A stretch of 64,000 nucleotides of DNA from Tenacibaculum lutimaris (GTDB taxonomy: Bacteria; Bacteroidota; Bacteroidia; Flavobacteriales; Flavobacteriaceae): contig NZ_RAQM01000007.1 in NCBI RefSeq assembly GCF_003610735.1, forward strand, positions 496,001 through 560,000, read 5' to 3'. The notes below the pieces were generated by a model, which had not been told where the DNA came from, searched no databases, and was given only the letters and a program-made list of their open reading frames with translations. Within the stretch, counting starts at the first letter, position 1, and the number at the start of each line of letters is the position of its first letter. A program made the translations under genes and the position numbers. Below are positions 1 through 64,000 of the stretch, in pieces.

Positions 1-35
1 TAATATAGAATTCTCAGAGAAATCTGAGGATTTTT

Positions 36-467
36 TTATTTCATTTTATCAAAAACAAAATCAATAGAAAACTCATCGTTAGCTACGGAAGCTTTTAGTT
101 GACCATTCTCTTTCCAGTAATAGATAGAAGTAGGGAATTCATTCAGTTTATTTTCCGCAGTAAAAGAAGTATCTGTTTGTTGTGTAAAGGCAAATAAAGT
201 AGGATTTTCATTTACACCAGTTACTTGTAAAAACAACGAATCGTTTTTAGTAATGATGTGTAAGGTCTCTTTAAATACAGTATAGTTTTTTTGTAAGGAA
301 AAACCAATTCCAGAAAAATCATTTTCCCAAAACTCGTAAGTCCTTTTATCAGCTTCGTTATGAACACGTTCCCATTTACCAAACAACCAAGTAGGTTTTG
401 TGATTTTCTTTTCTTGCTGACAAGAAAAAAGTAGTGCACAAGTAAAAAATAAGATTAAAATTCGCAT
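36..467 (-). CDS. Small exported lipoprotein, DUF6265-like
   Basis: Predicted lipid-anchored envelope protein of 143 residues, function unknown. The hydrophobic N-terminus ends in a lipobox (FSC, Cys16), and the mature part opens with W27-L-F-G-K-W-E33, a pattern seen at the start of small lipocalin-like/DUF6265 beta-sheet domains. The rest alternates polar and aromatic residues as in a small beta barrel. It is transcribed away from prfA, with 78 bases between the two start codons. The family name is a recollection of pattern only; that it is an exported lipoprotein is well supported. Confidence 0.75.
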   Translation of the reverse strand: MRILILFFTCALLFSCQQEKKITKPTWLFGKWERVHNEADKRTYEFWENDFSGIGFSLQKNYTVFKETLHIITKNDSLFLQVTGVNENPTLFAFTQQTDTSFTAENKLNEFPTSIYYWKENGQLKASVANDEFSIDFVFDKMK

Positions 468-545
468 AACAAAAGCCTTAATGAACTAAAGATATGAATA
501 AAATTCGATAAAAAATCGTAAATTCGCACCCCAAGAAAAGATACT

Positions 546-1622
546 ATGCTAGATAAATTACAGATAGTTAAACAACGTTATGATGAGGTTTCAGACTTAA
601 TCATCCAACCAGATGTTATTTCTGATCAGAAACGTTATGTACAATTAAATAAGGAATATAAAGATTTAGGAAAGGTTGTAAAAAAAGCAAACGAGTACGA
701 AACTTTATTAAACAATATAGAAGAAGCCAAAGAAATTATAGCAGACGGTTCGGATGCAGAAATGGTTGAAATGGCGAAAATGGAAATGGATGAAGCAAAA
801 ACTCGTATTCCAGAATTGGAAGAAGAGATTAAGTTTTTACTAATTCCAAAAGATCCAGAAGATTCTAAAAATGCCGTAGTAGAATTACGCGCGGGTACTG
901 GTGGAGATGAAGCGAGTATTTTTGCAGGTGATTTATTTAGAATGTATACCAAGTATTGTGAAAGCAAAGGGTGGAAAGTTTCTACGGTAGATTTTTCTGA
1001 AGGTACTAATGGTGGATTTAAAGAAATTCAATTTGAAGTTACTGGAGAAGATGTGTACGGAACGTTAAAGTTTGAAGCGGGTGTGCACCGTGTGCAACGT
1101 GTACCACAAACAGAAACTCAAGGGCGTGTACATACATCAGCTGCAACTTGTATGGTATTCCCAGAAGCAGAAGAGTTTGATGTAGAGATTAACCCTAAAG
1201 ATGTACGTATCGACTTTTTCTGTTCATCAGGACCAGGAGGTCAGTCGGTAAATACTACCTATTCGGCAGTACGTTTAACGCATATTCCTACTGGGTTAGT
1301 GGCGCAATGTCAAGATCAAAAGTCGCAGCATAAAAACAAAGAGAAAGCGTTTAAGGTATTACGTTCTCGTTTATACGATATGGAGTTGGCGAAGAAGCAG
1401 GAAGCAGATGCTGCAAAACGTGGTTCGATGGTAACTTCAGGAGACCGTTCTGCAAAAATTAGAACGTATAATTATCCTCAAGGACGTGTAACAGACCACA
1501 GAATAGGATTGACCTTATACGATTTATCAAACATTGTAAATGGAGATATTCAGAAAATTATAGACGAGTTAATGCTCGCAGAAAATACTTCTAAACTAAA
1601 AGAATTAGGAGAAACAATTTAA
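546..1622 (+). CDS. prfA: Peptide chain release factor 1
   Basis: Class I release factor that recognises UAA and UAG in the ribosomal A site and triggers peptidyl-tRNA hydrolysis. At 358 residues it has the usual family length. The universal GGQ motif is at residues 231-233 in a [11 protein letters not shown] context, and the RF1 codon-recognition tripeptide PxT is P187-Q188-T189, in the place where Escherichia coli has PAT. The PxT rather than SPF motif separates it from RF2. A strong hairpin terminator follows directly, so it is probably monocistronic. No Shine-Dalgarno sequence precedes the ATG, as is normal in Bacteroidota. Confidence 0.97.
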
Positions 1623-1629
1623 TAAGAAG

Positions 1630-1657
1630 ACGCTACCAAATGGTAGCGTTTTTATTT
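1630..1657 (+). terminator. Rho-independent terminator of prfA
   Basis: Perfect 9-bp stem (ACGCTACCA at 1630-1638 pairing with 1641-1649) with a minimal loop, followed by a T-rich tract. It begins seven bases after the prfA stop codon. Confidence 0.9.
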
Positions 1658-1683
1658 TATCGAAAAAGAAGCCTCTACAACCC

Positions 1684-1782
1684 TATAGAGCGGATAAATA
1701 AACCTTGATTTTCAGGTGCGTTAATGTTTTATCCCTATTTCAAAAAAAAATCGACAAGCCTTTATATTACCTTTCTTTCAAC
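1684..1782 (+). repeat. Diverged non-coding repeat, copy A
   Basis: This stretch upstream of the hybrid sensor kinase aligns without gaps to 7148-7246 (constant offset 5,464). A hand count gives about 73% identity over some 95 positions; shared blocks include GATAAA, TTAATGTT and AAAATC. Both copies read in the same direction and end shortly before a T-rich TTTAGTCTT stretch. It could be a duplicated promoter/leader region or a decayed repeat element. Nothing in it looks coding. Confidence 0.65.
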
Positions 1783-1823
1783 TAGTTTTTTTATTTAATT
1801 TAGTCTTTTGAAAAAGATTAACT

Positions 1824-4709
1824 ATGTTTAGCTCCTACACCATTCGTTATAGTATATTATTTTCTACTTTTTTAATCAACCTTACACTCTTTGCGCAAGA
1901 AAAAAGTCAGATTCAACAAAAAAAAATAGACTCGCTTACGGCTATTCTTGATAAACAATCTTTTTCAGATAGTCTGACAGTAATCAGAATGAACACACTT
2001 GCTCATCTTTTGGTAAGGGAAATGCAATTAGATTCAGCGATAAGTTATGCTCAAAAAGCAAAAAAAATATCAAAAAAGCTAGGTTTTAAAATCGATGAAG
2101 TAAATGCTTACAATATCATTGGGATTGCTAATGTGTACAAAGGCGAGTACCCCGAAGCTCTGGAAAATTATTTCGAAGGCTTAAAAATATCTAAAGAAAT
2201 TGATGATAAATGGGGGATAGCAAATTTATATAACCACATCGGGATTACTAATATGTATAGAGGGAACTATCCTGAAGCAATAAAAAGTTATTTTGAATGC
2301 TTAAAAAGATTTGAAGAACTCGGGCATAAAAAAGGAATTATAAATGCTTACAATAACATTGGGATTGTTTATAAAAATCAAGGTAAGTACCCCGAAGCAC
2401 TAAAAAATTACTTTGCAGCCTTGAAAATGTATGAAGAAATTGGGAATAAACATGGAATAGGGATGTCTTACAATAACATCGGGAATGTTTATCAACTTCA
2501 AGGTAAGTACCCAGAAGCTTTAGAAAATCACTTAAAATCTTTAAAAATAAAAGAAGAACTGGGTATTAAGCAGGAAATAGCAGGTGCCTATAATAACATT
2601 GGAGTTATTTATAAAGAGCAAGGTAAGTATTCCGAAGCAATGGAAAATTATTTTAAATTTTTAAAAATAAGTGAAGAAATCGGGGATAAATCGGGAATAG
2701 CACGAGCTAATAATAATATTGGGCTTGTAGAATTAGAATTAAGCCGATTGGCTTCAGCCAAAAAACATTTTGAAAAAGCCTTAGCTCTTTCTCAAAAAAT
2801 AGGAATGAGCAGTCTTGTTAGAGATGTTTATTACAATTTTGCACAAGCTAATAGCGCTCAAGGTGATTACAAAAATGCTTACGAAAATTACAAGCAGTAC
2901 ATCGTATATCGCGACAGCTTAATTAACAAAGAAAACGAAAAGAAAAGCCTGCAAGCATCTCTTGGATACGAATACGAGAAAAAGACTGCAGTTATTCAAG
3001 CAGAACTTAAAACCAAAAAACTACAGCGCAACGTAGCGTATGCAGGTTTAGGGGTTATGGTAGTATTAGCCATTTTTAGCGTTTATTTTTTCAGACTGAG
3101 AAATAAAAAATTAGCTGTAGAAAAACAAAATCTAGAATTACAACGTAGAGAGGTGGAGACTATTAAGGAAACCGAGCAGTTTAAATCTCGTTTTTTGGCA
3201 AATATTTCACATGAGTTTAGAACACCGCTTACTTTAATTAACGGACACCTAGAAGTATTAAAAGAAAACGGGCGGAAAGAAGATTTTTCTCATTTTGATG
3301 AAATGGAACAAAACGGAAAAAGGCTTCTTACTTTAATCAATCAGTTGCTTGACCTCTCGAAAATGGAAAGCGGACAATATAAGTTGAAATACAAAAAAGG
3401 AAATGTACTGAACGAAGTAAGTATGTTGGTACAATCTTTTCATTCGTATGCAGAACAACACGGAATTTCGCTGATACTGCAACAAACCGAAAGTGCAAAA
3501 ACTTTGATTGAAACCTCGTTTGTCTACTCACCAGAAGCTTTGGCTGTTGTTATAACTAATTTAATTTCTAATGCCATAAAATATACGCCTTACGGAGGAA
3601 GTGTAAAGGCTACTATAGATTATAGAGAAGGCAAGTTATTTGTAAGCATTTCCGATACCGGAAAAGGTATTTCAGCGGAACATTTACCTAAAGTTTTTGA
3701 TCGCTTTTATCAAGTGGATGAACCAGGACAACGTGCTTATGCTGGTTCAGGTATCGGACTAGCTTTGGTTAAAGAGTTAGTAATGCTACATGGAGGTGAT
3801 GTTATGGTAGAATCTCCTTCCGAAAGAGGTTGTGTTTTTACTTTTTGGCTAGAAATTTCAGAAGCTGAAGATGTCGAAAGTACATCATCAATCGCTCAAA
3901 ATGTTGTGTTTCCAGTTAAAGAAGAAAGCTATATTACTAATGATGAAGAAGGAGGTACAGAGCTTCCTTTGGTGCTTGTTGTGGAAGATCAATCTGAATT
4001 AAGGAGCTTCATAGTTCAAAATCTAGGAGATGAATACTGTTATTTAGAAGCGTCAAATGGTAAAGACGGAATTAGGTTAGCACAAGAATTATTACCCGAT
4101 TTGATTATCAGTGATGTTATGATGCCTGACACAGATGGTTTTGAATTGTGTGAAACACTAAAAAGTAATGTGGTTACTTCTCATATTCCAATTATGTTAT
4201 TGACTGCAAAAGCAGAACAAAAAGATAAACTTATTGGCTTGGAAACAGGAGCTGACGATTATTTGACTAAACCTTTTTCACTGAACGAGCTAAAGCTCCG
4301 TGTAAGAAATATTTTGAGTTTTAAAGAATTGCTCCGTAAAAAATTTGAAGGAAATACTATTCCTACGGCAGAAGAAACTTCAGAATTGAATAGCAGAGAT
4401 AGAAAATTTGTAGATGATATAACACAATCAGTAGAAAAAAATATTTCCAATTTACAGTTTGGGGTAAATGTTTTGGCAGAAGACGTATTTCTGTCAGTAA
4501 GTCAGCTTACTCGAAAGCTTAAAACTATCACAGGAAAAACTCCTGCCGACTTCATCCGTAATATTCGTTTAGAAAAGGCTGTTGAACTATTGAAAAACGG
4601 TGAGAGTGTAGCAGATGTTACTTGGGAAGTCGGGTTTAAAGATTCAGTTTATTTTAGTAAGGTTTTCAAAAAACATTTTGGCTTTTCGCCTTCTTCGGTA
4701 AAAAGATAA
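1824..4709 (+). CDS. Hybrid two-component regulator: TPR sensor, histidine kinase, receiver, AraC HTH
   Basis: A one-protein two-component system of 961 residues. A signal peptide (residues 1-25, ending LFAQ) is followed by about seven 40-residue TPR units to about residue 345, a coiled stretch and a membrane helix near 394-412. The HisKA H-box has phosphoacceptor His463 in NISHEFRTPL. It continues with a HATPase domain (N-box SNAIKYT, G-boxes DTGKGIS and GSGIGLAL), a receiver domain with phosphoacceptor Asp764 in SDVMMPD, and a C-terminal AraC-type HTH (residues ~860-961). The TPR part is therefore periplasmic and the output is direct DNA binding. This is the HTCS layout with TPRs in place of the usual beta-propellers. 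The ligand and targets are unknown; no obvious target operon adjoins it. Confidence 0.93.
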   Translation: MFSSYTIRYSILFSTFLINLTLFAQEKSQIQQKKIDSLTAILDKQSFSDSLTVIRMNTLAHLLVREMQLDSAISYAQKAKKISKKLGFKIDEVNAYNIIGIANVYKGEYPEALENYFEGLKISKEIDDKWGIANLYNHIGITNMYRGNYPEAIKSYFECLKRFEELGHKKGIINAYNNIGIVYKNQGKYPEALKNYFAALKMYEEIGNKHGIGMSYNNIGNVYQLQGKYPEALENHLKSLKIKEELGIKQEIAGAYNNIGVIYKEQGKYSEAMENYFKFLKISEEIGDKSGIARANNNIGLVELELSRLASAKKHFEKALALSQKIGMSSLVRDVYYNFAQANSAQGDYKNAYENYKQYIVYRDSLINKENEKKSLQASLGYEYEKKTAVIQAELKTKKLQRNVAYAGLGVMVVLAIFSVYFFRLRNKKLAVEKQNLELQRREVETIKETEQFKSRFLANISHEFRTPLTLINGHLEVLKENGRKEDFSHFDEMEQNGKRLLTLINQLLDLSKMESGQYKLKYKKGNVLNEVSMLVQSFHSYAEQHGISLILQQTESAKTLIETSFVYSPEALAVVITNLISNAIKYTPYGGSVKATIDYREGKLFVSISDTGKGISAEHLPKVFDRFYQVDEPGQRAYAGSGIGLALVKELVMLHGGDVMVESPSERGCVFTFWLEISEAEDVESTSSIAQNVVFPVKEESYITNDEEGGTELPLVLVVEDQSELRSFIVQNLGDEYCYLEASNGKDGIRLAQELLPDLIISDVMMPDTDGFELCETLKSNVVTSHIPIMLLTAKAEQKDKLIGLETGADDYLTKPFSLNELKLRVRNILSFKELLRKKFEGNTIPTAEETSELNSRDRKFVDDITQSVEKNISNLQFGVNVLAEDVFLSVSQLTRKLKTITGKTPADFIRNIRLEKAVELLKNGESVADVTWEVGFKDSVYFSKVFKKHFGFSPSSVKR
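2140..2740 (+). repeat. 120-bp tandem repeats inside the TPR region
   Basis: Five copies with an exact 120-base (40-codon) period lie in the sensor gene. Each carries a variant of GGTAAGTACCCCGAAGC (at about 2141, 2261, 2381, 2501 and 2621) and encodes G-x-Y-P/S-E-A followed by an N-Y/H-F/L-x-x-L-K core. A sixth, degenerate unit follows. DNA-level similarity beyond what the protein requires points to recent unit duplication or gene conversion. Confidence 0.8.
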
Positions 4710-4745
4710 AACACATCATTTAGCGTATTAATTTTACAAAATTTT

Positions 4746-4784
4746 AGACCTGATAAGTTTTTAAACTTATCAGGTCTGTTTTTT
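4746..4784 (+). terminator. Terminator of the hybrid regulator gene
   Basis: 15-bp perfect inverted repeat (AGACCTGATAAGTTT at 4746-4760 with 4763-4777) with a two-base gap, followed by GTTTTTTCT. It lies 37 bases after the stop codon. Confidence 0.9.
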
Positions 4785-4970
4785 CTATGTGTCTGGTATT
4801 TATTGTTTTATGGTTTTTTTTAATTGAAGAATGCGTAAAAAACACCAAGTTTTTGCATGATTTTTACCAAAGGGAAATAATGAAACACCTGTACATTTGA
4901 ACCTATAAATTCAAACAAAAAACATTTGTATTTATTCATGTATAATTTAACAAAATTCAATTCTTAAAAA

Positions 4971-5417
4971 ATGTTTAACAAACTAATTATTAAAAAAATG
5001 ATGAAAACAAAAGTACTTCTAAGATTAACAATACTGATTTTAGCAACGACTATGTTAGGTTCTTGTGGTAGTGTGACACCATATCAAACTGGAATTAATT
5101 CTCAAACTCAACGAGTAGATTCAAAGTTAAAAAGAAGTGATTATAGTTTGATTGAGAAACCATTTACAGGAACTGTGGTGAACAAGAAAAGGTTTAAAAA
5201 ATACACAGTAGATCAATTAAAAGAGGCTGCTTTTATGGAAGCAGAAAAGGCAGCTATAAAAAGTGGAGCAGATGGTGTGTTGAATCCTGTATTTATGGTT
5301 GATCAAAAACGTAAAAGGTTTTTTGTTACAGCTCGTGTAAAAGGTTATAAATTGAAGAGCGATGATGAATATCTTGATATGGAGAACAACTTAAAGCATA
5401 ATCCAAATAAAAAGTAA
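4971..5417 (+). CDS. Hypothetical exported lipoprotein
   Basis: Unrecognised protein of 148 residues, or 139 if translation starts at the internal ATG at 4998, which gives a more typical signal peptide (MMKTKVLLRL onwards). The lipobox is LGSC, so the mature protein should be lipid-anchored. The rest is basic and contains a helical segment (DQLKEAAFMEAEKAAIKSGAD) followed by a strand-rich end with FFVTARVKGY. This layout of a helix rich in AEKAA followed by beta strands recalls small YbjQ/BON-like domains, but I cannot assign a family. A terminator follows closely. Confidence 0.75.
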   Translation: MFNKLIIKKMMKTKVLLRLTILILATTMLGSCGSVTPYQTGINSQTQRVDSKLKRSDYSLIEKPFTGTVVNKKRFKKYTVDQLKEAAFMEAEKAAIKSGADGVLNPVFMVDQKRKRFFVTARVKGYKLKSDDEYLDMENNLKHNPNKK

Positions 5418-5436
5418 TCTTTTACTTATTAAACTT

Positions 5437-5476
5437 AAAAGAGCTAAAATAACAAATGAGATTTTAGCTCTTTTTT
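5437..5476 (+). terminator. Terminator after the 148-residue lipoprotein gene
   Basis: 12-bp stem AAGAGCTAAAAT (5439-5450) with ATTTTAGCTCTT (5461-5472), a 10-base loop, then TTTT. Confidence 0.85.
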
Positions 5477-5486
5477 CAAATTAATT

Positions 5487-5600
5487 ATGATGAAATAGAA
5501 GTGCTTAGTCTTACTGTTTTCTTTGCTATTTATTTTTTACTAAAGTTAAAAAGGAAAACTTAAAGATCGAAAATTAGATTAAGCTGAATCAATTAAATTT
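5487..5600 (+). pseudogene. Decayed 5' fragment of a paralogue of the 173-residue exported protein
   Basis: These 114 bases align with the first 116 bases of the intact gene at 6343. Shared blocks are ATTATGATGAAATA, TCTTACT, TTTTCTTTGC, CTTAA, TCGAAAAT, GATTAAGCTGAA and TTAAATTT. In the fragment the fourth codon is TAG, so the reading frame is dead after MMK. The fragment ends six bases before the ATG of the next gene (5607) and now forms its leader. It is read as the remnant of a tandem duplication, most of which was deleted or overwritten. Confidence 0.75.
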
Positions 5601-5606
5601 ATAAAA

Positions 5607-6227
5607 ATGACAAAAATTAAAATTATAATGCTAGCAATGCTAGTAATAGTCTTTACCGTTAGTTCATGCAGTAATAGTGATGACTCTTGTATTGAGTCTG
5701 TTTGGTATGAGGATAGTGACAAAGATGGCTTTGGGAACTCTGAAGTAACTCAATTATCATGTACTCAGCCAGAAAACTTCGTTTCTAATTCAGATGATAT
5801 TGATGATACAAATGCCACTCTAAATCCTAATACCGTTTGGCAAGGGAGTAAAATTACTTTTACAAAAGCAGATAATGCTGACTGGACACAAGAAGCAAAC
5901 CAAGATAGGATAACTGACAATGTTTGGATTACTAGAGCAGATTATCATGGTATTTTTAATATTGCGGTAGAAGATTATTATACTAGGGCTTTAAACCCTC
6001 CATCAGATACTCAATGGGCAATTGGAACAACAGCAGATATTGGGAGCTTAACTTTTCAATACTGGGAAGACATGAAAAATAGTTACCCGTACCCGGATAG
6101 TATAGTGAATCAAGATTTGGTTGTTCATTTAATAACTGATAATATTTACATAGATATTAAATTTACAGCTTGGTCTATATATGATAATGGAGGAGGGTTC
6201 AGTTATGAACGATCTACAAAGAATTAA
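5607..6227 (+). CDS. Exported lipoprotein with MopE-like metal-binding motif
   Basis: Hypothetical surface or periplasmic lipoprotein of 206 residues. The lipobox is VSSC (Cys21). Residues ~31-70 match the Asp-rich pattern common in flavobacterial proteins, YEDSDKDGFGN...SDDIDDTNATLNP, related to the putative metal-binding repeat of MopE; the usual DCDD is DIDD here. The rest is Trp- and Tyr-rich and looks like a small beta-sandwich domain, with no further family recognised. It is preceded directly by the pseudogene fragment, so it may use a promoter that belonged to the lost gene. Confidence 0.75.
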   Translation: MTKIKIIMLAMLVIVFTVSSCSNSDDSCIESVWYEDSDKDGFGNSEVTQLSCTQPENFVSNSDDIDDTNATLNPNTVWQGSKITFTKADNADWTQEANQDRITDNVWITRADYHGIFNIAVEDYYTRALNPPSDTQWAIGTTADIGSLTFQYWEDMKNSYPYPDSIVNQDLVVHLITDNIYIDIKFTAWSIYDNGGGFSYERSTKN

Positions 6228-6342
6228 CTTTTACTGAGAAGATGTGAATTCAATGGCTACAAATAGCTAAGTTTTGTGGTCATTGTTTTTATAAATTAAT
6301 AACTAAACTGAAACTTAGACTAAACCGTTTAACAGACTAATT

Positions 6343-6864
6343 ATGATGAAATACAAGTATTTAATCTTACTATTTTTTCTTTGCATTTTATCTTTTACAA
6401 AGGGACATGCACAAAATCTTAAGCTCGAAAATCTGATTAAGCTGAACCAGTTAAATTTGGAAGAATTTCAAGAATATATGTATGGAAATCAATTCTCTTT
6501 TCTTCACGCTAAAACAAATAGCAAAACAGACACCATTTCGTTTGTTAATAAAAAGGATATTATAGCAGGATTTATTGTGTCCAAAAAAACGAATACGGTA
6601 TTCGTAGAAAACATAAAAGAAGATTATTTTAAGGAATTAAATAGTGATTTGAAATACCCTGACTTTATTTTGGTTGAGACCAAGATAAAAACAGAAAATA
6701 TATTAGAGAAAATATATGTCAATAAAAAAACAGAAAATATTATTCAGGTGTCTGTGATTTCAAATAACAAAAAATCAAATCAGATTGAGAATTTGTACAA
6801 ACTTACAGTAGTTAAACCTACTACATATGTTTACAGAAAATTTTTATCAAAAGTTAAAAAATAA
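6343..6864 (+). CDS. Hypothetical exported protein
   Basis: Unrecognised 173-residue protein with a clear signal peptide (residues 1-24, ending GHAQ) and no lipobox, so probably periplasmic or secreted. The mature part is Lys-, Asn- and Glu-rich with alternating strands and no Cys, consistent with a small soluble domain. Its 5' end has a decayed second copy at 5487-5600. The start is set by the signal peptide; ATGATG gives two equivalent starts. Confidence 0.7.
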   Translation: MMKYKYLILLFFLCILSFTKGHAQNLKLENLIKLNQLNLEEFQEYMYGNQFSFLHAKTNSKTDTISFVNKKDIIAGFIVSKKTNTVFVENIKEDYFKELNSDLKYPDFILVETKIKTENILEKIYVNKKTENIIQVSVISNNKKSNQIENLYKLTVVKPTTYVYRKFLSKVKK

Positions 6865-7404
6865 TTTGTAAAAATTAAGTTACAGGGGGATGACTATACA
6901 GCTTGTTTTGGTTTTAATATCATTCATGATAAGTTAGTTATAGTTAATTTAAGTGTTTTCTGTTTCACCACAAAAAACTATTCGATTCTCGAACCTTACA
7001 TAAACTTTTACCCTTTAAGTAAAGCTTTTTTGTATAAGGGGGTGACTTATTTAAATATAAACAAATGTATTGGATAGGGTACTAAGTAATAGTAATCAGA
7101 AATAATAACGCCTTTTTTATCAAAATAGAATTAGAACTCGGAATTCTTGTAGAGCCGATAAAGAAACCCTACCTTTGTAGTGTATTAATGTTCTATTCCT
7201 TTTTCAGGAGAAAATCTACGAGTCTTTGTACTATCTATCTGTTTTTACTTCAGTTTTTTAGTCTTCAGTTGCTTTATAAAGCATTTTCAATAGAATTTTT
7301 AATCTAAAATAGTATCGTATAAAATCACAGGCTGCATTGTGTAGTGCTGTGAGATAATTTGTATGATTTAAAATTAAAATGTCTAATAATTAAAATCACA
7401 TCAT
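6865..7404 (+). other. 540-base gap with no gene; holds repeat copy B and the rpsU leader
   Basis: No credible ORF is seen on either strand. The part at 7148-7246 is the second copy of the non-coding repeat found at 1684-1782. The last 150 bases must hold the rpsU promoter; TAATTTG near 7356 resembles a Bacteroidota -7 element but is imperfect. Two similar motifs, AGGGGGATGACTA near 6883 and AGGGGGTGACTTA near 7037, suggest further decayed duplication. Confidence 0.55.
7148..7246 (+). repeat. Diverged non-coding repeat, copy B
   Basis: Ungapped match to 1684-1782, which lies upstream of the hybrid regulator gene. Here the copy lies about 160 bases upstream of rpsU, with nothing similar to the regulator after it. 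Confidence 0.65.
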
Positions 7405-7593
7405 ATGTTAAGAATAGTTGTAAAAGAAGGTGAAAATATTGACAGAGCCTTAAAACGTTACAAGCGTAAGTTTAGAGATGTAAAAGTTTTACAAGAGTTG
7501 AGAGAGAGAAAACAATACACTAAACCTTCTGTAACTAAAAGAGCTCAAGTGCAAAAAGCAGCTTATAAAGAGCAATTGTTTAAAGAAGAATAG
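7405..7593 (+). CDS. rpsU: 30S ribosomal protein bS21
   Basis: Small, very basic ribosomal protein of 62 residues that sits near the 3' end of 16S rRNA on the 30S platform. The N-terminus (MLRIVVKEGENIDRALKRYKR) and the Lys/Arg-rich helix are typical of the Bacteroidota form. In Flavobacteria bS21 takes part in hiding the anti-Shine-Dalgarno sequence, which explains the lack of SD use in this group (known biology, not seen here). No AGGAGG-like sequence precedes the ATG; the leader is AT-rich. A strong terminator follows. Confidence 0.93.
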   Translation: MLRIVVKEGENIDRALKRYKRKFRDVKVLQELRERKQYTKPSVTKRAQVQKAAYKEQLFKEE

Positions 7594-7620
7594 TTTTAAA
7601 ACTATATAAAATAGAATAAG

Positions 7621-7646
7621 CGCAACCAAATTGGTTGCGTTTTTTG
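7621..7646 (+). terminator. Terminator of rpsU
   Basis: Hairpin CGCAACCAAATTGGTTGCG followed by TTTTTTG. The same 19 bases recur inside the terminator at 8094-8124. Confidence 0.9.
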
Positions 7647-7776
7647 TTGTAGGAGTGCCATATAGTAAGCTATTCTATAAATAAAAAGATATTTTCCTTA
7701 GGGTTAATTTAGTGTCCTATTTTAAGAAGTAAGTTCTTTAGTTATTTGTCTTTTATGAATTTTAAAAATATTTAAC

Positions 7777-8046
7777 ATGAAGATTATTATTTCAAAGCTA
7801 TCAGTTGAAAATACAGATTTAAGGGATTATTACTTGATAAATGATGTTTCAATAGGATTAGAATTAGCACTAAAGCAAAAAAACATAATTGAAAATAAAG
7901 AAGTGTTTAATAAGTTAGAGGCTTTAAGTAAAGAAGCAAAAAAGTTGCCTATTTCTTTATGGAAAGAATTAGATTTTAATAATCAAATTAAAGCACGTAA
8001 TATTGGGCTTGAAGCGTTAGAGATTATTAACGAAATGACAGAGTGA
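7777..8046 (+). CDS. Hypothetical 89-residue protein
   Basis: Small protein of unknown function, predicted soluble and mostly helical, rich in Lys, Glu and Leu, with no signal peptide. It is a lone gene between two terminators with an identical hairpin core. The ATG is preceded by an A-rich stretch, as usual in this genome. It could be a small regulator, but no DNA-binding motif is visible. Confidence 0.6.
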   Translation: MKIIISKLSVENTDLRDYYLINDVSIGLELALKQKNIIENKEVFNKLEALSKEAKKLPISLWKELDFNNQIKARNIGLEALEIINEMTE

Positions 8047-8093
8047 AAACTTTTTTCAGAAAAAAGAAAGTTAGTTGCAATCTAATAGAATAT

Positions 8094-8124
8094 AAAAACC
8101 GCAACCAAATTGGTTGCGGTTTTT
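8094..8124. terminator. Bidirectional terminator
   Basis: 15-bp perfect stem (AAAAACCGCAACCAA at 8094-8108 with 8110-8124) flanked by A and T runs. It sits between two convergent genes (7777 on + and the S46 peptidase on -) and can end both transcripts. Confidence 0.9.
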
Positions 8125-8147
8125 ATTATTTTTAATAATAATTTAAA

Positions 8148-10289
8148 TTATTCTACAATAGATAATTCGTCTACAATACGTTTAGCACCAGCATATTTGT
8201 CGATTAACCAAAGTACATATCTAATATCTACGTTGATAGTACGTTGTAAGTTAGAATCGAAAATAACATCACCAGCCATTGCCTCAATGTTACCATCAAA
8301 TGCTAAACCGATTAATTCACCTTTTCCGTTTAAAACTGGTGAACCAGAGTTTCCTCCTGTAATATCATTATCAGACAAGAAGTTAACAGGTAATTCACCT
8401 TTACTGTTGGCATATCTACCATAATCTTTTTTCTCATAGATGTCTAACATATCTTTAGATAAATCAAACTCGCTATCGTTTGGCTTGTATTTTTTTACCA
8501 TTCCTTTTAACGTTGTGTAGTTGTTAATACTAGCATCGTTACTAGGGTCTTTAGGTAAAGCTCTTACTTTTCCGTAAGTTAAACGTAAAGTAGAGTTAGC
8601 GTCTGGATATTTAATATTACTTAAACCAGACTTACGTAAACCATCTACTAATAATCTAAATGACTTTTGGTAATCGTTTAATGGTTGTACTAAGTTTTCA
8701 GGTTGCTCTCTATATTTACCTAATAATTGAGAAGATAAGATATATAATGGGTCGTTAGCTAACAATTCTTTAGTTGGGTATTTTAAGAAAGCTGTTGCAC
8801 GTTCTTTAGATGTGAAAATACTTAATTCGAAAATAGAATTTACATAATCATTAATGTCTCCATCTTTAGCGATTTCAGCTACAATCTCTGGTAATTCGTA
8901 ATTTGCTTTAGCTGCATATAATTTAAGTTGCTCAGCTAAAATTTCTTTTTCTAAAGGTAAATGGTAGTTTGTGTAACTACTTTCTATAAAAGCATTCAAT
9001 CTAGGCATTAAATTCTTACGAGCAGCTTCGTTAGCATTAATATAAGATTCTAATCCTTTACCAATTTGATATGGTAAAACAGCGAATTTACTAGAACGTA
9101 ATAATAACATTAAGTAGTTGTCGTGTTTTGCCTTGTTGTTAGTTAAGCTATAGTAATTGTTAATGTTAGTAACAACATTTCCGTAAGTAGCTTTGTTATA
9201 CTTTTTGTTAGCCCATTTGTCAAATTTCTTTTCAACTTTACGTTTAGTTTCGGCAGTTTTATGAGCTGTTAAAGCGTCAATCATACCTTGTCTGTTTTTC
9301 CAATAGTTGGCAATTCTAGCATATTGAGAAGCATACATTAAGTTGATAGAAGCATCTTCATCCATATATTTCTTCATGACATCCATACTAAGTTTAGATC
9401 CTTCTACCCAAGCAGGATATGCGTAGTTTACGTTTTGCTCGATTCCTTCTGCTGGCATCCAACGGTTTGTTCTACCAGGATATCCTAAAATCATTGCAAA
9501 ATCATTTTCTTTTACCCCTTTAATATTTACAGGTAAGTGGTATTTTGCTTTTAATGGTACGTTGTTTTCAGAATACTCTGCAGGATTTCCTTTAGCATCG
9601 GCATACACTCTAAATAAAGAAAAATCTCCTGTGTGACGAGGCCACTCCCAGTTGTCTGTATCTCCACCATATTTACCAACTTTATCAGAAGGCGTACCTA
9701 CTAATCGTACATCTTTATAATCTTCGTATACAAAATAGTAGTACTCATTACCTTGGAAAAAAGAACGTACAGAAACTGTGTATTTACCACCTTCGTTGTT
9801 TTCTTTTTCGATTTTAGCAATTTCTTTGTTAATAGTAGCTTCACGTTCTTTTTCTGTCATAGAATCGTTTACTTTAGATAAGATACGTTCTGAAACATCA
9901 TCCATTCTAACAAAGAACCTTACAAAAAGACTTTCTGGTTTAAGTTCGTCTTTTAGTGTTTTAGCCCAATAGCCATTTTTAAGGTGATTTTGTTCTTCTG
10001 AAGATAATTCTGCAATAGCATCATAACCACAGTGGTGGTTTGTAAGTACTAAACCGTTATCTGAAATAATACTAGCAGTACAACCACCGTTAAATTGAAC
10101 GATAGCATCTTTAAGGCTTTGGTTGTTAATGCTGTAAATTTCCTCAGCTGTTAACTGAAGTCCCATTTTTTGCATATCACGTTCGTTTAAACGTTTAATA
10201 TGCATTAAAAACCACATTCCTTCATTGGCAAATAATGAAGCAGGAAGTAAGATTAAAAAAGCAATTAAAAAAAGGCTTGTTTTTTTCAT
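8148..10289 (-). CDS. S46 family dipeptidyl peptidase (DPP7-like)
   Basis: Exported serine dipeptidyl peptidase of 713 residues that removes dipeptides from oligopeptides in the periplasm. It has a signal peptide (residues 1-21), a chymotrypsin-type His86 in TNHHCGYDAI and the nucleophile Ser648 in GGNSGSP; length and motifs fit family S46. The position 18 residues after the catalytic Ser is Gly666 (in LAFDGN). In this family Gly there marks DPP7 (hydrophobic P1) and Arg marks DPP11 (acidic P1), so DPP7-type specificity is inferred. It is a single gene, convergent with 7777 and ended by the shared terminator. Confidence 0.93.
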   Translation of the reverse strand: MKKTSLFLIAFLILLPASLFANEGMWFLMHIKRLNERDMQKMGLQLTAEEIYSINNQSLKDAIVQFNGGCTASIISDNGLVLTNHHCGYDAIAELSSEEQNHLKNGYWAKTLKDELKPESLFVRFFVRMDDVSERILSKVNDSMTEKEREATINKEIAKIEKENNEGGKYTVSVRSFFQGNEYYYFVYEDYKDVRLVGTPSDKVGKYGGDTDNWEWPRHTGDFSLFRVYADAKGNPAEYSENNVPLKAKYHLPVNIKGVKENDFAMILGYPGRTNRWMPAEGIEQNVNYAYPAWVEGSKLSMDVMKKYMDEDASINLMYASQYARIANYWKNRQGMIDALTAHKTAETKRKVEKKFDKWANKKYNKATYGNVVTNINNYYSLTNNKAKHDNYLMLLLRSSKFAVLPYQIGKGLESYINANEAARKNLMPRLNAFIESSYTNYHLPLEKEILAEQLKLYAAKANYELPEIVAEIAKDGDINDYVNSIFELSIFTSKERATAFLKYPTKELLANDPLYILSSQLLGKYREQPENLVQPLNDYQKSFRLLVDGLRKSGLSNIKYPDANSTLRLTYGKVRALPKDPSNDASINNYTTLKGMVKKYKPNDSEFDLSKDMLDIYEKKDYGRYANSKGELPVNFLSDNDITGGNSGSPVLNGKGELIGLAFDGNIEAMAGDVIFDSNLQRTINVDIRYVLWLIDKYAGAKRIVDELSIVE

Positions 10290-10530
10290 AATATAATTTG
10301 AATAATAAAAAATTAGGTTGATTTTTTAATTAGAAAATTGTCTTTAAAAACTGAATAAGGTTAAGGTACCTGTTTCAGAACTTCACTAATTAAACAATCA
10401 GTTTGTAAAAATACTTAATAATTCATTTAAGGTAAGAAGAGGAAACGTTAAAAAAATGGAAGAAAGCATATGTTGAATTAAAATAGTTTTAACTGTATTG
10501 ATAGTGAAGAAATGGGTTATTATGGTTTAA

Positions 10531-10573
10531 AAATAAAAAACCCTTACAAACACTGGGCTTATAAGGGTTAAAA
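10531..10573 (-). terminator. Original ssrA terminator, now separated from ssrA
   Basis: On the minus strand an 8-bp stem (AACCCTTA at 10539-10546 with TAAGGGTT at 10562-10569) is followed by TTTTTTATTT. It abuts the left att repeat on its outer side, exactly where the terminator of an uninterrupted minus-strand ssrA would lie. The functional ssrA copy is now 9.1 kb away and has its own hairpin. Confidence 0.65.
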
Positions 10574-10590
10574 GTGGAGACGCCGAGAAT
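10574..10590. repeat. attL core, 17-bp direct repeat
   Basis: GTGGAGACGCCGAGAAT, identical to 19685-19701, which forms the 3' end of the intact tmRNA gene. Just beyond the core the two copies differ (AGACC here, CGAAC in ssrA). Confidence 0.92.
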
Positions 10591-10705
10591 AGACCTTTTT
10601 TTACCTTAGTATATCTCATCCCTTGCTGTATCTACTGAAAACGTTGGGTTTGTTAAATTTTTATAATTATTTTTATGGTGGTTTATATAGAGAATATTAC
10701 CTTTA

Positions 10706-10725
10706 TTGACACCTAAATTGACACC
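10706..10725. repeat. Left arm-type repeat
   Basis: TTGACACCTAAATTGACACC, made of two TTGACACC units 12 bases apart. The same 20 bases occur at 19620-19639 near the other end of the element and in the same orientation. It lies 115 bases inside attL and 8 bases before the integrase ATG. Position and symmetry suit integrase arm-binding sites, which here would also cover the integrase start region. Confidence 0.7.
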
Positions 10726-10733
10726 CATTAGCT

Positions 10734-11978
10734 ATGACATGTACATTTAACCTTAAGGATAAAAATAAAGATGGACTAACCTTAATTTATCTAAAAGCCT
10801 ATTTTAAAAAAGAGGGAAAAAGGTTTGTTTATTCAACAGGAGAATCTATTCATCCCAAGGAATGGGATTTTAAAAATAGATTACCTAATAATTTAACAGG
10901 AAGAACTTCGCAAGCAGATAGTCATAGGACTATAAAAAGACAGTTAGACAGATATTCTAATTTGTTTTTGCTCATTACGGAAACTTATAAGAATACAAAT
11001 CAAGAGTTAACAGTAGAGAAAATTAGGCAAGAATTTGATAAAGAATTTAAAAGAGTTACTGCTGGGAAAAATAAATTTTATGAAGCTTATGACGAGTTTA
11101 TGGCTTTTAAGCAAAAAAATCAAGAATGGTCTAACGCAACGGTTAAAAGATATAAGAACATAAAAAAACTACTAGAAGATTTTGAAAAAGTAAAAAAGTA
11201 CAAAATTACATTTGATACTATTAACCAAAAATTTTATACTGAGTTTACCGATTTTTGTATGGTAAATCGAGGGCATATAAATAATACGTTTACTAGAAAT
11301 GTAGGATTGGTTAAAACTTTTCTTTTTTGGGCTTTGAAAAACGGTCATACCTATAAAGCAGATTTTATAAACTTTAAGAAAAAACCTAAAGTTATTACAA
11401 ATCAGATAGCTCTTAGAAAAGAAGATTTAGAAACTTTATTAAAATCAAAAATGCCTTCTAAGAAATTAGAACGAGTGAAGGATGTTTTTATCTTTTCATG
11501 TGTTACAGGTATGAGGTTTGGTGAATTAAAGTTTGTTTCTAAAAATATTATAGACGGGAAAACATTATTACTTAAAGAAGAAAAAGGGTCAGGTAAAAAG
11601 AGTAGAGAAATTCCTTTAAGTGGTATAGCTTTACACGTTTTAGAAAAATATGATTATACTTTGCCTATGATTGCTAATCAGAAGTATAATGATTATATAA
11701 AAGATGTTTTTGCAGAAGCGGGTTATACTCATGATGTTGTAAAAACCTCTACTAGAGGTAAAGAAGTAATACGAGAAACAATACCTTTTAACAAAAGAAT
11801 AAGTTCTCACACAGCTAGAAGAACATTTATTACCATGATGAAAAGAAATGGAAAAAGTGATAAACTTATTGCTGAAATATCAGGTCATAATGATATGAAA
11901 ACACTAAATCAATATTACCAAGTATCAAATGAAGATGTAAAAGATGCTGTAAATGAAACTTTTGATATAGAATTTTAA
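10734..11978 (+). CDS. Site-specific tyrosine recombinase (integrase)
   Basis: Integrase of the element, 414 residues, catalysing integration into and excision from ssrA. The N-terminal arm-binding part (residues ~1-95, typical Bacteroidota MTCTFNLKDKNKDG start) precedes a SAM-like core-binding domain (~105-205) and the catalytic domain. Catalytic residues visible are Arg261 (TGMRFGEL), His359 and Arg362 (HTARR), His385 (SGHND) and Tyr394 (NQYY). All expected residues are present, so it should be active. The start codon is fixed by the family N-terminus and lies just after the left arm repeat. Confidence 0.95.
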   Translation: MTCTFNLKDKNKDGLTLIYLKAYFKKEGKRFVYSTGESIHPKEWDFKNRLPNNLTGRTSQADSHRTIKRQLDRYSNLFLLITETYKNTNQELTVEKIRQEFDKEFKRVTAGKNKFYEAYDEFMAFKQKNQEWSNATVKRYKNIKKLLEDFEKVKKYKITFDTINQKFYTEFTDFCMVNRGHINNTFTRNVGLVKTFLFWALKNGHTYKADFINFKKKPKVITNQIALRKEDLETLLKSKMPSKKLERVKDVFIFSCVTGMRFGELKFVSKNIIDGKTLLLKEEKGSGKKSREIPLSGIALHVLEKYDYTLPMIANQKYNDYIKDVFAEAGYTHDVVKTSTRGKEVIRETIPFNKRISSHTARRTFITMMKRNGKSDKLIAEISGHNDMKTLNQYYQVSNEDVKDAVNETFDIEF

Positions 11979-11992
11979 AAAATAGCTTAATA

Positions 11993-12835
11993 ATGAATTA
12001 CGGAGAAAAATTTGTTGACTCATTTAATGAAAAATTTGAAGAGATATGTATTCATGCTAAAGAAAAGTTTGAAAGTTGTTATGATACAAACTACTCATTT
12101 AGAAAAGTAGAATTAATGATTGTTAATTCTCTAGGGGATGAAAAAAGCAAAATAGAAAAATCAATAGACCTTAATCAAGAAGTATTTGATAAATGTCATA
12201 ATCATCTAAATTGGTTTACTGCAAATTATACTTCTGATGTTTCAGTTTCTTTGATTAATGATGAAGTAAGAGAGGAGTTTTTAAGGCAAATAAAAAAAGA
12301 AAGCGAATCGGTTAATTACTCTAAGTTTATAGACTTATTTTCAAAATGGGAAGCTATTCGTCGTTATACCATTTTTGTAAAAGAAAATAATAGTGAATTA
12401 GCTAAAAAATTTAAGTCAAAAAAGATTGGAGATTTTTTAAGTGTTGTAAAGACAAAAAGAGAATTACATAGCCTACAAAGCCTTAAAAAAACAAAAAAAG
12501 AAATTGAAAGATCAAATTATGATTTAACAGAGAATGAGAAATTGATTCTTTTACATGTTTTAATGCATCGATTCGTTAAAGAAGATTATAAGAAGCCAAG
12601 TCCAGTATATTTTAGAGTTTTGTCTTTAACCTCAGGGGTTTTGAATGAAGACGATTTTAATAGAGCAACAACAGGTAATAAGAAGTATGATTATTTCTTA
12701 AGTGGGAAAAACGTTTCTAAAAAATCTGATTATGACAAAAATAAGATGATTGATGAAATAATAAGAAAAATTGAAGACATAAATAATATAAGTAGCTTTA
12801 TATCATGTCTTAAAATGTATAAAATTAAAAAATAA
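11993..12835 (+). CDS. Unknown element protein
   Basis: Unrecognised 280-residue protein, soluble, Lys/Glu-rich and largely helical. It begins 14 bases after the integrase stop and is probably co-transcribed with it. The middle region (residues ~150-185) is strongly basic and coiled-coil-like, and a helical core around residues 170-205 (TENEKLILLHVLMHRF) follows. Location beside the integrase suggests a role in element control or maintenance; no function can be assigned. Confidence 0.65.
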   Translation: MNYGEKFVDSFNEKFEEICIHAKEKFESCYDTNYSFRKVELMIVNSLGDEKSKIEKSIDLNQEVFDKCHNHLNWFTANYTSDVSVSLINDEVREEFLRQIKKESESVNYSKFIDLFSKWEAIRRYTIFVKENNSELAKKFKSKKIGDFLSVVKTKRELHSLQSLKKTKKEIERSNYDLTENEKLILLHVLMHRFVKEDYKKPSPVYFRVLSLTSGVLNEDDFNRATTGNKKYDYFLSGKNVSKKSDYDKNKMIDEIIRKIEDINNISSFISCLKMYKIKK

Positions 12836-12986
12836 CACCGTTAAATTTGCGCTATAATTCTGTGTTTTAATGGGTTTAAAGTGTTGGTTTTTTGAGTTTT
12901 ACATATTTTTTTAAGGGTGCTAAACTTCCATTAAACTGATGTTCTTTATAACTTAATCTACAATCTTTGCAGTAATAAAACATAAA

Positions 12987-13020
12987 TATTCAATCCATGG
13001 ATATTAGTAATTACTGAATA
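12987..13020. promoter_or_regulatory. Palindrome cluster upstream of the HTH gene (candidate operator)
   Basis: Two perfect 10-bp palindromes, ATCCATGGAT (12993-13002) and AGTAATTACT (13006-13015), sit inside an outer inverted repeat TATTCA (12987-12992)/TGAATA (13015-13020). The cluster ends 42 bases before the start of the HTH gene. Operator function is inferred from symmetry and position only. Confidence 0.4.
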
Positions 13021-13062
13021 TGATGTGTTTTTAAATATTAATTAAAATAAAAAAAGCATATT

Positions 13063-13359
13063 ATGAAAAGTAGTATAATAGTAACAACACCAGAAGAACT
13101 TATAGGTATAATTGATACAGCAGTATCATCAAGAATTAACCCACTAGAAGAGTTAATCAACAGTAAGTTAAATCCTAAAAAAGAAAATGTAACAGTTAAA
13201 GAAGCAGCAAAAAGGTTAAATGTTACAGAGCTTACAATAAGAAACTATATTAAAAAGGGTGTGATTGATGCTTCAAAAATTGGAAGAAGAATTGTTATAA
13301 ACCTTGAAGCTTTGGAGAATACATTAAAGGAGGTTAAATCTTTAAAATATCGTAGATAG
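13063..13359 (+). CDS. MerR/excisionase-type HTH DNA-binding protein
   Basis: 98-residue protein with a C-terminal helix-turn-helix of the excisionase/HTH_17 type (residues ~45-90: VTVKEAAKRLNVTELTIRNYIKKG... IGRRIVINLEAL). The N-terminal 40 residues look like a short helical dimerisation part. In Bacteroidota mobile elements such proteins act as excisionase or replication control factors. It starts a tight gene set; the next ORF begins one base after its stop codon. Confidence 0.85.
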   Translation: MKSSIIVTTPEELIGIIDTAVSSRINPLEELINSKLNPKKENVTVKEAAKRLNVTELTIRNYIKKGVIDASKIGRRIVINLEALENTLKEVKSLKYRR

Positions 13360-13360
13360 T

Positions 13361-13681
13361 ATGGAAGATTTAAACACACAAAGCGAAGTTTTTAAAAACA
13401 ACTTGATTTTTATTGCGGATAACCTCCAATCTGAAATGTATAAATTAAAAATTAATAGAGCGACTGATTTTCTTTTAAACAAACATTTAGATTTTTATAC
13501 CAATGAGCTGGATAGGATTAAAGAATTAACAACTAATAATCCAAGGTTTAAATGGCAACTTTTAGAGCAAGAAATTGATTCTAATTTTAAAAAAGATAAG
13601 TCATTAACAGGAGCAACTATTTTTTTTGATTGGAAACATAACGTGAGTCCTAATAGGTTAGTAGTAAACTTTAAATTATAG
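13361..13681 (+). CDS. Unknown 106-residue element protein
   Basis: Small soluble protein without a recognisable family. The N-terminal two thirds are predicted helical, with a Trp-containing end. It sits between the HTH gene (1-base gap) and the replication protein gene (6-base gap), so it is almost certainly co-translated with them and likely works in element replication or its control. Confidence 0.65.
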   Translation: MEDLNTQSEVFKNNLIFIADNLQSEMYKLKINRATDFLLNKHLDFYTNELDRIKELTTNNPRFKWQLLEQEIDSNFKKDKSLTGATIFFDWKHNVSPNRLVVNFKL

Positions 13682-13687
13682 GTAGTT

Positions 13688-14896
13688 ATGGATTACGTTA
13701 GAATTGGTACAGATTATTACAAGATTTGTAGTGTGCCGCTTTATAGTGGAGACGCAACTAGAACATTGCTTAAATGGTCTAAAGGAGAAATAATTACTGA
13801 TAAAGGTAAAGATTTTTTAAAATCAATCAAGAAGTATGATGGCTTTATTACTATACCAGATCATCAGAACTATAAGCAAGAAATAAATTCTTTTTACAAT
13901 CAATATGAAAAGTTAGAACATAAATTGGTTGAAGGTAAGTTTGATAAAACAAAGGAGTTTTTGAAACATATTTTTGGAGAACAATATGAGTTAGGTTTAG
14001 ATTACCTTACAATATTATGGCAAATTCCAACGCAAATTTTACCTATACTATGTTTGGTTAGTAATTCTCGGAACACAGGAAAAACTTCTTTCTTAAAATG
14101 GTTGAAACTTATATTTCAAGGAAATATGACTATTAATAAAAATGAGGATTTTAGAAGTCGATTTAATAGCGACTGGGCATCTAAATTAATTATTTCGGTC
14201 GATGAAGTTCTTTTAGATAGAAGAGAAGATAGTGAACGAATTAAAAACCTTTCTACTGCGGGTACATATAAAATTGAATCTAAAGGAAAAGACAAAGTAG
14301 AAACTAATTTCTTTGGTAAGTTTATATTGTGTTCTAATAATGAAGAAAATTTTATTCAAATAGATGAAAACGAAATTCGTTATTGGGTAATTAAAGTAAA
14401 CTCTTTTCAAGTTGAAGATGTAGATATGTTGGAGAAGTTAAAAAGTGAAATTCCGTATTTTCTATACTTTTTAAATAGTAGAAAAATAGTTTCTGAAAGA
14501 ATGACTCGAATGTGGTTTACAAAACAGCAGATTTATACACCTGCGTTAGATAAACTTGTAAAAGGAAACAAAACATATTTAAGTCAAGAAATCAAAGAAA
14601 TTATAACAGATGACTTCATTGCGTTTGAAGTTGATGTTTTGTGTTACACCGCAAAAGATTTAGTTGAAAAGTTAAGTAAAGGATTAAGAACCACTAACTT
14701 TAAAGTTTCAAAAACTTTGAAAGACGATTATAAATTAAAATCTTTTAATGGATGTTATAGAAAATACTATTTCTCCCTTAGCACTTCACAAAAAACAATT
14801 GTCGATTATGAAACAGAAAGAGGAAGGTACTATGAATTTTTGAAAAGTGATTTCATAGATAGCTCGTTGACTGTTGACAAAGCAACCCATTCGTGA
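13688..14896 (+). CDS. SF3 helicase-like replication protein (DUF5906/primase-helicase type)
   Basis: 402-residue ATPase expected to unwind the element's origin. The N-terminal 105 residues have no visible primase motif. A P-loop follows near residues 118-130 (NSRNTGKTSFLKWL), then Walker B IISVDEV near 162-168, a sensor-1-like stretch (FILCSNNEE) near 210-218 and a conserved arginine segment (EIRYWVIKV). This order is that of phage and plasmid D5/P4-type helicases annotated DUF5906. The C-terminal 100 residues may form a winged helix for DNA binding. The origin-like hairpins begin immediately after its stop codon. Confidence 0.85.
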   Translation: MDYVRIGTDYYKICSVPLYSGDATRTLLKWSKGEIITDKGKDFLKSIKKYDGFITIPDHQNYKQEINSFYNQYEKLEHKLVEGKFDKTKEFLKHIFGEQYELGLDYLTILWQIPTQILPILCLVSNSRNTGKTSFLKWLKLIFQGNMTINKNEDFRSRFNSDWASKLIISVDEVLLDRREDSERIKNLSTAGTYKIESKGKDKVETNFFGKFILCSNNEENFIQIDENEIRYWVIKVNSFQVEDVDMLEKLKSEIPYFLYFLNSRKIVSERMTRMWFTKQQIYTPALDKLVKGNKTYLSQEIKEIITDDFIAFEVDVLCYTAKDLVEKLSKGLRTTNFKVSKTLKDDYKLKSFNGCYRKYYFSLSTSQKTIVDYETERGRYYEFLKSDFIDSSLTVDKATHS

Positions 14897-15324
14897 GTAA
14901 AATAGCAACATTCAGAGGGTAACAAGAGTTCAACAGTTAGTCAACACAAAATGTAAAAAGCGCATGTTGACTAACTGTTGATTTTTTGTTGAGCTTATAA
15001 GCCCTTATTTTACGGTGGTTTGTTGCAGTTGTTCAACGCAACAACGAAAATTTAACTGTTTGTTTCTTTTTTTTTAAGTGTATTGTTGCGTTTTGCGTTA
15101 TTTATGCAAAAACCAACTATCAAATTCATTGTTGGTTTCTTTGTGCCGTATTGTAAGCTTTTAGTTATACTTCTTTGCTAATTGCGTTTTGCTCTTTCAA
15201 AGAAAATTAAGGGTTTTATTCTGTGTAAGAAAGCAATGCTACATCAGGATTACTAAATATTAATAATAATTGCATATTATTTTTTTTAAAGTAATTTTAT
15301 AGCTAATAAAAAAAATAGCTATTA
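14897..15324. other. Hairpin-rich non-coding region, candidate replication origin
   Basis: 428 bases without a gene, between the helicase and the restriction enzyme. It holds a perfect 17-bp inverted repeat TCAACAGTTAGTCAACA (14930-14946 with 14965-14981, 18-base loop), a 7-bp one TTGTTGC/GCAACAA (15020-15026 with 15038-15044) and an 8-bp one AAACCAAC/GTTGGTTT (15109-15116 with 15131-15138). GTTGA, GTTGC and GTTGT words recur throughout on both strands. The first hairpin is followed by a T run, so it may also act as a terminator. Origin function is inferred. Confidence 0.5.
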
Positions 15325-18300
15325 ATGGCATTATATCAACCGTCAGTACTTAAACACTATTTAAAATTACAAGATAGTGATGCACTAAATAAAGCCTATA
15401 AAAAATATACAAAGTACTTTCTTAATCCTACTATTCAAGATAATATACGTAGTTCTAAAGAAGAAGAATATCAAGGTATTTTTTTAACTGAATTATTCGT
15501 AAATGTATTAGACTATACATTAAAGCCTAATGCAAATTATAATTTGGTTGCAGAGTATAAAAACCAAAACAATGCACGTAAAGCAGATGGAGCTATTTTA
15601 AGCAATGAAACTGCAATTGGGGTTATAGAACTAAAAGGTACAAATACAAAAGATTTAGAAAGTATTCGTAAACAAGCTTTTGATTATAAAACCAATCAAA
15701 AAGGATGTGTTTATGTAATAACTTCAAACTTTGAAAAATTACGTTTTTATATAAATGACGCAACCGAGTTTGAAGAGTTTAACTTGTTTGCACTAACGCA
15801 AGACCAATTTGCGTTGTTGTATTTATGCTTGCAAAAAGATAATATTCTTAATAACGTGCCACTAGCAATAAAAGAAGCATCGGTAGTTGAAGAAGAAAAA
15901 ATTACCAAACAATTTTACAAAGACTACTCACTATTTAAACGAGAGTTATATAGAGATTTAGTAAAACGTAATGCAAGGCAATTAAAAAACGAAGCGCAAT
16001 TGCGTATAACTGCAACGCAAACGCAAGAAGCAACAGAGGAAGAGCAAAAAGAATTACTACGTTTAGAGAAAAATGTAAAACTTACGTTGTTTAAGAAGTC
16101 GCAAAAATTAATAGATAGGTATTTATTTATCTTTTTTGCGGAAGATCGTGCGTTATTACCTCCTAATAGTACACAGCAAATCCTAGACAAGTGGAAAAAT
16201 GATGTAGATTTTGGAGATGAAAGACCGTTGTATGATTTATTTAAGCAATATTTTAATTTTTTAGACCAAGGTAGGGCAGGAACTAAAAGTAGAGCAGAAA
16301 TATATGCCTATAATGGAGGGTTGTTTAAACCTGACACAATACTTGATGCACTTGAAATAGATAATGAACTGCTATACAAACACACCAGTAAATTAGCAGC
16401 TTATGATTTCGAGAGTCAAGTAGATGTAAACATACTAGGTCATATTTTTGAAAACTCATTAAACGAAATAGAAAGTGTTAATGCAGAAATTGAAGGTGGA
16501 GAATTTGATAAACAAAAATCTAAACGTAAAAAAGATGGTGTTTTTTACACACCTAAATACATAACAAAATACATAGTAGAAAATACAGTTGGTAAACTGT
16601 GTGAAGAAAAGAAAACCGAATTAGGCTTTAAAGAAGAAGAATATTTTAAAGGACGCAAAAAGCGACAAAAAGCAACGATTGAAAAGTTAGTTGGTATTTT
16701 AGATGCCTACCGTGATTGGTTATTGCAACTCACTATTTGCGACCCCGCTTGCGGTTCGGGTGCGTTTTTAAACCAAGCTTTAAACTTTTTAATTGCTGAG
16801 CATAATTATATAGATGAGCTTAAAACAAAAGTGTTAGGTGGTGGTTTCCAGTTTCCTGATATTGAAAATACCATTTTAGAAAACAATATTTACGGGGTTG
16901 ATTTGAATGAAGAATCTGTAGAAATTGCGAAATTATCCTTATGGTTGCGTACCGCACAACCACGACGCAAATTAAACGATTTAAGTAGCAACATTAAATG
17001 CGGTAACAGTTTAATAGATAGTAAAACTGTTGCGGGCGACAAAGCTTTTAATTGGCAAGAGCAGTTTCCGCAAGTGTTTGCAAAAGGAGGTTTTGATGTC
17101 ATTATTGGAAATCCGCCTTATGTTAACCTTGAAAGAATGAAAGAAGTGTCTATAGCTCTTCAAAAGCAAGGTTATTTAACATATAATAAAAGAGGCGACT
17201 TATATATTTTGTTTGTTGAAAAAGCATTTAGTTTAGTAAAAGAAAATGGTTATTGTTCTTATATTATGCCAAATAAATGGCTTCAAGCTGGTTATGGAGA
17301 AAATTTAAGAGCATTTTTTTTAACTAAAGAATTACAGCAATTAATTGATTTTGGAGATATTCAAATTTTTGACGGAGCAACAACGTATCCATGCATTTTT
17401 ATTGCAAAAAATAATGAGCCAAAGAAAAAAATTAATGTATCAGTTTTAAAATCCACAAATGCATTTGACTTTGAAACAATTGTGAATAGTAGTAATGAAT
17501 CTTTTGAAATTACAGACTTTAGCAAAGAGACATGGGTTATATCTTCTAAATTAGAAAAGAGTCTTTTAAATCGTTTAACCAAAAATAAATCTTTAGAAGA
17601 GTTTGTTAATGGAGAAGCTAACTACGGTATCAAATTTGGTTTAACAGAAGCATTTTTAATTGATAGTAAAAAAAGACAAGAGCTAATAAATCAAGATATA
17701 AACTCAGAAAAAATAATTGGCTCTATTTTAAGAGGAAGGGACTTAACAAGGTATGGTAAACCTATAAAAGATAGCCTAGATTCTATAATTTTAGCAGGTT
17801 TTGGTACTTATAAATTCATTGAAAAAGATTATCCAGCAATTTATAATCATTTATTAAAATATGAAGATAAGTTAAAAAAAAGAGGTCAATGTAATGGAAG
17901 TAAAATGTCAGATGAAAAACCTTTTTTAGGACAACATCATTGGCTTGAGTTAGACAATAATCCATCGGAAGCATATTTGTCTTTATATAAGAAACCAAAA
18001 ATAATGTACCAAGCATTTCAAGTAAAACCTTGTTTTATTTTTGATGAGCAAGAATTGTATTGTAATAATTCTATGTGGATAATACCAACAGATAACAAAG
18101 CTTTGTTAGGTGTATTAAATTCTAAAATGGGTTGGTTTTTAATTACCAAATATTGTACTCAAATTCAAAATGGTTGTCAATTAATTTGGAAATATTTTGG
18201 TAAAATTCCTGTTCCTGAACTAAATAATTCTGATTTAGATTTAAAGGTTGATGAAATGCTTTTATTAAACGAAAATTTTCAAATTATTAATAACAAATTT

Positions 18301-18627
18301 CAAAAATACCTTCAACAAACTTTCCAGCTAGAAAAACTACCTAAAAAACTTCAAAACTGGCACGAGTTAGAATTTGGAGACTTTATAAAAGAGCTTAACA
18401 AAGCAATAAAAGCAAATAACAAACAACGTGTTAAAGATGGTTTAGAAGAAGTGCCAACGCTAACCAAAAAAGACGAGTTTGAGTGGTTAGACCTATTTGA
18501 AGAGAACAAACAAAAAGCACAAGCCTTACAAAACCAAATAACGCAAACCGACGCAGCAATTGATGCTATGGTGTATGAGTTGTACGGTTTAACTGAAGAA
18601 GAAATAAAAATTGTAGAGAATAGTTAA
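15325..18627 (+). CDS. Type IIG restriction-modification enzyme (nuclease-methyltransferase fusion)
   Basis: Single-chain restriction and modification enzyme of 1,100 residues, expected to protect its host from phage. The N-terminal PD-(D/E)XK nuclease site is Asp88...Glu102-Leu-Lys104 (IELKGT). An N6-adenine methyltransferase core follows, with SAM-binding motif I DPACGSGAF (from Asp473) and catalytic motif IV NPPY (596-599). The C-terminal third (~750-1050) is the target-recognition region, of the Eco57I/TaqI-C kind, and contains the GxxLRGRDLTRYG-like segment. All key residues are present. It forms the element's main cargo, with its own upstream non-coding region. Related BREX/DISARM methylases lack the N-terminal nuclease, which argues for IIG. 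Confidence 0.9.
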   Translation: MALYQPSVLKHYLKLQDSDALNKAYKKYTKYFLNPTIQDNIRSSKEEEYQGIFLTELFVNVLDYTLKPNANYNLVAEYKNQNNARKADGAILSNETAIGVIELKGTNTKDLESIRKQAFDYKTNQKGCVYVITSNFEKLRFYINDATEFEEFNLFALTQDQFALLYLCLQKDNILNNVPLAIKEASVVEEEKITKQFYKDYSLFKRELYRDLVKRNARQLKNEAQLRITATQTQEATEEEQKELLRLEKNVKLTLFKKSQKLIDRYLFIFFAEDRALLPPNSTQQILDKWKNDVDFGDERPLYDLFKQYFNFLDQGRAGTKSRAEIYAYNGGLFKPDTILDALEIDNELLYKHTSKLAAYDFESQVDVNILGHIFENSLNEIESVNAEIEGGEFDKQKSKRKKDGVFYTPKYITKYIVENTVGKLCEEKKTELGFKEEEYFKGRKKRQKATIEKLVGILDAYRDWLLQLTICDPACGSGAFLNQALNFLIAEHNYIDELKTKVLGGGFQFPDIENTILENNIYGVDLNEESVEIAKLSLWLRTAQPRRKLNDLSSNIKCGNSLIDSKTVAGDKAFNWQEQFPQVFAKGGFDVIIGNPPYVNLERMKEVSIALQKQGYLTYNKRGDLYILFVEKAFSLVKENGYCSYIMPNKWLQAGYGENLRAFFLTKELQQLIDFGDIQIFDGATTYPCIFIAKNNEPKKKINVSVLKSTNAFDFETIVNSSNESFEITDFSKETWVISSKLEKSLLNRLTKNKSLEEFVNGEANYGIKFGLTEAFLIDSKKRQELINQDINSEKIIGSILRGRDLTRYGKPIKDSLDSIILAGFGTYKFIEKDYPAIYNHLLKYEDKLKKRGQCNGSKMSDEKPFLGQHHWLELDNNPSEAYLSLYKKPKIMYQAFQVKPCFIFDEQELYCNNSMWIIPTDNKALLGVLNSKMGWFLITKYCTQIQNGCQLIWKYFGKIPVPELNNSDLDLKVDEMLLLNENFQIINNKFQKYLQQTFQLEKLPKKLQNWHELEFGDFIKELNKAIKANNKQRVKDGLEEVPTLTKKDEFEWLDLFEENKQKAQALQNQITQTDAAIDAMVYELYGLTEEEIKIVENS

Positions 18628-18652
18628 TGTTAGTGATAAAAAGAGTATAAAA

Positions 18653-19573
18653 ATGTCAACAAGTTTATATGCAATATCAAACATAACATTATCTAAAAAG
18701 GTAAACGTTGAGTTTTTAAATGCCAAAATTCAAGAGCTTAAAGCGTTAAATTGGAAGTTTATAAATAGCCTTTTTATTAATGAAAACGGAGAAGAAACAA
18801 GTATACAAAATAATGAAGACTGGCATTATGAGGTAATTAATGAAGATGGTTTTTTAGAAGTAGATTTTACAGGAAGTTTTTGTTTTACTATTACACTAAT
18901 GCCTAATATAGCTTTTGTAAGTACAATTTACAAGTATCGTATGCTATATGAGTTAAATGAGCATCAAGATATTTTAGAAAATTTCAGAGTAAACTTATAT
19001 AATTTAATCACAATTTTTGGTGGTACTGAAGTAATTTTTTTAGCAGATAATGCAACTAATAAGCTAAATAATTATTTAGAGTTAATGGCTTGGGAAAATG
19101 TGCCTTACAACGATATAAAAAATAAAATGATTAATGAGTTTGGGCAGCCTATTATAGATTACAGTTTGTTGGATTATAGTAAATTATCGTATAGTAACAT
19201 TAACGAATTTGTATTAGATGATTTAAGCAATGTTTTACCTATAACGTTGTTTAAAGTTGGTACAGAAGGCGGAGCAATATCAATTTATAAATCTAAGAAG
19301 GAAAATACCAATAGCTTTTATTATTTCTTTAAAGTTAATGAAGGCATTTATGAATCAGATAGTGGAGGTATAGGATTACCTAGAATAGAATATGAAGAAT
19401 TTGATACCTTTACATCAGCATATAAAAAATGTAAGGAAAAATACAATTATTTACTACAATTATACCCTGTTTATGTTGATAGGGAAATTCATGAGTTTAT
19501 TAAAACAGAATTAGAAAAAGAAAGTTTAAGCAGTAGTAGTTTAGACAATTGGGAAAGAAAATTAAAAAATTGA
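18653..19573 (+). CDS. Unknown cargo protein next to the restriction enzyme
   Basis: 306-residue protein of unknown function, beginning 25 bases after the restriction enzyme stop codon and likely in the same transcript. It is acidic, without signal peptide or membrane helix. It has a beta-rich N-terminal part (residues ~25-110, DWHYEVINEDGFLEVDFTG region) and a helical C-terminal part. The last 40 residues (SAYKKCKEKYNYLLQLYPVYVDREI) look like a closing helical pair. Being the last gene before attR, it could be an accessory to the defence gene or a separate cargo gene. Confidence 0.65.
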   Translation: MSTSLYAISNITLSKKVNVEFLNAKIQELKALNWKFINSLFINENGEETSIQNNEDWHYEVINEDGFLEVDFTGSFCFTITLMPNIAFVSTIYKYRMLYELNEHQDILENFRVNLYNLITIFGGTEVIFLADNATNKLNNYLELMAWENVPYNDIKNKMINEFGQPIIDYSLLDYSKLSYSNINEFVLDDLSNVLPITLFKVGTEGGAISIYKSKKENTNSFYYFFKVNEGIYESDSGGIGLPRIEYEEFDTFTSAYKKCKEKYNYLLQLYPVYVDREIHEFIKTELEKESLSSSSLDNWERKLKN

Positions 19574-19619
19574 CTTAGATTATTTTGAAGAATAATTAAG
19601 GTGTGAGGTTAAATATTTT

Positions 19620-19639
19620 TTGACACCTAAATTGACACC
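19620..19639. repeat. Right arm-type repeat
   Basis: Second copy of TTGACACCTAAATTGACACC, same orientation as 10706-10725 and 45 bases inside attR. Confidence 0.7.
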
Positions 19640-19640
19640 T

Positions 19641-19680
19641 TAAAAACAAAAACCCTGTAAAATTAGTATTTACAGGGTTT
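19641..19680 (-). terminator. Element-supplied terminator of ssrA
   Basis: 12-bp perfect stem AAACCCTGTAAA (19650-19661) with TTTACAGGGTTT (19669-19680); on the minus strand it is followed by TTTTTGTTTTTA. It starts six bases after the tmRNA 3' end but lies inside the element, so the element replaces the terminator it displaced. Confidence 0.88.
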
Positions 19681-19684
19681 ATTT

Positions 19685-19701
19685 GTGGAGACGCCGAGAA
19701 T
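19685..19701. repeat. attR core inside the tmRNA 3' end
   Basis: GTGGAGACGCCGAGAAT, the same 17 bases as attL. Sixteen of them are the last nucleotides of the tmRNA gene, including the encoded CCA, so integration restores a complete ssrA. Confidence 0.92.
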
Positions 19702-20078
19702 CGAACTCGGGTCCAAACAAGCAGCTCAAAGGCTTTCTACATACTTAGTTTTTGTTTAATTTTAGATTAAAACCTGACCAAAAACAGCCCATTTTTAACT
19801 TAGCTTCTTAAATTTCGAAAACCTATCGAAGCACTAAGTTTTCTATGTTTACTTTTACGATGCCCAAAAATGAAACGCCGTAAACCAAGGCTTTTCGTGG
19901 ACATTTAGCTTGCGCACCTAGTGCGCCGAGGCTCTATCTTACTATAAATTCAGATTAAGCAGCTAAAGCGTAGTTATCTTCGCCGTTTAAATGTTTGAAA
20001 TAAGTTTAACGAGTTATCATTTCACTCCTCGGTATGCTTACATTTTCACTCGTCTTGCTGTCAAAACCAGTCGTCCCC
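19686..20078 (-). ncRNA. ssrA: Transfer-messenger RNA (tmRNA)
   Basis: 393-nt tmRNA that rescues stalled ribosomes with SmpB. The 5' end GGGGACGACTGGTTTTGACA and the 3' end with T-arm GGGTTCGA-like segment and CGTCTCCA pair as a 7-bp acceptor stem with one G-U. The tag reading frame on the minus strand, 19984 to 19955, encodes GEDNYALAA followed by TAA, close to the usual ALAA degradation tag. The GGC at 19984-19982 is the likely resume codon. The gene is whole; its 3' sixteen bases belong to attR of the integrated element. Confidence 0.97.
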
Positions 20079-20085
20079 AATATGT

Positions 20086-20093
20086 CAAAGATA
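20086..20093 (-). promoter_or_regulatory. Promoter -7 element of ssrA
   Basis: On the minus strand TATCTTTG, a perfect Bacteroidota TAnnTTTG box, lies seven bases before the tmRNA 5' G. A clear TTTG -33 box is not seen at the usual distance. Confidence 0.65.
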
Positions 20094-20290
20094 TGTCAAA
20101 AACCATTCCTTTCTATATAAAATAACAGAATGTCAGGTTTTATGATTTAATTTGTATTTATAAAATACAGATAGGTGGCAAATATAAAAAAATACTATTT
20201 GTACAATCACTTTAAAACAAGTATTTTCGCTACTATTGTTATATATATAACATTATATGTAAAGTTGTTTAATTTTAATACAAGTAAAGA

Positions 20291-21499
20291 ATGAAATTCG
20301 GAATTATAAAAGAGCGTAAAAATCCACCAGATAGAAGAGTTGTATTTTCACCTGAAAAGTTGCAAGAATTTAAAAAGCAGTTTCCTCAAGCGGAAATAGT
20401 GGTAGAAAGTTCTAATATTCGAGTTTTTTCTGATAAAGCCTATAAAAATGCTGGGTTCGAAGTAACCAATGACGTTTCAGATTGTGATGTGTTATTAGGT
20501 GTAAAAGAAGTTCCTGTTGACGAATTAATTCCAAATAAAAAATACTTTTTCTTTAGTCATACTATCAAAAAACAGCCATACAACCGTAAGTTGTTAAAAG
20601 CGATGCTAGAAAAAAATATTGAAATGTTTGATCATGAAACCATTGTGCAAGAAAACGGAGCACGATTAATTGGTTTTGGTCGTTATGCAGGTTTAGTAGG
20701 TGCATATAATGGTTTCAGGGCTTTGGGCTTACGTGAAGGTTTATTCAATTTACCTAAAGTAGAAACCTTAGCCGATTTAGATGCGGTAAAAGCTGAATTA
20801 GATAAAATTAGTTTACCTAACATAAAAATATTGCTAACAGGAACAGGAAAAGTAGCTAAGGGGGCTCAAGAAATATTAGACCATCTAAAAATTAAACAAG
20901 TAAGTGATGCTTTGTATTTAACAAGTGAGTTTACTGAGCCAGTATATTGTATAGCTGATGTAATGGAATATGCAAAACGTAAAGATGGTAAAGTAGGAGA
21001 TAAGTTTGAGTTTTATAAAGATCCAACTGGTTACGAAAGTAATTTTATGTCGTATGCTAAACAAACTGATTTCTTTATAGCTGGTCATTTTTATGGAGAT
21101 GGAGCTCCGTATTTATTTACACGTGAAGATGCTAAACATCCTGAGTTTAGAATAAAGTATGTAGCTGATATTTCATGTGATATTGACGGACCTGTAGCAT
21201 CAACATTAAGAGCTTCTACAATAGCTGATCCTATTTATGGTTACAATCCAGAAACGGAATCAGAAATTGATTATAAAGATGAAAAAGCCATCACGGTAAT
21301 GGCTGTAGATAATTTACCTTGTGAGTTACCTAAAGATGCTAGTGAAGGTTTTGGAGAAATGTTTTTAGAGCATGTAATTCCTGCATTTTATAACAATGAT
21401 AAAGATGGAATTTTAGCTCGATCAAAAATGACAACAAATACTGGTAAATTAACTGAACGTTATGCATATTTGCAGGATTACGTAGACGGAAAAGAATAA
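20291..21499 (+). CDS. Saccharopine dehydrogenase-like NAD(P)-dependent oxidoreductase
   Basis: 402-residue cytosolic enzyme of the alanine dehydrogenase/saccharopine dehydrogenase (lysine-forming, LYS1-like) fold. The N-terminal domain has the family start MKFGIIKERKNPPDRRVVF and the substrate-loop GARLIGFGRYAGLVGAYNG. The nucleotide-binding domain follows near residue 180 (ILLTGTGKVAKGAQE, GxGxxxxG). The C-terminal half contains YVADISCDIDGPVAST, a conserved active-site segment of this family. Flavobacteria do not normally use the fungal lysine route, so the physiological substrate is uncertain; annotation in relatives is the same. Confidence 0.85.
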   Translation: MKFGIIKERKNPPDRRVVFSPEKLQEFKKQFPQAEIVVESSNIRVFSDKAYKNAGFEVTNDVSDCDVLLGVKEVPVDELIPNKKYFFFSHTIKKQPYNRKLLKAMLEKNIEMFDHETIVQENGARLIGFGRYAGLVGAYNGFRALGLREGLFNLPKVETLADLDAVKAELDKISLPNIKILLTGTGKVAKGAQEILDHLKIKQVSDALYLTSEFTEPVYCIADVMEYAKRKDGKVGDKFEFYKDPTGYESNFMSYAKQTDFFIAGHFYGDGAPYLFTREDAKHPEFRIKYVADISCDIDGPVASTLRASTIADPIYGYNPETESEIDYKDEKAITVMAVDNLPCELPKDASEGFGEMFLEHVIPAFYNNDKDGILARSKMTTNTGKLTERYAYLQDYVDGKE

Positions 21500-21510
21500 C
21501 ACAATTTAAC

Positions 21511-21536
21511 TTCCGCTTCGGCGGGATTTTTTATTT
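21511..21536 (+). terminator. Terminator of the saccharopine dehydrogenase-like gene
   Basis: Short GC stem TTCCGC with GCGGGA (one G-T wobble) around a TTCG tetraloop, then ATTTTTTATTT. Confidence 0.8.
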
Positions 21537-21540
21537 AAAT

Positions 21541-21762
21541 ATGATACCAGACAAGCAATTTTTAATTGATACAGCAAACATGAGAATGCCTTTTGGTAAA
21601 TATAAAGGAACGTATTTAATTGAAATTCCTGAATATTATATTGTTTGGTATAAAAATAAAGGTTTTCCTAAAGGTAAATTAGGTACAATGTTAGAGTTGG
21701 TTTATGAATTGAAGTTAAACGGACTAGAAGATATTTTGAGGAAAATTCGTCGAGTTTCTTAA
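21541..21762 (+). CDS. DUF3820 family protein
   Basis: 73-residue protein with the DUF3820 signature: MPFGKYKGTYLIEIPEYYIVWY followed by a GFPKGKLGTMLELVYELKLNG segment. The family is found across bacteria, sometimes fused to or near nucleases and exonucleases, and its biochemical role is not established. The start follows directly on the upstream terminator, so its promoter must overlap it or it is expressed by read-through. The DUF1801 gene starts nine bases after its stop codon. Confidence 0.85.
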   Translation: MIPDKQFLIDTANMRMPFGKYKGTYLIEIPEYYIVWYKNKGFPKGKLGTMLELVYELKLNGLEDILRKIRRVS

Positions 21763-21771
21763 ATTTGGTAA

Positions 21772-22140
21772 ATGAAACCAGCTGAAGAATATATACTCAA
21801 ACAACCAGAACCATTCAAGTCTATTTTACTGCATCTGCAGGTATTGATAGAAAGTAATTTTCAAGATTTAGAACTAAAGTATAAGTGGAAAATACCAGTA
21901 TATTATATTAACGGTAAACAACTGTGCTATATGAATGCATCCCATAAAAAAGGTTTTGTTGACGTTGGATTTTGGGCAAAAGGTATTTTAGAAGATTTTG
22001 ATGCTTTTTTAGTTTCGGAAGGAAGAACAGTGGTAAAATCACTCCGTTATTCATCAATAGAAGAAATTAACGAAGAAATACTACTACAAGTTTTAGAAGA
22101 AGTAGCAAAACACAATCATAAAGGTTTTTGGAGGAAATAA
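21772..22140 (+). CDS. DUF1801 domain protein
   Basis: 122-residue cytosolic protein of the YdhG/DUF1801 type. Visible family features are the N-terminal helix around PFKSILLHLQVLIES, the strand pair LKYKWKIPVYYINGKQLCYMNASHKKGFVDVGFW and the closing helices. Function is unknown in the family; some members are linked to iron or stress. It is paired with the DUF3820 gene and convergent with the transglutaminase gene; the two coding regions abut at 22140/22141. Confidence 0.85.
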   Translation: MKPAEEYILKQPEPFKSILLHLQVLIESNFQDLELKYKWKIPVYYINGKQLCYMNASHKKGFVDVGFWAKGILEDFDAFLVSEGRTVVKSLRYSSIEEINEEILLQVLEEVAKHNHKGFWRK

Positions 22141-23091
22141 TTACTGAATCAAGAATTCAAGCATAACCTCTTTATCTATGATTAAAAATAGCTGTTTGCT
22201 ATTTTCAAGAGGAGAGGTTGTAATTGTGGCAACATTATTTTTGATAGATATGCTGTGTGGTTTTACTGCATATCGGTATCCACTATATCCAAAGAAAACT
22301 GATTGATTAGGACGTAGATTTTTTATTTTTAATTCAATAATAGAATCTTTTTCTAACAGCCCTTTAGAAGGAGTTATTAATTCTAAATCTGATTTTAAAA
22401 AGGCAGCATCATAAATTGGTTGGTTATAAAAATCTTTTTTATCCATTCTACCAACTCTTAATTGCCAAAGTTTCTTTTCAGGGAAATGAGTTTTAAAGTA
22501 TTTTTTTTTTGGAAAATTGAAGTAGTAAGCATTAAATGAAGGTTGCCATCTGTTATTATTCACAACACCAGCTGCCCATGTAGCATCAATATAAATCCAT
22601 TTATCATTCAGCTTAACAGCGTTCCAAGCATGATTTGAGCTGGTTTTAGGATTAGCTATATCGTTTGAGGAATTTCTGATATATCCTTTTATAACTTCAT
22701 TCTCAATCTGAAGTATTGAGCAAATTTTCGCAAAAGTTTGCGCATATCCCTCACAAATGGCTTTTCGAGTCAATAAAGTTTCGTTAACAATATCGTCTTT
22801 TATAGCCTGTAGCTTTTCTAATTTTTCTTGCTCATTCCTGTATCTAAAGGAGATTCTTTTTTGCTTCGGGTTGTAATATCCTTCCAAATCATATCTAATA
22901 TTATGAGCAAGCCAATAAAACGCAGCCTGTACTTGCTGTTCTTCAGTTTTAAAATCGTTTGCAATCTGCTGAGCTAGACGTTCTACTTCACTAAATTTAG
23001 GGTAACTATTAACTTTCTCTTCAATTAAAGAAAAGTCTTGTGCACTTACGATAGTAGTAACTAGAAAGAATAAAAAAAGAAGTTGTTTCAT
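22141..23091 (-). CDS. Exported transglutaminase-like protein
   Basis: Secreted or periplasmic protein of 316 residues from the ATG at 23091, chosen because it gives a clean signal peptide (MKQLLFLFFLVTTIVSAQ); an upstream ATG at 23109 would add six residues. The transglutaminase-like core has Cys in RKAICEGYAQTFAKI, His in TSSNHAWNAVKL and Asp in WIYIDATWAAG, the full Cys-His-Asp triad. The C-terminal ~90 residues form a beta-rich extra domain. Such bacterial proteins are mostly proteases or peptide-processing enzymes; the substrate is unknown. Confidence 0.88.
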   Translation of the reverse strand: MKQLLFLFFLVTTIVSAQDFSLIEEKVNSYPKFSEVERLAQQIANDFKTEEQQVQAAFYWLAHNIRYDLEGYYNPKQKRISFRYRNEQEKLEKLQAIKDDIVNETLLTRKAICEGYAQTFAKICSILQIENEVIKGYIRNSSNDIANPKTSSNHAWNAVKLNDKWIYIDATWAAGVVNNNRWQPSFNAYYFNFPKKKYFKTHFPEKKLWQLRVGRMDKKDFYNQPIYDAAFLKSDLELITPSKGLLEKDSIIELKIKNLRPNQSVFFGYSGYRYAVKPHSISIKNNVATITTSPLENSKQLFLIIDKEVMLEFLIQ

Positions 23092-23131
23092 ATATGAGTT
23101 TAAAAACAACTTTATAAAACAAAAATTGTGC

Positions 23132-23950
23132 CTATAAATTATTAATGGTTTTTCTAATTGTTACTAAGTTGGTAAGTAAACCTTCTAAATAATCAAGGTG
23201 TAACATGTTTGCTCCATCACTCTTTGCATTGGCAGGATCAAAATGAGTTTCAATAAATAACCCGTCAACATTGTTAACCACACCTGCACGAGCAATTGTT
23301 TCAATCATATCTGGACGTCCACCAGTAACACCACTTGATTGATTAGGCTGTTGTAATGAATGTGTAACATCTAATACAGTAGGAGCATATTGACGCATGG
23401 TTGGAATTCCTCGGAAATCAACAATCATATCTTGATATCCAAACATGGTACCTCTATCAGTTATCCATGCTTTTTGGTTACCAGCATCATGTACTTTTTT
23501 TACCGCATGTTGCATAGCTTCAGGACTCATAAATTGTCCTTTTTTTAAGTTAACAATTTTACCAGTTTTCGCCGCAGCTACGACCAAATCGGTTTGACGA
23601 ACTAAGAAAGCAGGTATCTGTAATACATCTACATATTGAGCTGCTTTTTCTGCATCAGAAACTTCATGAATGTCGGTTACGGTAGGAATATTAAAAGTTT
23701 CAGAAACTTTACGTAAAATTTTTAATGCTTTTTCGTTACCAATTCCTGTAAAACTATCTATTCTACTACGATTTGCTTTTTTAAAACTTCCTTTAAATAC
23801 ATAAGGAATTTCTAATTTATCTGTAATGGTAATTACTCTTTCAGCAATTCGCATTGCCATATCTTCTCCTTCAATGGCACAAGGACCAGCAAGTAAGAAA
23901 AAATTGTTTGAATTAGTATGTTTTATGTTTGGAATATCAGTTAAAGCCAT
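23132..23950 (-). CDS. kdsA: 3-deoxy-8-phosphooctulonate synthase (KDO8P synthase)
   Basis: Condenses phosphoenolpyruvate with arabinose 5-phosphate to give KDO 8-phosphate, a step of lipopolysaccharide inner-core synthesis in the cytosol. At 272 residues it has normal length, with hallmark segments AGPCAIEGED, KGSFKKANRSRIDSF, KKGQFMSPEAM, ITDRGTMFGY and VTGGRPDMI. The Cys in AGPC marks the metal-dependent class II form (metal-independent enzymes have Asn there; known family rule). It lies alone, divergent from the M28 peptidase gene. Confidence 0.96.
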   Translation of the reverse strand: MALTDIPNIKHTNSNNFFLLAGPCAIEGEDMAMRIAERVITITDKLEIPYVFKGSFKKANRSRIDSFTGIGNEKALKILRKVSETFNIPTVTDIHEVSDAEKAAQYVDVLQIPAFLVRQTDLVVAAAKTGKIVNLKKGQFMSPEAMQHAVKKVHDAGNQKAWITDRGTMFGYQDMIVDFRGIPTMRQYAPTVLDVTHSLQQPNQSSGVTGGRPDMIETIARAGVVNNVDGLFIETHFDPANAKSDGANMLHLDYLEGLLTNLVTIRKTINNL

Positions 23951-24017
23951 CCTTAAAAATTTTCAACAAAATTAAGAAATTAAATTGGTTATATTTAGGC
24001 TTTTAAATAAATAAAGA

Positions 24018-25025
24018 ATGAAAAGATTTTTATATCCATTAGCACTTGTAAGTGTATTAATTTTATTATCGTGTAAGCAGACTAAAAAGACTAGTAACGA
24101 AGTTGCTATGAATGTTGTAGAGGTAACTCAGAAAAAACAAAGTAAAGAAGAGTTAATTGATTCTATTTTAGTAAGAAAACACTTATATACACTTGCTTCA
24201 GATGAAATGGAAGGTAGAAAACCTGGTACTGAGGGGATGGAAAAAGCAACTCAGTATATAGAAAATGAATATAAAAGAATAGGTTTAAAAACTTTTGATA
24301 CATTAACTACATATCGCCAAAACTTTGAGTATAAAGGAATCAAAATGAGCAATATTATAGGCTTGTTAGAAGGAAAGTCTAAAAAAGATGAGTTTGTTAT
24401 TGTATCTGCACATCATGATCATTTAGGTATAAAGAAAGATGGAGAAGGGGATAGAATTTTTAATGGTGCGAATGATGATGCTTCTGGTGTTACCGGTGTA
24501 TTATCATTAGCTGAGTATTATGCTAAAAAAGGAAATAACGAACGTAGTATTTTGTTTGTATGTTTTACAGCTGAAGAAATGGGATTAATAGGTTCTGAAT
24601 ACTTTGGAAAAGGGATTGATGCTAGTAAATTTGTAGCTGGAATTAATTTAGAGTTAATAGGAAAACAACCAAAAACAGGACCTAAAACTGCATGGTTAAC
24701 AGGTTTTGATAAATCGGATTTTGGAAAAATAATTCAAAAGAATTTAGAAGGATCAGGATACAAGTTATTTCCAGATCCATATCCGAAATTTCAATTGTTC
24801 TTAAGATCGGATAATGCTTCTTTAGCACGTTTAGGTGTGCCGTCTCATACATTTTCAACCACTCCAATTGATATTGATGCAGATTATCATAAAGTAACAG
24901 ACGAGGCTGAAACGTTAAATATGACTGTTTTAACAGAAACTGTTAAAGCAGTTGCTAGAGGAACTCAAAGCATTATTGAAGGAAAAGATACACCTACTAG
25001 AGTTAATATGGAGCAAACATATTGA
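24018..25025 (+). CDS. M28 family zinc aminopeptidase, lipoprotein
   Basis: 335-residue lipid-anchored peptidase. The lipobox is ILLSC (Cys19). The M28 di-zinc site is complete: His and Asp in SAHHDHLG, bridging Asp in NGANDDASGV, the Glu pair in TAEEMGLIGS, a ligand Asp/Glu around LELIG, and a distal His in ADYHKVTDE. It should trim N-terminal residues from peptides in the periplasm or at the outer membrane, complementing the DPP7 and S8 peptidases of this window. A strong terminator follows. Confidence 0.92.
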   Translation: MKRFLYPLALVSVLILLSCKQTKKTSNEVAMNVVEVTQKKQSKEELIDSILVRKHLYTLASDEMEGRKPGTEGMEKATQYIENEYKRIGLKTFDTLTTYRQNFEYKGIKMSNIIGLLEGKSKKDEFVIVSAHHDHLGIKKDGEGDRIFNGANDDASGVTGVLSLAEYYAKKGNNERSILFVCFTAEEMGLIGSEYFGKGIDASKFVAGINLELIGKQPKTGPKTAWLTGFDKSDFGKIIQKNLEGSGYKLFPDPYPKFQLFLRSDNASLARLGVPSHTFSTTPIDIDADYHKVTDEAETLNMTVLTETVKAVARGTQSIIEGKDTPTRVNMEQTY

Positions 25026-25035
25026 AAACTTAAAG

Positions 25036-25064
25036 TAAAAAAGGAGCCATGAGCTCCTTTTTTA
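25036..25064 (+). terminator. Terminator of the M28 peptidase gene
   Basis: Stem AAAAAAGGAGC with GCTCCTTTTTT around a five-base loop, continuing into a T tract. Confidence 0.9.
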
Positions 25065-25187
25065 TTGGGATCAGGTATTGTGTTTTTAGTAAAATGTTAA
25101 TTTTGTGTTAGTTAAATCAATTAAAGTGTTAAAATTGTATTAAAATTTTACTATATTCGAAAAGTTTTAATTTAAACCCCTTCGAAA

Positions 25188-26672
25188 ATGAAAAAAATAC
25201 TTTTAAGCTTAACGGTTGTTTTAACTATGATTTCATGTTCTAAAAATGATGAAACATTAGAAACAGAAAAAGAACAAGATATACTTACCAAAAAAGAAAT
25301 TAACGCAATAATAAATACTTCTTTACAAGAAACAGGAGATTTTAACTGGATGTCGCAAGATGCACATATAATTTGGAGTGCAGTAAGTCATGGAGAAAAT
25401 ATTTTAACAATAGGCTATGGTAATTCCAAAAATAATTTTGCAAAAAATACAGAAACAGAAAATATTAAAGAAGCTTTAATAGCTTTAGTAAAAAATAATG
25501 AACCAACTTCGGCAAAAGGAAGTTCGGAATTATATGTAGATGAGAATATCAATTACCTTGACATAAAGGTAACGAGTAAAGAAACTATTAGCATTTTATT
25601 AAAAGATAGCAGAGTACGTTATATTGAGCCAGCAGCGTATAATTTTTTAGAGGCAACTGCTCAAGCTAAATCAGATTCATCAGGTTCTTCAGGGTGTGGG
25701 TATGGCAATACAACTTTAAATACGGGTGATTACCGTACAGTATCTCCAGGAGCTAGATTACCTTGGTCCTTCGATGCACATAATATTTCTCAAGCTTGGA
25801 ATTATAGTACTGGATCGGGAGTAACGGTGGCAATTGTGGATTCAGGTTTATCACCAGAGCAAAAATGGATGAACCAATATTTTAATGATGGCTATTCATC
25901 AGGAAGAACAGTTCAGAAATATGGAACCTTTGTAGATTCTTGGTGGGCATGGTCTAATAATTATGACGGAGTAAATGATAAATGTGGTCATGGAACTAAA
26001 ATGGCAGCAGTAGCCACAGCTCCAAGAAATAATGATAACTTACCTGTAGGTGTTGCTTATAACGCAAACCTAGTAACATATAGAGCTGTTGAAAATGTAG
26101 TAATAGATGATTATCATGAAAAAAGAGGAGTTGTAGAAGCGTTAACAGCTTTAGCAAATAGAAATGATGTAAAAGTAATTTCTATGTCAATTGGCTATCC
26201 GTTTAGTATTGGAAATGTGTCGGATGCAGTTAAGTATGCACATAGCAAAGGAAAGATGATTTTAGCAGCTGGAGGAACTTCTACTTCATTTACTACTTGG
26301 TATGGAGTAATTTTTCCTGCAAGTATGCCTGAAACTGTTGCGGTAACAGGTGTTAAAGAAGGACAATATAGCAAGTGTGATGTATGTCATACAGGATCAC
26401 AAATTGATTTTACTGTACAAATGCAACGTACTAACGGAACGGATAATAAAATACCTGTATTAAGTTATTATGACGGGCAGGAAAATTATATTGGAGGTTC
26501 ATCTGTAGCTACAGCTACTACAGCAGGTATTGCTGCATTGGTATGGGCAAAAAATCCTTCTTGGTCAAGAGAACAAGTTTTACAAAAAATGAAAGAATCC
26601 GCTGATTTTTATCCGAACAAACATTCTGAGTTTGGATATGGAAATATTGATGCTTTAAAAGCAGTTCAATAA
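25188..26672 (+). CDS. S8 family subtilisin-like peptidase, lipoprotein
   Basis: 494-residue exported serine protease. The lipobox is TMISC (Cys17). Residues ~30-155 look like a prodomain ending before a Gly/Ser linker. The catalytic triad is Asp218 (AIVDSG), His268 (CGHGTKMA) and Ser439 (GGSSVATATTAG). Two Cys close together at CDVC (about residues 397-400) may form a disulphide. It lacks a T9SS C-terminal domain, so it should remain lipid-anchored rather than be released. A terminator follows; it is probably monocistronic. Confidence 0.93.
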   Translation: MKKILLSLTVVLTMISCSKNDETLETEKEQDILTKKEINAIINTSLQETGDFNWMSQDAHIIWSAVSHGENILTIGYGNSKNNFAKNTETENIKEALIALVKNNEPTSAKGSSELYVDENINYLDIKVTSKETISILLKDSRVRYIEPAAYNFLEATAQAKSDSSGSSGCGYGNTTLNTGDYRTVSPGARLPWSFDAHNISQAWNYSTGSGVTVAIVDSGLSPEQKWMNQYFNDGYSSGRTVQKYGTFVDSWWAWSNNYDGVNDKCGHGTKMAAVATAPRNNDNLPVGVAYNANLVTYRAVENVVIDDYHEKRGVVEALTALANRNDVKVISMSIGYPFSIGNVSDAVKYAHSKGKMILAAGGTSTSFTTWYGVIFPASMPETVAVTGVKEGQYSKCDVCHTGSQIDFTVQMQRTNGTDNKIPVLSYYDGQENYIGGSSVATATTAGIAALVWAKNPSWSREQVLQKMKESADFYPNKHSEFGYGNIDALKAVQ

Positions 26673-26693
26673 AAATCAACTAACTAACCTTAG

Positions 26694-26723
26694 AAAAAGT
26701 CTCGTTTACGCGAGGCTTTTTGT
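26694..26723 (+). terminator. Terminator of the S8 peptidase gene
   Basis: Stem AAGTCTCG with CGAGGCTT (one wobble pair), flanked by A and T runs. Confidence 0.82.
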
Positions 26724-26773
26724 ATTTTTATAAGGTATAGTTTTTGATTAAAGACACCGTAAAGAGTTTATAT

Positions 26774-27292
26774 ATGAAGTATTACAAATATTTTTTTCTG
26801 CTAGTTATTATTGGATGTTCCTCTTCTAAAATAGCATATGACTACGATAGTCAAACAGATTTTAACCAATACAAAACTTTCAATTTTTTTGAAGATGCTG
26901 GTAAAGGTTTAAATGAGTTGGATATAAAAAGGGTTACATACGAAGTAACAGCGGCTTTGGAAGCTAAAGGAATGCAATTGACTGAAAACCCAGATATGTA
27001 TATCAATATCTTATCTGAAGAAAGAGAATCTCTTAATAGAAATACGATAGGTGTTGGCTTAGGAAGTGGAGGAAGAAATGTTGGGTTTGGAATTTCAGGA
27101 GGCATACCCATTGAAAGTAGAAAAATAAATCAGCAATTAACAATAGATTTTGTTGAAAGTAAATACAATCAGTTAATATGGCAAGGGATTTCTAATAGTG
27201 AAATTAAAGAAAAAACTACTCCTGAAGAAAGGAGAGTTTATTATCAAAAACTAATACAAAAAATTATGAGTAATTATCCTCCTAAAAAATAG
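26774..27292 (+). CDS. DUF4136 domain lipoprotein
   Basis: 172-residue lipoprotein from the ATG at 26774; the frame opens upstream only with a TTG at 26744, and the downstream ATG gives a proper signal peptide with lipobox IIGC. The DUF4136 pattern is visible: YDYDSQTDFNQYKTFNFFED near the start, VTAALEAKGMQLTENPDMYINI in the middle, a Gly-rich stretch (GVGLGSGGRNVGFGISGG), and LTIDFVESKYNQLIWQGISNSEI near the end. The family is common in Bacteroidota envelopes; its function is unknown. Confidence 0.9.
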   Translation: MKYYKYFFLLVIIGCSSSKIAYDYDSQTDFNQYKTFNFFEDAGKGLNELDIKRVTYEVTAALEAKGMQLTENPDMYINILSEERESLNRNTIGVGLGSGGRNVGFGISGGIPIESRKINQQLTIDFVESKYNQLIWQGISNSEIKEKTTPEERRVYYQKLIQKIMSNYPPKK

Positions 27293-27308
27293 AAACAGTT
27301 AAAAAAAG

Positions 27309-27340
27309 AAAAACCTCCAAAATAACTTGGAGGTTTTTTT
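27309..27340. terminator. Bidirectional terminator
   Basis: Perfect stem AAAAACCTCCAA (27309-27320) with TTGGAGGTTTTT (27327-27338), between the convergent DUF4136 and outer-membrane protein genes. Confidence 0.9.
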
Positions 27341-27362
27341 ATAGAACTTTATTACTGTCTTT

Positions 27363-27860
27363 TTAGAATTGGTAGCGTATACCTAAACCGAAGTCAGAAT
27401 TAAACCCATCGTAAGCATCATTAAAACCAATTTCTGGTCTAAAGTCTAAAGATAAGATTAAAGGAATATCAAAGTTATATTCGATACCTACAACTCCAGA
27501 AACAAAAACAAATGTTTCAGAACCTCCTTTATAAGTTACGCCTCCAGCTGTATAATCATCAATACTCCAGAAACCTAAACCACCACCAGCACCTGCATAC
27601 CAGTTAAAACGGTTTTCTATTTGCCATACCCATTGGTATAAACCTGTGGCTTTAAACCCATCATAATTATTACCGTTTCTCAAACCTAGGTCAATCTCTA
27701 AACGATTGTTATCGCTTAATCTACGTTGGTAAGATATTTCTCCACCGAAACCATCATTGTCACCTAAACGAAGACCGATAGCGTTGTCAGAAATTTCTTG
27801 GGCATTTGCTGTAATAAACGAAAGGGTTAAAAAACCAATGAATAAAAAGATTTTTTTCAT
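27363..27860 (-). CDS. Small outer-membrane beta-barrel protein
   Basis: 165-residue exported protein with signal peptide (MKKIFLFIGFLTLSFITANAQ). The rest is built of alternating amphipathic strands with Gly- and aromatic-rich turns (LRLGDNDGFGGEISYQRRL, YQWVWQIENRFNWYAGAGGGLGFW) and ends in a terminal aromatic (GIRYQF). This fits an eight-stranded OmpW/OmpA-like barrel common in Flavobacteria. Transport or adhesion role unknown. It follows the large alpha-2-macroglobulin gene by 40 bases and may be co-transcribed. Confidence 0.8.
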   Translation of the reverse strand: MKKIFLFIGFLTLSFITANAQEISDNAIGLRLGDNDGFGGEISYQRRLSDNNRLEIDLGLRNGNNYDGFKATGLYQWVWQIENRFNWYAGAGGGLGFWSIDDYTAGGVTYKGGSETFVFVSGVVGIEYNFDIPLILSLDFRPEIGFNDAYDGFNSDFGLGIRYQF

Positions 27861-27900
27861 AATTTTTAATTTAATGTTATGTGTTGCTAAGATAGTTATT

Positions 27901-30900
27901 TTATTTAATTAGTAATCTCTCTCCTTTTGAATGACTACTAAATTCAGGTGCATACATGCTCTGAATAGTAGTAATCCCATTGCTGAAATAACCAGCGTTA
28001 TTTATGCGAACATCATATTCAAAAACATATACGCCTTTAGGTAAACGATCAAAAAAGAAATTTGTTGCCGCATCTTTTGTACTTTCATAATACCCTAAAC
28101 CATCCTGCCATTTGTATTGTGATAATACGTTAATTGGTTCAACACCACTTGCTCGCATATCTTTCATGTGTACAAACTCCATATCTCTATCTGAACGAAG
28201 TTCTATTCTAACGGTAACTATATCTCCAACTTTTAAGCGTGTGTCTTTGGTGATTTCTTGCAGTTTTTTTCCTGTGTCTGTGTTAATTTTTTTGAACAAT
28301 TTTTTGTTCAAATTTAACGGATTTTTAACGGAGGTGATTTTATCTAAATCTTCAAAATACTGCCAATACAATCCACCCCAAGCAATACCTTTTCCTTTTT
28401 TAGAAATACTAACAGTACTCATATTAGGAGTGATTTCAGAACCATTCCATGAAGTTTTAAAATAACCAGTACCCGCTTCAATTTTTGTGTTTTCTAATTT
28501 TGTTGGATTGATAGTCTGGTTTCCTATTTTAATATCTAACATATCAGTTACCGAGATCCAATCACTACCTTGTAATAATAAAGCATATACAGCCTCAGTA
28601 GTTGCTTTGGTGGTTTTCCAACGATTGGTTTGTTTGTTTTTTAGTAACCATATTTTTAAGTTATCAACCGTTTCTGTGTTATTTTCAATTTCTGAAAAAG
28701 CTTCAATTAACAACGATTGGGTTTCAATAGGGGCTTGGTGCCAATACCAACTCGGTTGATTTTCTTTCCAATACATTCCTAATTCATCAGAAGTAATACT
28801 GTTCTCTCTTAAAGATTTTAAAATTTTAGAAGAAATTTGTGTATTACCATTTCTAAACTGTAGCAAGGCAATTTGTCCTTTTCCATATAAATTAAACTCT
28901 TTCCAGTAAGTTGCTGTTTGACTTTTATAGTATTCAAAAGCGGTTTTTGTCGTATCGTTAATTTCAATATTAGTATAAAAAGAACGCATGTATAAATACT
29001 GAATAATGAAATAGTTTAGATGGTTTTTCTTTAAGTACTCAGTATATTTTTTTTGACCTTTTTCAGCTTTAATACGTTCAGCGCTTTCTAATAATCTTTT
29101 GTACGTATGTTCAATTTCAGCATCTAAAAAGTGGATAGCATCCACAAGCATTTTTTGTAAAGAATCATCTTTATTATCAATACCTAATTTTTGTAAATGT
29201 CCAAAACCAGTAGCAATATGATTTGTGATATAAACATTAGGATTATCATTCCCTTTAAACCAAGGGAATCCTCCATTGTTTAATTGCATTTGCAATAGTT
29301 TATTAATGGCGTTTTGTTGCTCGTTTTTCATTTTGTTTAAATCAAATAACAAAGCAATACGCTTCTTTTGTTCGGTTTCAGATTGTGCATCACGTAACCA
29401 AGGCGTTTCTTGAATAATCAACGATTTTAATTCTTGATTTTTTTCCAAGTTGCTCAACAAAGCATCTGAAGATTTCCAAGCATTAAATACTTCTTGAATT
29501 CTTGGATTTGAATTCGCTATATGACTAGCCAAAGTATTTGCATAATAACGCGCAAAGGTTTGTTCACTACACTCGTATGGGTATTCCATTAAATAAGGTA
29601 AAGCTTGTACCGCATACCATGCAGGGTTAGAGGTTACTTCTAAAGTAAGTTTGTGATTTTTTAAAGAGCTAGAAGTATTATTTTTTAATTTATCCAAAGT
29701 GAATGTTTTGGTTTGATTGCTACGTACCCATATTGGTAGTGTTTCGGTAACTAACATTCGGTTTGATAAGACAGGTAACACATTTTGCTCTCCATCAGAA
29801 AAATCTCCTGCTTTGGCAACTACTTTATATTGAATAGCTTGGTAAGTATCAGGAATAGACAAGTTCCAAGAAACTTGTGTGTTTCCATTTGCATCAACAT
29901 TAAAAGATTGATTTTTTGATGAATTAACTAGCAAATCAATGTCTTTTCCAGTAATTACATCGGTTAGTATAAGTTGTGCATTACCTTGTAAGTTTTTGTC
30001 AGAAATATTAGCAATTTTAGTACTGAATGTAATTTGATCTCCTTCTCTTAAAAATCTAGGTGCATTTGGTATTACCATTAACTCTTTTTGGGTAACGGTA
30101 GTTAATGTTTTAGTTGCTGATTGTACTTCCTTAGTATGAGCTAATAATTGTAATTTCCATCGTGTTAATGATTCAGGTGTGGTAAAACTAAAGGTTACAT
30201 TTCCCTTTTCATCTGTTTTTAAGTGTGGATAGAAAAAAGCTGTTTCTTGAAGGTTTTTACGAATTTGAACTCTATCTAAAGAAGCTTTTTCTTGTTTATA
30301 TTCTTTTTTAGGAGGTGGACTATAAGAAGCATCTTTAGAAGAAAAAGGAACATTACTATCTTCAATTTCAGCTTCTTCCATAATAGCTTCTGGTTCTGAA
30401 ATTTCATTTTTTAACCTTCTAGAAGCCCCTCTTAAAAGAATATCTTTATTCCTTCCGAAGTAAAAACCAAACCAATTCAATTGGTCATATCGTTGTGTTT
30501 TAAAAGATGATAGGTAAGTATTGTTAAAAACTCTGAAATGTTCATTACCAAAACTTTGATAAGCGTTTGCATTACCAGTATACGAGTAATATGTAGAAGT
30601 AGAGATAGGTGAAAACTTCCAAAGATGTGGTTTAAACTCATCTAAAGAAACATCATACATACTCGCTAATACTTCAGCGGTTACTTTATTGTTTTTATCA
30701 TTTTTAATGGTAAAACTCCAAGTTTCTTCTGCTCCGGGTTGTAGTTTATCTCTAAATGTATTGGTTTCTATAGTAATAGTTTCTTGCTCATTCGGCACTG
30801 AAATAGGAATAGTTCCACTTACAAAGCTGTTATAGTTTACAAAGTAGTATTTGATAGCAAATCCGCCTATATCTTCTTTCGTAACAGGAATTTTGATAGT

Positions 30901-33900
30901 TTTTAGGTTGTTACTTAGATGAACAAATTCGGTTTTTATAATTTCCTGACTTTTTTCTATTTGAACTATTATAGTTACATCTTTTGAAGCAGAACCAATT
31001 TGTAATTCGATTTTATCGTTTGGGTTGTAAACTGTTTTATTAGTGTTGTAAATAAATAACTGACTATCTGCTATACTTCTTTCATCTTTAGAAGTTAATG
31101 TGAAACGAGTTTTGTCAGTAACTTTTTGACCGAATTCATCTTTAGACTCTAATACAACTATATACTTTCCTGAATTCCACTTTTTATAATTAGTAAGAGT
31201 AATTTCTTTTGATTTTTGAGTGTTGAAAGTTTGCTCAAAAACTAGTGTTCCCTTTTTCCAATTATCAGGGTTTTCTTCTTCTGAAGTGTAAGCATCATGA
31301 GGAAATAGTTTTCTGAATTCAGTTTCAGAGATATCTTGATAATCTGGAGTGTCCCATGGTCTTTCACGTAACGGATTTTTAGGTGCTTGAAGTTTATAAA
31401 CTTTTATACTTCCTTCCGCAGGAACAAACTCTCCATTTAAATTTTTACTCGAGATTTTAATTTTGGAGCTCTTAGCATCCTTATTGATAGTTGAAGGAAT
31501 TTGTATACTAGCAAGTAGTGCATGATACCCAACTTTAACAATAGAGGTTGCTGAGCGAGTTTCTCCATTTACATCGGTAACATCAGCAGTAACTTCGTAC
31601 TCAAAAACAGGTAAACTTTTTTTGTCAACACTTTCGTCAGGTAAAGATTTGAATGTAATTTCAAAATTTCCTTGAGAATCGGTTGTTAACTCACCATGTG
31701 TAATCTCTTGAGCTTCTGAAATAAACTGAGGTTTGCGCCAATACCACCAAATAGGGTATTGTACTTTACGATGTACTCGATATACAACTTTAGCATCTGT
31801 AATATTTGAACCAGCAAAAGCTTTGGCAAATCCATTTACAGTTATGCTATCGTTTACTTTGTAGGTTTTGGTAATGGGTTTAAATTCGGTTTCAAATTTT
31901 GGTCGTTTGTATTCTTCAACTTGAAAAGGAAAAAAGTTTAGTTGATTTTCTATACTAGTCCTAATAGAAAATTCACCAGTTAATCCATTGTTGGGAATAG
32001 TAAACGTCCCAGAAAATGACCCAAATTCATTAGTTTTTAATTTTAGGTCTGTGATATTATTTCTTGAGGCGTCAACGACTTTTATGTTTACATCTTTGTT
32101 AGATACGACATTAGAGCTGTTTTTAGAAAACTTAATGGAAATACCTTTAAAATATACAGTTTGACCTGGTCTATAAATGCTTCTGTCTGTAAAAATAAAA
32201 GATTTTATACGTATTTGTTCTTTGTTGTTGGCTAACTCTTGTTCATGATGTTTGTACAAGTAATAGTTGCCAAAAATAGCAGTATCGTCTTTTGTAGTAA
32301 CTGTAATGTAAACATTACTGTAGTTCACTTCACTTTTAAATAAAGCAAAACCATTTTTATCAGTGGTTAATAGTTTATGAATTTTTTTTCCGTACCGAGA
32401 TTGTTTGTTTTGAAGAAGTAATTGGGCATTTTTAATAGGTGCTCCAGTCATTCTATCAACAACTTGATAAGTTCTTATTCCTTTACTACTATTTTCAATC
32501 AAAGCTAAGTTAGTTACTTGTACATTAGCGGTAGCATATAAGTCGGCAGTATTGAAAGCAGCATTTTTATGTGCTACAATTAAATAATTTCCCTGAGTAA
32601 GTTTAGGGACAACTACTTCAGTTGTATGTTGTAAGTAATCTTTTTCGTTTCGTAAATTACTATTCCAAGAAGTAGCTTTTGTAAGTTTTTTTATGAAGCT
32701 AGCTTTTTCTTCTTCTTTGTAAATTTTTTGAAGTTCTTCTAATTGTTTTTGATTGATTTTATATGCCGAAAAGTAAAGTTTATCAATATTGTTATAAGTA
32801 ACTAATATTCTTGAAGGAGTATTTGTTGGAACAAATTTTTCAGAAAGAAGATTCAACGATGCTGTTGTAATTTGTTGTTGTAATGTTTTACACTTTTTAG
32901 CAGCTAGACTTTTAGGAAATTGCTGTATAACTTTATTACAAATGGCTAAAGCTTCTCTATTTTTAAAACGGAAGTCTTTATTTTTATCAGTTTTGTATAA
33001 GTTAACTTGTTGATTGTAAATTCGAGCAATTTCATAGTTGTATAAGCTACCAATTTCTTTGTTATTATAATTAGTAACTGATGTAGTTAAGGTTTGTAAA
33101 AACAGTTCTTGTTTGTCACTAAAAGTTGCATGCTGATTAACAAAATGTAGTCGTTGAATGTCAACATCTGCCAAAGCATCTAAATTGTTGTTTTTTAAAT
33201 GAAAACTGATGAGTTTTTGATAGATTTTTAAAGCATTAAACTGTAGAGATAAATCGTCTTTAGAAGTAAGTTTTAAAGCTGAAAATTTTTTAACACTACT
33301 TATATATTGTGGATTATCTATTTTAAATTGATAAGTAGGTTTTGTAATATTAGTTTCTGTAGTCTTATAGAAAGCTAAAGCATTATGAGCTAAAAAATCA
33401 AATAGGGTAGGACGATACTTCTTAGAATCTTTTTCAGCATGAATGATATCACCAAAGGTGTATATATCTGTTTTTTGAAGTTCACGTTCATTTTCTAGAG
33501 AATTTTGATAATGACAATGAATTTCAGCAAAAAGTGTATCTAAATCCCAAGTTCTAAAATCGTTTTCATCAACCTTATTTTGTGTTTGTGTTCGATTGTA
33601 AAATTTCCATCTATTTTCATTAAAATATTGCCAATACAAATTGGCTAGAATGTTTTCTAACACATTTTGTATAGGAAAACTACTTTTATCAATTTGTTTT
33701 TTGAATTGATTAATAATTTTCAACTGTGCATTTTCCTCTAGAGTCAATGAGTATTTACTTTTATAAAATAGCGATTTTATAATTTGAGGCGAGTTGTTGC
33801 TTTTTTCAGCTTTTTCATAAATGGTGTTTACCACTTTTAATGCTGATTTAGGTAAATTATCCAATTCGTACTTGTGAACTTTTTCCCACAAGTCTTTATA

Positions 33901-33966
33901 ATTTTCTTGAGCGTTTACTAAGGTTGAAAATAAAATCATTAGCAAAATAGAAGTCAATTTTTTCAT
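27901..33966 (-). CDS. Alpha-2-macroglobulin family protein
   Basis: Very large exported protein (2,021 residues from the ATG at 33966, chosen for its signal peptide MKKLTSILLMILFSTLVNAQ; an ATG at 33981 would add five). After ~500 residues of helical Bacteroidota-specific N-terminal region come MG-type beta domains, with an MG2 signature around TDRSIYRPGQTVYFKG. Next are the A2M domain (EKGNVTFSFTTPESLTRWKL) and the thiol-ester site Cys-Ser-Glu-Gln (C about 1466) in YPYECSEQTFARYY, then the alpha-alpha barrel and C-terminal domains. It should trap foreign proteases at the cell surface by covalent coupling. The thiol-ester is intact. The bait region cannot be defined by eye. Escherichia coli YfhM lies beside pbpC; no penicillin-binding protein is here. 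Confidence 0.92.
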   Translation of the reverse strand: MKKLTSILLMILFSTLVNAQENYKDLWEKVHKYELDNLPKSALKVVNTIYEKAEKSNNSPQIIKSLFYKSKYSLTLEENAQLKIINQFKKQIDKSSFPIQNVLENILANLYWQYFNENRWKFYNRTQTQNKVDENDFRTWDLDTLFAEIHCHYQNSLENERELQKTDIYTFGDIIHAEKDSKKYRPTLFDFLAHNALAFYKTTETNITKPTYQFKIDNPQYISSVKKFSALKLTSKDDLSLQFNALKIYQKLISFHLKNNNLDALADVDIQRLHFVNQHATFSDKQELFLQTLTTSVTNYNNKEIGSLYNYEIARIYNQQVNLYKTDKNKDFRFKNREALAICNKVIQQFPKSLAAKKCKTLQQQITTASLNLLSEKFVPTNTPSRILVTYNNIDKLYFSAYKINQKQLEELQKIYKEEEKASFIKKLTKATSWNSNLRNEKDYLQHTTEVVVPKLTQGNYLIVAHKNAAFNTADLYATANVQVTNLALIENSSKGIRTYQVVDRMTGAPIKNAQLLLQNKQSRYGKKIHKLLTTDKNGFALFKSEVNYSNVYITVTTKDDTAIFGNYYLYKHHEQELANNKEQIRIKSFIFTDRSIYRPGQTVYFKGISIKFSKNSSNVVSNKDVNIKVVDASRNNITDLKLKTNEFGSFSGTFTIPNNGLTGEFSIRTSIENQLNFFPFQVEEYKRPKFETEFKPITKTYKVNDSITVNGFAKAFAGSNITDAKVVYRVHRKVQYPIWWYWRKPQFISEAQEITHGELTTDSQGNFEITFKSLPDESVDKKSLPVFEYEVTADVTDVNGETRSATSIVKVGYHALLASIQIPSTINKDAKSSKIKISSKNLNGEFVPAEGSIKVYKLQAPKNPLRERPWDTPDYQDISETEFRKLFPHDAYTSEEENPDNWKKGTLVFEQTFNTQKSKEITLTNYKKWNSGKYIVVLESKDEFGQKVTDKTRFTLTSKDERSIADSQLFIYNTNKTVYNPNDKIELQIGSASKDVTIIVQIEKSQEIIKTEFVHLSNNLKTIKIPVTKEDIGGFAIKYYFVNYNSFVSGTIPISVPNEQETITIETNTFRDKLQPGAEETWSFTIKNDKNNKVTAEVLASMYDVSLDEFKPHLWKFSPISTSTYYSYTGNANAYQSFGNEHFRVFNNTYLSSFKTQRYDQLNWFGFYFGRNKDILLRGASRRLKNEISEPEAIMEEAEIEDSNVPFSSKDASYSPPPKKEYKQEKASLDRVQIRKNLQETAFFYPHLKTDEKGNVTFSFTTPESLTRWKLQLLAHTKEVQSATKTLTTVTQKELMVIPNAPRFLREGDQITFSTKIANISDKNLQGNAQLILTDVITGKDIDLLVNSSKNQSFNVDANGNTQVSWNLSIPDTYQAIQYKVVAKAGDFSDGEQNVLPVLSNRMLVTETLPIWVRSNQTKTFTLDKLKNNTSSSLKNHKLTLEVTSNPAWYAVQALPYLMEYPYECSEQTFARYYANTLASHIANSNPRIQEVFNAWKSSDALLSNLEKNQELKSLIIQETPWLRDAQSETEQKKRIALLFDLNKMKNEQQNAINKLLQMQLNNGGFPWFKGNDNPNVYITNHIATGFGHLQKLGIDNKDDSLQKMLVDAIHFLDAEIEHTYKRLLESAERIKAEKGQKKYTEYLKKNHLNYFIIQYLYMRSFYTNIEINDTTKTAFEYYKSQTATYWKEFNLYGKGQIALLQFRNGNTQISSKILKSLRENSITSDELGMYWKENQPSWYWHQAPIETQSLLIEAFSEIENNTETVDNLKIWLLKNKQTNRWKTTKATTEAVYALLLQGSDWISVTDMLDIKIGNQTINPTKLENTKIEAGTGYFKTSWNGSEITPNMSTVSISKKGKGIAWGGLYWQYFEDLDKITSVKNPLNLNKKLFKKINTDTGKKLQEITKDTRLKVGDIVTVRIELRSDRDMEFVHMKDMRASGVEPINVLSQYKWQDGLGYYESTKDAATNFFFDRLPKGVYVFEYDVRINNAGYFSNGITTIQSMYAPEFSSHSKGERLLIK

Positions 33967-34151
33967 AACGTGATTATTCATTTATTCCTACAAAGCACCA
34001 AAAAATGACAATTTATCACAAGTTAAAGTTTGTAATAATAGCATTTGAGTGAGTGTATGTAACTTTTCAATGAGTTTCGATTTAAAGATACTTAAAATTC
34101 TTACTTGGTTTTGTATTTTTGGGTTTTTATACACTACAGATAACTTAATAT

Positions 34152-35504
34152 ATGAGAATTCATTTTATAGCCATTGGAGGTAGTGCAATGCATAATTTAG
34201 CTATTGCTTTACAACAAAAAGGATACCAAATAACAGGAAGTGATGATACGATTCATGATCCGTCAAAAACCCGTTTAGCAAACAAAGGGTTGTTGCCAGA
34301 AGAGTTTGGATGGTATCCAGAAAAAATCACTACCGACTTAGATGCTATAATTTTAGGAATGCACGCTAAAAAAGACAATCCAGAGCTGTTAAGAGCAGAA
34401 GAATTAGGGTTAAAAATTTATTCGTATCCAGAGTTTTTATATGAACAGTCTAAAGATAAAACACGTGTAGTTATAGGTGGTTCTCACGGAAAAACAACAA
34501 TAACGTCAATGATTTTGCATGTGTTGAATTATCATGATAGAGAAGTAGATTATATGGTAGGGGCACAGTTAGATGGTTTTGACACTATGGTACATTTAAC
34601 TGAAGAGAACGAGTTTATTGTGTTGGAAGGAGATGAGTATTTGAGTTCACCTATAGATATGCGCCCGAAGTTTCATCTGTACAAACCAAATATTGCATTG
34701 TTGAGTGGTATTGCTTGGGATCATATCAATGTATTTCCAACGTTTGAAAATTATGTAGAACAGTTTTCAATTTTTACAGATTCACTTACTAACGGAGGAA
34801 TAATGGTGTATAATGAAGAAGATGCCATTTTAAAAGAAGTAGTTGAAAGCTCAACGCACCCAATAAAAAAATATCCATACAAAACTCCTGATTATTTTAT
34901 AGAAAATGGAATAACCTATTTAGAGACACCAGAAGGAGATTTACCATTGGAAATATTTGGAGAGCATAATTTACAGAATTTAGCAGGAGCAAAATGGATT
35001 TGTCAGCACATGGGAATTGATGAAGACGAGTTTTACGAAGCTATAGCTAGTTTTAAAGGAGCGAGTAAGCGATTAGAAAAGATTGCTGAAAATTTATCAG
35101 CTGTTGTGTTTAAAGATTTCGCACACTCGCCATCTAAAGTTGCAGCAACTACTGCAGCGGTTAAAAATCAATATTTAGATAGAACTTTGTTAGCATGTTT
35201 AGAGTTACATACATATTCTAGTTTAAATGCTGAATTTTTATCGGAATATAAAGGCGCTTTAGATAAGGCAGACAAAGCAGTTGTTTTTTACTCTCCATAT
35301 GCAGTAAAAATTAAACAATTAGAAGAGGTTACAAAAGAGCAAATAGCGAAGGCTTTTGAACGAGATGATTTAATAATCTATACGAATCCACAAGAGTTTA
35401 AAGAGTTTTTATTCAGCCAAGACATAGATAATACAGCCTTGTTGTTAATGAGCTCTGGTAATTATGGTGGATTAGACTTTGAAGAGGTTAAGAGTTTGGT
35501 TTAA
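34152..35504 (+). CDS. mpl: UDP-N-acetylmuramate:L-alanyl-gamma-D-glutamyl-meso-diaminopimelate ligase
   Basis: Peptidoglycan-recycling ligase of 450 residues that joins recovered murein tripeptide to UDP-MurNAc. Mur ligase layout: N-terminal Rossmann part with HFIAIGGSAMHNLA (Mpl/MurC type), ATP P-loop GGSHGKTTITSM near residue 112, central domain with EGDEYLSS, and C-terminal FKDFAHSPSKVAAT. The GGSAM start and overall length fit Mpl rather than MurC. The 3' end overlaps by 17 bases the convergent nucleotidyltransferase gene. Confidence 0.9.
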   Translation: MRIHFIAIGGSAMHNLAIALQQKGYQITGSDDTIHDPSKTRLANKGLLPEEFGWYPEKITTDLDAIILGMHAKKDNPELLRAEELGLKIYSYPEFLYEQSKDKTRVVIGGSHGKTTITSMILHVLNYHDREVDYMVGAQLDGFDTMVHLTEENEFIVLEGDEYLSSPIDMRPKFHLYKPNIALLSGIAWDHINVFPTFENYVEQFSIFTDSLTNGGIMVYNEEDAILKEVVESSTHPIKKYPYKTPDYFIENGITYLETPEGDLPLEIFGEHNLQNLAGAKWICQHMGIDEDEFYEAIASFKGASKRLEKIAENLSAVVFKDFAHSPSKVAATTAAVKNQYLDRTLLACLELHTYSSLNAEFLSEYKGALDKADKAVVFYSPYAVKIKQLEEVTKEQIAKAFERDDLIIYTNPQEFKEFLFSQDIDNTALLLMSSGNYGGLDFEEVKSLV

Positions 35505-36579
35505 AACCTAGTTTTGTTTTTATCCAGTTAATATCTGTTATTTTAGAGGTAACAAACAGAAAGTATGATTTGTTAAATAAAGCTTTGAATAAAATCTGAA
35601 GCCTTGTTGATGTTTTCAAATAGCGTTTTAATGCTACTTTCTTCATTTTGTTATATTGATTTAGAGATAAGTTCTGTAGACAATCAGATACATACTGTTG
35701 GCTTTTTTTATCCGAAGTGTATTCAAGATTTTGAGGTTTTGATAAAAGGTTACAGTATAAATCTAAGCCAGCATTTAGCTCTTTAGAAAGATTGTTGTCA
35801 AATACTTCAGTTTTTACTTTTAATTTATAACCTAATAAAAAGACATCGTAAGTTCCTCGGAGGTTAATGTTTTTTAAAAAGTAAGCGTTATCATTAATCA
35901 ATTTAGAAAACACGGTTAGCTTAATTTGGTTTTCATAAGAGAGAACTGTAATGTTATTAGTTGTAAGGAGAGAATTTTCTACAGTTTCATAATTAAAAAA
36001 TGTAGCTTTTTCCTTTCGTAACATATCCTTATGAATTTCTAAAGCAGCTATTTTATTCGGATGAGTAATTCTGGGTATATGTCTGTGATCTTCAAAAAGC
36101 TCAGAAACCTTATTTGTGTAACCATTTTTTTTTAGGATTTCAAAAGAGGTTTTAACATGTTTTTTCTCTACTAAAAAATCAATATCACCCACCATACGTT
36201 CTGCAATATCTTCGTATAGTCCTTCTAATAAATTACCTGTTCCTTTTAAAAAAACAGGAGTGATGTTGTTTGAGAGTAAAAGCTTGTTGATTTCTTTAGC
36301 TTCTTTTATGATTTGTTGATTACGTTCTCTGTTTAAATCGGTAATATGCTTCATATATTCAACTAAATCAACAGGTAGATAGTGTAATAAATCAGCTCGT
36401 TTTAAATTACAATACAAAGCTGGAAATACATATTGACCTGTACTTACTTTAACTACAGCATCCCAATTAATTAATCCCGATTTAATTGTTTCTTCTATTA
36501 ATTCTTGATGAATTCTTTCATGTGTTATGGTTAAACACCTAGCAATAAATAACAATGTTTCTTTATAATTCATCAGCAA
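35488..36579 (-). CDS. Nucleotidyltransferase family protein (NTP_transf_5)
   Basis: 363-residue protein of nucleotidyltransferase family 5. The signature is in residues ~105-150: TPVFLKGTGNLLEGLYEDIAERMVGDIDFLVEKK, giving the GxG/K-G element and the metal-binding D-x-D pair. The N- and C-terminal parts are helical. Members occur in lasso-peptide and related peptide-tailoring clusters (padeN of paeninodin) and act on unknown substrates. Here it is last in a set of five minus-strand genes and overlaps the kinase-like gene, so the two are translationally linked. Start at 36579 or 36573 (ATG two codons on). Confidence 0.85.
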   Translation of the reverse strand: MLMNYKETLLFIARCLTITHERIHQELIEETIKSGLINWDAVVKVSTGQYVFPALYCNLKRADLLHYLPVDLVEYMKHITDLNRERNQQIIKEAKEINKLLLSNNITPVFLKGTGNLLEGLYEDIAERMVGDIDFLVEKKHVKTSFEILKKNGYTNKVSELFEDHRHIPRITHPNKIAALEIHKDMLRKEKATFFNYETVENSLLTTNNITVLSYENQIKLTVFSKLINDNAYFLKNINLRGTYDVFLLGYKLKVKTEVFDNNLSKELNAGLDLYCNLLSKPQNLEYTSDKKSQQYVSDCLQNLSLNQYNKMKKVALKRYLKTSTRLQILFKALFNKSYFLFVTSKITDINWIKTKLGFKPNS

Positions 36580-37669
36580 ATATTTTTTTTACAGTTGAAA
36601 TCATTTTTTCATTATTTGAATAAGTTAGCTGATAACAAGGCAATTTTTCAAACCAATCTAAAAATAGCTCAGCATTTTGAGGTAATGGAGATAACCAAGA
36701 ATCAGGAATCAACTGCTCGAAAGCTGTAATGCTTGAAATTTTATTAATGATTAAGTCACTGTCTTTTTGATATTTAATGAAAATTAGAGCTTTACAAGGA
36801 AGATTTAGTGAATAATCATAATTGTTTGTAGGTAAGTAGCGAACAATTTTATTTAGCTTTTTAAAATGATATTCAGCAGATGTTTTTAATTCAGGATAGA
36901 TTGGAAGTAGCGTTTCTAAACTATTTTTTTTAATAGATATAGCAGAAGGAAAGCTATGTACATTTAAAGAGTTGTCAACAGGTACAAAATCATCAGCTAA
37001 ACAAGTAAAACCATTGGCTTGTAACAAAGCTAGTGATGTGCTTTTTCCGTTTCCAGAGTCTCCTAAAAATAAAATAGAATTATCATTGTTACTAACTGCT
37101 GAAGCATGAAAAGTACCTATCCATTCTTCTTCATTTTTTTGATGTATTTTCTGTACTAACTCCATTGAAAACTTCCCTTGAAAGTAATGCACTTCTTTTA
37201 AGTTCCAGGTACCAATAAGGGTATTGTCAACAGAAAAAGAAATAGCATTGTCGTTACTATATACTTCAAATAGATGATTGATATTAGTAATATTTTCAAC
37301 TTCTAAATGAGCAAACTTTGGATGTATTAAGAAAGCTTCGGCATCAGAAGCATAGCTTACTTTAAAATATAAACTATTTATGTTATAGTATTTTACTACT
37401 TCAAAAGTCTTAGGCTTAGTTACAGGTATTAGCTTTTTATTGTTTTTATTTTCTGAAGAAATAAGTAAAGCTTCAATATCGGAAACAAGGTAAATTGCTT
37501 GTTGGTAAGGTATGTTAACTTGCTTAGTTATTTGAGAAACAATTTCTTTTTTGCTGATTTTTTTGTTTAAAAGAGATAATGTTTCGGCAACCAAAGGTTC
37601 TACAACAAGATATTCGTTATTGTCTTGAAACCAAATAACTTGTTTATTTTCTAGTTTTTTTATGGTCAT
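36563..37669 (-). CDS. PqqD-like / HPr-kinase-like fusion protein
   Basis: 368-residue protein. Residues ~1-65 (MTIKKLENKQVIWF... LVVEPLVAETLSLLNKKISKKEIVSQI... VSDIEALL) follow the PqqD winged-helix pattern, the fold used as a RiPP leader-recognition element. The C-terminal half has an HPr-kinase-like P-loop, GDSGNGKS at about residues 203-210, followed by FTCLADDFVPVD, the usual acidic HPrK segment. It therefore probably phosphorylates a peptide substrate. The ATG at 37669 is preferred over 37687 because a terminator-like hairpin occupies 37688-37710. Gene order: peptide, this kinase, nucleotidyltransferase. Assignment of the PqqD part is moderate, of the kinase part good. Confidence 0.82.
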   Translation of the reverse strand: MTIKKLENKQVIWFQDNNEYLVVEPLVAETLSLLNKKISKKEIVSQITKQVNIPYQQAIYLVSDIEALLISSENKNNKKLIPVTKPKTFEVVKYYNINSLYFKVSYASDAEAFLIHPKFAHLEVENITNINHLFEVYSNDNAISFSVDNTLIGTWNLKEVHYFQGKFSMELVQKIHQKNEEEWIGTFHASAVSNNDNSILFLGDSGNGKSTSLALLQANGFTCLADDFVPVDNSLNVHSFPSAISIKKNSLETLLPIYPELKTSAEYHFKKLNKIVRYLPTNNYDYSLNLPCKALIFIKYQKDSDLIINKISSITAFEQLIPDSWLSPLPQNAELFLDWFEKLPCYQLTYSNNEKMISTVKKIFADEL

Positions 37670-37687
37670 ATACTTGTCAAAATACAA

Positions 37688-37710
37688 AACCCCGAAAAGT
37701 TTTCGGGGTT
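37688..37710 (-). terminator. Intercistronic hairpin between peptide and kinase genes
   Basis: Inverted repeat AACCCCGAAAA (37688-37698) with TTTTCGGGGTT (37700-37710). On the minus strand it is followed by TTGTATTTTG. It lies 22 bases after the peptide stop codon and just before the kinase start. A partial terminator here would give much peptide message and little kinase. Confidence 0.7.
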
Positions 37711-37731
37711 CTTTTGAATGAAAATATTTTT

Positions 37732-37905
37732 TTAAAACCCACCACCTGGAGCTTCAGGTACGCTTTGTGCCTGAGCCTTTTGTGGGTTTAAGATTATATA
37801 AGTACCTAAAGCTGTTAAAGCTGCATATTTACTGTAGCTGCCTATTTTTTTTAAAGCCTCTTTTCTAGTTATATCTTTATTGTTGTTTTCAGTTTGTTTT
37901 TTCAT
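37732..37905 (-). CDS. 57-residue peptide, candidate tailored/exported precursor
   Basis: Short gene read directly from the sequence: ATG at 37905, stop at 37734-37732. The peptide has a polar N-terminus (MKKQTENNNKD), a Tat-like motif ITRKEALKK at residues 12-20, and a hydrophobic stretch (~27-39, ending TYIILNPQ). A signal-peptidase-like A-Q-A-Q follows at 44-47, then the tail SVPEAPGGGF (48-57). It starts 18 bases after the upstream T9SS protein gene and precedes the PqqD/HPrK fusion, the likely modifier. If cleaved after residue 47 the product is a decapeptide with a single Ser. It may be a leader-core RiPP precursor or simply a tiny secreted peptide; no family was looked up. Confidence 0.75.
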   Translation of the reverse strand: MKKQTENNNKDITRKEALKKIGSYSKYAALTALGTYIILNPQKAQAQSVPEAPGGGF

Positions 37906-37922
37906 GATTCTTAGAGTTTAAA

Positions 37923-40900
37923 TTAGTCTAAAATAATTTTAGCAGGAATTTTGCCTAGATCTGAAACTAACTCAACAAGATAAACACCTGAAGCTAGTTT
38001 AGGAATTGAAATTTCAGAGTAACCGTTAGAATTAATAACAGTATCAAAAACTTGCTTACCTGATAAAGAAAATATTTTTAAAGTAGCATTTTTACTTTGA
38101 AGTCCTTTAACTATAATAACTTGGCTGTTTTTAGGTTTAAATAATTCAATACCTTTTGTTTCATTCGGTAAAGTTGGACTTGAACTTTTAGCACTAGTAT
38201 GTAAATAAAATTGACCTGTAGAGTTTGAGTTGTTATTAAGTGTTACGGTATACTCTTTCTCCGACAAGTTGGTAAATGTATTATTCACTTTATCTTCTAA
38301 GTACACATTTAAGTTATCTGGTAAGTTTTTAATATCTGCAGAAAAAGTTATTTCTTTACCGCTTAAAGCTCTTAAACCAACAGGAATTATCATGTTTTCA
38401 TAATCATTATTTGGTAATGTTTGAATAGCTAATTGTTTTCCTTGGTTATTGGTGAGTAACTCAGTAAAAATAGCTAAACCAGAAGTATCTTCTCCAAACA
38501 TTTTCGAATCATAACTTCTATCATAGCCTGTAGTTTTTCCTGAAATATAAAAGACTTGTGTAGATCTTTTTGTGTTACCATTTTCGACAGATAATTCAAT
38601 TGAAGGAATAGGTTCTTGCTTCATGAATGTATCTGAATTTTGATGACTTTGATTAGAGAAAGCAAAGATAAGATTGTTACTTGCTGCAGCTTCCACAAAG
38701 AAAGCTTGACCAGGAGCAATTTCAATTGGGTTAGCTGCGTTTCGGGTAGTGTATTGTGTTCCGTTCCATAACCAAATGGTCTCACTAGTAAGTATAGCTG
38801 TATTCGCAGCTGCAAAATTAGCAGAGTTAATGTAAGATGTATACGGATTCCCTACAAGGTTGTAATTAGTTCTACTACCTGTAGTAATTGCTTTAACAAT
38901 ATTAGAAGTATTAGCTGTTCCACTTATTGAAGCCTCTCCAGGAGTGGCTAACTTAATAGAAACACCTGTTCCATTAGTTATTGTTCCTGTACTACCACTT
39001 TGAGCGTATAACCATGCAGGTCCAGTAATATTACTATAAGGAGCTAACCCTAAATTACCACCACTTCCACTAGCCAAGGTATGGTTAGCAATAATATCCT
39101 CTAAAGTTTCACCAGCAACAGGAGGTGATACCAAGTACCATAATGTAGTTGGTAAACTTCTTTTATAAGTAACAGTACCAGTAACAGTACTTTGTGGTAT
39201 AAATGAAGCACCACTGTTTATGGTTAATGAGTTAAAGGTAACTGCAGAGTAGGCAGTTGGATAATTTGATAAACCAGAAGGAACAACAACATTTGCATTG
39301 GTTGGAGGAACTATATTAAGATCCCAGTTTGAAGCTGTATTCCAATTGTCATCAGTAGACCCTGTCCAAGTAACGGTTCCTATACCAACAAGAACATTGG
39401 TGGTACTACCTACACTGTTTAATGTCAAAACAGCATCGTTAGAAGCGGTATCTTTTAACGTCCCTCCATTTGCAGCTAATGTACCAAGAGCTATACCATC
39501 AGTATCTGAATCACCTGATTGTACTGTGTATCTAAAAACTAAGGCACTAGTTCCGCTTCCGCTTTGGTAAGCTGCTTGACGCGTAGTGGCTCCAATAGTG
39601 ATAGCTATTTGAGGAGTTCCCCCTGTAGTATTTACAGTTATATTCTCATCAAAATTTACAGTAAAGTCCAAGTTTTGACCTGTAAGATAATTACCGTTTA
39701 TAGGAACACTAACACTTGTAACAGTTGGAGAAACAGCATCTACTAAAACAGCGGCTGTAGAACCTATACTATTTAAAGTCAGGTTTGCATCTTTTCCTCC
39801 AGCATCTTTTAAAGTGCTTCCATTGGCAGCTAACGAACCAACAGCAATACCGTCAGTGTCAAGATCTCCTGTAAGAATTGTGTGTCTAAAAACTAAAGAA
39901 CTTGTTCCGCTGCCACTAATATAAGTTGCTTGGCGTGTGGTAGCTCCGATAGTAATAGCTATTTGTGGTATTCCTCCTGTAGTATTAACGGTTACATTTT
40001 CATTAAAGTTAACAGTGAAATCTAAGTTTTGTCCCGTAACATAAGTAGCATTGGCAGGTACACTCACACTAGAAACAGTAGGTGCAACTGCATTTGAAAT
40101 TACAGTTGTAGTGTTGTCCGTATCATCAGTGGTACCATCATTAATAACTACTGTAAAAGTGGTTGTTTCTGAAGTAGCTGTTCTGTTGTCAGTTGGGTTG
40201 AAAGATAAAGCTCTTAGTTTTGACTGTAAATCAGTAGGTGTAGTACTCGCTATAGTATAAGGACCAGAACCAGAAAGCCCTGTACCTGTTAGTATTCCTT
40301 TTGCATCATTATCTAAAGTAATAGTAGCAGATAAATTATCATCATCTGCATCCATGGTTGTAATACTAGAAAAAGGAGCAATAGTGCTATTATCATTTAC
40401 ACTTTGACCAGCACTTGTACCTCCAATTACTGGTGCTGTGTTTATTACAGGTGCAGTAATTGAACTTAATGTTATGTTTTTAAACTCAATATTATCAGAA
40501 TTTGAGGATCCATCTAAGTCGGCAGTAATTATAACTTCAGCAACATTAGCTACTGAATTAGTTTCACCAAAAATTGTTTTAGCGGAGACCTCCGAATCAA
40601 AACTTAAAAGGGCTTGATAGGCAGCTGAAAGAGTCCATGTATCAATAGTATTACCAGAAGAATCTTTAAAGACAATTTGAGTATTAGTTAAAGTTCTCGA
40701 ACCAGTGAACGGTCCCCATAACATATCATCAAAAGTAAATGTTCCTGTATTAACACCATCTCCCTTAATAGTACAGGTAAAACTAGCGGTACTGGAAACA
40801 CCAACTGTTATTATTGGATTGTAAAAAGTCATATTATCAGAAACAATAATATTTGCTCCCGATGGACTTGTTGTTATTGTTTTAAAACCATTACTACTAC

Positions 40901-41003
40901 TACCTAGTGCTGAAAAAGTATAAGTTGTTTGTGCAAAAGAAGAGTTAATTGTAATAGAGTATATAAAAAATAATATATACGAGATAAAATAGCTTTGTTT
41001 CAT
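37923..41003 (-). CDS. T9SS-secreted surface protein with Ig-like repeats
   Basis: 1,026-residue protein with signal peptide (residues 1-24) and a C-terminal type A T9SS sorting domain (~residues 950-1026: LKIFSLSGKQVFD... ISIPKLASGVYLVEL), so it is exported across the outer membrane and attached or released. Two consecutive 118-residue beta repeats occupy about 308-541 (each beginning PTVxSVSVP and containing TGQNLDFTVNF and PQIAITIGATTRQA), an SwmB/Ig-like type. A cadherin-like stretch precedes them. The region after 545 resembles the glycine/aromatic-rich domain found before T9SS tails. Adhesion or peptide display is likely; no enzymatic motif is seen. Confidence 0.9.
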   Translation of the reverse strand: MKQSYFISYILFFIYSITINSSFAQTTYTFSALGSSSNGFKTITTSPSGANIIVSDNMTFYNPIITVGVSSTASFTCTIKGDGVNTGTFTFDDMLWGPFTGSRTLTNTQIVFKDSSGNTIDTWTLSAAYQALLSFDSEVSAKTIFGETNSVANVAEVIITADLDGSSNSDNIEFKNITLSSITAPVINTAPVIGGTSAGQSVNDNSTIAPFSSITTMDADDDNLSATITLDNDAKGILTGTGLSGSGPYTIASTTPTDLQSKLRALSFNPTDNRTATSETTTFTVVINDGTTDDTDNTTTVISNAVAPTVSSVSVPANATYVTGQNLDFTVNFNENVTVNTTGGIPQIAITIGATTRQATYISGSGTSSLVFRHTILTGDLDTDGIAVGSLAANGSTLKDAGGKDANLTLNSIGSTAAVLVDAVSPTVTSVSVPINGNYLTGQNLDFTVNFDENITVNTTGGTPQIAITIGATTRQAAYQSGSGTSALVFRYTVQSGDSDTDGIALGTLAANGGTLKDTASNDAVLTLNSVGSTTNVLVGIGTVTWTGSTDDNWNTASNWDLNIVPPTNANVVVPSGLSNYPTAYSAVTFNSLTINSGASFIPQSTVTGTVTYKRSLPTTLWYLVSPPVAGETLEDIIANHTLASGSGGNLGLAPYSNITGPAWLYAQSGSTGTITNGTGVSIKLATPGEASISGTANTSNIVKAITTGSRTNYNLVGNPYTSYINSANFAAANTAILTSETIWLWNGTQYTTRNAANPIEIAPGQAFFVEAAASNNLIFAFSNQSHQNSDTFMKQEPIPSIELSVENGNTKRSTQVFYISGKTTGYDRSYDSKMFGEDTSGLAIFTELLTNNQGKQLAIQTLPNNDYENMIIPVGLRALSGKEITFSADIKNLPDNLNVYLEDKVNNTFTNLSEKEYTVTLNNNSNSTGQFYLHTSAKSSSPTLPNETKGIELFKPKNSQVIIVKGLQSKNATLKIFSLSGKQVFDTVINSNGYSEISIPKLASGVYLVELVSDLGKIPAKIILD
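39370..40080 (-). repeat. Two 354-base tandem repeats in the T9SS protein gene
   Basis: Direct repeats with a period of 118 codons. The protein copies are about three-quarters identical, with blocks such as LDFTVNFxENxTVNTTGG and IAITIGATTRQA conserved; at the DNA level long stretches match. Confidence 0.85.
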
Positions 41004-41089
41004 AATGCCTTAATTTGTAAATGAGTCATATAAATTCAATAAAAACGTTATTAACAGAGAGGTAGTGTTTCTTTATTGAAGCTTTTTGA

Positions 41090-41130
41090 GTAAAAACAAA
41101 CATTGATACATTATATATCAATGCTTGTTT
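41090..41130 (-). terminator. Terminator after the tail-collar protein gene
   Basis: On the minus strand AAACAAGCATTGATA pairs with TATCAATGTTTGTTT (15 bp with one G-U) around a seven-base loop, followed by TTACTC. It separates the collar gene from the T9SS gene, so those two may be separate transcripts. Confidence 0.75.
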
Positions 41131-41154
41131 ATCTATTTTAAAAGTTAATTATAA

Positions 41155-41721
41155 TTAGTTTCTAGAAGGAAAAATACCAACTAAAGCAATAATGTAATTA
41201 ACAGCCAAATAAGGTTGCAAATTGTTTATTGGTTGATTTCCTCCTGTATTTCCAACAGTAACAGTTACTTCATTTGCAGCCATGTTAGTATTTGGGGCTG
41301 GACTAGTATAGATGTTAGCATCAACTATATTAGATCTATCTATCGGGGCTTTTCCAGTGGCTAAAACATTTCCTGTAGGGTCGTTTGTAGTTCCGTCAGA
41401 GCTTGAAGCTTTAACGGTCCCTGTCGCAGCATGATTATGGCTAGGAATTTGGGTTACATTTAAAATGTTAGTTTGTGCCCCTCCTCTTTGACCTAATCTA
41501 TAATCAGATAAACCAGGTCCCTGTCTAGGACCTATTGGGGCTCTACCTCTTAAATCAGGTAAAGCAAAAGTTGTTCTTCCGTCTCCACCATAAGTGGTTC
41601 CTAAAATTGAAAATAAAGCAGTGTTTTGTGATATTGGTAATAATTGGCCGTCGCATAATGCCCAACCTCTTGGAGCAAAGTTTCCTCCGAACATAACAAT
41701 TTCTCCTATAAATGGATCCAT
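41155..41721 (-). CDS. Phage tail-collar domain protein (microcystin-dependent protein type)
   Basis: 188-residue protein of the MdpB/tail-collar family. The diagnostic start DPFIGEIVMFGGNFAPRGWALCDGQLL is followed by ILGTTYGGDGRTTFALPDLRGRAPIG, then LGQRGGAQTNxLNVTQIPSHNH and the end NNLQPYLAVNYIIALVGIFPSRN. It has no signal peptide. In free-living Bacteroidota these occur away from prophages, often several together with small-peptide clusters. Here no other phage gene is near. It precedes the T9SS, peptide, kinase and nucleotidyltransferase genes on the same strand, which suggests a shared role in a surface or secreted product. Confidence 0.9.
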   Translation of the reverse strand: MDPFIGEIVMFGGNFAPRGWALCDGQLLPISQNTALFSILGTTYGGDGRTTFALPDLRGRAPIGPRQGPGLSDYRLGQRGGAQTNILNVTQIPSHNHAATGTVKASSSDGTTNDPTGNVLATGKAPIDRSNIVDANIYTSPAPNTNMAANEVTVTVGNTGGNQPINNLQPYLAVNYIIALVGIFPSRN

Positions 41722-42001
41722 AAGTAATAAAAGTTTAGTAGTTAGTGTTTAGATCAACAATTTAGTAAAAAAAACAATGTGTTTCACGTAACTATCTAAT
41801 TATTTGTTAATTACATTGTTTGTTGCAAGTTTGTGAAATTACTAAATATTGAATATTTTTTTCTAAAATCAAATTTAAAGACAAACTAAACTAAACTTTA
41901 ATTCTATTGTTTAAGCGTGTTTGATTGATATGCGAACGTATATTTTTAAGGTATATACGTTTAAGGAGAAATGTTATTTATTGGTAAGTGTATTAGCTAA
42001 G

Positions 42002-43501
42002 TTAGTTTTTTCTCCAGAAAAAAGGAGTTAATAAAATTAACACAGTAAATAGCTCTAAACGACCAATTAACATTAAAAAAGAACAAAACCATTTTGCGCC
42101 TGCTGATAAATGATTAAAATTATCTACAGGACTTACGCTTCCTATAGCAGGTCCAATATTACCTAAGGAAGAAGCACAGGCACCTAAAGCAGATTTTATG
42201 TCTAAACCTAAAAGGGCTAACACAACTGTACCTATTATAAATATTAACATGTATAGGATAAAAAATGAAAGTACATTAAATATAATCGTTTGATTCACAG
42301 CTTTACCATCATAACGAACAGGGATTATAGCATTTGGGTGTAGTGATTTTTTAAACTCTAAAAAACTGTTTTTCAGCATTATAATGTGTCGAACAATTTT
42401 TACCCCTCCAGAGGTAGATCCAGCTGAGCCTCCTAAGAAAAATAGAGAGAAAAATATAGCGGTAACAAAAAAGCTCCACATGGTAAAATCGGCAGTAACA
42501 AAACCTGTAGTGGTAACTACTGAAATTACAGAGAATAATGAATGGCGAATAGCACTTTCTACTTCTCCCCATACTTTTGGGTGCTCTATTGTTGTTTGTA
42601 AATTAGGATCTTGAAAAAAGATAATCATTACAGCAACAATAGCAGAAATACCAATAATTCCAAATAAATAATATTTAAATTCTTCACTTTGTATAACTTT
42701 TCTCACTTTTCCTTTTAATGCAAAATAGGTAAGTACAAAGTTAGTACCAGCTATAAACATAAAAAAGATGATGATGTATTGAATTAGAGGAGTATCATTC
42801 CAATGAGCCACACTTGCATTTTTGGTTGAAAAACCACCTGTACTAACTGTAGCCATTGCATGGTTTATAGCATCGAACCAAGTCATTCCAGCTACCTTTA
42901 ATAGTAAAAACTCAACAGCAGTTAATAAAACATAAATTAACCATAAACGTTTAGCTGTATCGGTAATTCTTGGATGTAATTTATCAGCTGAAGGCCCAGG
43001 AGCCTCTGCCATAAAAAGCTGCATTCCCCCAATACCTAATAAAGGTAAAATAGCAATAGTAAGAACAATAATCCCCATACCACCAATCCAGTGAGTAGCA
43101 CTACGCCAAAATAAAATTCCTTTTGGCATTGATTCAATATCAGTTAAAATAGAAGAACCAGTTGTTGAATACCCAGATATTGTTTCAAAAAATGCATTGG
43201 TAACACTTGGAATAGTTTCAGTAAGTAAATAAGGTAACATTCCTGTAAAAGATAATGTTAACCACCCAAGAGTTACAATAAGGTATCCTTCTTTTTTATG
43301 AATATTATTGTTGTCTGGTTTATTAAAAAAGTAGAGTAAAGCACCAAGGGTAATTGTAATTATTCCTGCGTTTAAAATCCCTAATTTAGCAGTTTCATCA
43401 TAATAAATACTAACAGGAAGTGCTAGCCACATAAATAACCCGTTAAGGATAGCTGTAACTCCTAAAAAGCGATAAACTAATTTTAGATTAAGATTTCCCA
43501 T
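42002..43501 (-). CDS. trkH: Trk/Ktr potassium uptake protein, channel subunit
   Basis: 499-residue integral membrane protein with about ten or more hydrophobic segments. It has the pore-loop glycines of the TrkH/KtrB superfamily: ETISGYSTTGSSILTDIE, MATVSTGGFSTKN, SVVTTTGFVTADF and SLGNIGPAIGSVSP. It takes up K+ together with TrkA. The ATG overlaps the trkA stop codon (TAATG on the minus strand), so the two subunits are translationally coupled. Confidence 0.95.
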   Translation of the reverse strand: MGNLNLKLVYRFLGVTAILNGLFMWLALPVSIYYDETAKLGILNAGIITITLGALLYFFNKPDNNNIHKKEGYLIVTLGWLTLSFTGMLPYLLTETIPSVTNAFFETISGYSTTGSSILTDIESMPKGILFWRSATHWIGGMGIIVLTIAILPLLGIGGMQLFMAEAPGPSADKLHPRITDTAKRLWLIYVLLTAVEFLLLKVAGMTWFDAINHAMATVSTGGFSTKNASVAHWNDTPLIQYIIIFFMFIAGTNFVLTYFALKGKVRKVIQSEEFKYYLFGIIGISAIVAVMIIFFQDPNLQTTIEHPKVWGEVESAIRHSLFSVISVVTTTGFVTADFTMWSFFVTAIFFSLFFLGGSAGSTSGGVKIVRHIIMLKNSFLEFKKSLHPNAIIPVRYDGKAVNQTIIFNVLSFFILYMLIFIIGTVVLALLGLDIKSALGACASSLGNIGPAIGSVSPVDNFNHLSAGAKWFCSFLMLIGRLELFTVLILLTPFFWRKN

Positions 43502-44847
43502 TAGTTAAATAAATCTTCTACAATTGTTATTGCTTCAGGTAAACAAAAAACAATAGCCTTGTCTCCACTTTGTAATTGAAAATCTCCAAAAGACATTAAA
43601 GGTTCGCCATTTCTAATTACACCTCCAATAATAGCTTCTCTAGGAAAGCGTAATTCACGAATTATTTTTTTGGTAACTTTTGCGTTAGGTTTTACTTCAA
43701 ATTCAAAAACTTCAGCGTCAACATTATGTAAGTTAGCTAAGGCAACAATTTCTCCTTTTCTAATATGGCGGAAAATATTACTAGCAGCGATTAACTTTTT
43801 ATTAATTAGAGTATCAATTCCTATGGTTTGAGAAATATTTATATAATCCATATTTTCAACCAAAGCAACTGTTTTTTTAACTCCTTTAGATTTTGCTACG
43901 AGGCAAGACATAATGTTTGTTTCAGAATCACCTGTTACAGCTACAAAAGCATCCATTTCTCTAATACTTTCTTCTTCTAACAATTCCAAATCTCTACCAT
44001 CTCCATAAATAACCAGAGTGTTGCGAAGATCTTCTGCTAGTTGTAAAGCTTTGTCTTTGTCTTTTTCAATAAGTTTAACTTTAAAATTGTCTTTGCAAAG
44101 TTTTCTAGCTGTTTTTCGTCCAACACGACTCCCACCTAAAATCATTACGTTAGTAATATCTATATGATCTTTACCAATAATAGGGTAAAGCTTATCAATA
44201 CTATATTTAGGGACAGAAAAATAAACTTGATCGTTTATTTTATATTCGGTATCTCCTCTTGGAATTATTGTTTGAGAGGTACCTTCACGCTTTATAGCTA
44301 TGGTAATAAAATCTACTAAACAATATTTTTCTTTCGTCTCTTTTACTGTAAGATCAAGAATAGGTGACTTATATCCTAAAGTTGTCCCCATAATGTTAAA
44401 AACACCATTTTCAAAGGCAACGGTATCGTTAAATGAAGACTGATGTAGGAGTGATTTAATTTCTTCTGCAGCTAATTCTTCAGGAGAAATCATAAAATCT
44501 ACCCCATAATCTTTAAAATTAATACAAGGATTATCTAAAAACTCAGGATTACTAATTCTAGCAATAGTTTTTTTTACGCCTAGTGCTTTTCCTATTACTG
44601 AAATAGTGAAATTTGTATTAGGACTCTCAGTAACAGCTAATAATAGGTCAGCCGAACTAACTCCTATTTCTTTTAGAAGTTTAATTGAGGTAGCGTCACC
44701 TTTTTTAGTGATAACATCTAGGTGATTGTTTAGGTATTCTAATTTTTCACCGTCAAAATCAATTACATAGGTGTCTTGTGCTTCGTAAGAAAGGAGTTTA
44801 GCCAAATGAAAACCAACGTCTCCAGCCCCGGCTATTATAATCTTCAT
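43501..44847 (-). CDS. trkA: Trk potassium uptake system NAD-binding protein
   Basis: Cytosolic regulatory subunit of the K+ channel, 448 residues from the ATG at 44847. That start gives the exact family N-terminus MKIIIAGAGDVGFHLAKLL; the open frame extends 19 codons upstream, but those residues look non-native. Two RCK units are seen, each with a Rossmann GxGxxG (GAGDVG; MILGGSRVGRKTARKL near residue 230) and a TrkA_C domain. It is paired with trkH and is divergent from radC with 92 bases between starts. Confidence 0.95.
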   Translation of the reverse strand: MKIIIAGAGDVGFHLAKLLSYEAQDTYVIDFDGEKLEYLNNHLDVITKKGDATSIKLLKEIGVSSADLLLAVTESPNTNFTISVIGKALGVKKTIARISNPEFLDNPCINFKDYGVDFMISPEELAAEEIKSLLHQSSFNDTVAFENGVFNIMGTTLGYKSPILDLTVKETKEKYCLVDFITIAIKREGTSQTIIPRGDTEYKINDQVYFSVPKYSIDKLYPIIGKDHIDITNVMILGGSRVGRKTARKLCKDNFKVKLIEKDKDKALQLAEDLRNTLVIYGDGRDLELLEEESIREMDAFVAVTGDSETNIMSCLVAKSKGVKKTVALVENMDYINISQTIGIDTLINKKLIAASNIFRHIRKGEIVALANLHNVDAEVFEFEVKPNAKVTKKIIRELRFPREAIIGGVIRNGEPLMSFGDFQLQSGDKAIVFCLPEAITIVEDLFN

Positions 44848-44939
44848 AGTAAAATTTAAAAAAAGACTGACTGCAAAGATACTGTGCTTCTTTTGGTTGT
44901 GCAAAAAATGTTATCTTTATAAATCTACCAAGAAAAAAG

Positions 44940-45626
44940 ATGAAAAAGATTTCAATTAAATCATGGGCTTTAGATGATAGGCCAAGAGAAAAGCTATTGT
45001 TAAAAGGAAAATCAACTTTGTCGGATGCAGAGTTAATAGCAATTTTAATAGGGTCAGGCAATAGAGATGAAAGTGCTGTTGGATTGGCTAAAAGAATTTT
45101 AGTGTCAGTAAATAATGATTTAAGTTCGTTGGCTAAGCTATCTGTAGAAGAATTAATGAAGTTTAAAGGAATAGGTGAGGCTAAAGCAATATCAATAGTT
45201 ACTGCTTTAGAATTTGGAAAAAGAAGACAGTTTGAAGAAAAAGTAATAACACCAAAAATAAGTAGCTCTAAAGATGTTGCAAAAATTATGCTACCATTAA
45301 TAGGAGATTTACAGCATGAAGAGTTTTGGGTGTTGTACCTAAACAATTCGAACAAAGTTTTAGCAAAACATCAATTAAGTAAAGGCGGATTTACTGCTAC
45401 ATTGGTAGATATACGCTTATTATATAAAAGAGGACTCGAGTTATCTTCTATCGGAATTATTGTTTGTCATAATCATCCTTCAGGAAAGTTAGAACCTAGT
45501 AGATCAGATATAGAGCTAACTCAGAAGATAAAGAAAGCAGGAGAGACTTTAGATATTAAATTGTTAGATCATTTAATTATTACTGAAAAAGCGTATTTTA
45601 GCTTTGCTGATGAAAGCATCTTATAG
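44940..45626 (+). CDS. radC: RadC family JAMM protein
   Basis: 228-residue protein with an N-terminal UPF0758 helix-hairpin-helix part (LMKFKGIGEAKAISI) and a C-terminal JAB/MPN metalloprotease-like domain. The zinc motif is HNHPSGKLEPSRSDIEL (H-x-H-x7-D pattern). The name comes from an old mis-mapped repair phenotype; its real function is unsettled. This copy is chromosomal and complete, unlike the plasmid-borne forms. Confidence 0.93.
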   Translation: MKKISIKSWALDDRPREKLLLKGKSTLSDAELIAILIGSGNRDESAVGLAKRILVSVNNDLSSLAKLSVEELMKFKGIGEAKAISIVTALEFGKRRQFEEKVITPKISSSKDVAKIMLPLIGDLQHEEFWVLYLNNSNKVLAKHQLSKGGFTATLVDIRLLYKRGLELSSIGIIVCHNHPSGKLEPSRSDIELTQKIKKAGETLDIKLLDHLIITEKAYFSFADESIL

Positions 45627-45651
45627 TTGTAGGTTTTACAACTAATATCTA

Positions 45652-46965
45652 ATGAGTATGATACTGATTTACACCCATAAAGTTACTCCTCGAGTTCGTT
45701 ATATTTTCAAACAAATTTTTACACGCATTTTACAGGTTGAAATAGATTTTACAGGTAAAGTAGAAGAGTTTGTTGCTTTTAACGGACCAAAATTTTCATA
45801 TACTAACGTACCTTTAGGTAAAGAATTTTTTGTTCAGAGTAATGAGTTGTTATTTCAACAAGGTATAAAAGATGTTGAAGTTAACATACAAGAGTGGGAA
45901 GGAGTACCTTGCTTTTTTTCTGCAATTGAAGCTTCAGAAATTCCATTTGATATTTTTGCTGCTAGTTTTTATTTAATTACTAGGTACGAAGAATATTTAC
46001 CACATATTAAAGATAAACATGGGCGTTTTTCGGCAAATCAAAGTATTGCTTATCAGAACGGATTTTTAGAAAAACCTTTAGTTGATGTTTGGGCATACAA
46101 GTTTTTAGAGGTTTTAAAACATAAATTTCCCGATTTTGAAAACGAAGCAAGAACATATCAATATATTTCAACTATAGATGTTGATAATGCCTATGCATAC
46201 AAACACAAAAGTTTTATAAGAACTATAGGAGGGTTTTTAAAAGATGCTTCACAATTTAAAATTTTTACAATTTGGGATAGGTTTGCGGTACTTTTCAATC
46301 TAAAAAAAGATCCGTTTGACACTTTTGAAAAGATTATAGAATTAAAGAAAACGTATAACGTAAGAACTATTTTTTTCTTTTTAATAGGAGATTACACAAC
46401 ATTTGATACCAATGTTTCTGCTTCAAAAAGAAAATTCAAGTTGTTGATAAAAGATATGGTAGATTATGCTCGGGTAGCTTTGCACCCGTCATATTACAGC
46501 ATGAACGATGTTTCTTTGTTAAAGAAAGAAAAAGAACGTTTAGAGGCTATTACCAATATTCCTATTAAACGATCGAAACAACATTATTTACGAGTTTCGT
46601 TGCCTGAAACTTATCAGCAATTAATCGATTTAGAAATAGAAGAAGATTATTCAATGGGATATGCTAGTCATGTCGGTTTTAGAGCAAGTACATGCACTCC
46701 TTTTTATTTTTATGATTTAGATTTTGAAATTCAAACGCCGTTAAAAATATTTCCATTTGCGTTGATGGATGCAACGCTTAATGACTATATGAGGTTTACA
46801 CCCAAGCAGTCACTGGGAAAAATTAGAGATTTAAAAAATGAGGTAAAAGCAGTCAATGGTACTTTTATTACGGTTTTTCATAACGAAAGTTTGAGCAACT
46901 ATTTGAGATGGAGAGGTTGGAGTAGGTTCTATAATTCAATGCTTAAAATAGTTAAAGAAGGATAA
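45652..46965 (+). CDS. Polysaccharide deacetylase family protein
   Basis: 437-residue protein found next to YjjG-type genes in Flavobacteria. The N-terminal ~170 residues are a Bacteroidota-specific extension. A NodB-like region follows with ISTIDVDNAYAYKHKSF (the T-x-D-x-D metal or catalytic motif) and later ARVALHPSYYS and a closing GHFRA-like GFRASTCTPF segment. It probably acts on a cell-envelope or extracellular polysaccharide; with no signal peptide, the site of action is unclear. Start at 45652 or two codons later (ATG). It lies 25 bases after radC. Confidence 0.85.
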   Translation: MSMILIYTHKVTPRVRYIFKQIFTRILQVEIDFTGKVEEFVAFNGPKFSYTNVPLGKEFFVQSNELLFQQGIKDVEVNIQEWEGVPCFFSAIEASEIPFDIFAASFYLITRYEEYLPHIKDKHGRFSANQSIAYQNGFLEKPLVDVWAYKFLEVLKHKFPDFENEARTYQYISTIDVDNAYAYKHKSFIRTIGGFLKDASQFKIFTIWDRFAVLFNLKKDPFDTFEKIIELKKTYNVRTIFFFLIGDYTTFDTNVSASKRKFKLLIKDMVDYARVALHPSYYSMNDVSLLKKEKERLEAITNIPIKRSKQHYLRVSLPETYQQLIDLEIEEDYSMGYASHVGFRASTCTPFYFYDLDFEIQTPLKIFPFALMDATLNDYMRFTPKQSLGKIRDLKNEVKAVNGTFITVFHNESLSNYLRWRGWSRFYNSMLKIVKEG

Positions 46966-46970
46966 AAAAT

Positions 46971-47651
46971 ATGGAAATAAAACACTTGTTTTTTGATTTA
47001 GATCATACACTTTGGGATTTTGATAAAAATTCAAAACTAACTTTTCAAAAAATTTTCCAAGAGCAAAATATTGCAATTTCTATCGATGATTTTTTAGAAG
47101 TATATATGCCTGTAAATCTAAAATATTGGCGATTGTATAGAGAAGATAAAATAGAAAAAGCTGCGTTAAGATATCATAGATTAAAAGAAACATTTGATGC
47201 TTTAAATTATAAGGTTTCTGATAATATGATTGATGTAATTTCTGAAGATTACATTCGTTATTTGCCTAGTTATAATTATCTTTTTTCTGATGCTGTAGAA
47301 GTTTTAGAATATTTAGAAAATAAATATCATTTACATATTATAACCAATGGTTTTGAAGAGGTACAGAATTTAAAACTTCAAAAATCAGGGATTGATAAAT
47401 ATTTTAAGCAAGTAATTACTTCGGAATGTGTTGGAGTAAAAAAGCCTAATCCAAAAGTTTTTGAATTTGCTTTAAGCAAGGCAGAAGCAGAAGCTCACGA
47501 ATCGATTATGATAGGAGATAGTTATGAAGCAGATATAATGGGAGCTTTAAATTCAGGAATGATGGCAATCCATTTTTCAGAAGAAGCAAAAAATAAAAAT
47601 AAAGGAGTACAGAGAGTGGCCTCATTAATAGAATTAAAAAAATATTTATAA
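46971..47651 (+). CDS. YjjG-family noncanonical pyrimidine nucleotidase (HAD)
   Basis: 226-residue cytosolic HAD phosphatase that dephosphorylates pyrimidine nucleotides and so keeps non-canonical ones from DNA. HAD motif I is FFDLDHTLWDF (nucleophile Asp9, acid Asp11), motif II IITNG, motif III GVKKPNPKVF, and motif IV IGDSYEADIMGA. The HTLWDF start and length are typical of YjjG. It begins five bases after the deacetylase stop codon, so they are co-transcribed. Confidence 0.92.
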   Translation: MEIKHLFFDLDHTLWDFDKNSKLTFQKIFQEQNIAISIDDFLEVYMPVNLKYWRLYREDKIEKAALRYHRLKETFDALNYKVSDNMIDVISEDYIRYLPSYNYLFSDAVEVLEYLENKYHLHIITNGFEEVQNLKLQKSGIDKYFKQVITSECVGVKKPNPKVFEFALSKAEAEAHESIMIGDSYEADIMGALNSGMMAIHFSEEAKNKNKGVQRVASLIELKKYL

Positions 47652-47692
47652 GTTTATCAAGAATAAAGATATCATAACTAATAAGACATAAA

Positions 47693-48442
47693 ATGAAAAG
47701 AATACTTTTAGTAGCATTGTTTATTTCAACAGCAAGTTTTGCACAGAAATCCATCAATAATTACAAATACGTAATCGTACCAAGCAAGTTTGATTTTGTA
47801 AAAGAAAAAGATAAATATCAAACAAGTTCATTAACTAAATTCTTATTTAATAAATATGGATTCACCGCTTTTTTAGATGATGAAGAGCTACCTACAGAAA
47901 TTGCTAATAATAGATGTTTAGCTTTAACAGGAACTGTAAAAGATGAATCAAGTATGTTTACCACTAAAAGTGTTATTGAACTAACTGATTGTTATAATAA
48001 AGTTGTATTTACGTCAAAAGAAGGAAGAAGTAAAGAAAAGGAATATAAAAAAGCGTATCAAGAAGCAATTCGTAATGCTTTTAAATCGATTGAGGCTTTA
48101 AAATATACATATATTCCGTTACAAGAAGATGTTGTAACTAAAAACAAAGAAGTACCACCAGTTGTAACTGTCGTACCAACAGTAGTTAAAAACACACCAG
48201 CTGAGGTTGTTGAAAAGCCAGCTAAGGCTAAAGAACAATTATTCGCACAGCCTGTAGCTAATGGATTTCAATTAGTAAACATGAAACCAGAGGTTGTTTT
48301 TCAAGTGTTAAAAACTAATGTAAAAGATGTTTTTGTGATAAAAGATAAAAATGGAGTCTTATACAAAAGTGGAAATTCTTGGTTTGCTGAATACTATACA
48401 AATGATGGCAAAGTAACTGAAGAATACCAAGTGAAGTTTTAA
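47693..48442 (+). CDS. Hypothetical exported protein
   Basis: 249-residue protein with signal peptide (MKRILLVALFISTASFAQ). The N-terminal part (residues ~20-140: INNYKYVIVPSKFDFVKEKDKYQTSSLTKFLFNKYGF) is a domain conserved in Flavobacteria without known function. A Pro/Val-rich linker (150-185) leads to a C-terminal strand-rich part. Probably periplasmic or outer-membrane-linked. It lies 41 bases after the nucleotidase gene. Confidence 0.8.
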   Translation: MKRILLVALFISTASFAQKSINNYKYVIVPSKFDFVKEKDKYQTSSLTKFLFNKYGFTAFLDDEELPTEIANNRCLALTGTVKDESSMFTTKSVIELTDCYNKVVFTSKEGRSKEKEYKKAYQEAIRNAFKSIEALKYTYIPLQEDVVTKNKEVPPVVTVVPTVVKNTPAEVVEKPAKAKEQLFAQPVANGFQLVNMKPEVVFQVLKTNVKDVFVIKDKNGVLYKSGNSWFAEYYTNDGKVTEEYQVKF

Positions 48443-48610
48443 TTATTTTTCTATTAGATATTTAATAATAGCTAAGAGAAAAAGGCTAAAACCAATTACT
48501 AAACAAGTATAATATAAATAGCTCCTTTCTTCTTTAAAGACTATTGAAGAAGGGAGTATTATTCCAGATAATAAATACAAATAAACAGGTTTAATTTTCG
48601 TTAAATTCAT
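48443..48610 (-). CDS. Small two-helix membrane protein
   Basis: 55-residue ORF read directly from the sequence, ATG at 48610 and TAA at 48445-48443. Two hydrophobic helices (residues ~9-24 and ~33-52) flank a charged turn (FKEERS). It begins five bases after the rarA stop codon and ends exactly against the stop of the convergent gene, as real genes in this window do. No family is known to me; expression is unproven. Confidence 0.55.
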   Translation of the reverse strand: MNLTKIKPVYLYLLSGIILPSSIVFKEERSYLYYTCLVIGFSLFLLAIIKYLIEK

Positions 48611-48615
48611 AGGTT

Positions 48616-49887
48616 TTAATAGTTGTATTTATCCTTCCAACGTTGTTTTAACAATTCTCTAAACTGATTTTCACGAGCATTATTTCCAGGCTCATAAAAT
48701 TTAGTATTCTTAATTTCATCAGGTAAAAACTCTTGATTTACAAAATTACCTGCATAGTTATGCGAGTACTGATAGTCTTTTCCGTAATCTAAATCTTTCA
48801 TTAATTTTGTTGGAGCATTTCTTAAATGCAACGGAACAGATAAATCTCCAGTTGTTCTAACCAAATTTTGAGCTTCTCCAATTGCCATATAAGAAGCATT
48901 ACTTTTAGCTGAATTAGCTAAATAGACAGCACATTGACTTAAAATTATTCTAGATTCTGGATATCCGATAACTGAGACTGCTTGAAAGGTGTTATTAGCT
49001 AAAATTAATGCTGTTGGATTAGCATTACCAATATCTTCAGAGGCAGCAATAAGCATTCTTCGTGCAATAAACTTTACATCCTCACCACCTTCAATCATTC
49101 GAGCTAACCAATATACTGCAGCATTAGGATCACTTCCTCTAATCGATTTGATAAATGCAGATATTATATCGTAATGTTGTTCACCAGTTTTATCGTATCG
49201 TACTGTATTTTTTTGAATTTTCTCTAGTACCAGTTTATTAGTAATGTCAATTTCATCGTCCGCTGCTACTAATAATTCAAATATATTAAGCAGTTTTCTA
49301 GCATCTCCTCCTGAAACTTGTAGTAAAGCATCAGTTTCTTTTAGGTTGATTTTTTTCTGAGAAATAATTTCATCCTTTTCCATTGCTCTATGTAAGAGAG
49401 CTATTAAATCATTTTTATCAAAAGAATTTAGAATATACACTTGACAACGAGAGAGTAGGGCAGGTATAACTTCAAAACTTGGGTTTTCTGTAGTAGCACC
49501 AACCAAAGTTACCCAACCTTTTTCTACAGCACCTAACAAAGAATCTTGTTGCGACTTACTAAAGCGATGAATCTCGTCTATAAATAGAATAGGATTTTTT
49601 TGTGTGAACAATCCTCCACTTTTTTTAGCTTTTTCTATTACTTCGCGTACATCTTTCACACCAGAACTAATAGCGCTTAAAGTATAAAACGGACGTCCAG
49701 ATTCATTAGCAATAATGTTTGCTAAAGTGGTTTTGCCAATTCCTGGTGGTCCCCATAATATTAGAGAAGGAATAATTCCTTGTTTAATATGGTTGGTTAA
49801 AATGCCATTATCTCCCACTAAATGTTGCTGACTAATATAGTCGCTTAAATTTTGTGGACGTATTCTTTCTGCCAAAGGTTGATTCAT
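48616..49887 (-). CDS. rarA: Replication-associated recombination protein A (AAA ATPase)
   Basis: 423-residue cytosolic ATPase of the MgsA/WRNIP1 family, acting at stalled replication forks. It has Walker [15 protein letters not shown], Walker [10 protein letters not shown], sensor 1 GATTENPSF, and the family C-terminal domain with [20 protein letters not shown] and [11 protein letters not shown]. Length and order are typical. It is divergent from the rhomboid gene with only 22 bases between start codons. Confidence 0.95.
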
Positions 49888-49909
49888 TTTGTAAAAATAG
49901 CAAAGATTT

Positions 49910-50674
49910 ATGACAGAACTTCAGAAATACTATTTTGGATTTATTTTTGTTATTTTCATGTTTATGAAAACAGAGCCACAATTAAAATTTTCTTCAACGG
50001 TTTTTACAATTCCCCTTATTTTTGTTTTTGCAATATGGTTTGTGTATTGGTTAGAAATTAAATTTGGATGGAATTTTAATAAATTTGGGGTGTATCCTAG
50101 AAATTTTAGTGGTTTAAAAGGGGTTTTTTGCTCTCCTTTTATTCATAGTGATACAAATCATCTTTTTAATAATTCTGTTCCTTTATTTGTGCTCTCTGCA
50201 TGTCTTTTTTACTTTTATAAGGAGATTTCAGTGAAAGTTTTGATTTATGGGGGAATGATAACCGGATTATTAACATGGTTAATAGCTCGTGAATCGTATC
50301 ACATAGGAGCCAGTGGGATTGTGTATCTACTTTTTAGTTTCGTTCTTTTTAGTGGTATTATAAGAAAGAACTACCGTCTTGTAGCGGTTTCTTTCATTAC
50401 TATTTTTTTATATGGAAGCATGGTTTGGTATGTATTGCCAATTAAAGAAGGCATGTCTTGGGAAGGGCATCTATCAGGTCTAATGACTGGATTTATTTTC
50501 GCCCTCTTATATAGAAAAAGAGGGATTGTAAAAGAAAAGTTTGAGTTTTCTAAAACAGAATTTGATAAGATGTTTGATGAGGATGGAAATTACATTCCAC
50601 CAGAAATTATAGAAGAAAATGAACTAAAAGAAATTAATTACAAGTACATTTATAAAGAAAATGATGAAGAGTAA
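49910..50674 (+). CDS. Rhomboid family intramembrane serine protease
   Basis: 254-residue membrane protein with six or so hydrophobic segments. The catalytic Ser135 lies in HIGASGIVYL (GxSG) and His187 in WEGHLSGLMTG, the rhomboid Ser-His dyad; HSDTNHLFNN gives the conserved H and N residues of the second helix. It should cut single-pass membrane proteins. The C-terminal ~45 residues are a charged cytosolic tail. A hairpin terminator follows. Confidence 0.92.
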   Translation: MTELQKYYFGFIFVIFMFMKTEPQLKFSSTVFTIPLIFVFAIWFVYWLEIKFGWNFNKFGVYPRNFSGLKGVFCSPFIHSDTNHLFNNSVPLFVLSACLFYFYKEISVKVLIYGGMITGLLTWLIARESYHIGASGIVYLLFSFVLFSGIIRKNYRLVAVSFITIFLYGSMVWYVLPIKEGMSWEGHLSGLMTGFIFALLYRKRGIVKEKFEFSKTEFDKMFDEDGNYIPPEIIEENELKEINYKYIYKENDEE

Positions 50675-50679
50675 GAATA

Positions 50680-50712
50680 AAAAATCCTGCGATAAAGCAG
50701 GATTTAATTTTT
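50680..50712. terminator. Bidirectional terminator between rhomboid gene and rlmB
   Basis: Stem AAATCCTGC (50682-50690) with GCAGGATTT (50697-50705), flanked by A and T runs, between convergent genes. Confidence 0.87.
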
Positions 50713-51449
50713 TATAAACGTTGTCTTACGGATTCATATAAAAAAGCGCCACAGGCAACCGATACATTTAATGATTCGATTTCACCTAATAATGGTAGTT
50801 TGGCTTTATAATCCACCAGCTTTAAAACAGATGTACTTACTCCTTTGTGTTCAGACCCCATAACAATAGCTATTGGTTGATTAAAATTGATATCGAAAAC
50901 CGAATCTTCAGTTTTTTCAGTAGCAGCAACTAATTTTATGTCTGCAGCTTTTAATTGAAAGATAGCATCTTTTATATGATCTACTTTACAAATTGGTACT
51001 TTAAAAGCAGCACCAGCTGAAGTTTTTATTGTTTCAGCATTTACAGGGGCACTACCACTTTTCTGGATAATAATTCCGTTAACACCTGTACATTCTGCTG
51101 TTCTAATAATAGCTCCAAAGTTTCTTACGTCAGAAACCTGATCTAATAATAGAAACAGGGGAGTGCTATTAGATTCTAAAGTTTCTTCTATCAAAGTATC
51201 TAAATCTTCAAATTCAATAGGAGAAATTTTGGCAACCGCTCCTTGGTGATTATTGTGTTTAGATAAACGATCTAATTTTTCAGTAGGAACTACACTCGTT
51301 GATATTTTGTTTTTTTTCAACAATTTGTCTAATTGAAAAAACAAGTCTCCTCGTAAGCCCTTCTGAAGGTATACTTTATTTATTGAAGCTCCACTTTCTA
51401 TAGCTTCAATAATAGCTCTAATACCAAAAATGTTTGTGTTTTGTTCCAT
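50712..51449 (-). CDS. rlmB: 23S rRNA (guanosine-2'-O-)-methyltransferase
   Basis: SpoU/TrmH-class methyltransferase of 245 residues, modifying G2251 (E. coli numbering) of 23S rRNA. N-terminal RNA-binding part begins NIFGIRAIIEAI. Knotted SAM-binding motifs are LLLDQVSDVRNFGAIIRTAE, IVMGSEHKGVS and LNVSVACGAFLYES. The ATG at 51449 is preferred; the frame is open to 51488, but the SusD terminator hairpin occupies 51482-51505. Assignment as RlmB rather than another TrmH-type enzyme is by overall pattern. Confidence 0.9.
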   Translation of the reverse strand: MEQNTNIFGIRAIIEAIESGASINKVYLQKGLRGDLFFQLDKLLKKNKISTSVVPTEKLDRLSKHNNHQGAVAKISPIEFEDLDTLIEETLESNSTPLFLLLDQVSDVRNFGAIIRTAECTGVNGIIIQKSGSAPVNAETIKTSAGAAFKVPICKVDHIKDAIFQLKAADIKLVAATEKTEDSVFDINFNQPIAIVMGSEHKGVSTSVLKLVDYKAKLPLLGEIESLNVSVACGAFLYESVRQRL

Positions 51450-51474
51450 GCTGCAAATGTAGTTCATTTTACGG

Positions 51475-51505
51475 TATAAAAAAACCACCTCAAAGGAGGT
51501 GGTTT
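51475..51505 (-). terminator. Terminator of the first SusC/SusD operon
   Basis: Minus-strand stem of AAACCACCT/AGGTGGTTT (51482-51490 with 51497-51505), followed by a run of seven T. Lies between the SusD stop and the rlmB start. Confidence 0.88.
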
Positions 51506-51530
51506 AAAGTTTAAGAAATTTTAATTCTTA

Positions 51531-53015
51531 TTAATTGTTGATATTTGGGTTGTTCTGAATCTCAGCTTGAGGAATATCCCACGTTAAACGATCGTCGTTA
51601 TAAGCAACACTAACACCACTTTGTGCATAATGGTTAGTACCACGTGTTATCGTAGCTTGGTTTCTCTTCATTGCTAAATAACTTTTACCTTCTCCCCATA
51701 ATTCAATTCTAGTTTGTAAGTAAGCTTCATCAACTAAAGCTTGACCTGATAAACCAGCAACATAAGCATAATCCGCAGGATCATCAAATCTCTCAGCTAA
51801 TAATGCGTTAAGATAAGTATGGGCAGTAGTATCATCACCAATTTTAGCAGCAGTTTCAGCAGCTAATAAATAAAGTTCATCAATTCTCATGTATAGGTAA
51901 TCGGTAACAACTACTCTTTGACCTCCTATTTCTCTACCTGGATGATAAAATTTATTTATAGGTAAAAGGTTATAATAACCAGAGCCAGGATGAAACTGTC
52001 CCTTTCTAACATCATTAGCATTTATTTGAGCATAAAGATTAGAGTCAATAGCTTTAGCGTCACCAGCCCAAGCATAGCTATAAGTAAATACATCCATTTG
52101 CCCCCACCAAGATATTAAGTCTAAACCTTGTTCTGTTGTTAAGTCAGCTCCCCACATCCAACTTCCAGTAGCTACATCATTAAAACCACCAGTAGTTTCT
52201 TCTTTTGTAGTCAATGGAAATTCTCCAGATTGAATAACTTCGATAGCTAAATCTCTTGCCATTTGATTAGAGGCAGGAGTATCCATAGCAGCATAAGTGT
52301 ATGCTAAAAGTGATTTAGCAACATTTTGATTAATTTTACTCTTATTACTTCTGTTAAAACCATCTAACATTGTAATAGCTTGACTTAAATCTTCAATAAT
52401 TAAATCAAAAACCTCACTGGTTGGGCTTTGAGGTTGAGCAGGTTGCCCAACTTCTGTATAGATAGGTAATACAGCGGTATTAGGGTTGTATTCTTCAATA
52501 AAGAATTGAGTTAAATAAAAGTAAGCATAAGCTCTCATGGCCTTAGCTTGAGCAAAATTATAAGCATTATCACCAGTTGGTTGAGCTTCATTTCCACCTA
52601 AAGCATCAATAACAAGGTTAGCTGAACGAATAATTCTGTAATAGTATCTCCAAGGCATGTAATTATCAGTATTAGTATAGTCTACTGTAGATTGATAATC
52701 AGTAAAACCAGCATACCAACCGTAGGTACTAACACTTAAAGCCATGTCTCCACATAACATATCACTAAAGATATCATAACCTTTTTGACCGAAATCATCG
52801 TGACCACCATCACCACCTGTTCCTGTTAAAAACATCATTTCGTACATACCGTTCACAGTACCAGCTAATACCTCAGGTTTAAGAGCACCAGAAACAGCAA
52901 CGTCATCAGATTTTATAAATTGACTAGGTGAAGTTTCTAAAAAGTCTTCGCTACAACTATAACTTAATGCTATAAAAGCGCAAGCAGCTATAGATTTTAA
53001 AAAATTTATTTTCAT
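51531..53015 (-). CDS. SusD/RagB family nutrient-binding lipoprotein
   Basis: 494-residue surface lipoprotein, lid partner of the adjacent SusC. The lipobox is LSYSC (Cys21). The N-terminal EDFLETSPSQF motif is the classical SusD start. TPR-like helices and the family segment YFYLTQFF...AKAMRAYA are visible, ending with LYMRIDELYLLAAE and the WGEGKSYLAMKR region. The ligand cannot be inferred: no glycoside hydrolase, sulfatase or peptidase is in the operon. It starts 11 bases after the SusC stop. Confidence 0.93.
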   Translation of the reverse strand: MKINFLKSIAACAFIALSYSCSEDFLETSPSQFIKSDDVAVSGALKPEVLAGTVNGMYEMMFLTGTGGDGGHDDFGQKGYDIFSDMLCGDMALSVSTYGWYAGFTDYQSTVDYTNTDNYMPWRYYYRIIRSANLVIDALGGNEAQPTGDNAYNFAQAKAMRAYAYFYLTQFFIEEYNPNTAVLPIYTEVGQPAQPQSPTSEVFDLIIEDLSQAITMLDGFNRSNKSKINQNVAKSLLAYTYAAMDTPASNQMARDLAIEVIQSGEFPLTTKEETTGGFNDVATGSWMWGADLTTEQGLDLISWWGQMDVFTYSYAWAGDAKAIDSNLYAQINANDVRKGQFHPGSGYYNLLPINKFYHPGREIGGQRVVVTDYLYMRIDELYLLAAETAAKIGDDTTAHTYLNALLAERFDDPADYAYVAGLSGQALVDEAYLQTRIELWGEGKSYLAMKRNQATITRGTNHYAQSGVSVAYNDDRLTWDIPQAEIQNNPNINN

Positions 53016-53026
53016 TTTATATTGTA

Positions 53027-56000
53027 TTAAAATTTAACATTAACACCTAAAGTAATGGTAGTTAAAGGTGAGTATCTGTATGTATTAGCAGCACCAGTCT
53101 CAGAAGTAGAAGGGTTGAATCCTTTTCTATCACTTAATAAGAACAAGTTATCGCCAGACATCCAGATGTTTACATTTGAAACTCCTGAATTTTCAATAAA
53201 CTTTTTAGGAATAGTGTAACCTACTCTTAAATTGTTTAAAGATAAATAATCAGTTGAAGTAATAAATCTACTAGATAAAGAGTTAACTTGAGGGTTTCTA
53301 TTACTCATTAATCTAGGAACATCAGTAATATCTCCAGGGTTTTGCCATCTATTTCTTATGTCAGTATGCCAGTTGTTATTACCAACTTGATCGTTATCCA
53401 TTAAAGCAGCATAAGCACCATCATATGCATACCCTCCTAAGCTATATGTAAACTGAGTACTGAAGTCAAAATTATGAATTTGACCAGATAATCTAAATGC
53501 TCCTCTAACATCAGGTATTACAGATTTTCCAATAAATTTTTCTGTAGCTTCATCATAAGTACTAGTAGTTGTTTTACTAACAGCGTTATTAGGATTAGCA
53601 GTTTGATATTCATATAAACTTTGAATACCCTCACCAGCGTCTAAACTACCATTATTATTTGCATCATGATAGTATTGCGTCCATAAAGGATAACCGTTTG
53701 TAGGATCAACTCCTGCCCACTCTCTCATGTAGAAATCATAAATACTATGGCCAACAGCTCTACCGTAACTTCCAGCAATATCAAGAACTTTTTGTTCTCC
53801 TGTTGCAGGGTCTATAGGCATTGCAATTAATTCGTTATTTGCTATTTCTCCATTTATACTAAAATCTAACTTGAAGTTATCTTTTTTGATAATGTGAGAA
53901 GTTAAATCAAATTCTAAACCAGAGTTTCTTAGTTGTCCATCGTTCACTGTTAAAATAGCATCTCCAGTTGAAGGAGCGTCTCTTCTTTCAAAAATCAAGT
54001 CATCAGTATTTTTAACATAGTAGTCAACAGATCCATCAATAATGTTATTGAATAAAGTGAATTCAGTACCTACTTGAAACATTTTAGAAGTTTCCCAAGT
54101 TAATGCAGGGTTTCCAATAGGTCTAACGCTTAATGAGATTTCATTATTTAAGTTACCTATATCATAATTGTTTTGGTAGTTATATAAACCAACACCTGCT
54201 TGATCACCTATAAGTCCATAACTAGCTTTTAACTTAAGGAAGTTTACAAAGCTTGAAGAAGCCATGAAGTTTTCTTTACTTAAAATCCATGAAGCACCAA
54301 AAGAACCGAAAGTACCCCATTTGTTATCAACAAATCTTGAAGAACCATCTCTACGAACAGATCCAGTGAAATAGTATTTATCATTAATACTGTAGTTAAC
54401 TTGTCCAAAGTAACTTTCAATATTAGCTTCGTTGGTATAACCTGTAGAAGGTGAAGAAGTAATGATGTAGTTGTTTAAAGATTCGTTACCACCCCAAATA
54501 TTAACCAAGTTTTCTTTACTTGCTGTAGAGGTATCAAACTCATACTGGTTAGTTTCATGAGCTAAAAGAATTTCTAAATTATCATTACCAAGTTGTTTTT
54601 TATAACGCAATAAGTTTAAGAAGTTTTGAGATGTTACTTCAGAAAATCTTCTAAAAATACTACCTCCTTGTCCCTCAGCTGAACCGTAAAATGGGTTGTT
54701 GATATTATCAGCTTTTATCATAAAATACTGAGCACCATAAGTGTTCTCAAAAGTTAAGCCATCTGCAATTTGGAAGTTTAAAGAAATATTTCCATTTAAC
54801 TCGTGACGCTTACTTTGGTTTGTGTCATATTTTGCATCAGCAATAGAGTTTGTTAAAGCTCCAAAACCACGACCAACTCCATAATCATGTTTAAAACCAC
54901 CAAAGTATGGGTCATTAATTAAAGCTCCATTAGCATCTCTTTCATATAAAGGATAAATAGAAGGGATATTATCAACAAACCAAAATATACTTCCAGAGTC
55001 AGATGATTGACCATTAGTAGTGTTTTTAGAATAAGCATAACCAATATTAGCTGTAGCAGTTAACCATTTTGCTGGTTTGTGGGTTAAGTTCAATCTTGTA
55101 GTGTACCTATTATAATCAGAACCGATGATGTATCCTTTATCATTTAAATAACCAAATGAAGAAAAATACTTGGTATCATCATTACCTCCACTCATGTTTA
55201 AATTTGTTTCAGTTCTAAACGAAGTTTGAAAACCGTAATCTCCCCAGTTTTCTGGGTCGTATTTTCTGGTAACACCAGCTCTCACTTTACCAGTAGCAGG
55301 ATCAATAAGATCGCTAACACTATTTACATTCCACATGTTGTATTTAGCATTAATACCTCTACTAGAGAAAAGGTTAGTATTAGCATAAGCAGCACCATCT
55401 GCATTAGGGTTAATATCTAAACCTCTATTTGCCATTGCTTCCCATGAAGTTTCAATATATTCCTCAGGAGATTTTATTACATCATATCTAGGTAAACCAC
55501 TAAAGTTAACACCAGATTTAATACTAACATCTATGCTAGATGATCCAGCTCTACCTTTTTTAGTTGTAATTAAAATTACACCATTGGCACCTCTAGCACC
55601 ATAAATAGCAGTTGCTGTAGCATCCTTTAAAATAGTAGTACTTTCAATATCACCTGGGTTAATAGAGTTTATACTTCCTGAGAAAGGAACTCCATCTACT
55701 ACATATAAAGGGTCTCTGTTTCCATTTACAGAACCAAAACCTCTAATTCTAATTGTAGCAGTAGAACCAGGTTGTCCTGAAGTGTTAATAACATTTACAC
55801 CAGCAACCTCACCAGCTAACGATTGTGAAACGTTAGAAAAACTCTTAGCAGCAATGTTTTCTGTTTTAACTACTTTTGCGGTACCTGTGTACGACTGTCT
55901 AGTAGTTGTACCATAACCAACTACTACAACTTCATCAAGTAAGTTGTCCCCTTCTAAAAGTACAGAAATCTGATTAGAAGCGCCTACTGTTCTTTCAGCT

Positions 56001-56236
56001 GTCTTCATACCAACAAAACTGAAAACTAAAACATCGCCAGTTTTAGCATTGATAGAGTAGTTTCCATCGAAATCAGTTTCAGTACCCTGAGTGGTACCTT
56101 TTTTTAAGATTGTAACCCCAGGCAATGGTCCTGTTTCGTCAGAAACAGTACCTGAAATTGTTCTGTCTTGTGCAAAGGATATTTGCACAACCAACGCTAG
56201 TAATAGCGTTAGAATTCCATTAAACTTTGTTCTCAT
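53027..56236 (-). CDS. SusC/RagA family TonB-dependent outer-membrane transporter
   Basis: 1,069-residue importer. Signal peptide (1-22), a carboxypeptidase-regulatory-like domain (TISGTVSDETGPLPGVTILKKG), a TonB box region (LDEVVVVGYGTT), the plug domain with the SusC signature SLAGEVAGVNV...IRIRGFGS and DPLYVVDGVPF, and a 22-strand barrel ending NVKF. It transports a ligand captured by the SusD above, powered by TonB. Leader and first ~100 codons closely match those of the second SusC gene (61078). Confidence 0.95.
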   Translation of the reverse strand: MRTKFNGILTLLLALVVQISFAQDRTISGTVSDETGPLPGVTILKKGTTQGTETDFDGNYSINAKTGDVLVFSFVGMKTAERTVGASNQISVLLEGDNLLDEVVVVGYGTTTRQSYTGTAKVVKTENIAAKSFSNVSQSLAGEVAGVNVINTSGQPGSTATIRIRGFGSVNGNRDPLYVVDGVPFSGSINSINPGDIESTTILKDATATAIYGARGANGVILITTKKGRAGSSSIDVSIKSGVNFSGLPRYDVIKSPEEYIETSWEAMANRGLDINPNADGAAYANTNLFSSRGINAKYNMWNVNSVSDLIDPATGKVRAGVTRKYDPENWGDYGFQTSFRTETNLNMSGGNDDTKYFSSFGYLNDKGYIIGSDYNRYTTRLNLTHKPAKWLTATANIGYAYSKNTTNGQSSDSGSIFWFVDNIPSIYPLYERDANGALINDPYFGGFKHDYGVGRGFGALTNSIADAKYDTNQSKRHELNGNISLNFQIADGLTFENTYGAQYFMIKADNINNPFYGSAEGQGGSIFRRFSEVTSQNFLNLLRYKKQLGNDNLEILLAHETNQYEFDTSTASKENLVNIWGGNESLNNYIITSSPSTGYTNEANIESYFGQVNYSINDKYYFTGSVRRDGSSRFVDNKWGTFGSFGASWILSKENFMASSSFVNFLKLKASYGLIGDQAGVGLYNYQNNYDIGNLNNEISLSVRPIGNPALTWETSKMFQVGTEFTLFNNIIDGSVDYYVKNTDDLIFERRDAPSTGDAILTVNDGQLRNSGLEFDLTSHIIKKDNFKLDFSINGEIANNELIAMPIDPATGEQKVLDIAGSYGRAVGHSIYDFYMREWAGVDPTNGYPLWTQYYHDANNNGSLDAGEGIQSLYEYQTANPNNAVSKTTTSTYDEATEKFIGKSVIPDVRGAFRLSGQIHNFDFSTQFTYSLGGYAYDGAYAALMDNDQVGNNNWHTDIRNRWQNPGDITDVPRLMSNRNPQVNSLSSRFITSTDYLSLNNLRVGYTIPKKFIENSGVSNVNIWMSGDNLFLLSDRKGFNPSTSETGAANTYRYSPLTTITLGVNVKF

Positions 56237-56310
56237 TGTGTAATTATTTGAATTAATTAGGCGCTAAAATCATAAATATATCTTAAATAAACAATTTTTT
56301 AACATAAAAG
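56237..56310 (-). repeat. Shared SusC leader, copy 1
   Basis: The 5' untranslated stretch before this SusC start matches the stretch before the second one (61079-61150): GTAATTATTTGAATTAATT is common to both, followed by AATCATAAATAT/A-ATCTTAAA. Similarity runs on into the coding region through the signal peptide and regulatory-like domain. Confidence 0.8.
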
Positions 56311-56353
56311 AGTTTTGGTTTTTTTTAGATGTAAGAAAAATAAAGGTAAAAAT

Positions 56354-56409
56354 TATATACCCTATAAAAACCAAAAGGTTATAATCTTTTGGTTTTTATA
56401 GGGTATATA
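56354..56409 (-). terminator. Long hairpin between the two SusC/SusD operons
   Basis: 24-bp perfect inverted repeat (arms 56354-56377 and 56386-56409, arm core ACCCTATAAAAACCAAAAG) with an eight-base loop. It lies 19 bases after the SusD stop of the upstream operon and should end its transcript or stabilise the mRNA 3' end. The downstream T tract is weak (ATAATTTTTACC). Confidence 0.8.
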
Positions 56410-56427
56410 GGTGATTTTTGAGTAGGC

Positions 56428-57861
56428 TTAGTCTACAGCCCACCAAACTTTTGTGTCTAAATTATCTGGACCTTGAATAGCAATTGCTTTATCATAGTTT
56501 TCTTTATTTGTACCTAAAGCAGTTAAAGGATAAGCTTGTCTATTAGGTATGCCAGCAGTTGTTGCAGCTGTAGGTTTAGTTAAAGGAACTTGATTAGAAC
56601 CATGTTTCCTCCAATCAAACCAAGGCTCATAACCTTGCATAAATAAAGCAACCCATTTTTGATATGCAATTGTCTTTAAACCATTAAAAGCAGGTCTGTT
56701 ACTGATATATGTGTTTATATCAGAGCTATTAACACCCCATTGCTCCATTGAAGCTTCTATACCGTCATTAGTAAACTCTTCAGCTGTTTGTTCAGTAGTC
56801 CAATTTAATTGAGCAGCTTCTGCTTTGTTTAATAATGTTTGAGCATATGTGAAAATATACCCCTTGGCAGTGGCGTTGTAAATAATGTCATCAGTAATAA
56901 AAGAAAAGTCTTTTACTTCTGGATTTCTTTGTCCATAAGGAGCCCCCACATAAACACCAGCATTTTGTGACTTGCTTCCATATTTTTCTAATCTAGGGTC
57001 TTCAGGAGCGGTGTTAGAACCAGTTCCAATTAAAGCATCTACAAAAGGTTTACTAAGTATTTCATCTTCTCTATTGTCTGTTACAAATGAATCATACCAT
57101 AAGTTATCATAAATAGATGTAAACTGGAAATAGATATTATCACTATTGGAATTAATTACACCATTTTGAATAGCTTTATCATAATACTTTTTACCTAATG
57201 TAGGGTCTTTTTTAGATAGACGTAATGCCATGTTTAACATAAGCGTGTTACCAAATAATTTCCACTTATTCATGTCTCCATAAAATAAGATATCACCAGA
57301 AGGGCCTTCAGTAGAAGTATTTATAATACTTAATGCATTTTCTATTTGGTTAAAAAGATCTTGGTAAATATCTAATTGCTCATCAAATTCATTATATTGA
57401 TTTTCAATACCTTTGTTAGCGTCAAAATAAGGGATCATCCCCCAGTTATCTGTCATGAAATTAAAATAATAGGCCTTAGTAAGCATAGCAACTGCTTTTT
57501 GATTGTTGTTATCACCATAAGCGGCTGCAGCTATTTGAGTATCAGGATTACTGTTTAATTCTATTACTTTGTTTAAATCAGTGATATGAGCATAATATCC
57601 TGCATAGTCATATCTTTGTGTGGTGTATACAGAAGCGTCTTCGTATTGAGCATTAGAAACATATTGGACATAAAGAGCAGGTCTAGTAGCTCCATAATGT
57701 ATGGTTCTGAATCCTAATTGACCTCCTGCTAAAAGAGAAGAAGCTATGGCTGTATTAGGTGAGTCTGGATCGGTGTTTATATCTCCAAAATCGACTTTTG
57801 TACAGCTAGATATAGCAAACAAAAGTGTTAGAGCTAGTATATATATATTGTTTTTTTTCAT
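56428..57861 (-). CDS. SusD/RagB family lipoprotein (SusD-like, second type)
   Basis: 477-residue surface lipoprotein with lipobox AISSC (Cys20) and the DINTDPDSPNTA start typical of the SusD_2/PF12771-like subfamily, different from the SusD of the neighbouring operon. The LNTAPEDPRLEKYG-like and FMQGYEPWFDWRKHG segments are family landmarks. It binds the ligand for the paired SusC; its stop precedes the long hairpin. The ligand is unknown. Confidence 0.92.
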   Translation of the reverse strand: MKKNNIYILALTLLFAISSCTKVDFGDINTDPDSPNTAIASSLLAGGQLGFRTIHYGATRPALYVQYVSNAQYEDASVYTTQRYDYAGYYAHITDLNKVIELNSNPDTQIAAAAYGDNNNQKAVAMLTKAYYFNFMTDNWGMIPYFDANKGIENQYNEFDEQLDIYQDLFNQIENALSIINTSTEGPSGDILFYGDMNKWKLFGNTLMLNMALRLSKKDPTLGKKYYDKAIQNGVINSNSDNIYFQFTSIYDNLWYDSFVTDNREDEILSKPFVDALIGTGSNTAPEDPRLEKYGSKSQNAGVYVGAPYGQRNPEVKDFSFITDDIIYNATAKGYIFTYAQTLLNKAEAAQLNWTTEQTAEEFTNDGIEASMEQWGVNSSDINTYISNRPAFNGLKTIAYQKWVALFMQGYEPWFDWRKHGSNQVPLTKPTAATTAGIPNRQAYPLTALGTNKENYDKAIAIQGPDNLDTKVWWAVD

Positions 57862-57865
57862 TGTT

Positions 57866-60800
57866 TTAAAATTTTATTTGAATATTAAATCCATAAGTTC
57901 TGTTTCCTGGTAGCTGTCCACCCTCCATGAAGTTAACATAGCCTAGGGCATTGCTTCCGTAGGCTTGCTCTAATTGAGAAGGGTCAATTCCGTCAACAGA
58001 TTCAAAGAATAAGAAAGCGTTGTTTACGTAGGCACCAATTCTTAATTGAGTTAAACCGAATTTTTCTACAAGTTCTTTGTTAAAAGTATAGTCAAATCTA
58101 ATGTTTCTAATAGCTAAGTAATCTGCGTCTTTAGCAAACTCGCTAATGTTACCAAATTGACCTCCCCAGTAATTTTGTGTGTCTTTGTAGAAAGAAACAG
58201 GATTTCCGCTTTCGTCAACCCCAGAAACTAAAGTACCTCCTGAGTTGGAACCAGCACTAGAAGCTGAAACATAATCTATATATTCACCTTCTATATTGTA
58301 TTGAATGTTTCCGTCACTTCCTGTTACTGGATCTCTACGTGGATTACCTTGTTGATTATTTCCAACAGTTGCAAGACCTAATCCTGAAGAATTTACGAAC
58401 ATTTCACTGATTGAGAAGTATTTACCACCAACTTGAAAGTCAGTGTCTACGGTCATAGAGAAATTTTTATATTTAAAAGTATTAGAAAAGCCTCCTGTGA
58501 AATCAGGTAAATAGTTACCTAAGTATTGGTTGTCTTCGGTAATGTAATTTCCTTTTGAATCTAAAACTTTTTGACCATTTATTTCTTTGATTTTTCTTCC
58601 GTAAACTCTACCCCAGTCTTTACCAGCTTCATTTCTTATTAATAATCCTCCCCATCTAGAGCTTAAGAATGAATAGTCAGAACTAGTAGCTGTATTACTC
58701 ACTTTGTCTACAAATCTGTTTAATGTAGCGAAGTTTAGATTAGAGTTCCATTTAAAGTTTTCAGTGCTTATAGGAGTGGCTCTTAAAGCTACTTCAAAAC
58801 CTGTGTATGTTTGTTTTCCTTCATTTTTGAAAACAGAACCATAACCACTTGTAGGATCAAGGTTTACAGAAACAGGAAGTTTGTCGTCAATTTTATTGAA
58901 ATAAGTTACATCAAGACCTATTCTATTGTTTAAGAATTGTAGCTCGGCACCTACTTCAAATTCTCTTCTTGTCCCTCCACCTAAACTTGGATTTGGTATT
59001 GAACTAGGAATAGATGATACGGGAATTACATCTCCTGAAGGAGTGACGTAAGATTCTCCTGCAGGGTAAATACTCGATAATCTGTATACAGAAGGGAATT
59101 TAGGGGCTTCAGCCATACCTCCTCTTATCTTTGCATAACTTAAGATGTCATTCTTTTCAAATAAATCAGAAAGAACGAAACTCAAAGAAAGTCCTGTCGT
59201 TAAAACTCCATTATCTTCAGGGTTAGCGGTAGAACTCCAATCTTTTCTTACGCTTCCTTCGATGAATGCCCAATCGTCATAACCGAATGATCCTGTAATA
59301 TAAGCGGCTCTACCCTTGGTTCTAATTAAATCACGAACAAGTGTAGGTCTTTCTTTTGATGTAGAAATACTGTAAAAACCTGGAACAGTTAAGCCATTGT
59401 TTGTAGCGGCATAGTTGTATTCTTCAGTGTAGTCTGTCATTTCAAAACCAGTAATTGCAGAAATATCAAACTTGTCTTTTAGTCTTGTGTTATAGGTTAA
59501 ATTACCTGTAAATAAGTTTCTGTCTTTAGTTGTAGATTCTTCAGAGTAGCCTTCTGTGTTAAGTCCTCCAAAAGCAACTATTGCGTTATATTCTGATATT
59601 TCATAGGTCTTTTTTAAAGATAAGTTAGCAGCTAAATTATCGCTGATTTTGTAATCTAGATCAAAATTACCGTATGTAGATTTTCTTTTTCCTTTTTTAA
59701 GGTTTTCATATAATTCAAAATATGGAGAATCCCAATACTTAGGTTCAGGATCTCTTGGCCCTTTGATGTTCCAACTTACAATTTTTCCTCCTTGTCTATA
59801 TTCTTTAAGTTTAGTGACATCTAATTGATTTTGCCACCACTGGGCAAGGTTTGAACCAAGAGTGTTGTATCCTTCAGTGGGGTTGTTTAAAGTTTCTTGA
59901 TCAATGAAGTATACATTAGCAGAAGCTCTAAGTTTAGAGGTGATGTCAAGATGAGTAGCTACAGAAAAACGATTAGTAGTTCTGTTAGCGTTAGGAATTG
60001 TTAATTCTCTGTCATTTCTTAAGAAGTTTATTTTTATTCCGTAATCTTCACCTCCCTTAGAGAAGTTAATGTTATGTTTACTATTAATACCAGTTTTGTA
60101 AAAATTAGCTAAACCACCATTGTATTTCCAAGGTGTTAATTTTCCAAAGTTAGGATTGCCAGGTATCCAACTATCCCATTGTCTAACTAATGTACCGTCT
60201 AATCTTGGTCCCCATGATTCATCAGCACCATAGTTTACGATTTTGTGACCATCAAAAGCTGACCATGAAGAAGGGTCTCTAGATGGGTCATATGAAAAAG
60301 TGTCAAAATTTTGACTATACCCTCCTCCATATTCAGTTTGAAAATCTCTTAAGTAATCAGCATTACTAAACTCAACAGCTCCATCATAGGTTACGCTAGT
60401 TCTTCCTTGTTTAGCTTTTTTAGAAACTAGAATAACAACACCATTAGCACCTTCAGGTCCGTAAAGGGCAGTTGCAGCAGCTCCTTTTAATACAGACATT
60501 GATTCCATGTCTTCTGGGTTGATATCATCAGGACTTTGTAGGCGTACACCGTCCAATACGTATAAAACGTTGATATTTCCTCTAAGTCTAATTTTAGAGG
60601 AGTTAAACCCTGAAGAAGCAGCACCAATAAATTGAACACCAGAAACTTTACCTGCTAAAGCATTTGAAATGTCAGTTTGTTTTGTTGTTACTAAGTCTTC
60701 TGCTTTTACGGTTTGTTGTGCGTAACCAAGACTCTTTTTTTGTCTTTTGACTCCAAGTGCAGTTACAACAACTTCATCTAAAACATTGTCGCTAGTCATA

Positions 60801-61078
60801 ACAATATTTATTTTGTTTGAAGAACCAACTGTTTTTTCTTGAGTTTTCATTCCGACAAAACTAAAGACTAATATGTCTCCAGTACTGGCTGAGATAGAGT
60901 ACTTTCCATCAAAGTCCGTTTCAACACCTTGTGTTGTACCTTTTTTCAAGACGGTAACACCAGGTAAAGGTCCTGATTCGTCAGATACTATACCTGAGAT
61001 AGCTTTGTCCTGCGCAAAGGATATTTGCACAATAAACGCTAAGAGTAGCGTCAAAATTCCATTAAACTTTGTTTTCAT
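57866..61078 (-). CDS. SusC/RagA family TonB-dependent transporter, second copy
   Basis: 1,070-residue outer-membrane importer from the ATG at 61078, which gives the signal peptide MKTKFNGILTLLLAFIVQIS; the frame is open to 61114. It has a carboxypeptidase-regulatory-like domain, TonB box (LDEVVVTALGVKRQKKSLGYA), plug (ALAGKVSGVQF, NVLYVLDGVRL) and barrel ending IQIKF. The N-terminal ~100 residues are close to the other SusC, whereas plug and barrel are clearly diverged, so the two import different ligands. It lies four bases before the SusD start. Confidence 0.94.
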   Translation of the reverse strand: MKTKFNGILTLLLAFIVQISFAQDKAISGIVSDESGPLPGVTVLKKGTTQGVETDFDGKYSISASTGDILVFSFVGMKTQEKTVGSSNKINIVMTSDNVLDEVVVTALGVKRQKKSLGYAQQTVKAEDLVTTKQTDISNALAGKVSGVQFIGAASSGFNSSKIRLRGNINVLYVLDGVRLQSPDDINPEDMESMSVLKGAAATALYGPEGANGVVILVSKKAKQGRTSVTYDGAVEFSNADYLRDFQTEYGGGYSQNFDTFSYDPSRDPSSWSAFDGHKIVNYGADESWGPRLDGTLVRQWDSWIPGNPNFGKLTPWKYNGGLANFYKTGINSKHNINFSKGGEDYGIKINFLRNDRELTIPNANRTTNRFSVATHLDITSKLRASANVYFIDQETLNNPTEGYNTLGSNLAQWWQNQLDVTKLKEYRQGGKIVSWNIKGPRDPEPKYWDSPYFELYENLKKGKRKSTYGNFDLDYKISDNLAANLSLKKTYEISEYNAIVAFGGLNTEGYSEESTTKDRNLFTGNLTYNTRLKDKFDISAITGFEMTDYTEEYNYAATNNGLTVPGFYSISTSKERPTLVRDLIRTKGRAAYITGSFGYDDWAFIEGSVRKDWSSTANPEDNGVLTTGLSLSFVLSDLFEKNDILSYAKIRGGMAEAPKFPSVYRLSSIYPAGESYVTPSGDVIPVSSIPSSIPNPSLGGGTRREFEVGAELQFLNNRIGLDVTYFNKIDDKLPVSVNLDPTSGYGSVFKNEGKQTYTGFEVALRATPISTENFKWNSNLNFATLNRFVDKVSNTATSSDYSFLSSRWGGLLIRNEAGKDWGRVYGRKIKEINGQKVLDSKGNYITEDNQYLGNYLPDFTGGFSNTFKYKNFSMTVDTDFQVGGKYFSISEMFVNSSGLGLATVGNNQQGNPRRDPVTGSDGNIQYNIEGEYIDYVSASSAGSNSGGTLVSGVDESGNPVSFYKDTQNYWGGQFGNISEFAKDADYLAIRNIRFDYTFNKELVEKFGLTQLRIGAYVNNAFLFFESVDGIDPSQLEQAYGSNALGYVNFMEGGQLPGNRTYGFNIQIKF

Positions 61079-61150
61079 TATGTAATTATTTGAATTAATT
61101 GAGCCAAAAATCATAAATAAATCTTAAAAAAACAAGGTATTTGTTAATTA
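61079..61150 (-). repeat. Shared SusC leader, copy 2
   Basis: Match to 56237-56310, see there. Both begin GTAATTATTTGAATTAATT directly before the start codon. Confidence 0.8.
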
Positions 61151-61341
61151 AATCTAAAAAAACAACACTTGATTGGAGTTAAGTGTTAAAAAAATGTGAA
61201 GTATTTATTGTTTTTGTTAGCTTGGTTGCTTTTTTTAAATAGATGTGTAGTTTAGGTTGTATGGTTTGGTTGTGTTTCTTGAAATAATTACAAGGTAAGG
61301 GGTAGGGTTTGAGGTGTTTTGTTAAAAATAACTTCTTGATA
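61151..61341. other. Divergent intergenic region between SusC and rpsL
   Basis: Part of a 350-base gap between divergent genes. It must contain the SusC promoter on the minus strand, but I see no good TAnnTTTG box for it (TACCTTG near 61134 is the nearest). The + strand promoter of the str operon lies at its right end. No ORF is seen. Confidence 0.4.
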
Positions 61342-61372
61342 TTTGAATAATTAGAAAATTATCGTACATTTG
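61342..61372 (+). promoter_or_regulatory. Promoter of the str operon
   Basis: A textbook Bacteroidota promoter: TTTG (-33) at 61342-61345, 19 bases, then TACATTTG (-7) at 61365-61372. It lies 57 bases before rpsL. Confidence 0.88.
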
Positions 61373-61429
61373 CAGCCTCTAAAAATTAGAGTAATTTAAG
61401 TACAAATTAAAAATAAGTAATAATTTAGT

Positions 61430-61810
61430 ATGCCAACTATTCAACAATTAGTTCGTAAAGGAAGAGCCAAAATAACTAAGAAGAGTAAATCGGCTGCTTT
61501 ACAAGCATGTCCACAAAGACGTGGAGTTTGTACGCGTGTGTATACCACTACTCCTAAGAAACCTAACTCAGCAATGCGTAAGGTGGCAAGGGTTCGTTTA
61601 ACAAATGGTAACGAAATCAACGCGTATATTCCAGGTGAGGGACACAACTTGCAAGAGCACTCGATAGTATTAGTTAGAGGTGGAAGGGTAAAAGATTTAC
61701 CAGGTGTTAAATATCACGTGGTACGTGGAGCATTAGATACTGCAGGAGTTGAGGGTAGAACCCAACGTAGATCTAAGTATGGTGCAAAACGCCCAAAAGA
61801 CAAAAAGTAA
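61430..61810 (+). CDS. rpsL: 30S ribosomal protein uS12
   Basis: 126-residue ribosomal protein at the decoding centre. Conserved stretches are [34 protein letters not shown] (codon-42 Lys context, where streptomycin resistance mutations fall), and [13 protein letters not shown]. Lys in TTPKKPNS is wild type. First gene of the str operon, driven by the promoter at 61342. Confidence 0.98.
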
Positions 61811-61841
61811 AAATAATTAGTAACTTTTTTAATGTAAAGAC

Positions 61842-62318
61842 ATGAGGAAAAGAAGAGCTAAAAAAAGAGTTTTGTTACCGGATCCAAGATTTAACGATCA
61901 ATTAGTTACACGTTTTGTGAATAACTTAATGTGGGACGGTAAAAAATCTGTAGCGTTCAAAGTGTTTTACGATGCAATGGATATCGTAAATGAAAAGAAA
62001 ACTGACGAAGAAAAGTCGGCTTTAGAAGTGTGGAAAGATGGTTTATCTAACGTGATGCCTCACGTAGAAGTGCGTTCTCGTCGTGTAGGTGGAGCTACAT
62101 TCCAAATTCCAATGCAAATTCGTCCAGACCGTAAGGTTTCTATGGCGATTAAATGGATGATCTCTTATGCGCGTAAGCGTAATGAAAAAACAATGGCACA
62201 ACGTTTAGCGGCTGAGATTTTAGCTGCTGCTAAAGAAGAAGGTGCTGCTGTTAAGAAAAGAGTTGATACTCATAAAATGGCTGAAGCGAATAAAGCATTC
62301 TCACACTTTAGATTTTAA
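61842..62318 (+). CDS. rpsG: 30S ribosomal protein uS7
   Basis: 158-residue primary 16S rRNA-binding protein that organises the 30S head. Family segments [41 protein letters not shown] and [20 protein letters not shown] are all present. It follows rpsL by 31 bases and precedes fusA by 6. Confidence 0.98.
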
Positions 62319-62324
62319 TAAGAA

Positions 62325-64000
62325 ATGGCAAGAGATTTAAAATATACAAGAAATATCGGTATTGCTGCTCATATTGATGCTGGTAAAACAACAACAACTG
62401 AGCGTATCCTTTTCTATACAGGGGTAAACCATAAGATAGGGGAAACTCATGAGGGGTCTTCTACAATGGACTGGATGGAACAAGAGGCTGAAAGAGGTAT
62501 TACAATTACTTCTGCGGCTACAACTTGTACATGGCAATTCCCTACAGAAAATGGAAAGCCTACCGCTGATGCTAAAGGATACCATTTTAATATTATTGAT
62601 ACTCCAGGTCACGTTGATTTTACCGTAGAGGTAAACCGTTCATTACGTGTATTAGATGGATTAGTGTTCTTATTCTCTGCAGTAGACGGAGTAGAGCCTC
62701 AATCTGAAACTAACTGGCGTTTAGCTGATAACTATAAAGTGCCTCGTATCGGTTTCGTTAATAAAATGGACCGTCAAGGAGCAAACTTTTTAGCAGTTTG
62801 TCAGCAAGTAAAAGACATGTTAAAGTCTAATGCAGTGCCAATCGTATTAAACATTGGTGATGAGGCAGATTTTAAAGGAATTGTTGATTTAGTTAAGAAC
62901 CGTGCTATTGTATGGCATGACGAAAATCACGGATCAACTTTTGATGTTGTTGATATTCCAGAAGATTTAAAAGAAGAAGCTCGTGAGTTACGTGGTAAGT
63001 TAATCGAAGAGGTTGCAGCTTATGACGAAAACTTATTAGAGAAATACATGGAAGATGAAGATTCTATTACAGAAGAAGAAGTGCATGCTGCATTAAGAGC
63101 TGCTGTAATGGATATGTCTATCATTCCTATGGTTTGTGGTTCTTCATTCAAAAATAAAGGTGTTCAGTTCTTGTTAGATGCTGTATGTCGTTATTTACCT
63201 TCTCCAGTAGATAGAGAAAATATTATCGGTACTAATCCTGATACAGGAGAAGAAATTTCTCGTAAACCAGATGCAAGTGCACCATTTTCTGCCTTAGCAT
63301 TTAAAATTGCTACTGATCCTTTCGTAGGACGTTTAGCATTCTTCCGTGCGTATTCTGGTCACTTAGATGCAGGTTCTTACGTTTTAAACAATCGATCAGG
63401 TAAAAAAGAGCGTATTTCTCGTATTTACCAAATGCACTCTAATAAACAAAACCCAATTGAATACATTGAAGCAGGAGATATTGGAGCTGCTGTAGGATTT
63501 AAAGATATTAAAACTGGGGATACGTTATCTGACGAAAAACACCCAATCGTTTTAGAATCTATGGACTTCCCAGATCCAGTAATCGGTATCGCTGTTGAGC
63601 CTAAAACCAAGGCTGATGTTGATAAATTAGGTATGGCTTTAGCAAAATTAGCTGAAGAAGATCCTACATTTACTGTAAAAACAGATGAAGCTTCAGGGCA
63701 AACTGTAATTTCAGGAATGGGTGAGTTACACTTAGATATTATTGTAGACCGTTTAAAGCGTGAGTTTAAGGTTGAAGTAAATCAAGGACAACCACAAGTA
63801 GAGTACAAAGAAGCTTTAACTGCTACTGCAGATCACAGAGAGGTTTATAAAAAGCAATCTGGTGGACGTGGTAAGTTTGCTGATATTGTATTTACTATGG
63901 AGCCTGCTGATGAAGGTGTAACAGGATTACAATTTGAGTCTATTATTAAAGGTGGTAACGTTCCTAAAGAATTTGTTCCTTCTGTAGAAAAAGGATTTAA
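62325..64000 (+). CDS. fusA: Elongation factor G (3' end outside the window)
   Basis: Translocation GTPase; 558 codons are visible and the gene runs past the window edge. G1 [16 protein letters not shown] is near residue 16, the switch region is [12 protein letters not shown]3 DTPGHVDF and G4 NKMDR. Domain II starts near 300 ([19 protein letters not shown]) and the domain III segment [16 protein letters not shown] follows. The ATG at 62325 gives [18 protein letters not shown], the normal start. Third gene of the str operon. Confidence 0.98.

Follow-up and report, generated by a model that had tools for sequence, protein, structure and literature searches.

A conserved leader-core peptide encoded beside type IX secretion cargo and an HprK-type kinase in Tenacibaculum lutimaris and other Flavobacteriaceae

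HprK-type kinases phosphorylate a core serine in the lasso peptides paeninodin and pseudomycoidin, and in pseudomycoidin the nucleotidyltransferase-family protein PsmN is required for the hexose on the phosphoserine (PMC9266682). In the linear polyphosphorylated peptides (LPP) of Bacillota, made by the lpp cluster of Paenibacillus alginolyticus, the kinase LppK phosphorylates S3 of a linear core with AQS at its start (AQSNWK), and the NTP transferase LppN is described as showing no activity in the expression system employed (PMC13381572). For the type IX secretion system (T9SS), a review lists the acceptors of the PorU reaction as A-LPS, primary amines, amino acids or short peptides (PMC10202324).

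Here, we analyzed a 57-residue ORF from a 64,000-nucleotide stretch of the T. lutimaris genome (the window). We found that the ORF is real and conserved and that it belongs to a large family, which makes it more than a chance ORF. The family is apparently undescribed, as a literature search with coverage short of most subscription journals and of all bioRxiv preprints returned no paper on it. The system would link peptide modification of the RiPP type with type IX secretion. No paper in the literature searched mentions this secretion system together with PqqD or HPr kinase, and those that mention it together with RiPPs were genome or secretion surveys as judged by their titles.

The peptide, its operon and the modifying enzymes

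The operon in the window comprises only four genes on the minus strand, in the order T9SS cargo, peptide, kinase and nucleotidyltransferase, with a hairpin between peptide and kinase (Table 1), and is bounded by a convergent gene on the plus strand (34152-35504). The peptide contains the motif ITRKEALKK, a hydrophobic stretch, the residues AQAQ and the C-terminal tail SVPEAPGGGF. An earlier note on this DNA had described the start, the stop and these features, all of which we recovered, together with a spacing of 17-18 bases from the T9SS gene, measured here as 17 nt to its stop, and a hairpin after the ORF. The strand, and the kinase and nucleotidyltransferase genes behind the peptide, were not part of that note. 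The hairpin was located and consists of a 12-bp stem and a 3-nt loop followed by a U-rich stretch. Its folding energy of -16.2 kcal/mol (z -3.3) was equalled by none of 200 shuffles, and from its predicted fold it is terminator-like. Directly upstream of the cargo gene, a phage tail collar domain protein is encoded (PF07484, E 2e-31; 41155-41721, minus strand).

Table 1 Features of the peptide operon, given in positions of the window.
Feature	Position	Strand	Basis
Precursor peptide gene, 57 aa (begins with ATG at 37905; last base of the stop codon at 37732)	37732..37905	-	Homologues, pN/pS
Conserved leader, residues 14-46 (RKEALKK...NPQKAQA)	37768..37866	-	pN/pS 0.118; mean pairwise identity 79.5%
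Core, residues 47-57 (QSVPEAPGGGF)	37735..37767	-	pN/pS 0.38
Ser48 codon, proposed modification site	37762..37764	-	Ser at core position 2 in 185/185 parsed distinct peptides
T9SS cargo, 1026 aa, partner gene	37923..41003	-	TIGR04183 29.8 bits (cut-off 23); PF18962 28.7 bits (cut-off 27)
Peptide-associated cargo module, ~340 aa preceding the sorting domain	38190..39206	-	Cross-genome pairing, profile search
T9SS type A C-terminal sorting domain	37932..38135	-	TIGR04183/PF18962; predicted model matches solved T9SS CTDs
Terminator-like hairpin	37686..37712	-	Folding versus shuffles
PqqD-like/HprK-like kinase, 368 aa from ATG 37669 (listed ORF starts at TTG 37687)	36563..37669	-	TIGR04352 E 8e-13, 48 bits (cut-off 200); AlphaFold; HprK folds Z 12.2
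Probable RRE (PqqD-like) domain of the kinase	37448..37669	-	Predicted structure; weak by sequence
Nucleotidyltransferase NTP_transf_5, 361 aa	35488..36573	-	PF14907 E 7e-35; KG and DxD invariant in 34 aligned members

Homologous loci (L001-L228) yielded 188 distinct peptides, of which 185 could be parsed at the leader end; the other three comprise one with a shifted motif, one truncated and one divergent sequence. The leader ends in AQA in 170, in SQA in seven and in AHA in three of the parsed peptides, and two residues after this motif, at core position 2, a serine is present in all of them. The core is 10 residues long in 113/185 and 8-13 residues long in 169/185, its final residue is phenylalanine in 148/185, and none of the 185 contains a cysteine in the core. 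Within the genus, cores are mostly SPEAPGxGF-like; between genera they are more diverse (for example SPPDPGGNPFD, SEIDPGWE and SDPGGAGEDF). A hypervariable core as in a natural product was not observed inside the genus, and there the tail thus does not look diversified as in a natural product.

In two loci, the core is lengthened by a common RVNSGALEKIIDQQ... tail (L027, peptide at 1498+; L029, peptide at 400+), and another peptide carries a long tail of Pro, Gly and Lys (L126). Degenerate peptide copies were found at L162, L163, L168 and L201. One hit in a 2260-aa open frame (G002:734302) was considered as a fusion of peptide and cargo; it adjoins a masked stretch (L152) and shows no fusion.

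Pooled pN/pS was lowest in the leader, at 0.118, as against 0.38 in the core and 0.78 in the N-terminal tail, calculated from 180 distinct peptides of 40-75 aa in 8,941 non-independent pairs of at least 70% identity. The leader is therefore under strong purifying selection. Its mean identity of 79.5% (125 distinct leaders) compares with 27.2% for 92 N-termini of module-bearing cargo proteins, each taken as the 24 residues that begin with the first Met of its ORF, these starts being putative; the leader is thus not conserved like an ordinary signal peptide. The earlier note had left the choice between a leader-core precursor and a signal peptide with almost no mature protein, and the latter fails to explain this difference. 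A conserved leader, a short and less conserved core, and adjoining enzymes of RiPP type speak for the precursor. The variable tail that the note had named, along with a conserved leader, as a sign of a precursor was seen more between genera, and hypervariability within the genus was not seen.

The AlphaFold model of the kinase has a mean pLDDT of 94.5. In this predicted model, PEPCK is the structural match of residues 79-368 (Z up to 14.4, rmsd 5.3), and the part from residue 182 to 368 matches HprK (1ko7_A, Z 12.2, 2.7 Å over 125 residues). The motifs GxSGxGKS and DD, which we take to be the P-loop and the DD motif, i.e. the catalytic motifs of the HprK fold, are invariant across 48 aligned kinases, and the model points to an HprK catalytic fold that includes both. 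The N-terminal 74 residues are predicted, within the full-length model, to form three strands followed by three helices, presumably the element order of a PqqD domain. PqqD-type families are the commonest, though weak, matches of the 48 kinase N-termini at E <= 0.05 (PF05402 in 10/48, best 4e-5; NF050069 in 22/48, best 1.4e-5; NF033530 in 10/48). For the window kinase, the N-terminus had no Pfam match and reached 18.2 bits with NF050069 (cut-off 110), and a PDB sequence search with this domain gave no significant hit (lasso B1 protein TfuB1 at E 1.1). We consider the N-terminus a probable RRE (PqqD-like) domain, an assignment that is weak by sequence.

Distribution and gene pairing

Homologues of the peptide were found in 31 of 59 whole genomes, including its own, so the complete lack of homologues that the earlier note had named as an argument against a precursor did not occur, and neither did the long folded tail, given the core lengths above. 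The set consisted of 36 genomes of the GTDB genus (Tenacibaculum/Polaribacter), 31 of which carry the peptide in up to 17 copies, and 23 genomes from other families, none of which does. A profile search was positive in 40 of 397 Flavobacteriaceae genomes (25 of 237 genera). Of these 40, 37 belong to other genera, 30 with one peptide and seven with two. In a draw from the phylum, which itself includes Flavobacteriaceae, 5/395 genomes matched, all of them Flavobacteriaceae, and a draw from the order gave 6/196, of which four are Flavobacteriaceae and the other two (G874, G879) are genomes of low completeness from other families. At L252, which belongs to one of these two genomes (66% complete), translations show cargo, peptide and nucleotidyltransferase to be consecutive; transfer or a binning error is a possible source of this occurrence outside the family.

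Peptide and kinase co-occur almost perfectly. Of the 36 genomes of the genus, 28 have both, three have the peptide only (completeness 90, 67 and 57%), two have the kinase only (93 and 75%) and three have neither. The kinase was detected in 30/59 genomes and with a single match in 28 of these; of the other two, G023 has two kinases, and in G032 both matches come from a single frame in pieces. This single-copy count rests on the search of the 59 genomes, in which all candidates were scored, since the search of the 397 Flavobacteriaceae scored at most four candidates per genome. In the latter, the kinase was found in 36 genomes, 35 of which also have the peptide; five genomes have the peptide only (completeness 82-92%), one has the kinase only (82%) and 356 have neither, i.e. 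six are discordant (Fisher p 1e-43, species being counted as independent despite their relatedness). In G019, a kinase (L220:4438-5580) lies without a recognised nucleotidyltransferase in the 8 kb fetched, and the genome gave no peptide match; the locus is perhaps a decaying system.

The cargo module co-occurs with peptide and kinase at the genome level. A profile built from peptide-associated cargo, applied to at most five candidates per genome, matched in 161/397 genomes at a broad cut of E 1e-20 and in 42 at a strong cut of 1e-60, which was set after the gap in E-values had been seen. The strong module is present in 36/36 kinase genomes of the Flavobacteriaceae, including G106, which has module and kinase and no peptide found. 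In four genomes (G124, G179, G392, G410), a strong module was detected and both peptide and kinase were not found, and G017 gave no match for peptide, kinase or module. A wider module superfamily, mostly at E 1e-20 to 1e-40, occurs in genomes without the peptide.

Gene order is conserved as well. Of the 20 loci fetched from other genera, 17 have the complete cassette of module cargo, peptide, kinase and nucleotidyltransferase in one uninterrupted run on the same strand, as judged with models that were built partly from those same loci; 16 of the 17 have this order, and L111 swaps the last two genes. The exceptions are L119 and L123, with cargo and peptide only, and L114, with the peptide alone. 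A gene for a protein of ~200 aa recurs 3' of the nucleotidyltransferase in other genera (L112, L113, L115, L118, L120, L227).

All 80 peptide copies listed for 12 genomes of the 59-genome search were inspected for their upstream gene. Seventy-six lie directly behind a T9SS sorting domain, with a median gap of 25.5 nt (<=60 nt in 69/76), and in 71 of these 76 the module is inside the fetched stretch. The four exceptions are L130 and the truncated L201, which have no T9SS gene upstream, the masked L152 and the remnant L168. In five genomes (G000, G002, G013, G015, G020), a peptide is encoded behind 37 of the 41 module proteins and 37 of 41 peptides lie behind a module, leaving out a weak match of 24% identity in G020 and matches that cover little of the module; the remaining four module proteins have no peptide behind them in the fetched flanks. 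Together with G017, these genomes contain at least 290 sorting-domain hits as compared to 41 module proteins, which indicates that the peptide marks a minority cargo class. Module cargo without a peptide also occurs elsewhere (L224, G103, G214, G318). At L224:1272-4460 in G008, a genome that has peptides elsewhere, the module cargo is followed directly by the kinase. Strict pairing of cargo and peptide is thus not needed, and given the further module cargo in such genomes the peptide may serve cargo in trans. Co-inheritance is no proof of interaction, since physical linkage alone could duplicate the pairs together (Mantel r 0.31).

All 96 aligned module proteins match TIGR04183 at E <= 0.01, i.e. 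they carry a type A sorting domain. The module is predicted with confidence and is mostly beta in a model of 466 residues (mean pLDDT 92.3). We attempted to name the module by its fold, and only the sorting domain in this model clearly matched solved structures. The sole named match touching the module in the window protein is the sub-threshold Ig_NUP210_2nd (19.3 bits, cut-off 27).

Possible function of the peptide and alternative readings

The gene, its conservation, the conserved operon, the co-occurrence of peptide, kinase and module, and the gene pairing are established computationally. We judge it moderately probable that the product of the ORF is a RiPP-like precursor and that the modified peptide made from it acts for one subclass of T9SS cargo. 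Cargo and peptide would be made from one transcript largely ending at the hairpin. The PqqD-like domain of the kinase would bind the conserved leader, and the HprK domain would phosphorylate the core serine; the peptide is probably modified chemically by the neighbouring kinase, and Ser48 is the proposed residue by analogy with the core serine of paeninodin, pseudomycoidin and LPP. The nucleotidyltransferase may then add a nucleotide or a sugar at that serine, the role proposed for PsmN in pseudomycoidin. The leader would act as export signal and be cut after AQA, which would leave a modified peptide of ~10 residues in the envelope. There, it could bind or attach to the module beside the sorting domain and tune secretion or anchoring of the cargo. 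We infer every one of these chemical steps, and likewise the physical partnership of peptide and cargo. The peptide would work like a Ser-modified RiPP precursor, and a role with T9SS cargo is the reading with the best support. That one kinase stands against many peptides, and that the peptides pair with a single cargo class, suggests a joint function of modified peptide and cargo, and ligation is conceivable because PorU is stated to use short peptides as acceptors (PMC10202324). A tentative extension, which we hold to be possible and somewhat doubtful, would make the modified decapeptide a prosthetic or anchoring group specific to this cargo class, namely a (glyco)phospho-peptide bound by the module cargo or ligated to it by PorU; RiPP chemistry would then decorate secreted surface proteins.

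An ordinary Ser-modified RiPP with a signal or antimicrobial function, which would be a Gram-negative analogue of LPP hitchhiking behind T9SS genes and yielding a free peptide, strikes us as rather unlikely. It would account for the enzyme types (a probable RRE, HprK, NTP transferase) and the serine near the core N-terminus, modified in LPP, that are shared with LPP, for the sporadic distribution over genera and for the one or two peptides per genome outside the genus. However, it does not predict the 37/41 pairing with one cargo subclass among so many sorting-domain hits, the module in every kinase genome, or the similar cores that reach 17 in a genome such as G015, where 16 of them have a T9SS cargo gene of their own alongside, and no transporter or peptidase was seen by eye in the window operon. 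Less probable still is a membrane-anchored helper, the uncleaved leader of which would be a transmembrane helix presenting the core to the cargo in the periplasm, with kinase and nucleotidyltransferase acting elsewhere, e.g. on envelope glycans. The leader is hydrophobic, its strong conservation could reflect membrane contact, and the ~200-aa protein encoded after the nucleotidyltransferase has a weak outer-membrane beta-barrel score in one of four copies tested. On the other hand, the cleavage-like site is conserved, peptide and kinase presence match nearly one to one, and a serine that stays invariant while the rest of the core drifts is consistent with its modification.

The Tat-like leader proposed in the earlier note was not supported. 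A twin-arginine signal peptide with a vestigial mature part would be in keeping with the S/T-R-K-x-A-I/L-K motif and a Lys in the c-region, and TatC was found in 9/9 genomes tested; these include the peptide-less G017, so that its presence is not discriminating. In contrast, the pair RR is present in none of the 185 leaders, the arginine being followed by K in 178, N in five and T in one (one peptide is truncated), and by E in L252. This absence of the twin arginine in homologues speaks against a Tat signal peptide, which would also leave the kinase link unexplained, and we assign it very little probability. The least credible reading is a spurious ORF or signal-peptide remnant, to which the very short length and the known degenerate copies would lend themselves; it is refuted by the purifying selection on the leader across 180 distinct homologues.

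Under the preferred reading, a modified peptide serving T9SS cargo, the HprK-PqqD-nucleotidyltransferase cassette of Flavobacteriaceae gains a proposed substrate with Ser48 as its target residue, and a class of proposed partner proteins. It also points to a T9SS cargo module that has no curated model above cut-off in the window protein. If it is true that the peptide is attached to cargo, RiPP enzymes would have a further, new function in the equipping of surface proteins. Overall, our results suggest an undescribed way of equipping secreted proteins.

Comparison with described systems

The peptide is a short encoded precursor with a leader and a core and in this respect RiPP-like. By the cluster features tested, the system is neither LPP nor a lasso peptide. 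Paeninodin and pseudomycoidin share with it an HprK-type kinase, which in those peptides acts on a core serine, and pseudomycoidin also shares a nucleotidyltransferase-family protein (PMC9266682), but the window operon contains neither a macrolactam cyclase (C protein) nor a B2 protease, and the serine would sit at the start of the core rather than at the C terminus. The kinase resembles that of the HPr-rel-A system, as 48/48 kinases match TIGR04352 at E <= 0.01; it differs in that the window protein scores well below the family cut-off (Table 1) and has a PqqD-like part fused to it. The partner cargo has the type A sorting domain of T9SS cargo with PorU-dependent attachment, for which the passages of the review consulted describe no dedicated co-encoded peptide (PMC10202324).

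As in LPP, there are a short linear precursor with a conserved leader, the enzyme types of a probable RRE, an HprK-like kinase and an NTP transferase (compared by type), a serine near the core N-terminus, the modification of which is proposed here, and no macrolactam cyclase in the cluster. In contrast to LPP, kinase and RRE-like domain form one fused protein, and the leader motif YxxPxVLxHQxIxFETxxS is absent from our alignments. The SpI-like peptidase and MsbA-like transporter of the LPP cluster were not seen by eye in the window operon or in the loci listed from other genera. Finally, the peptide described here is encoded in T9SS operons of Bacteroidota rather than in Bacillota, with many peptides per kinase in one genus.
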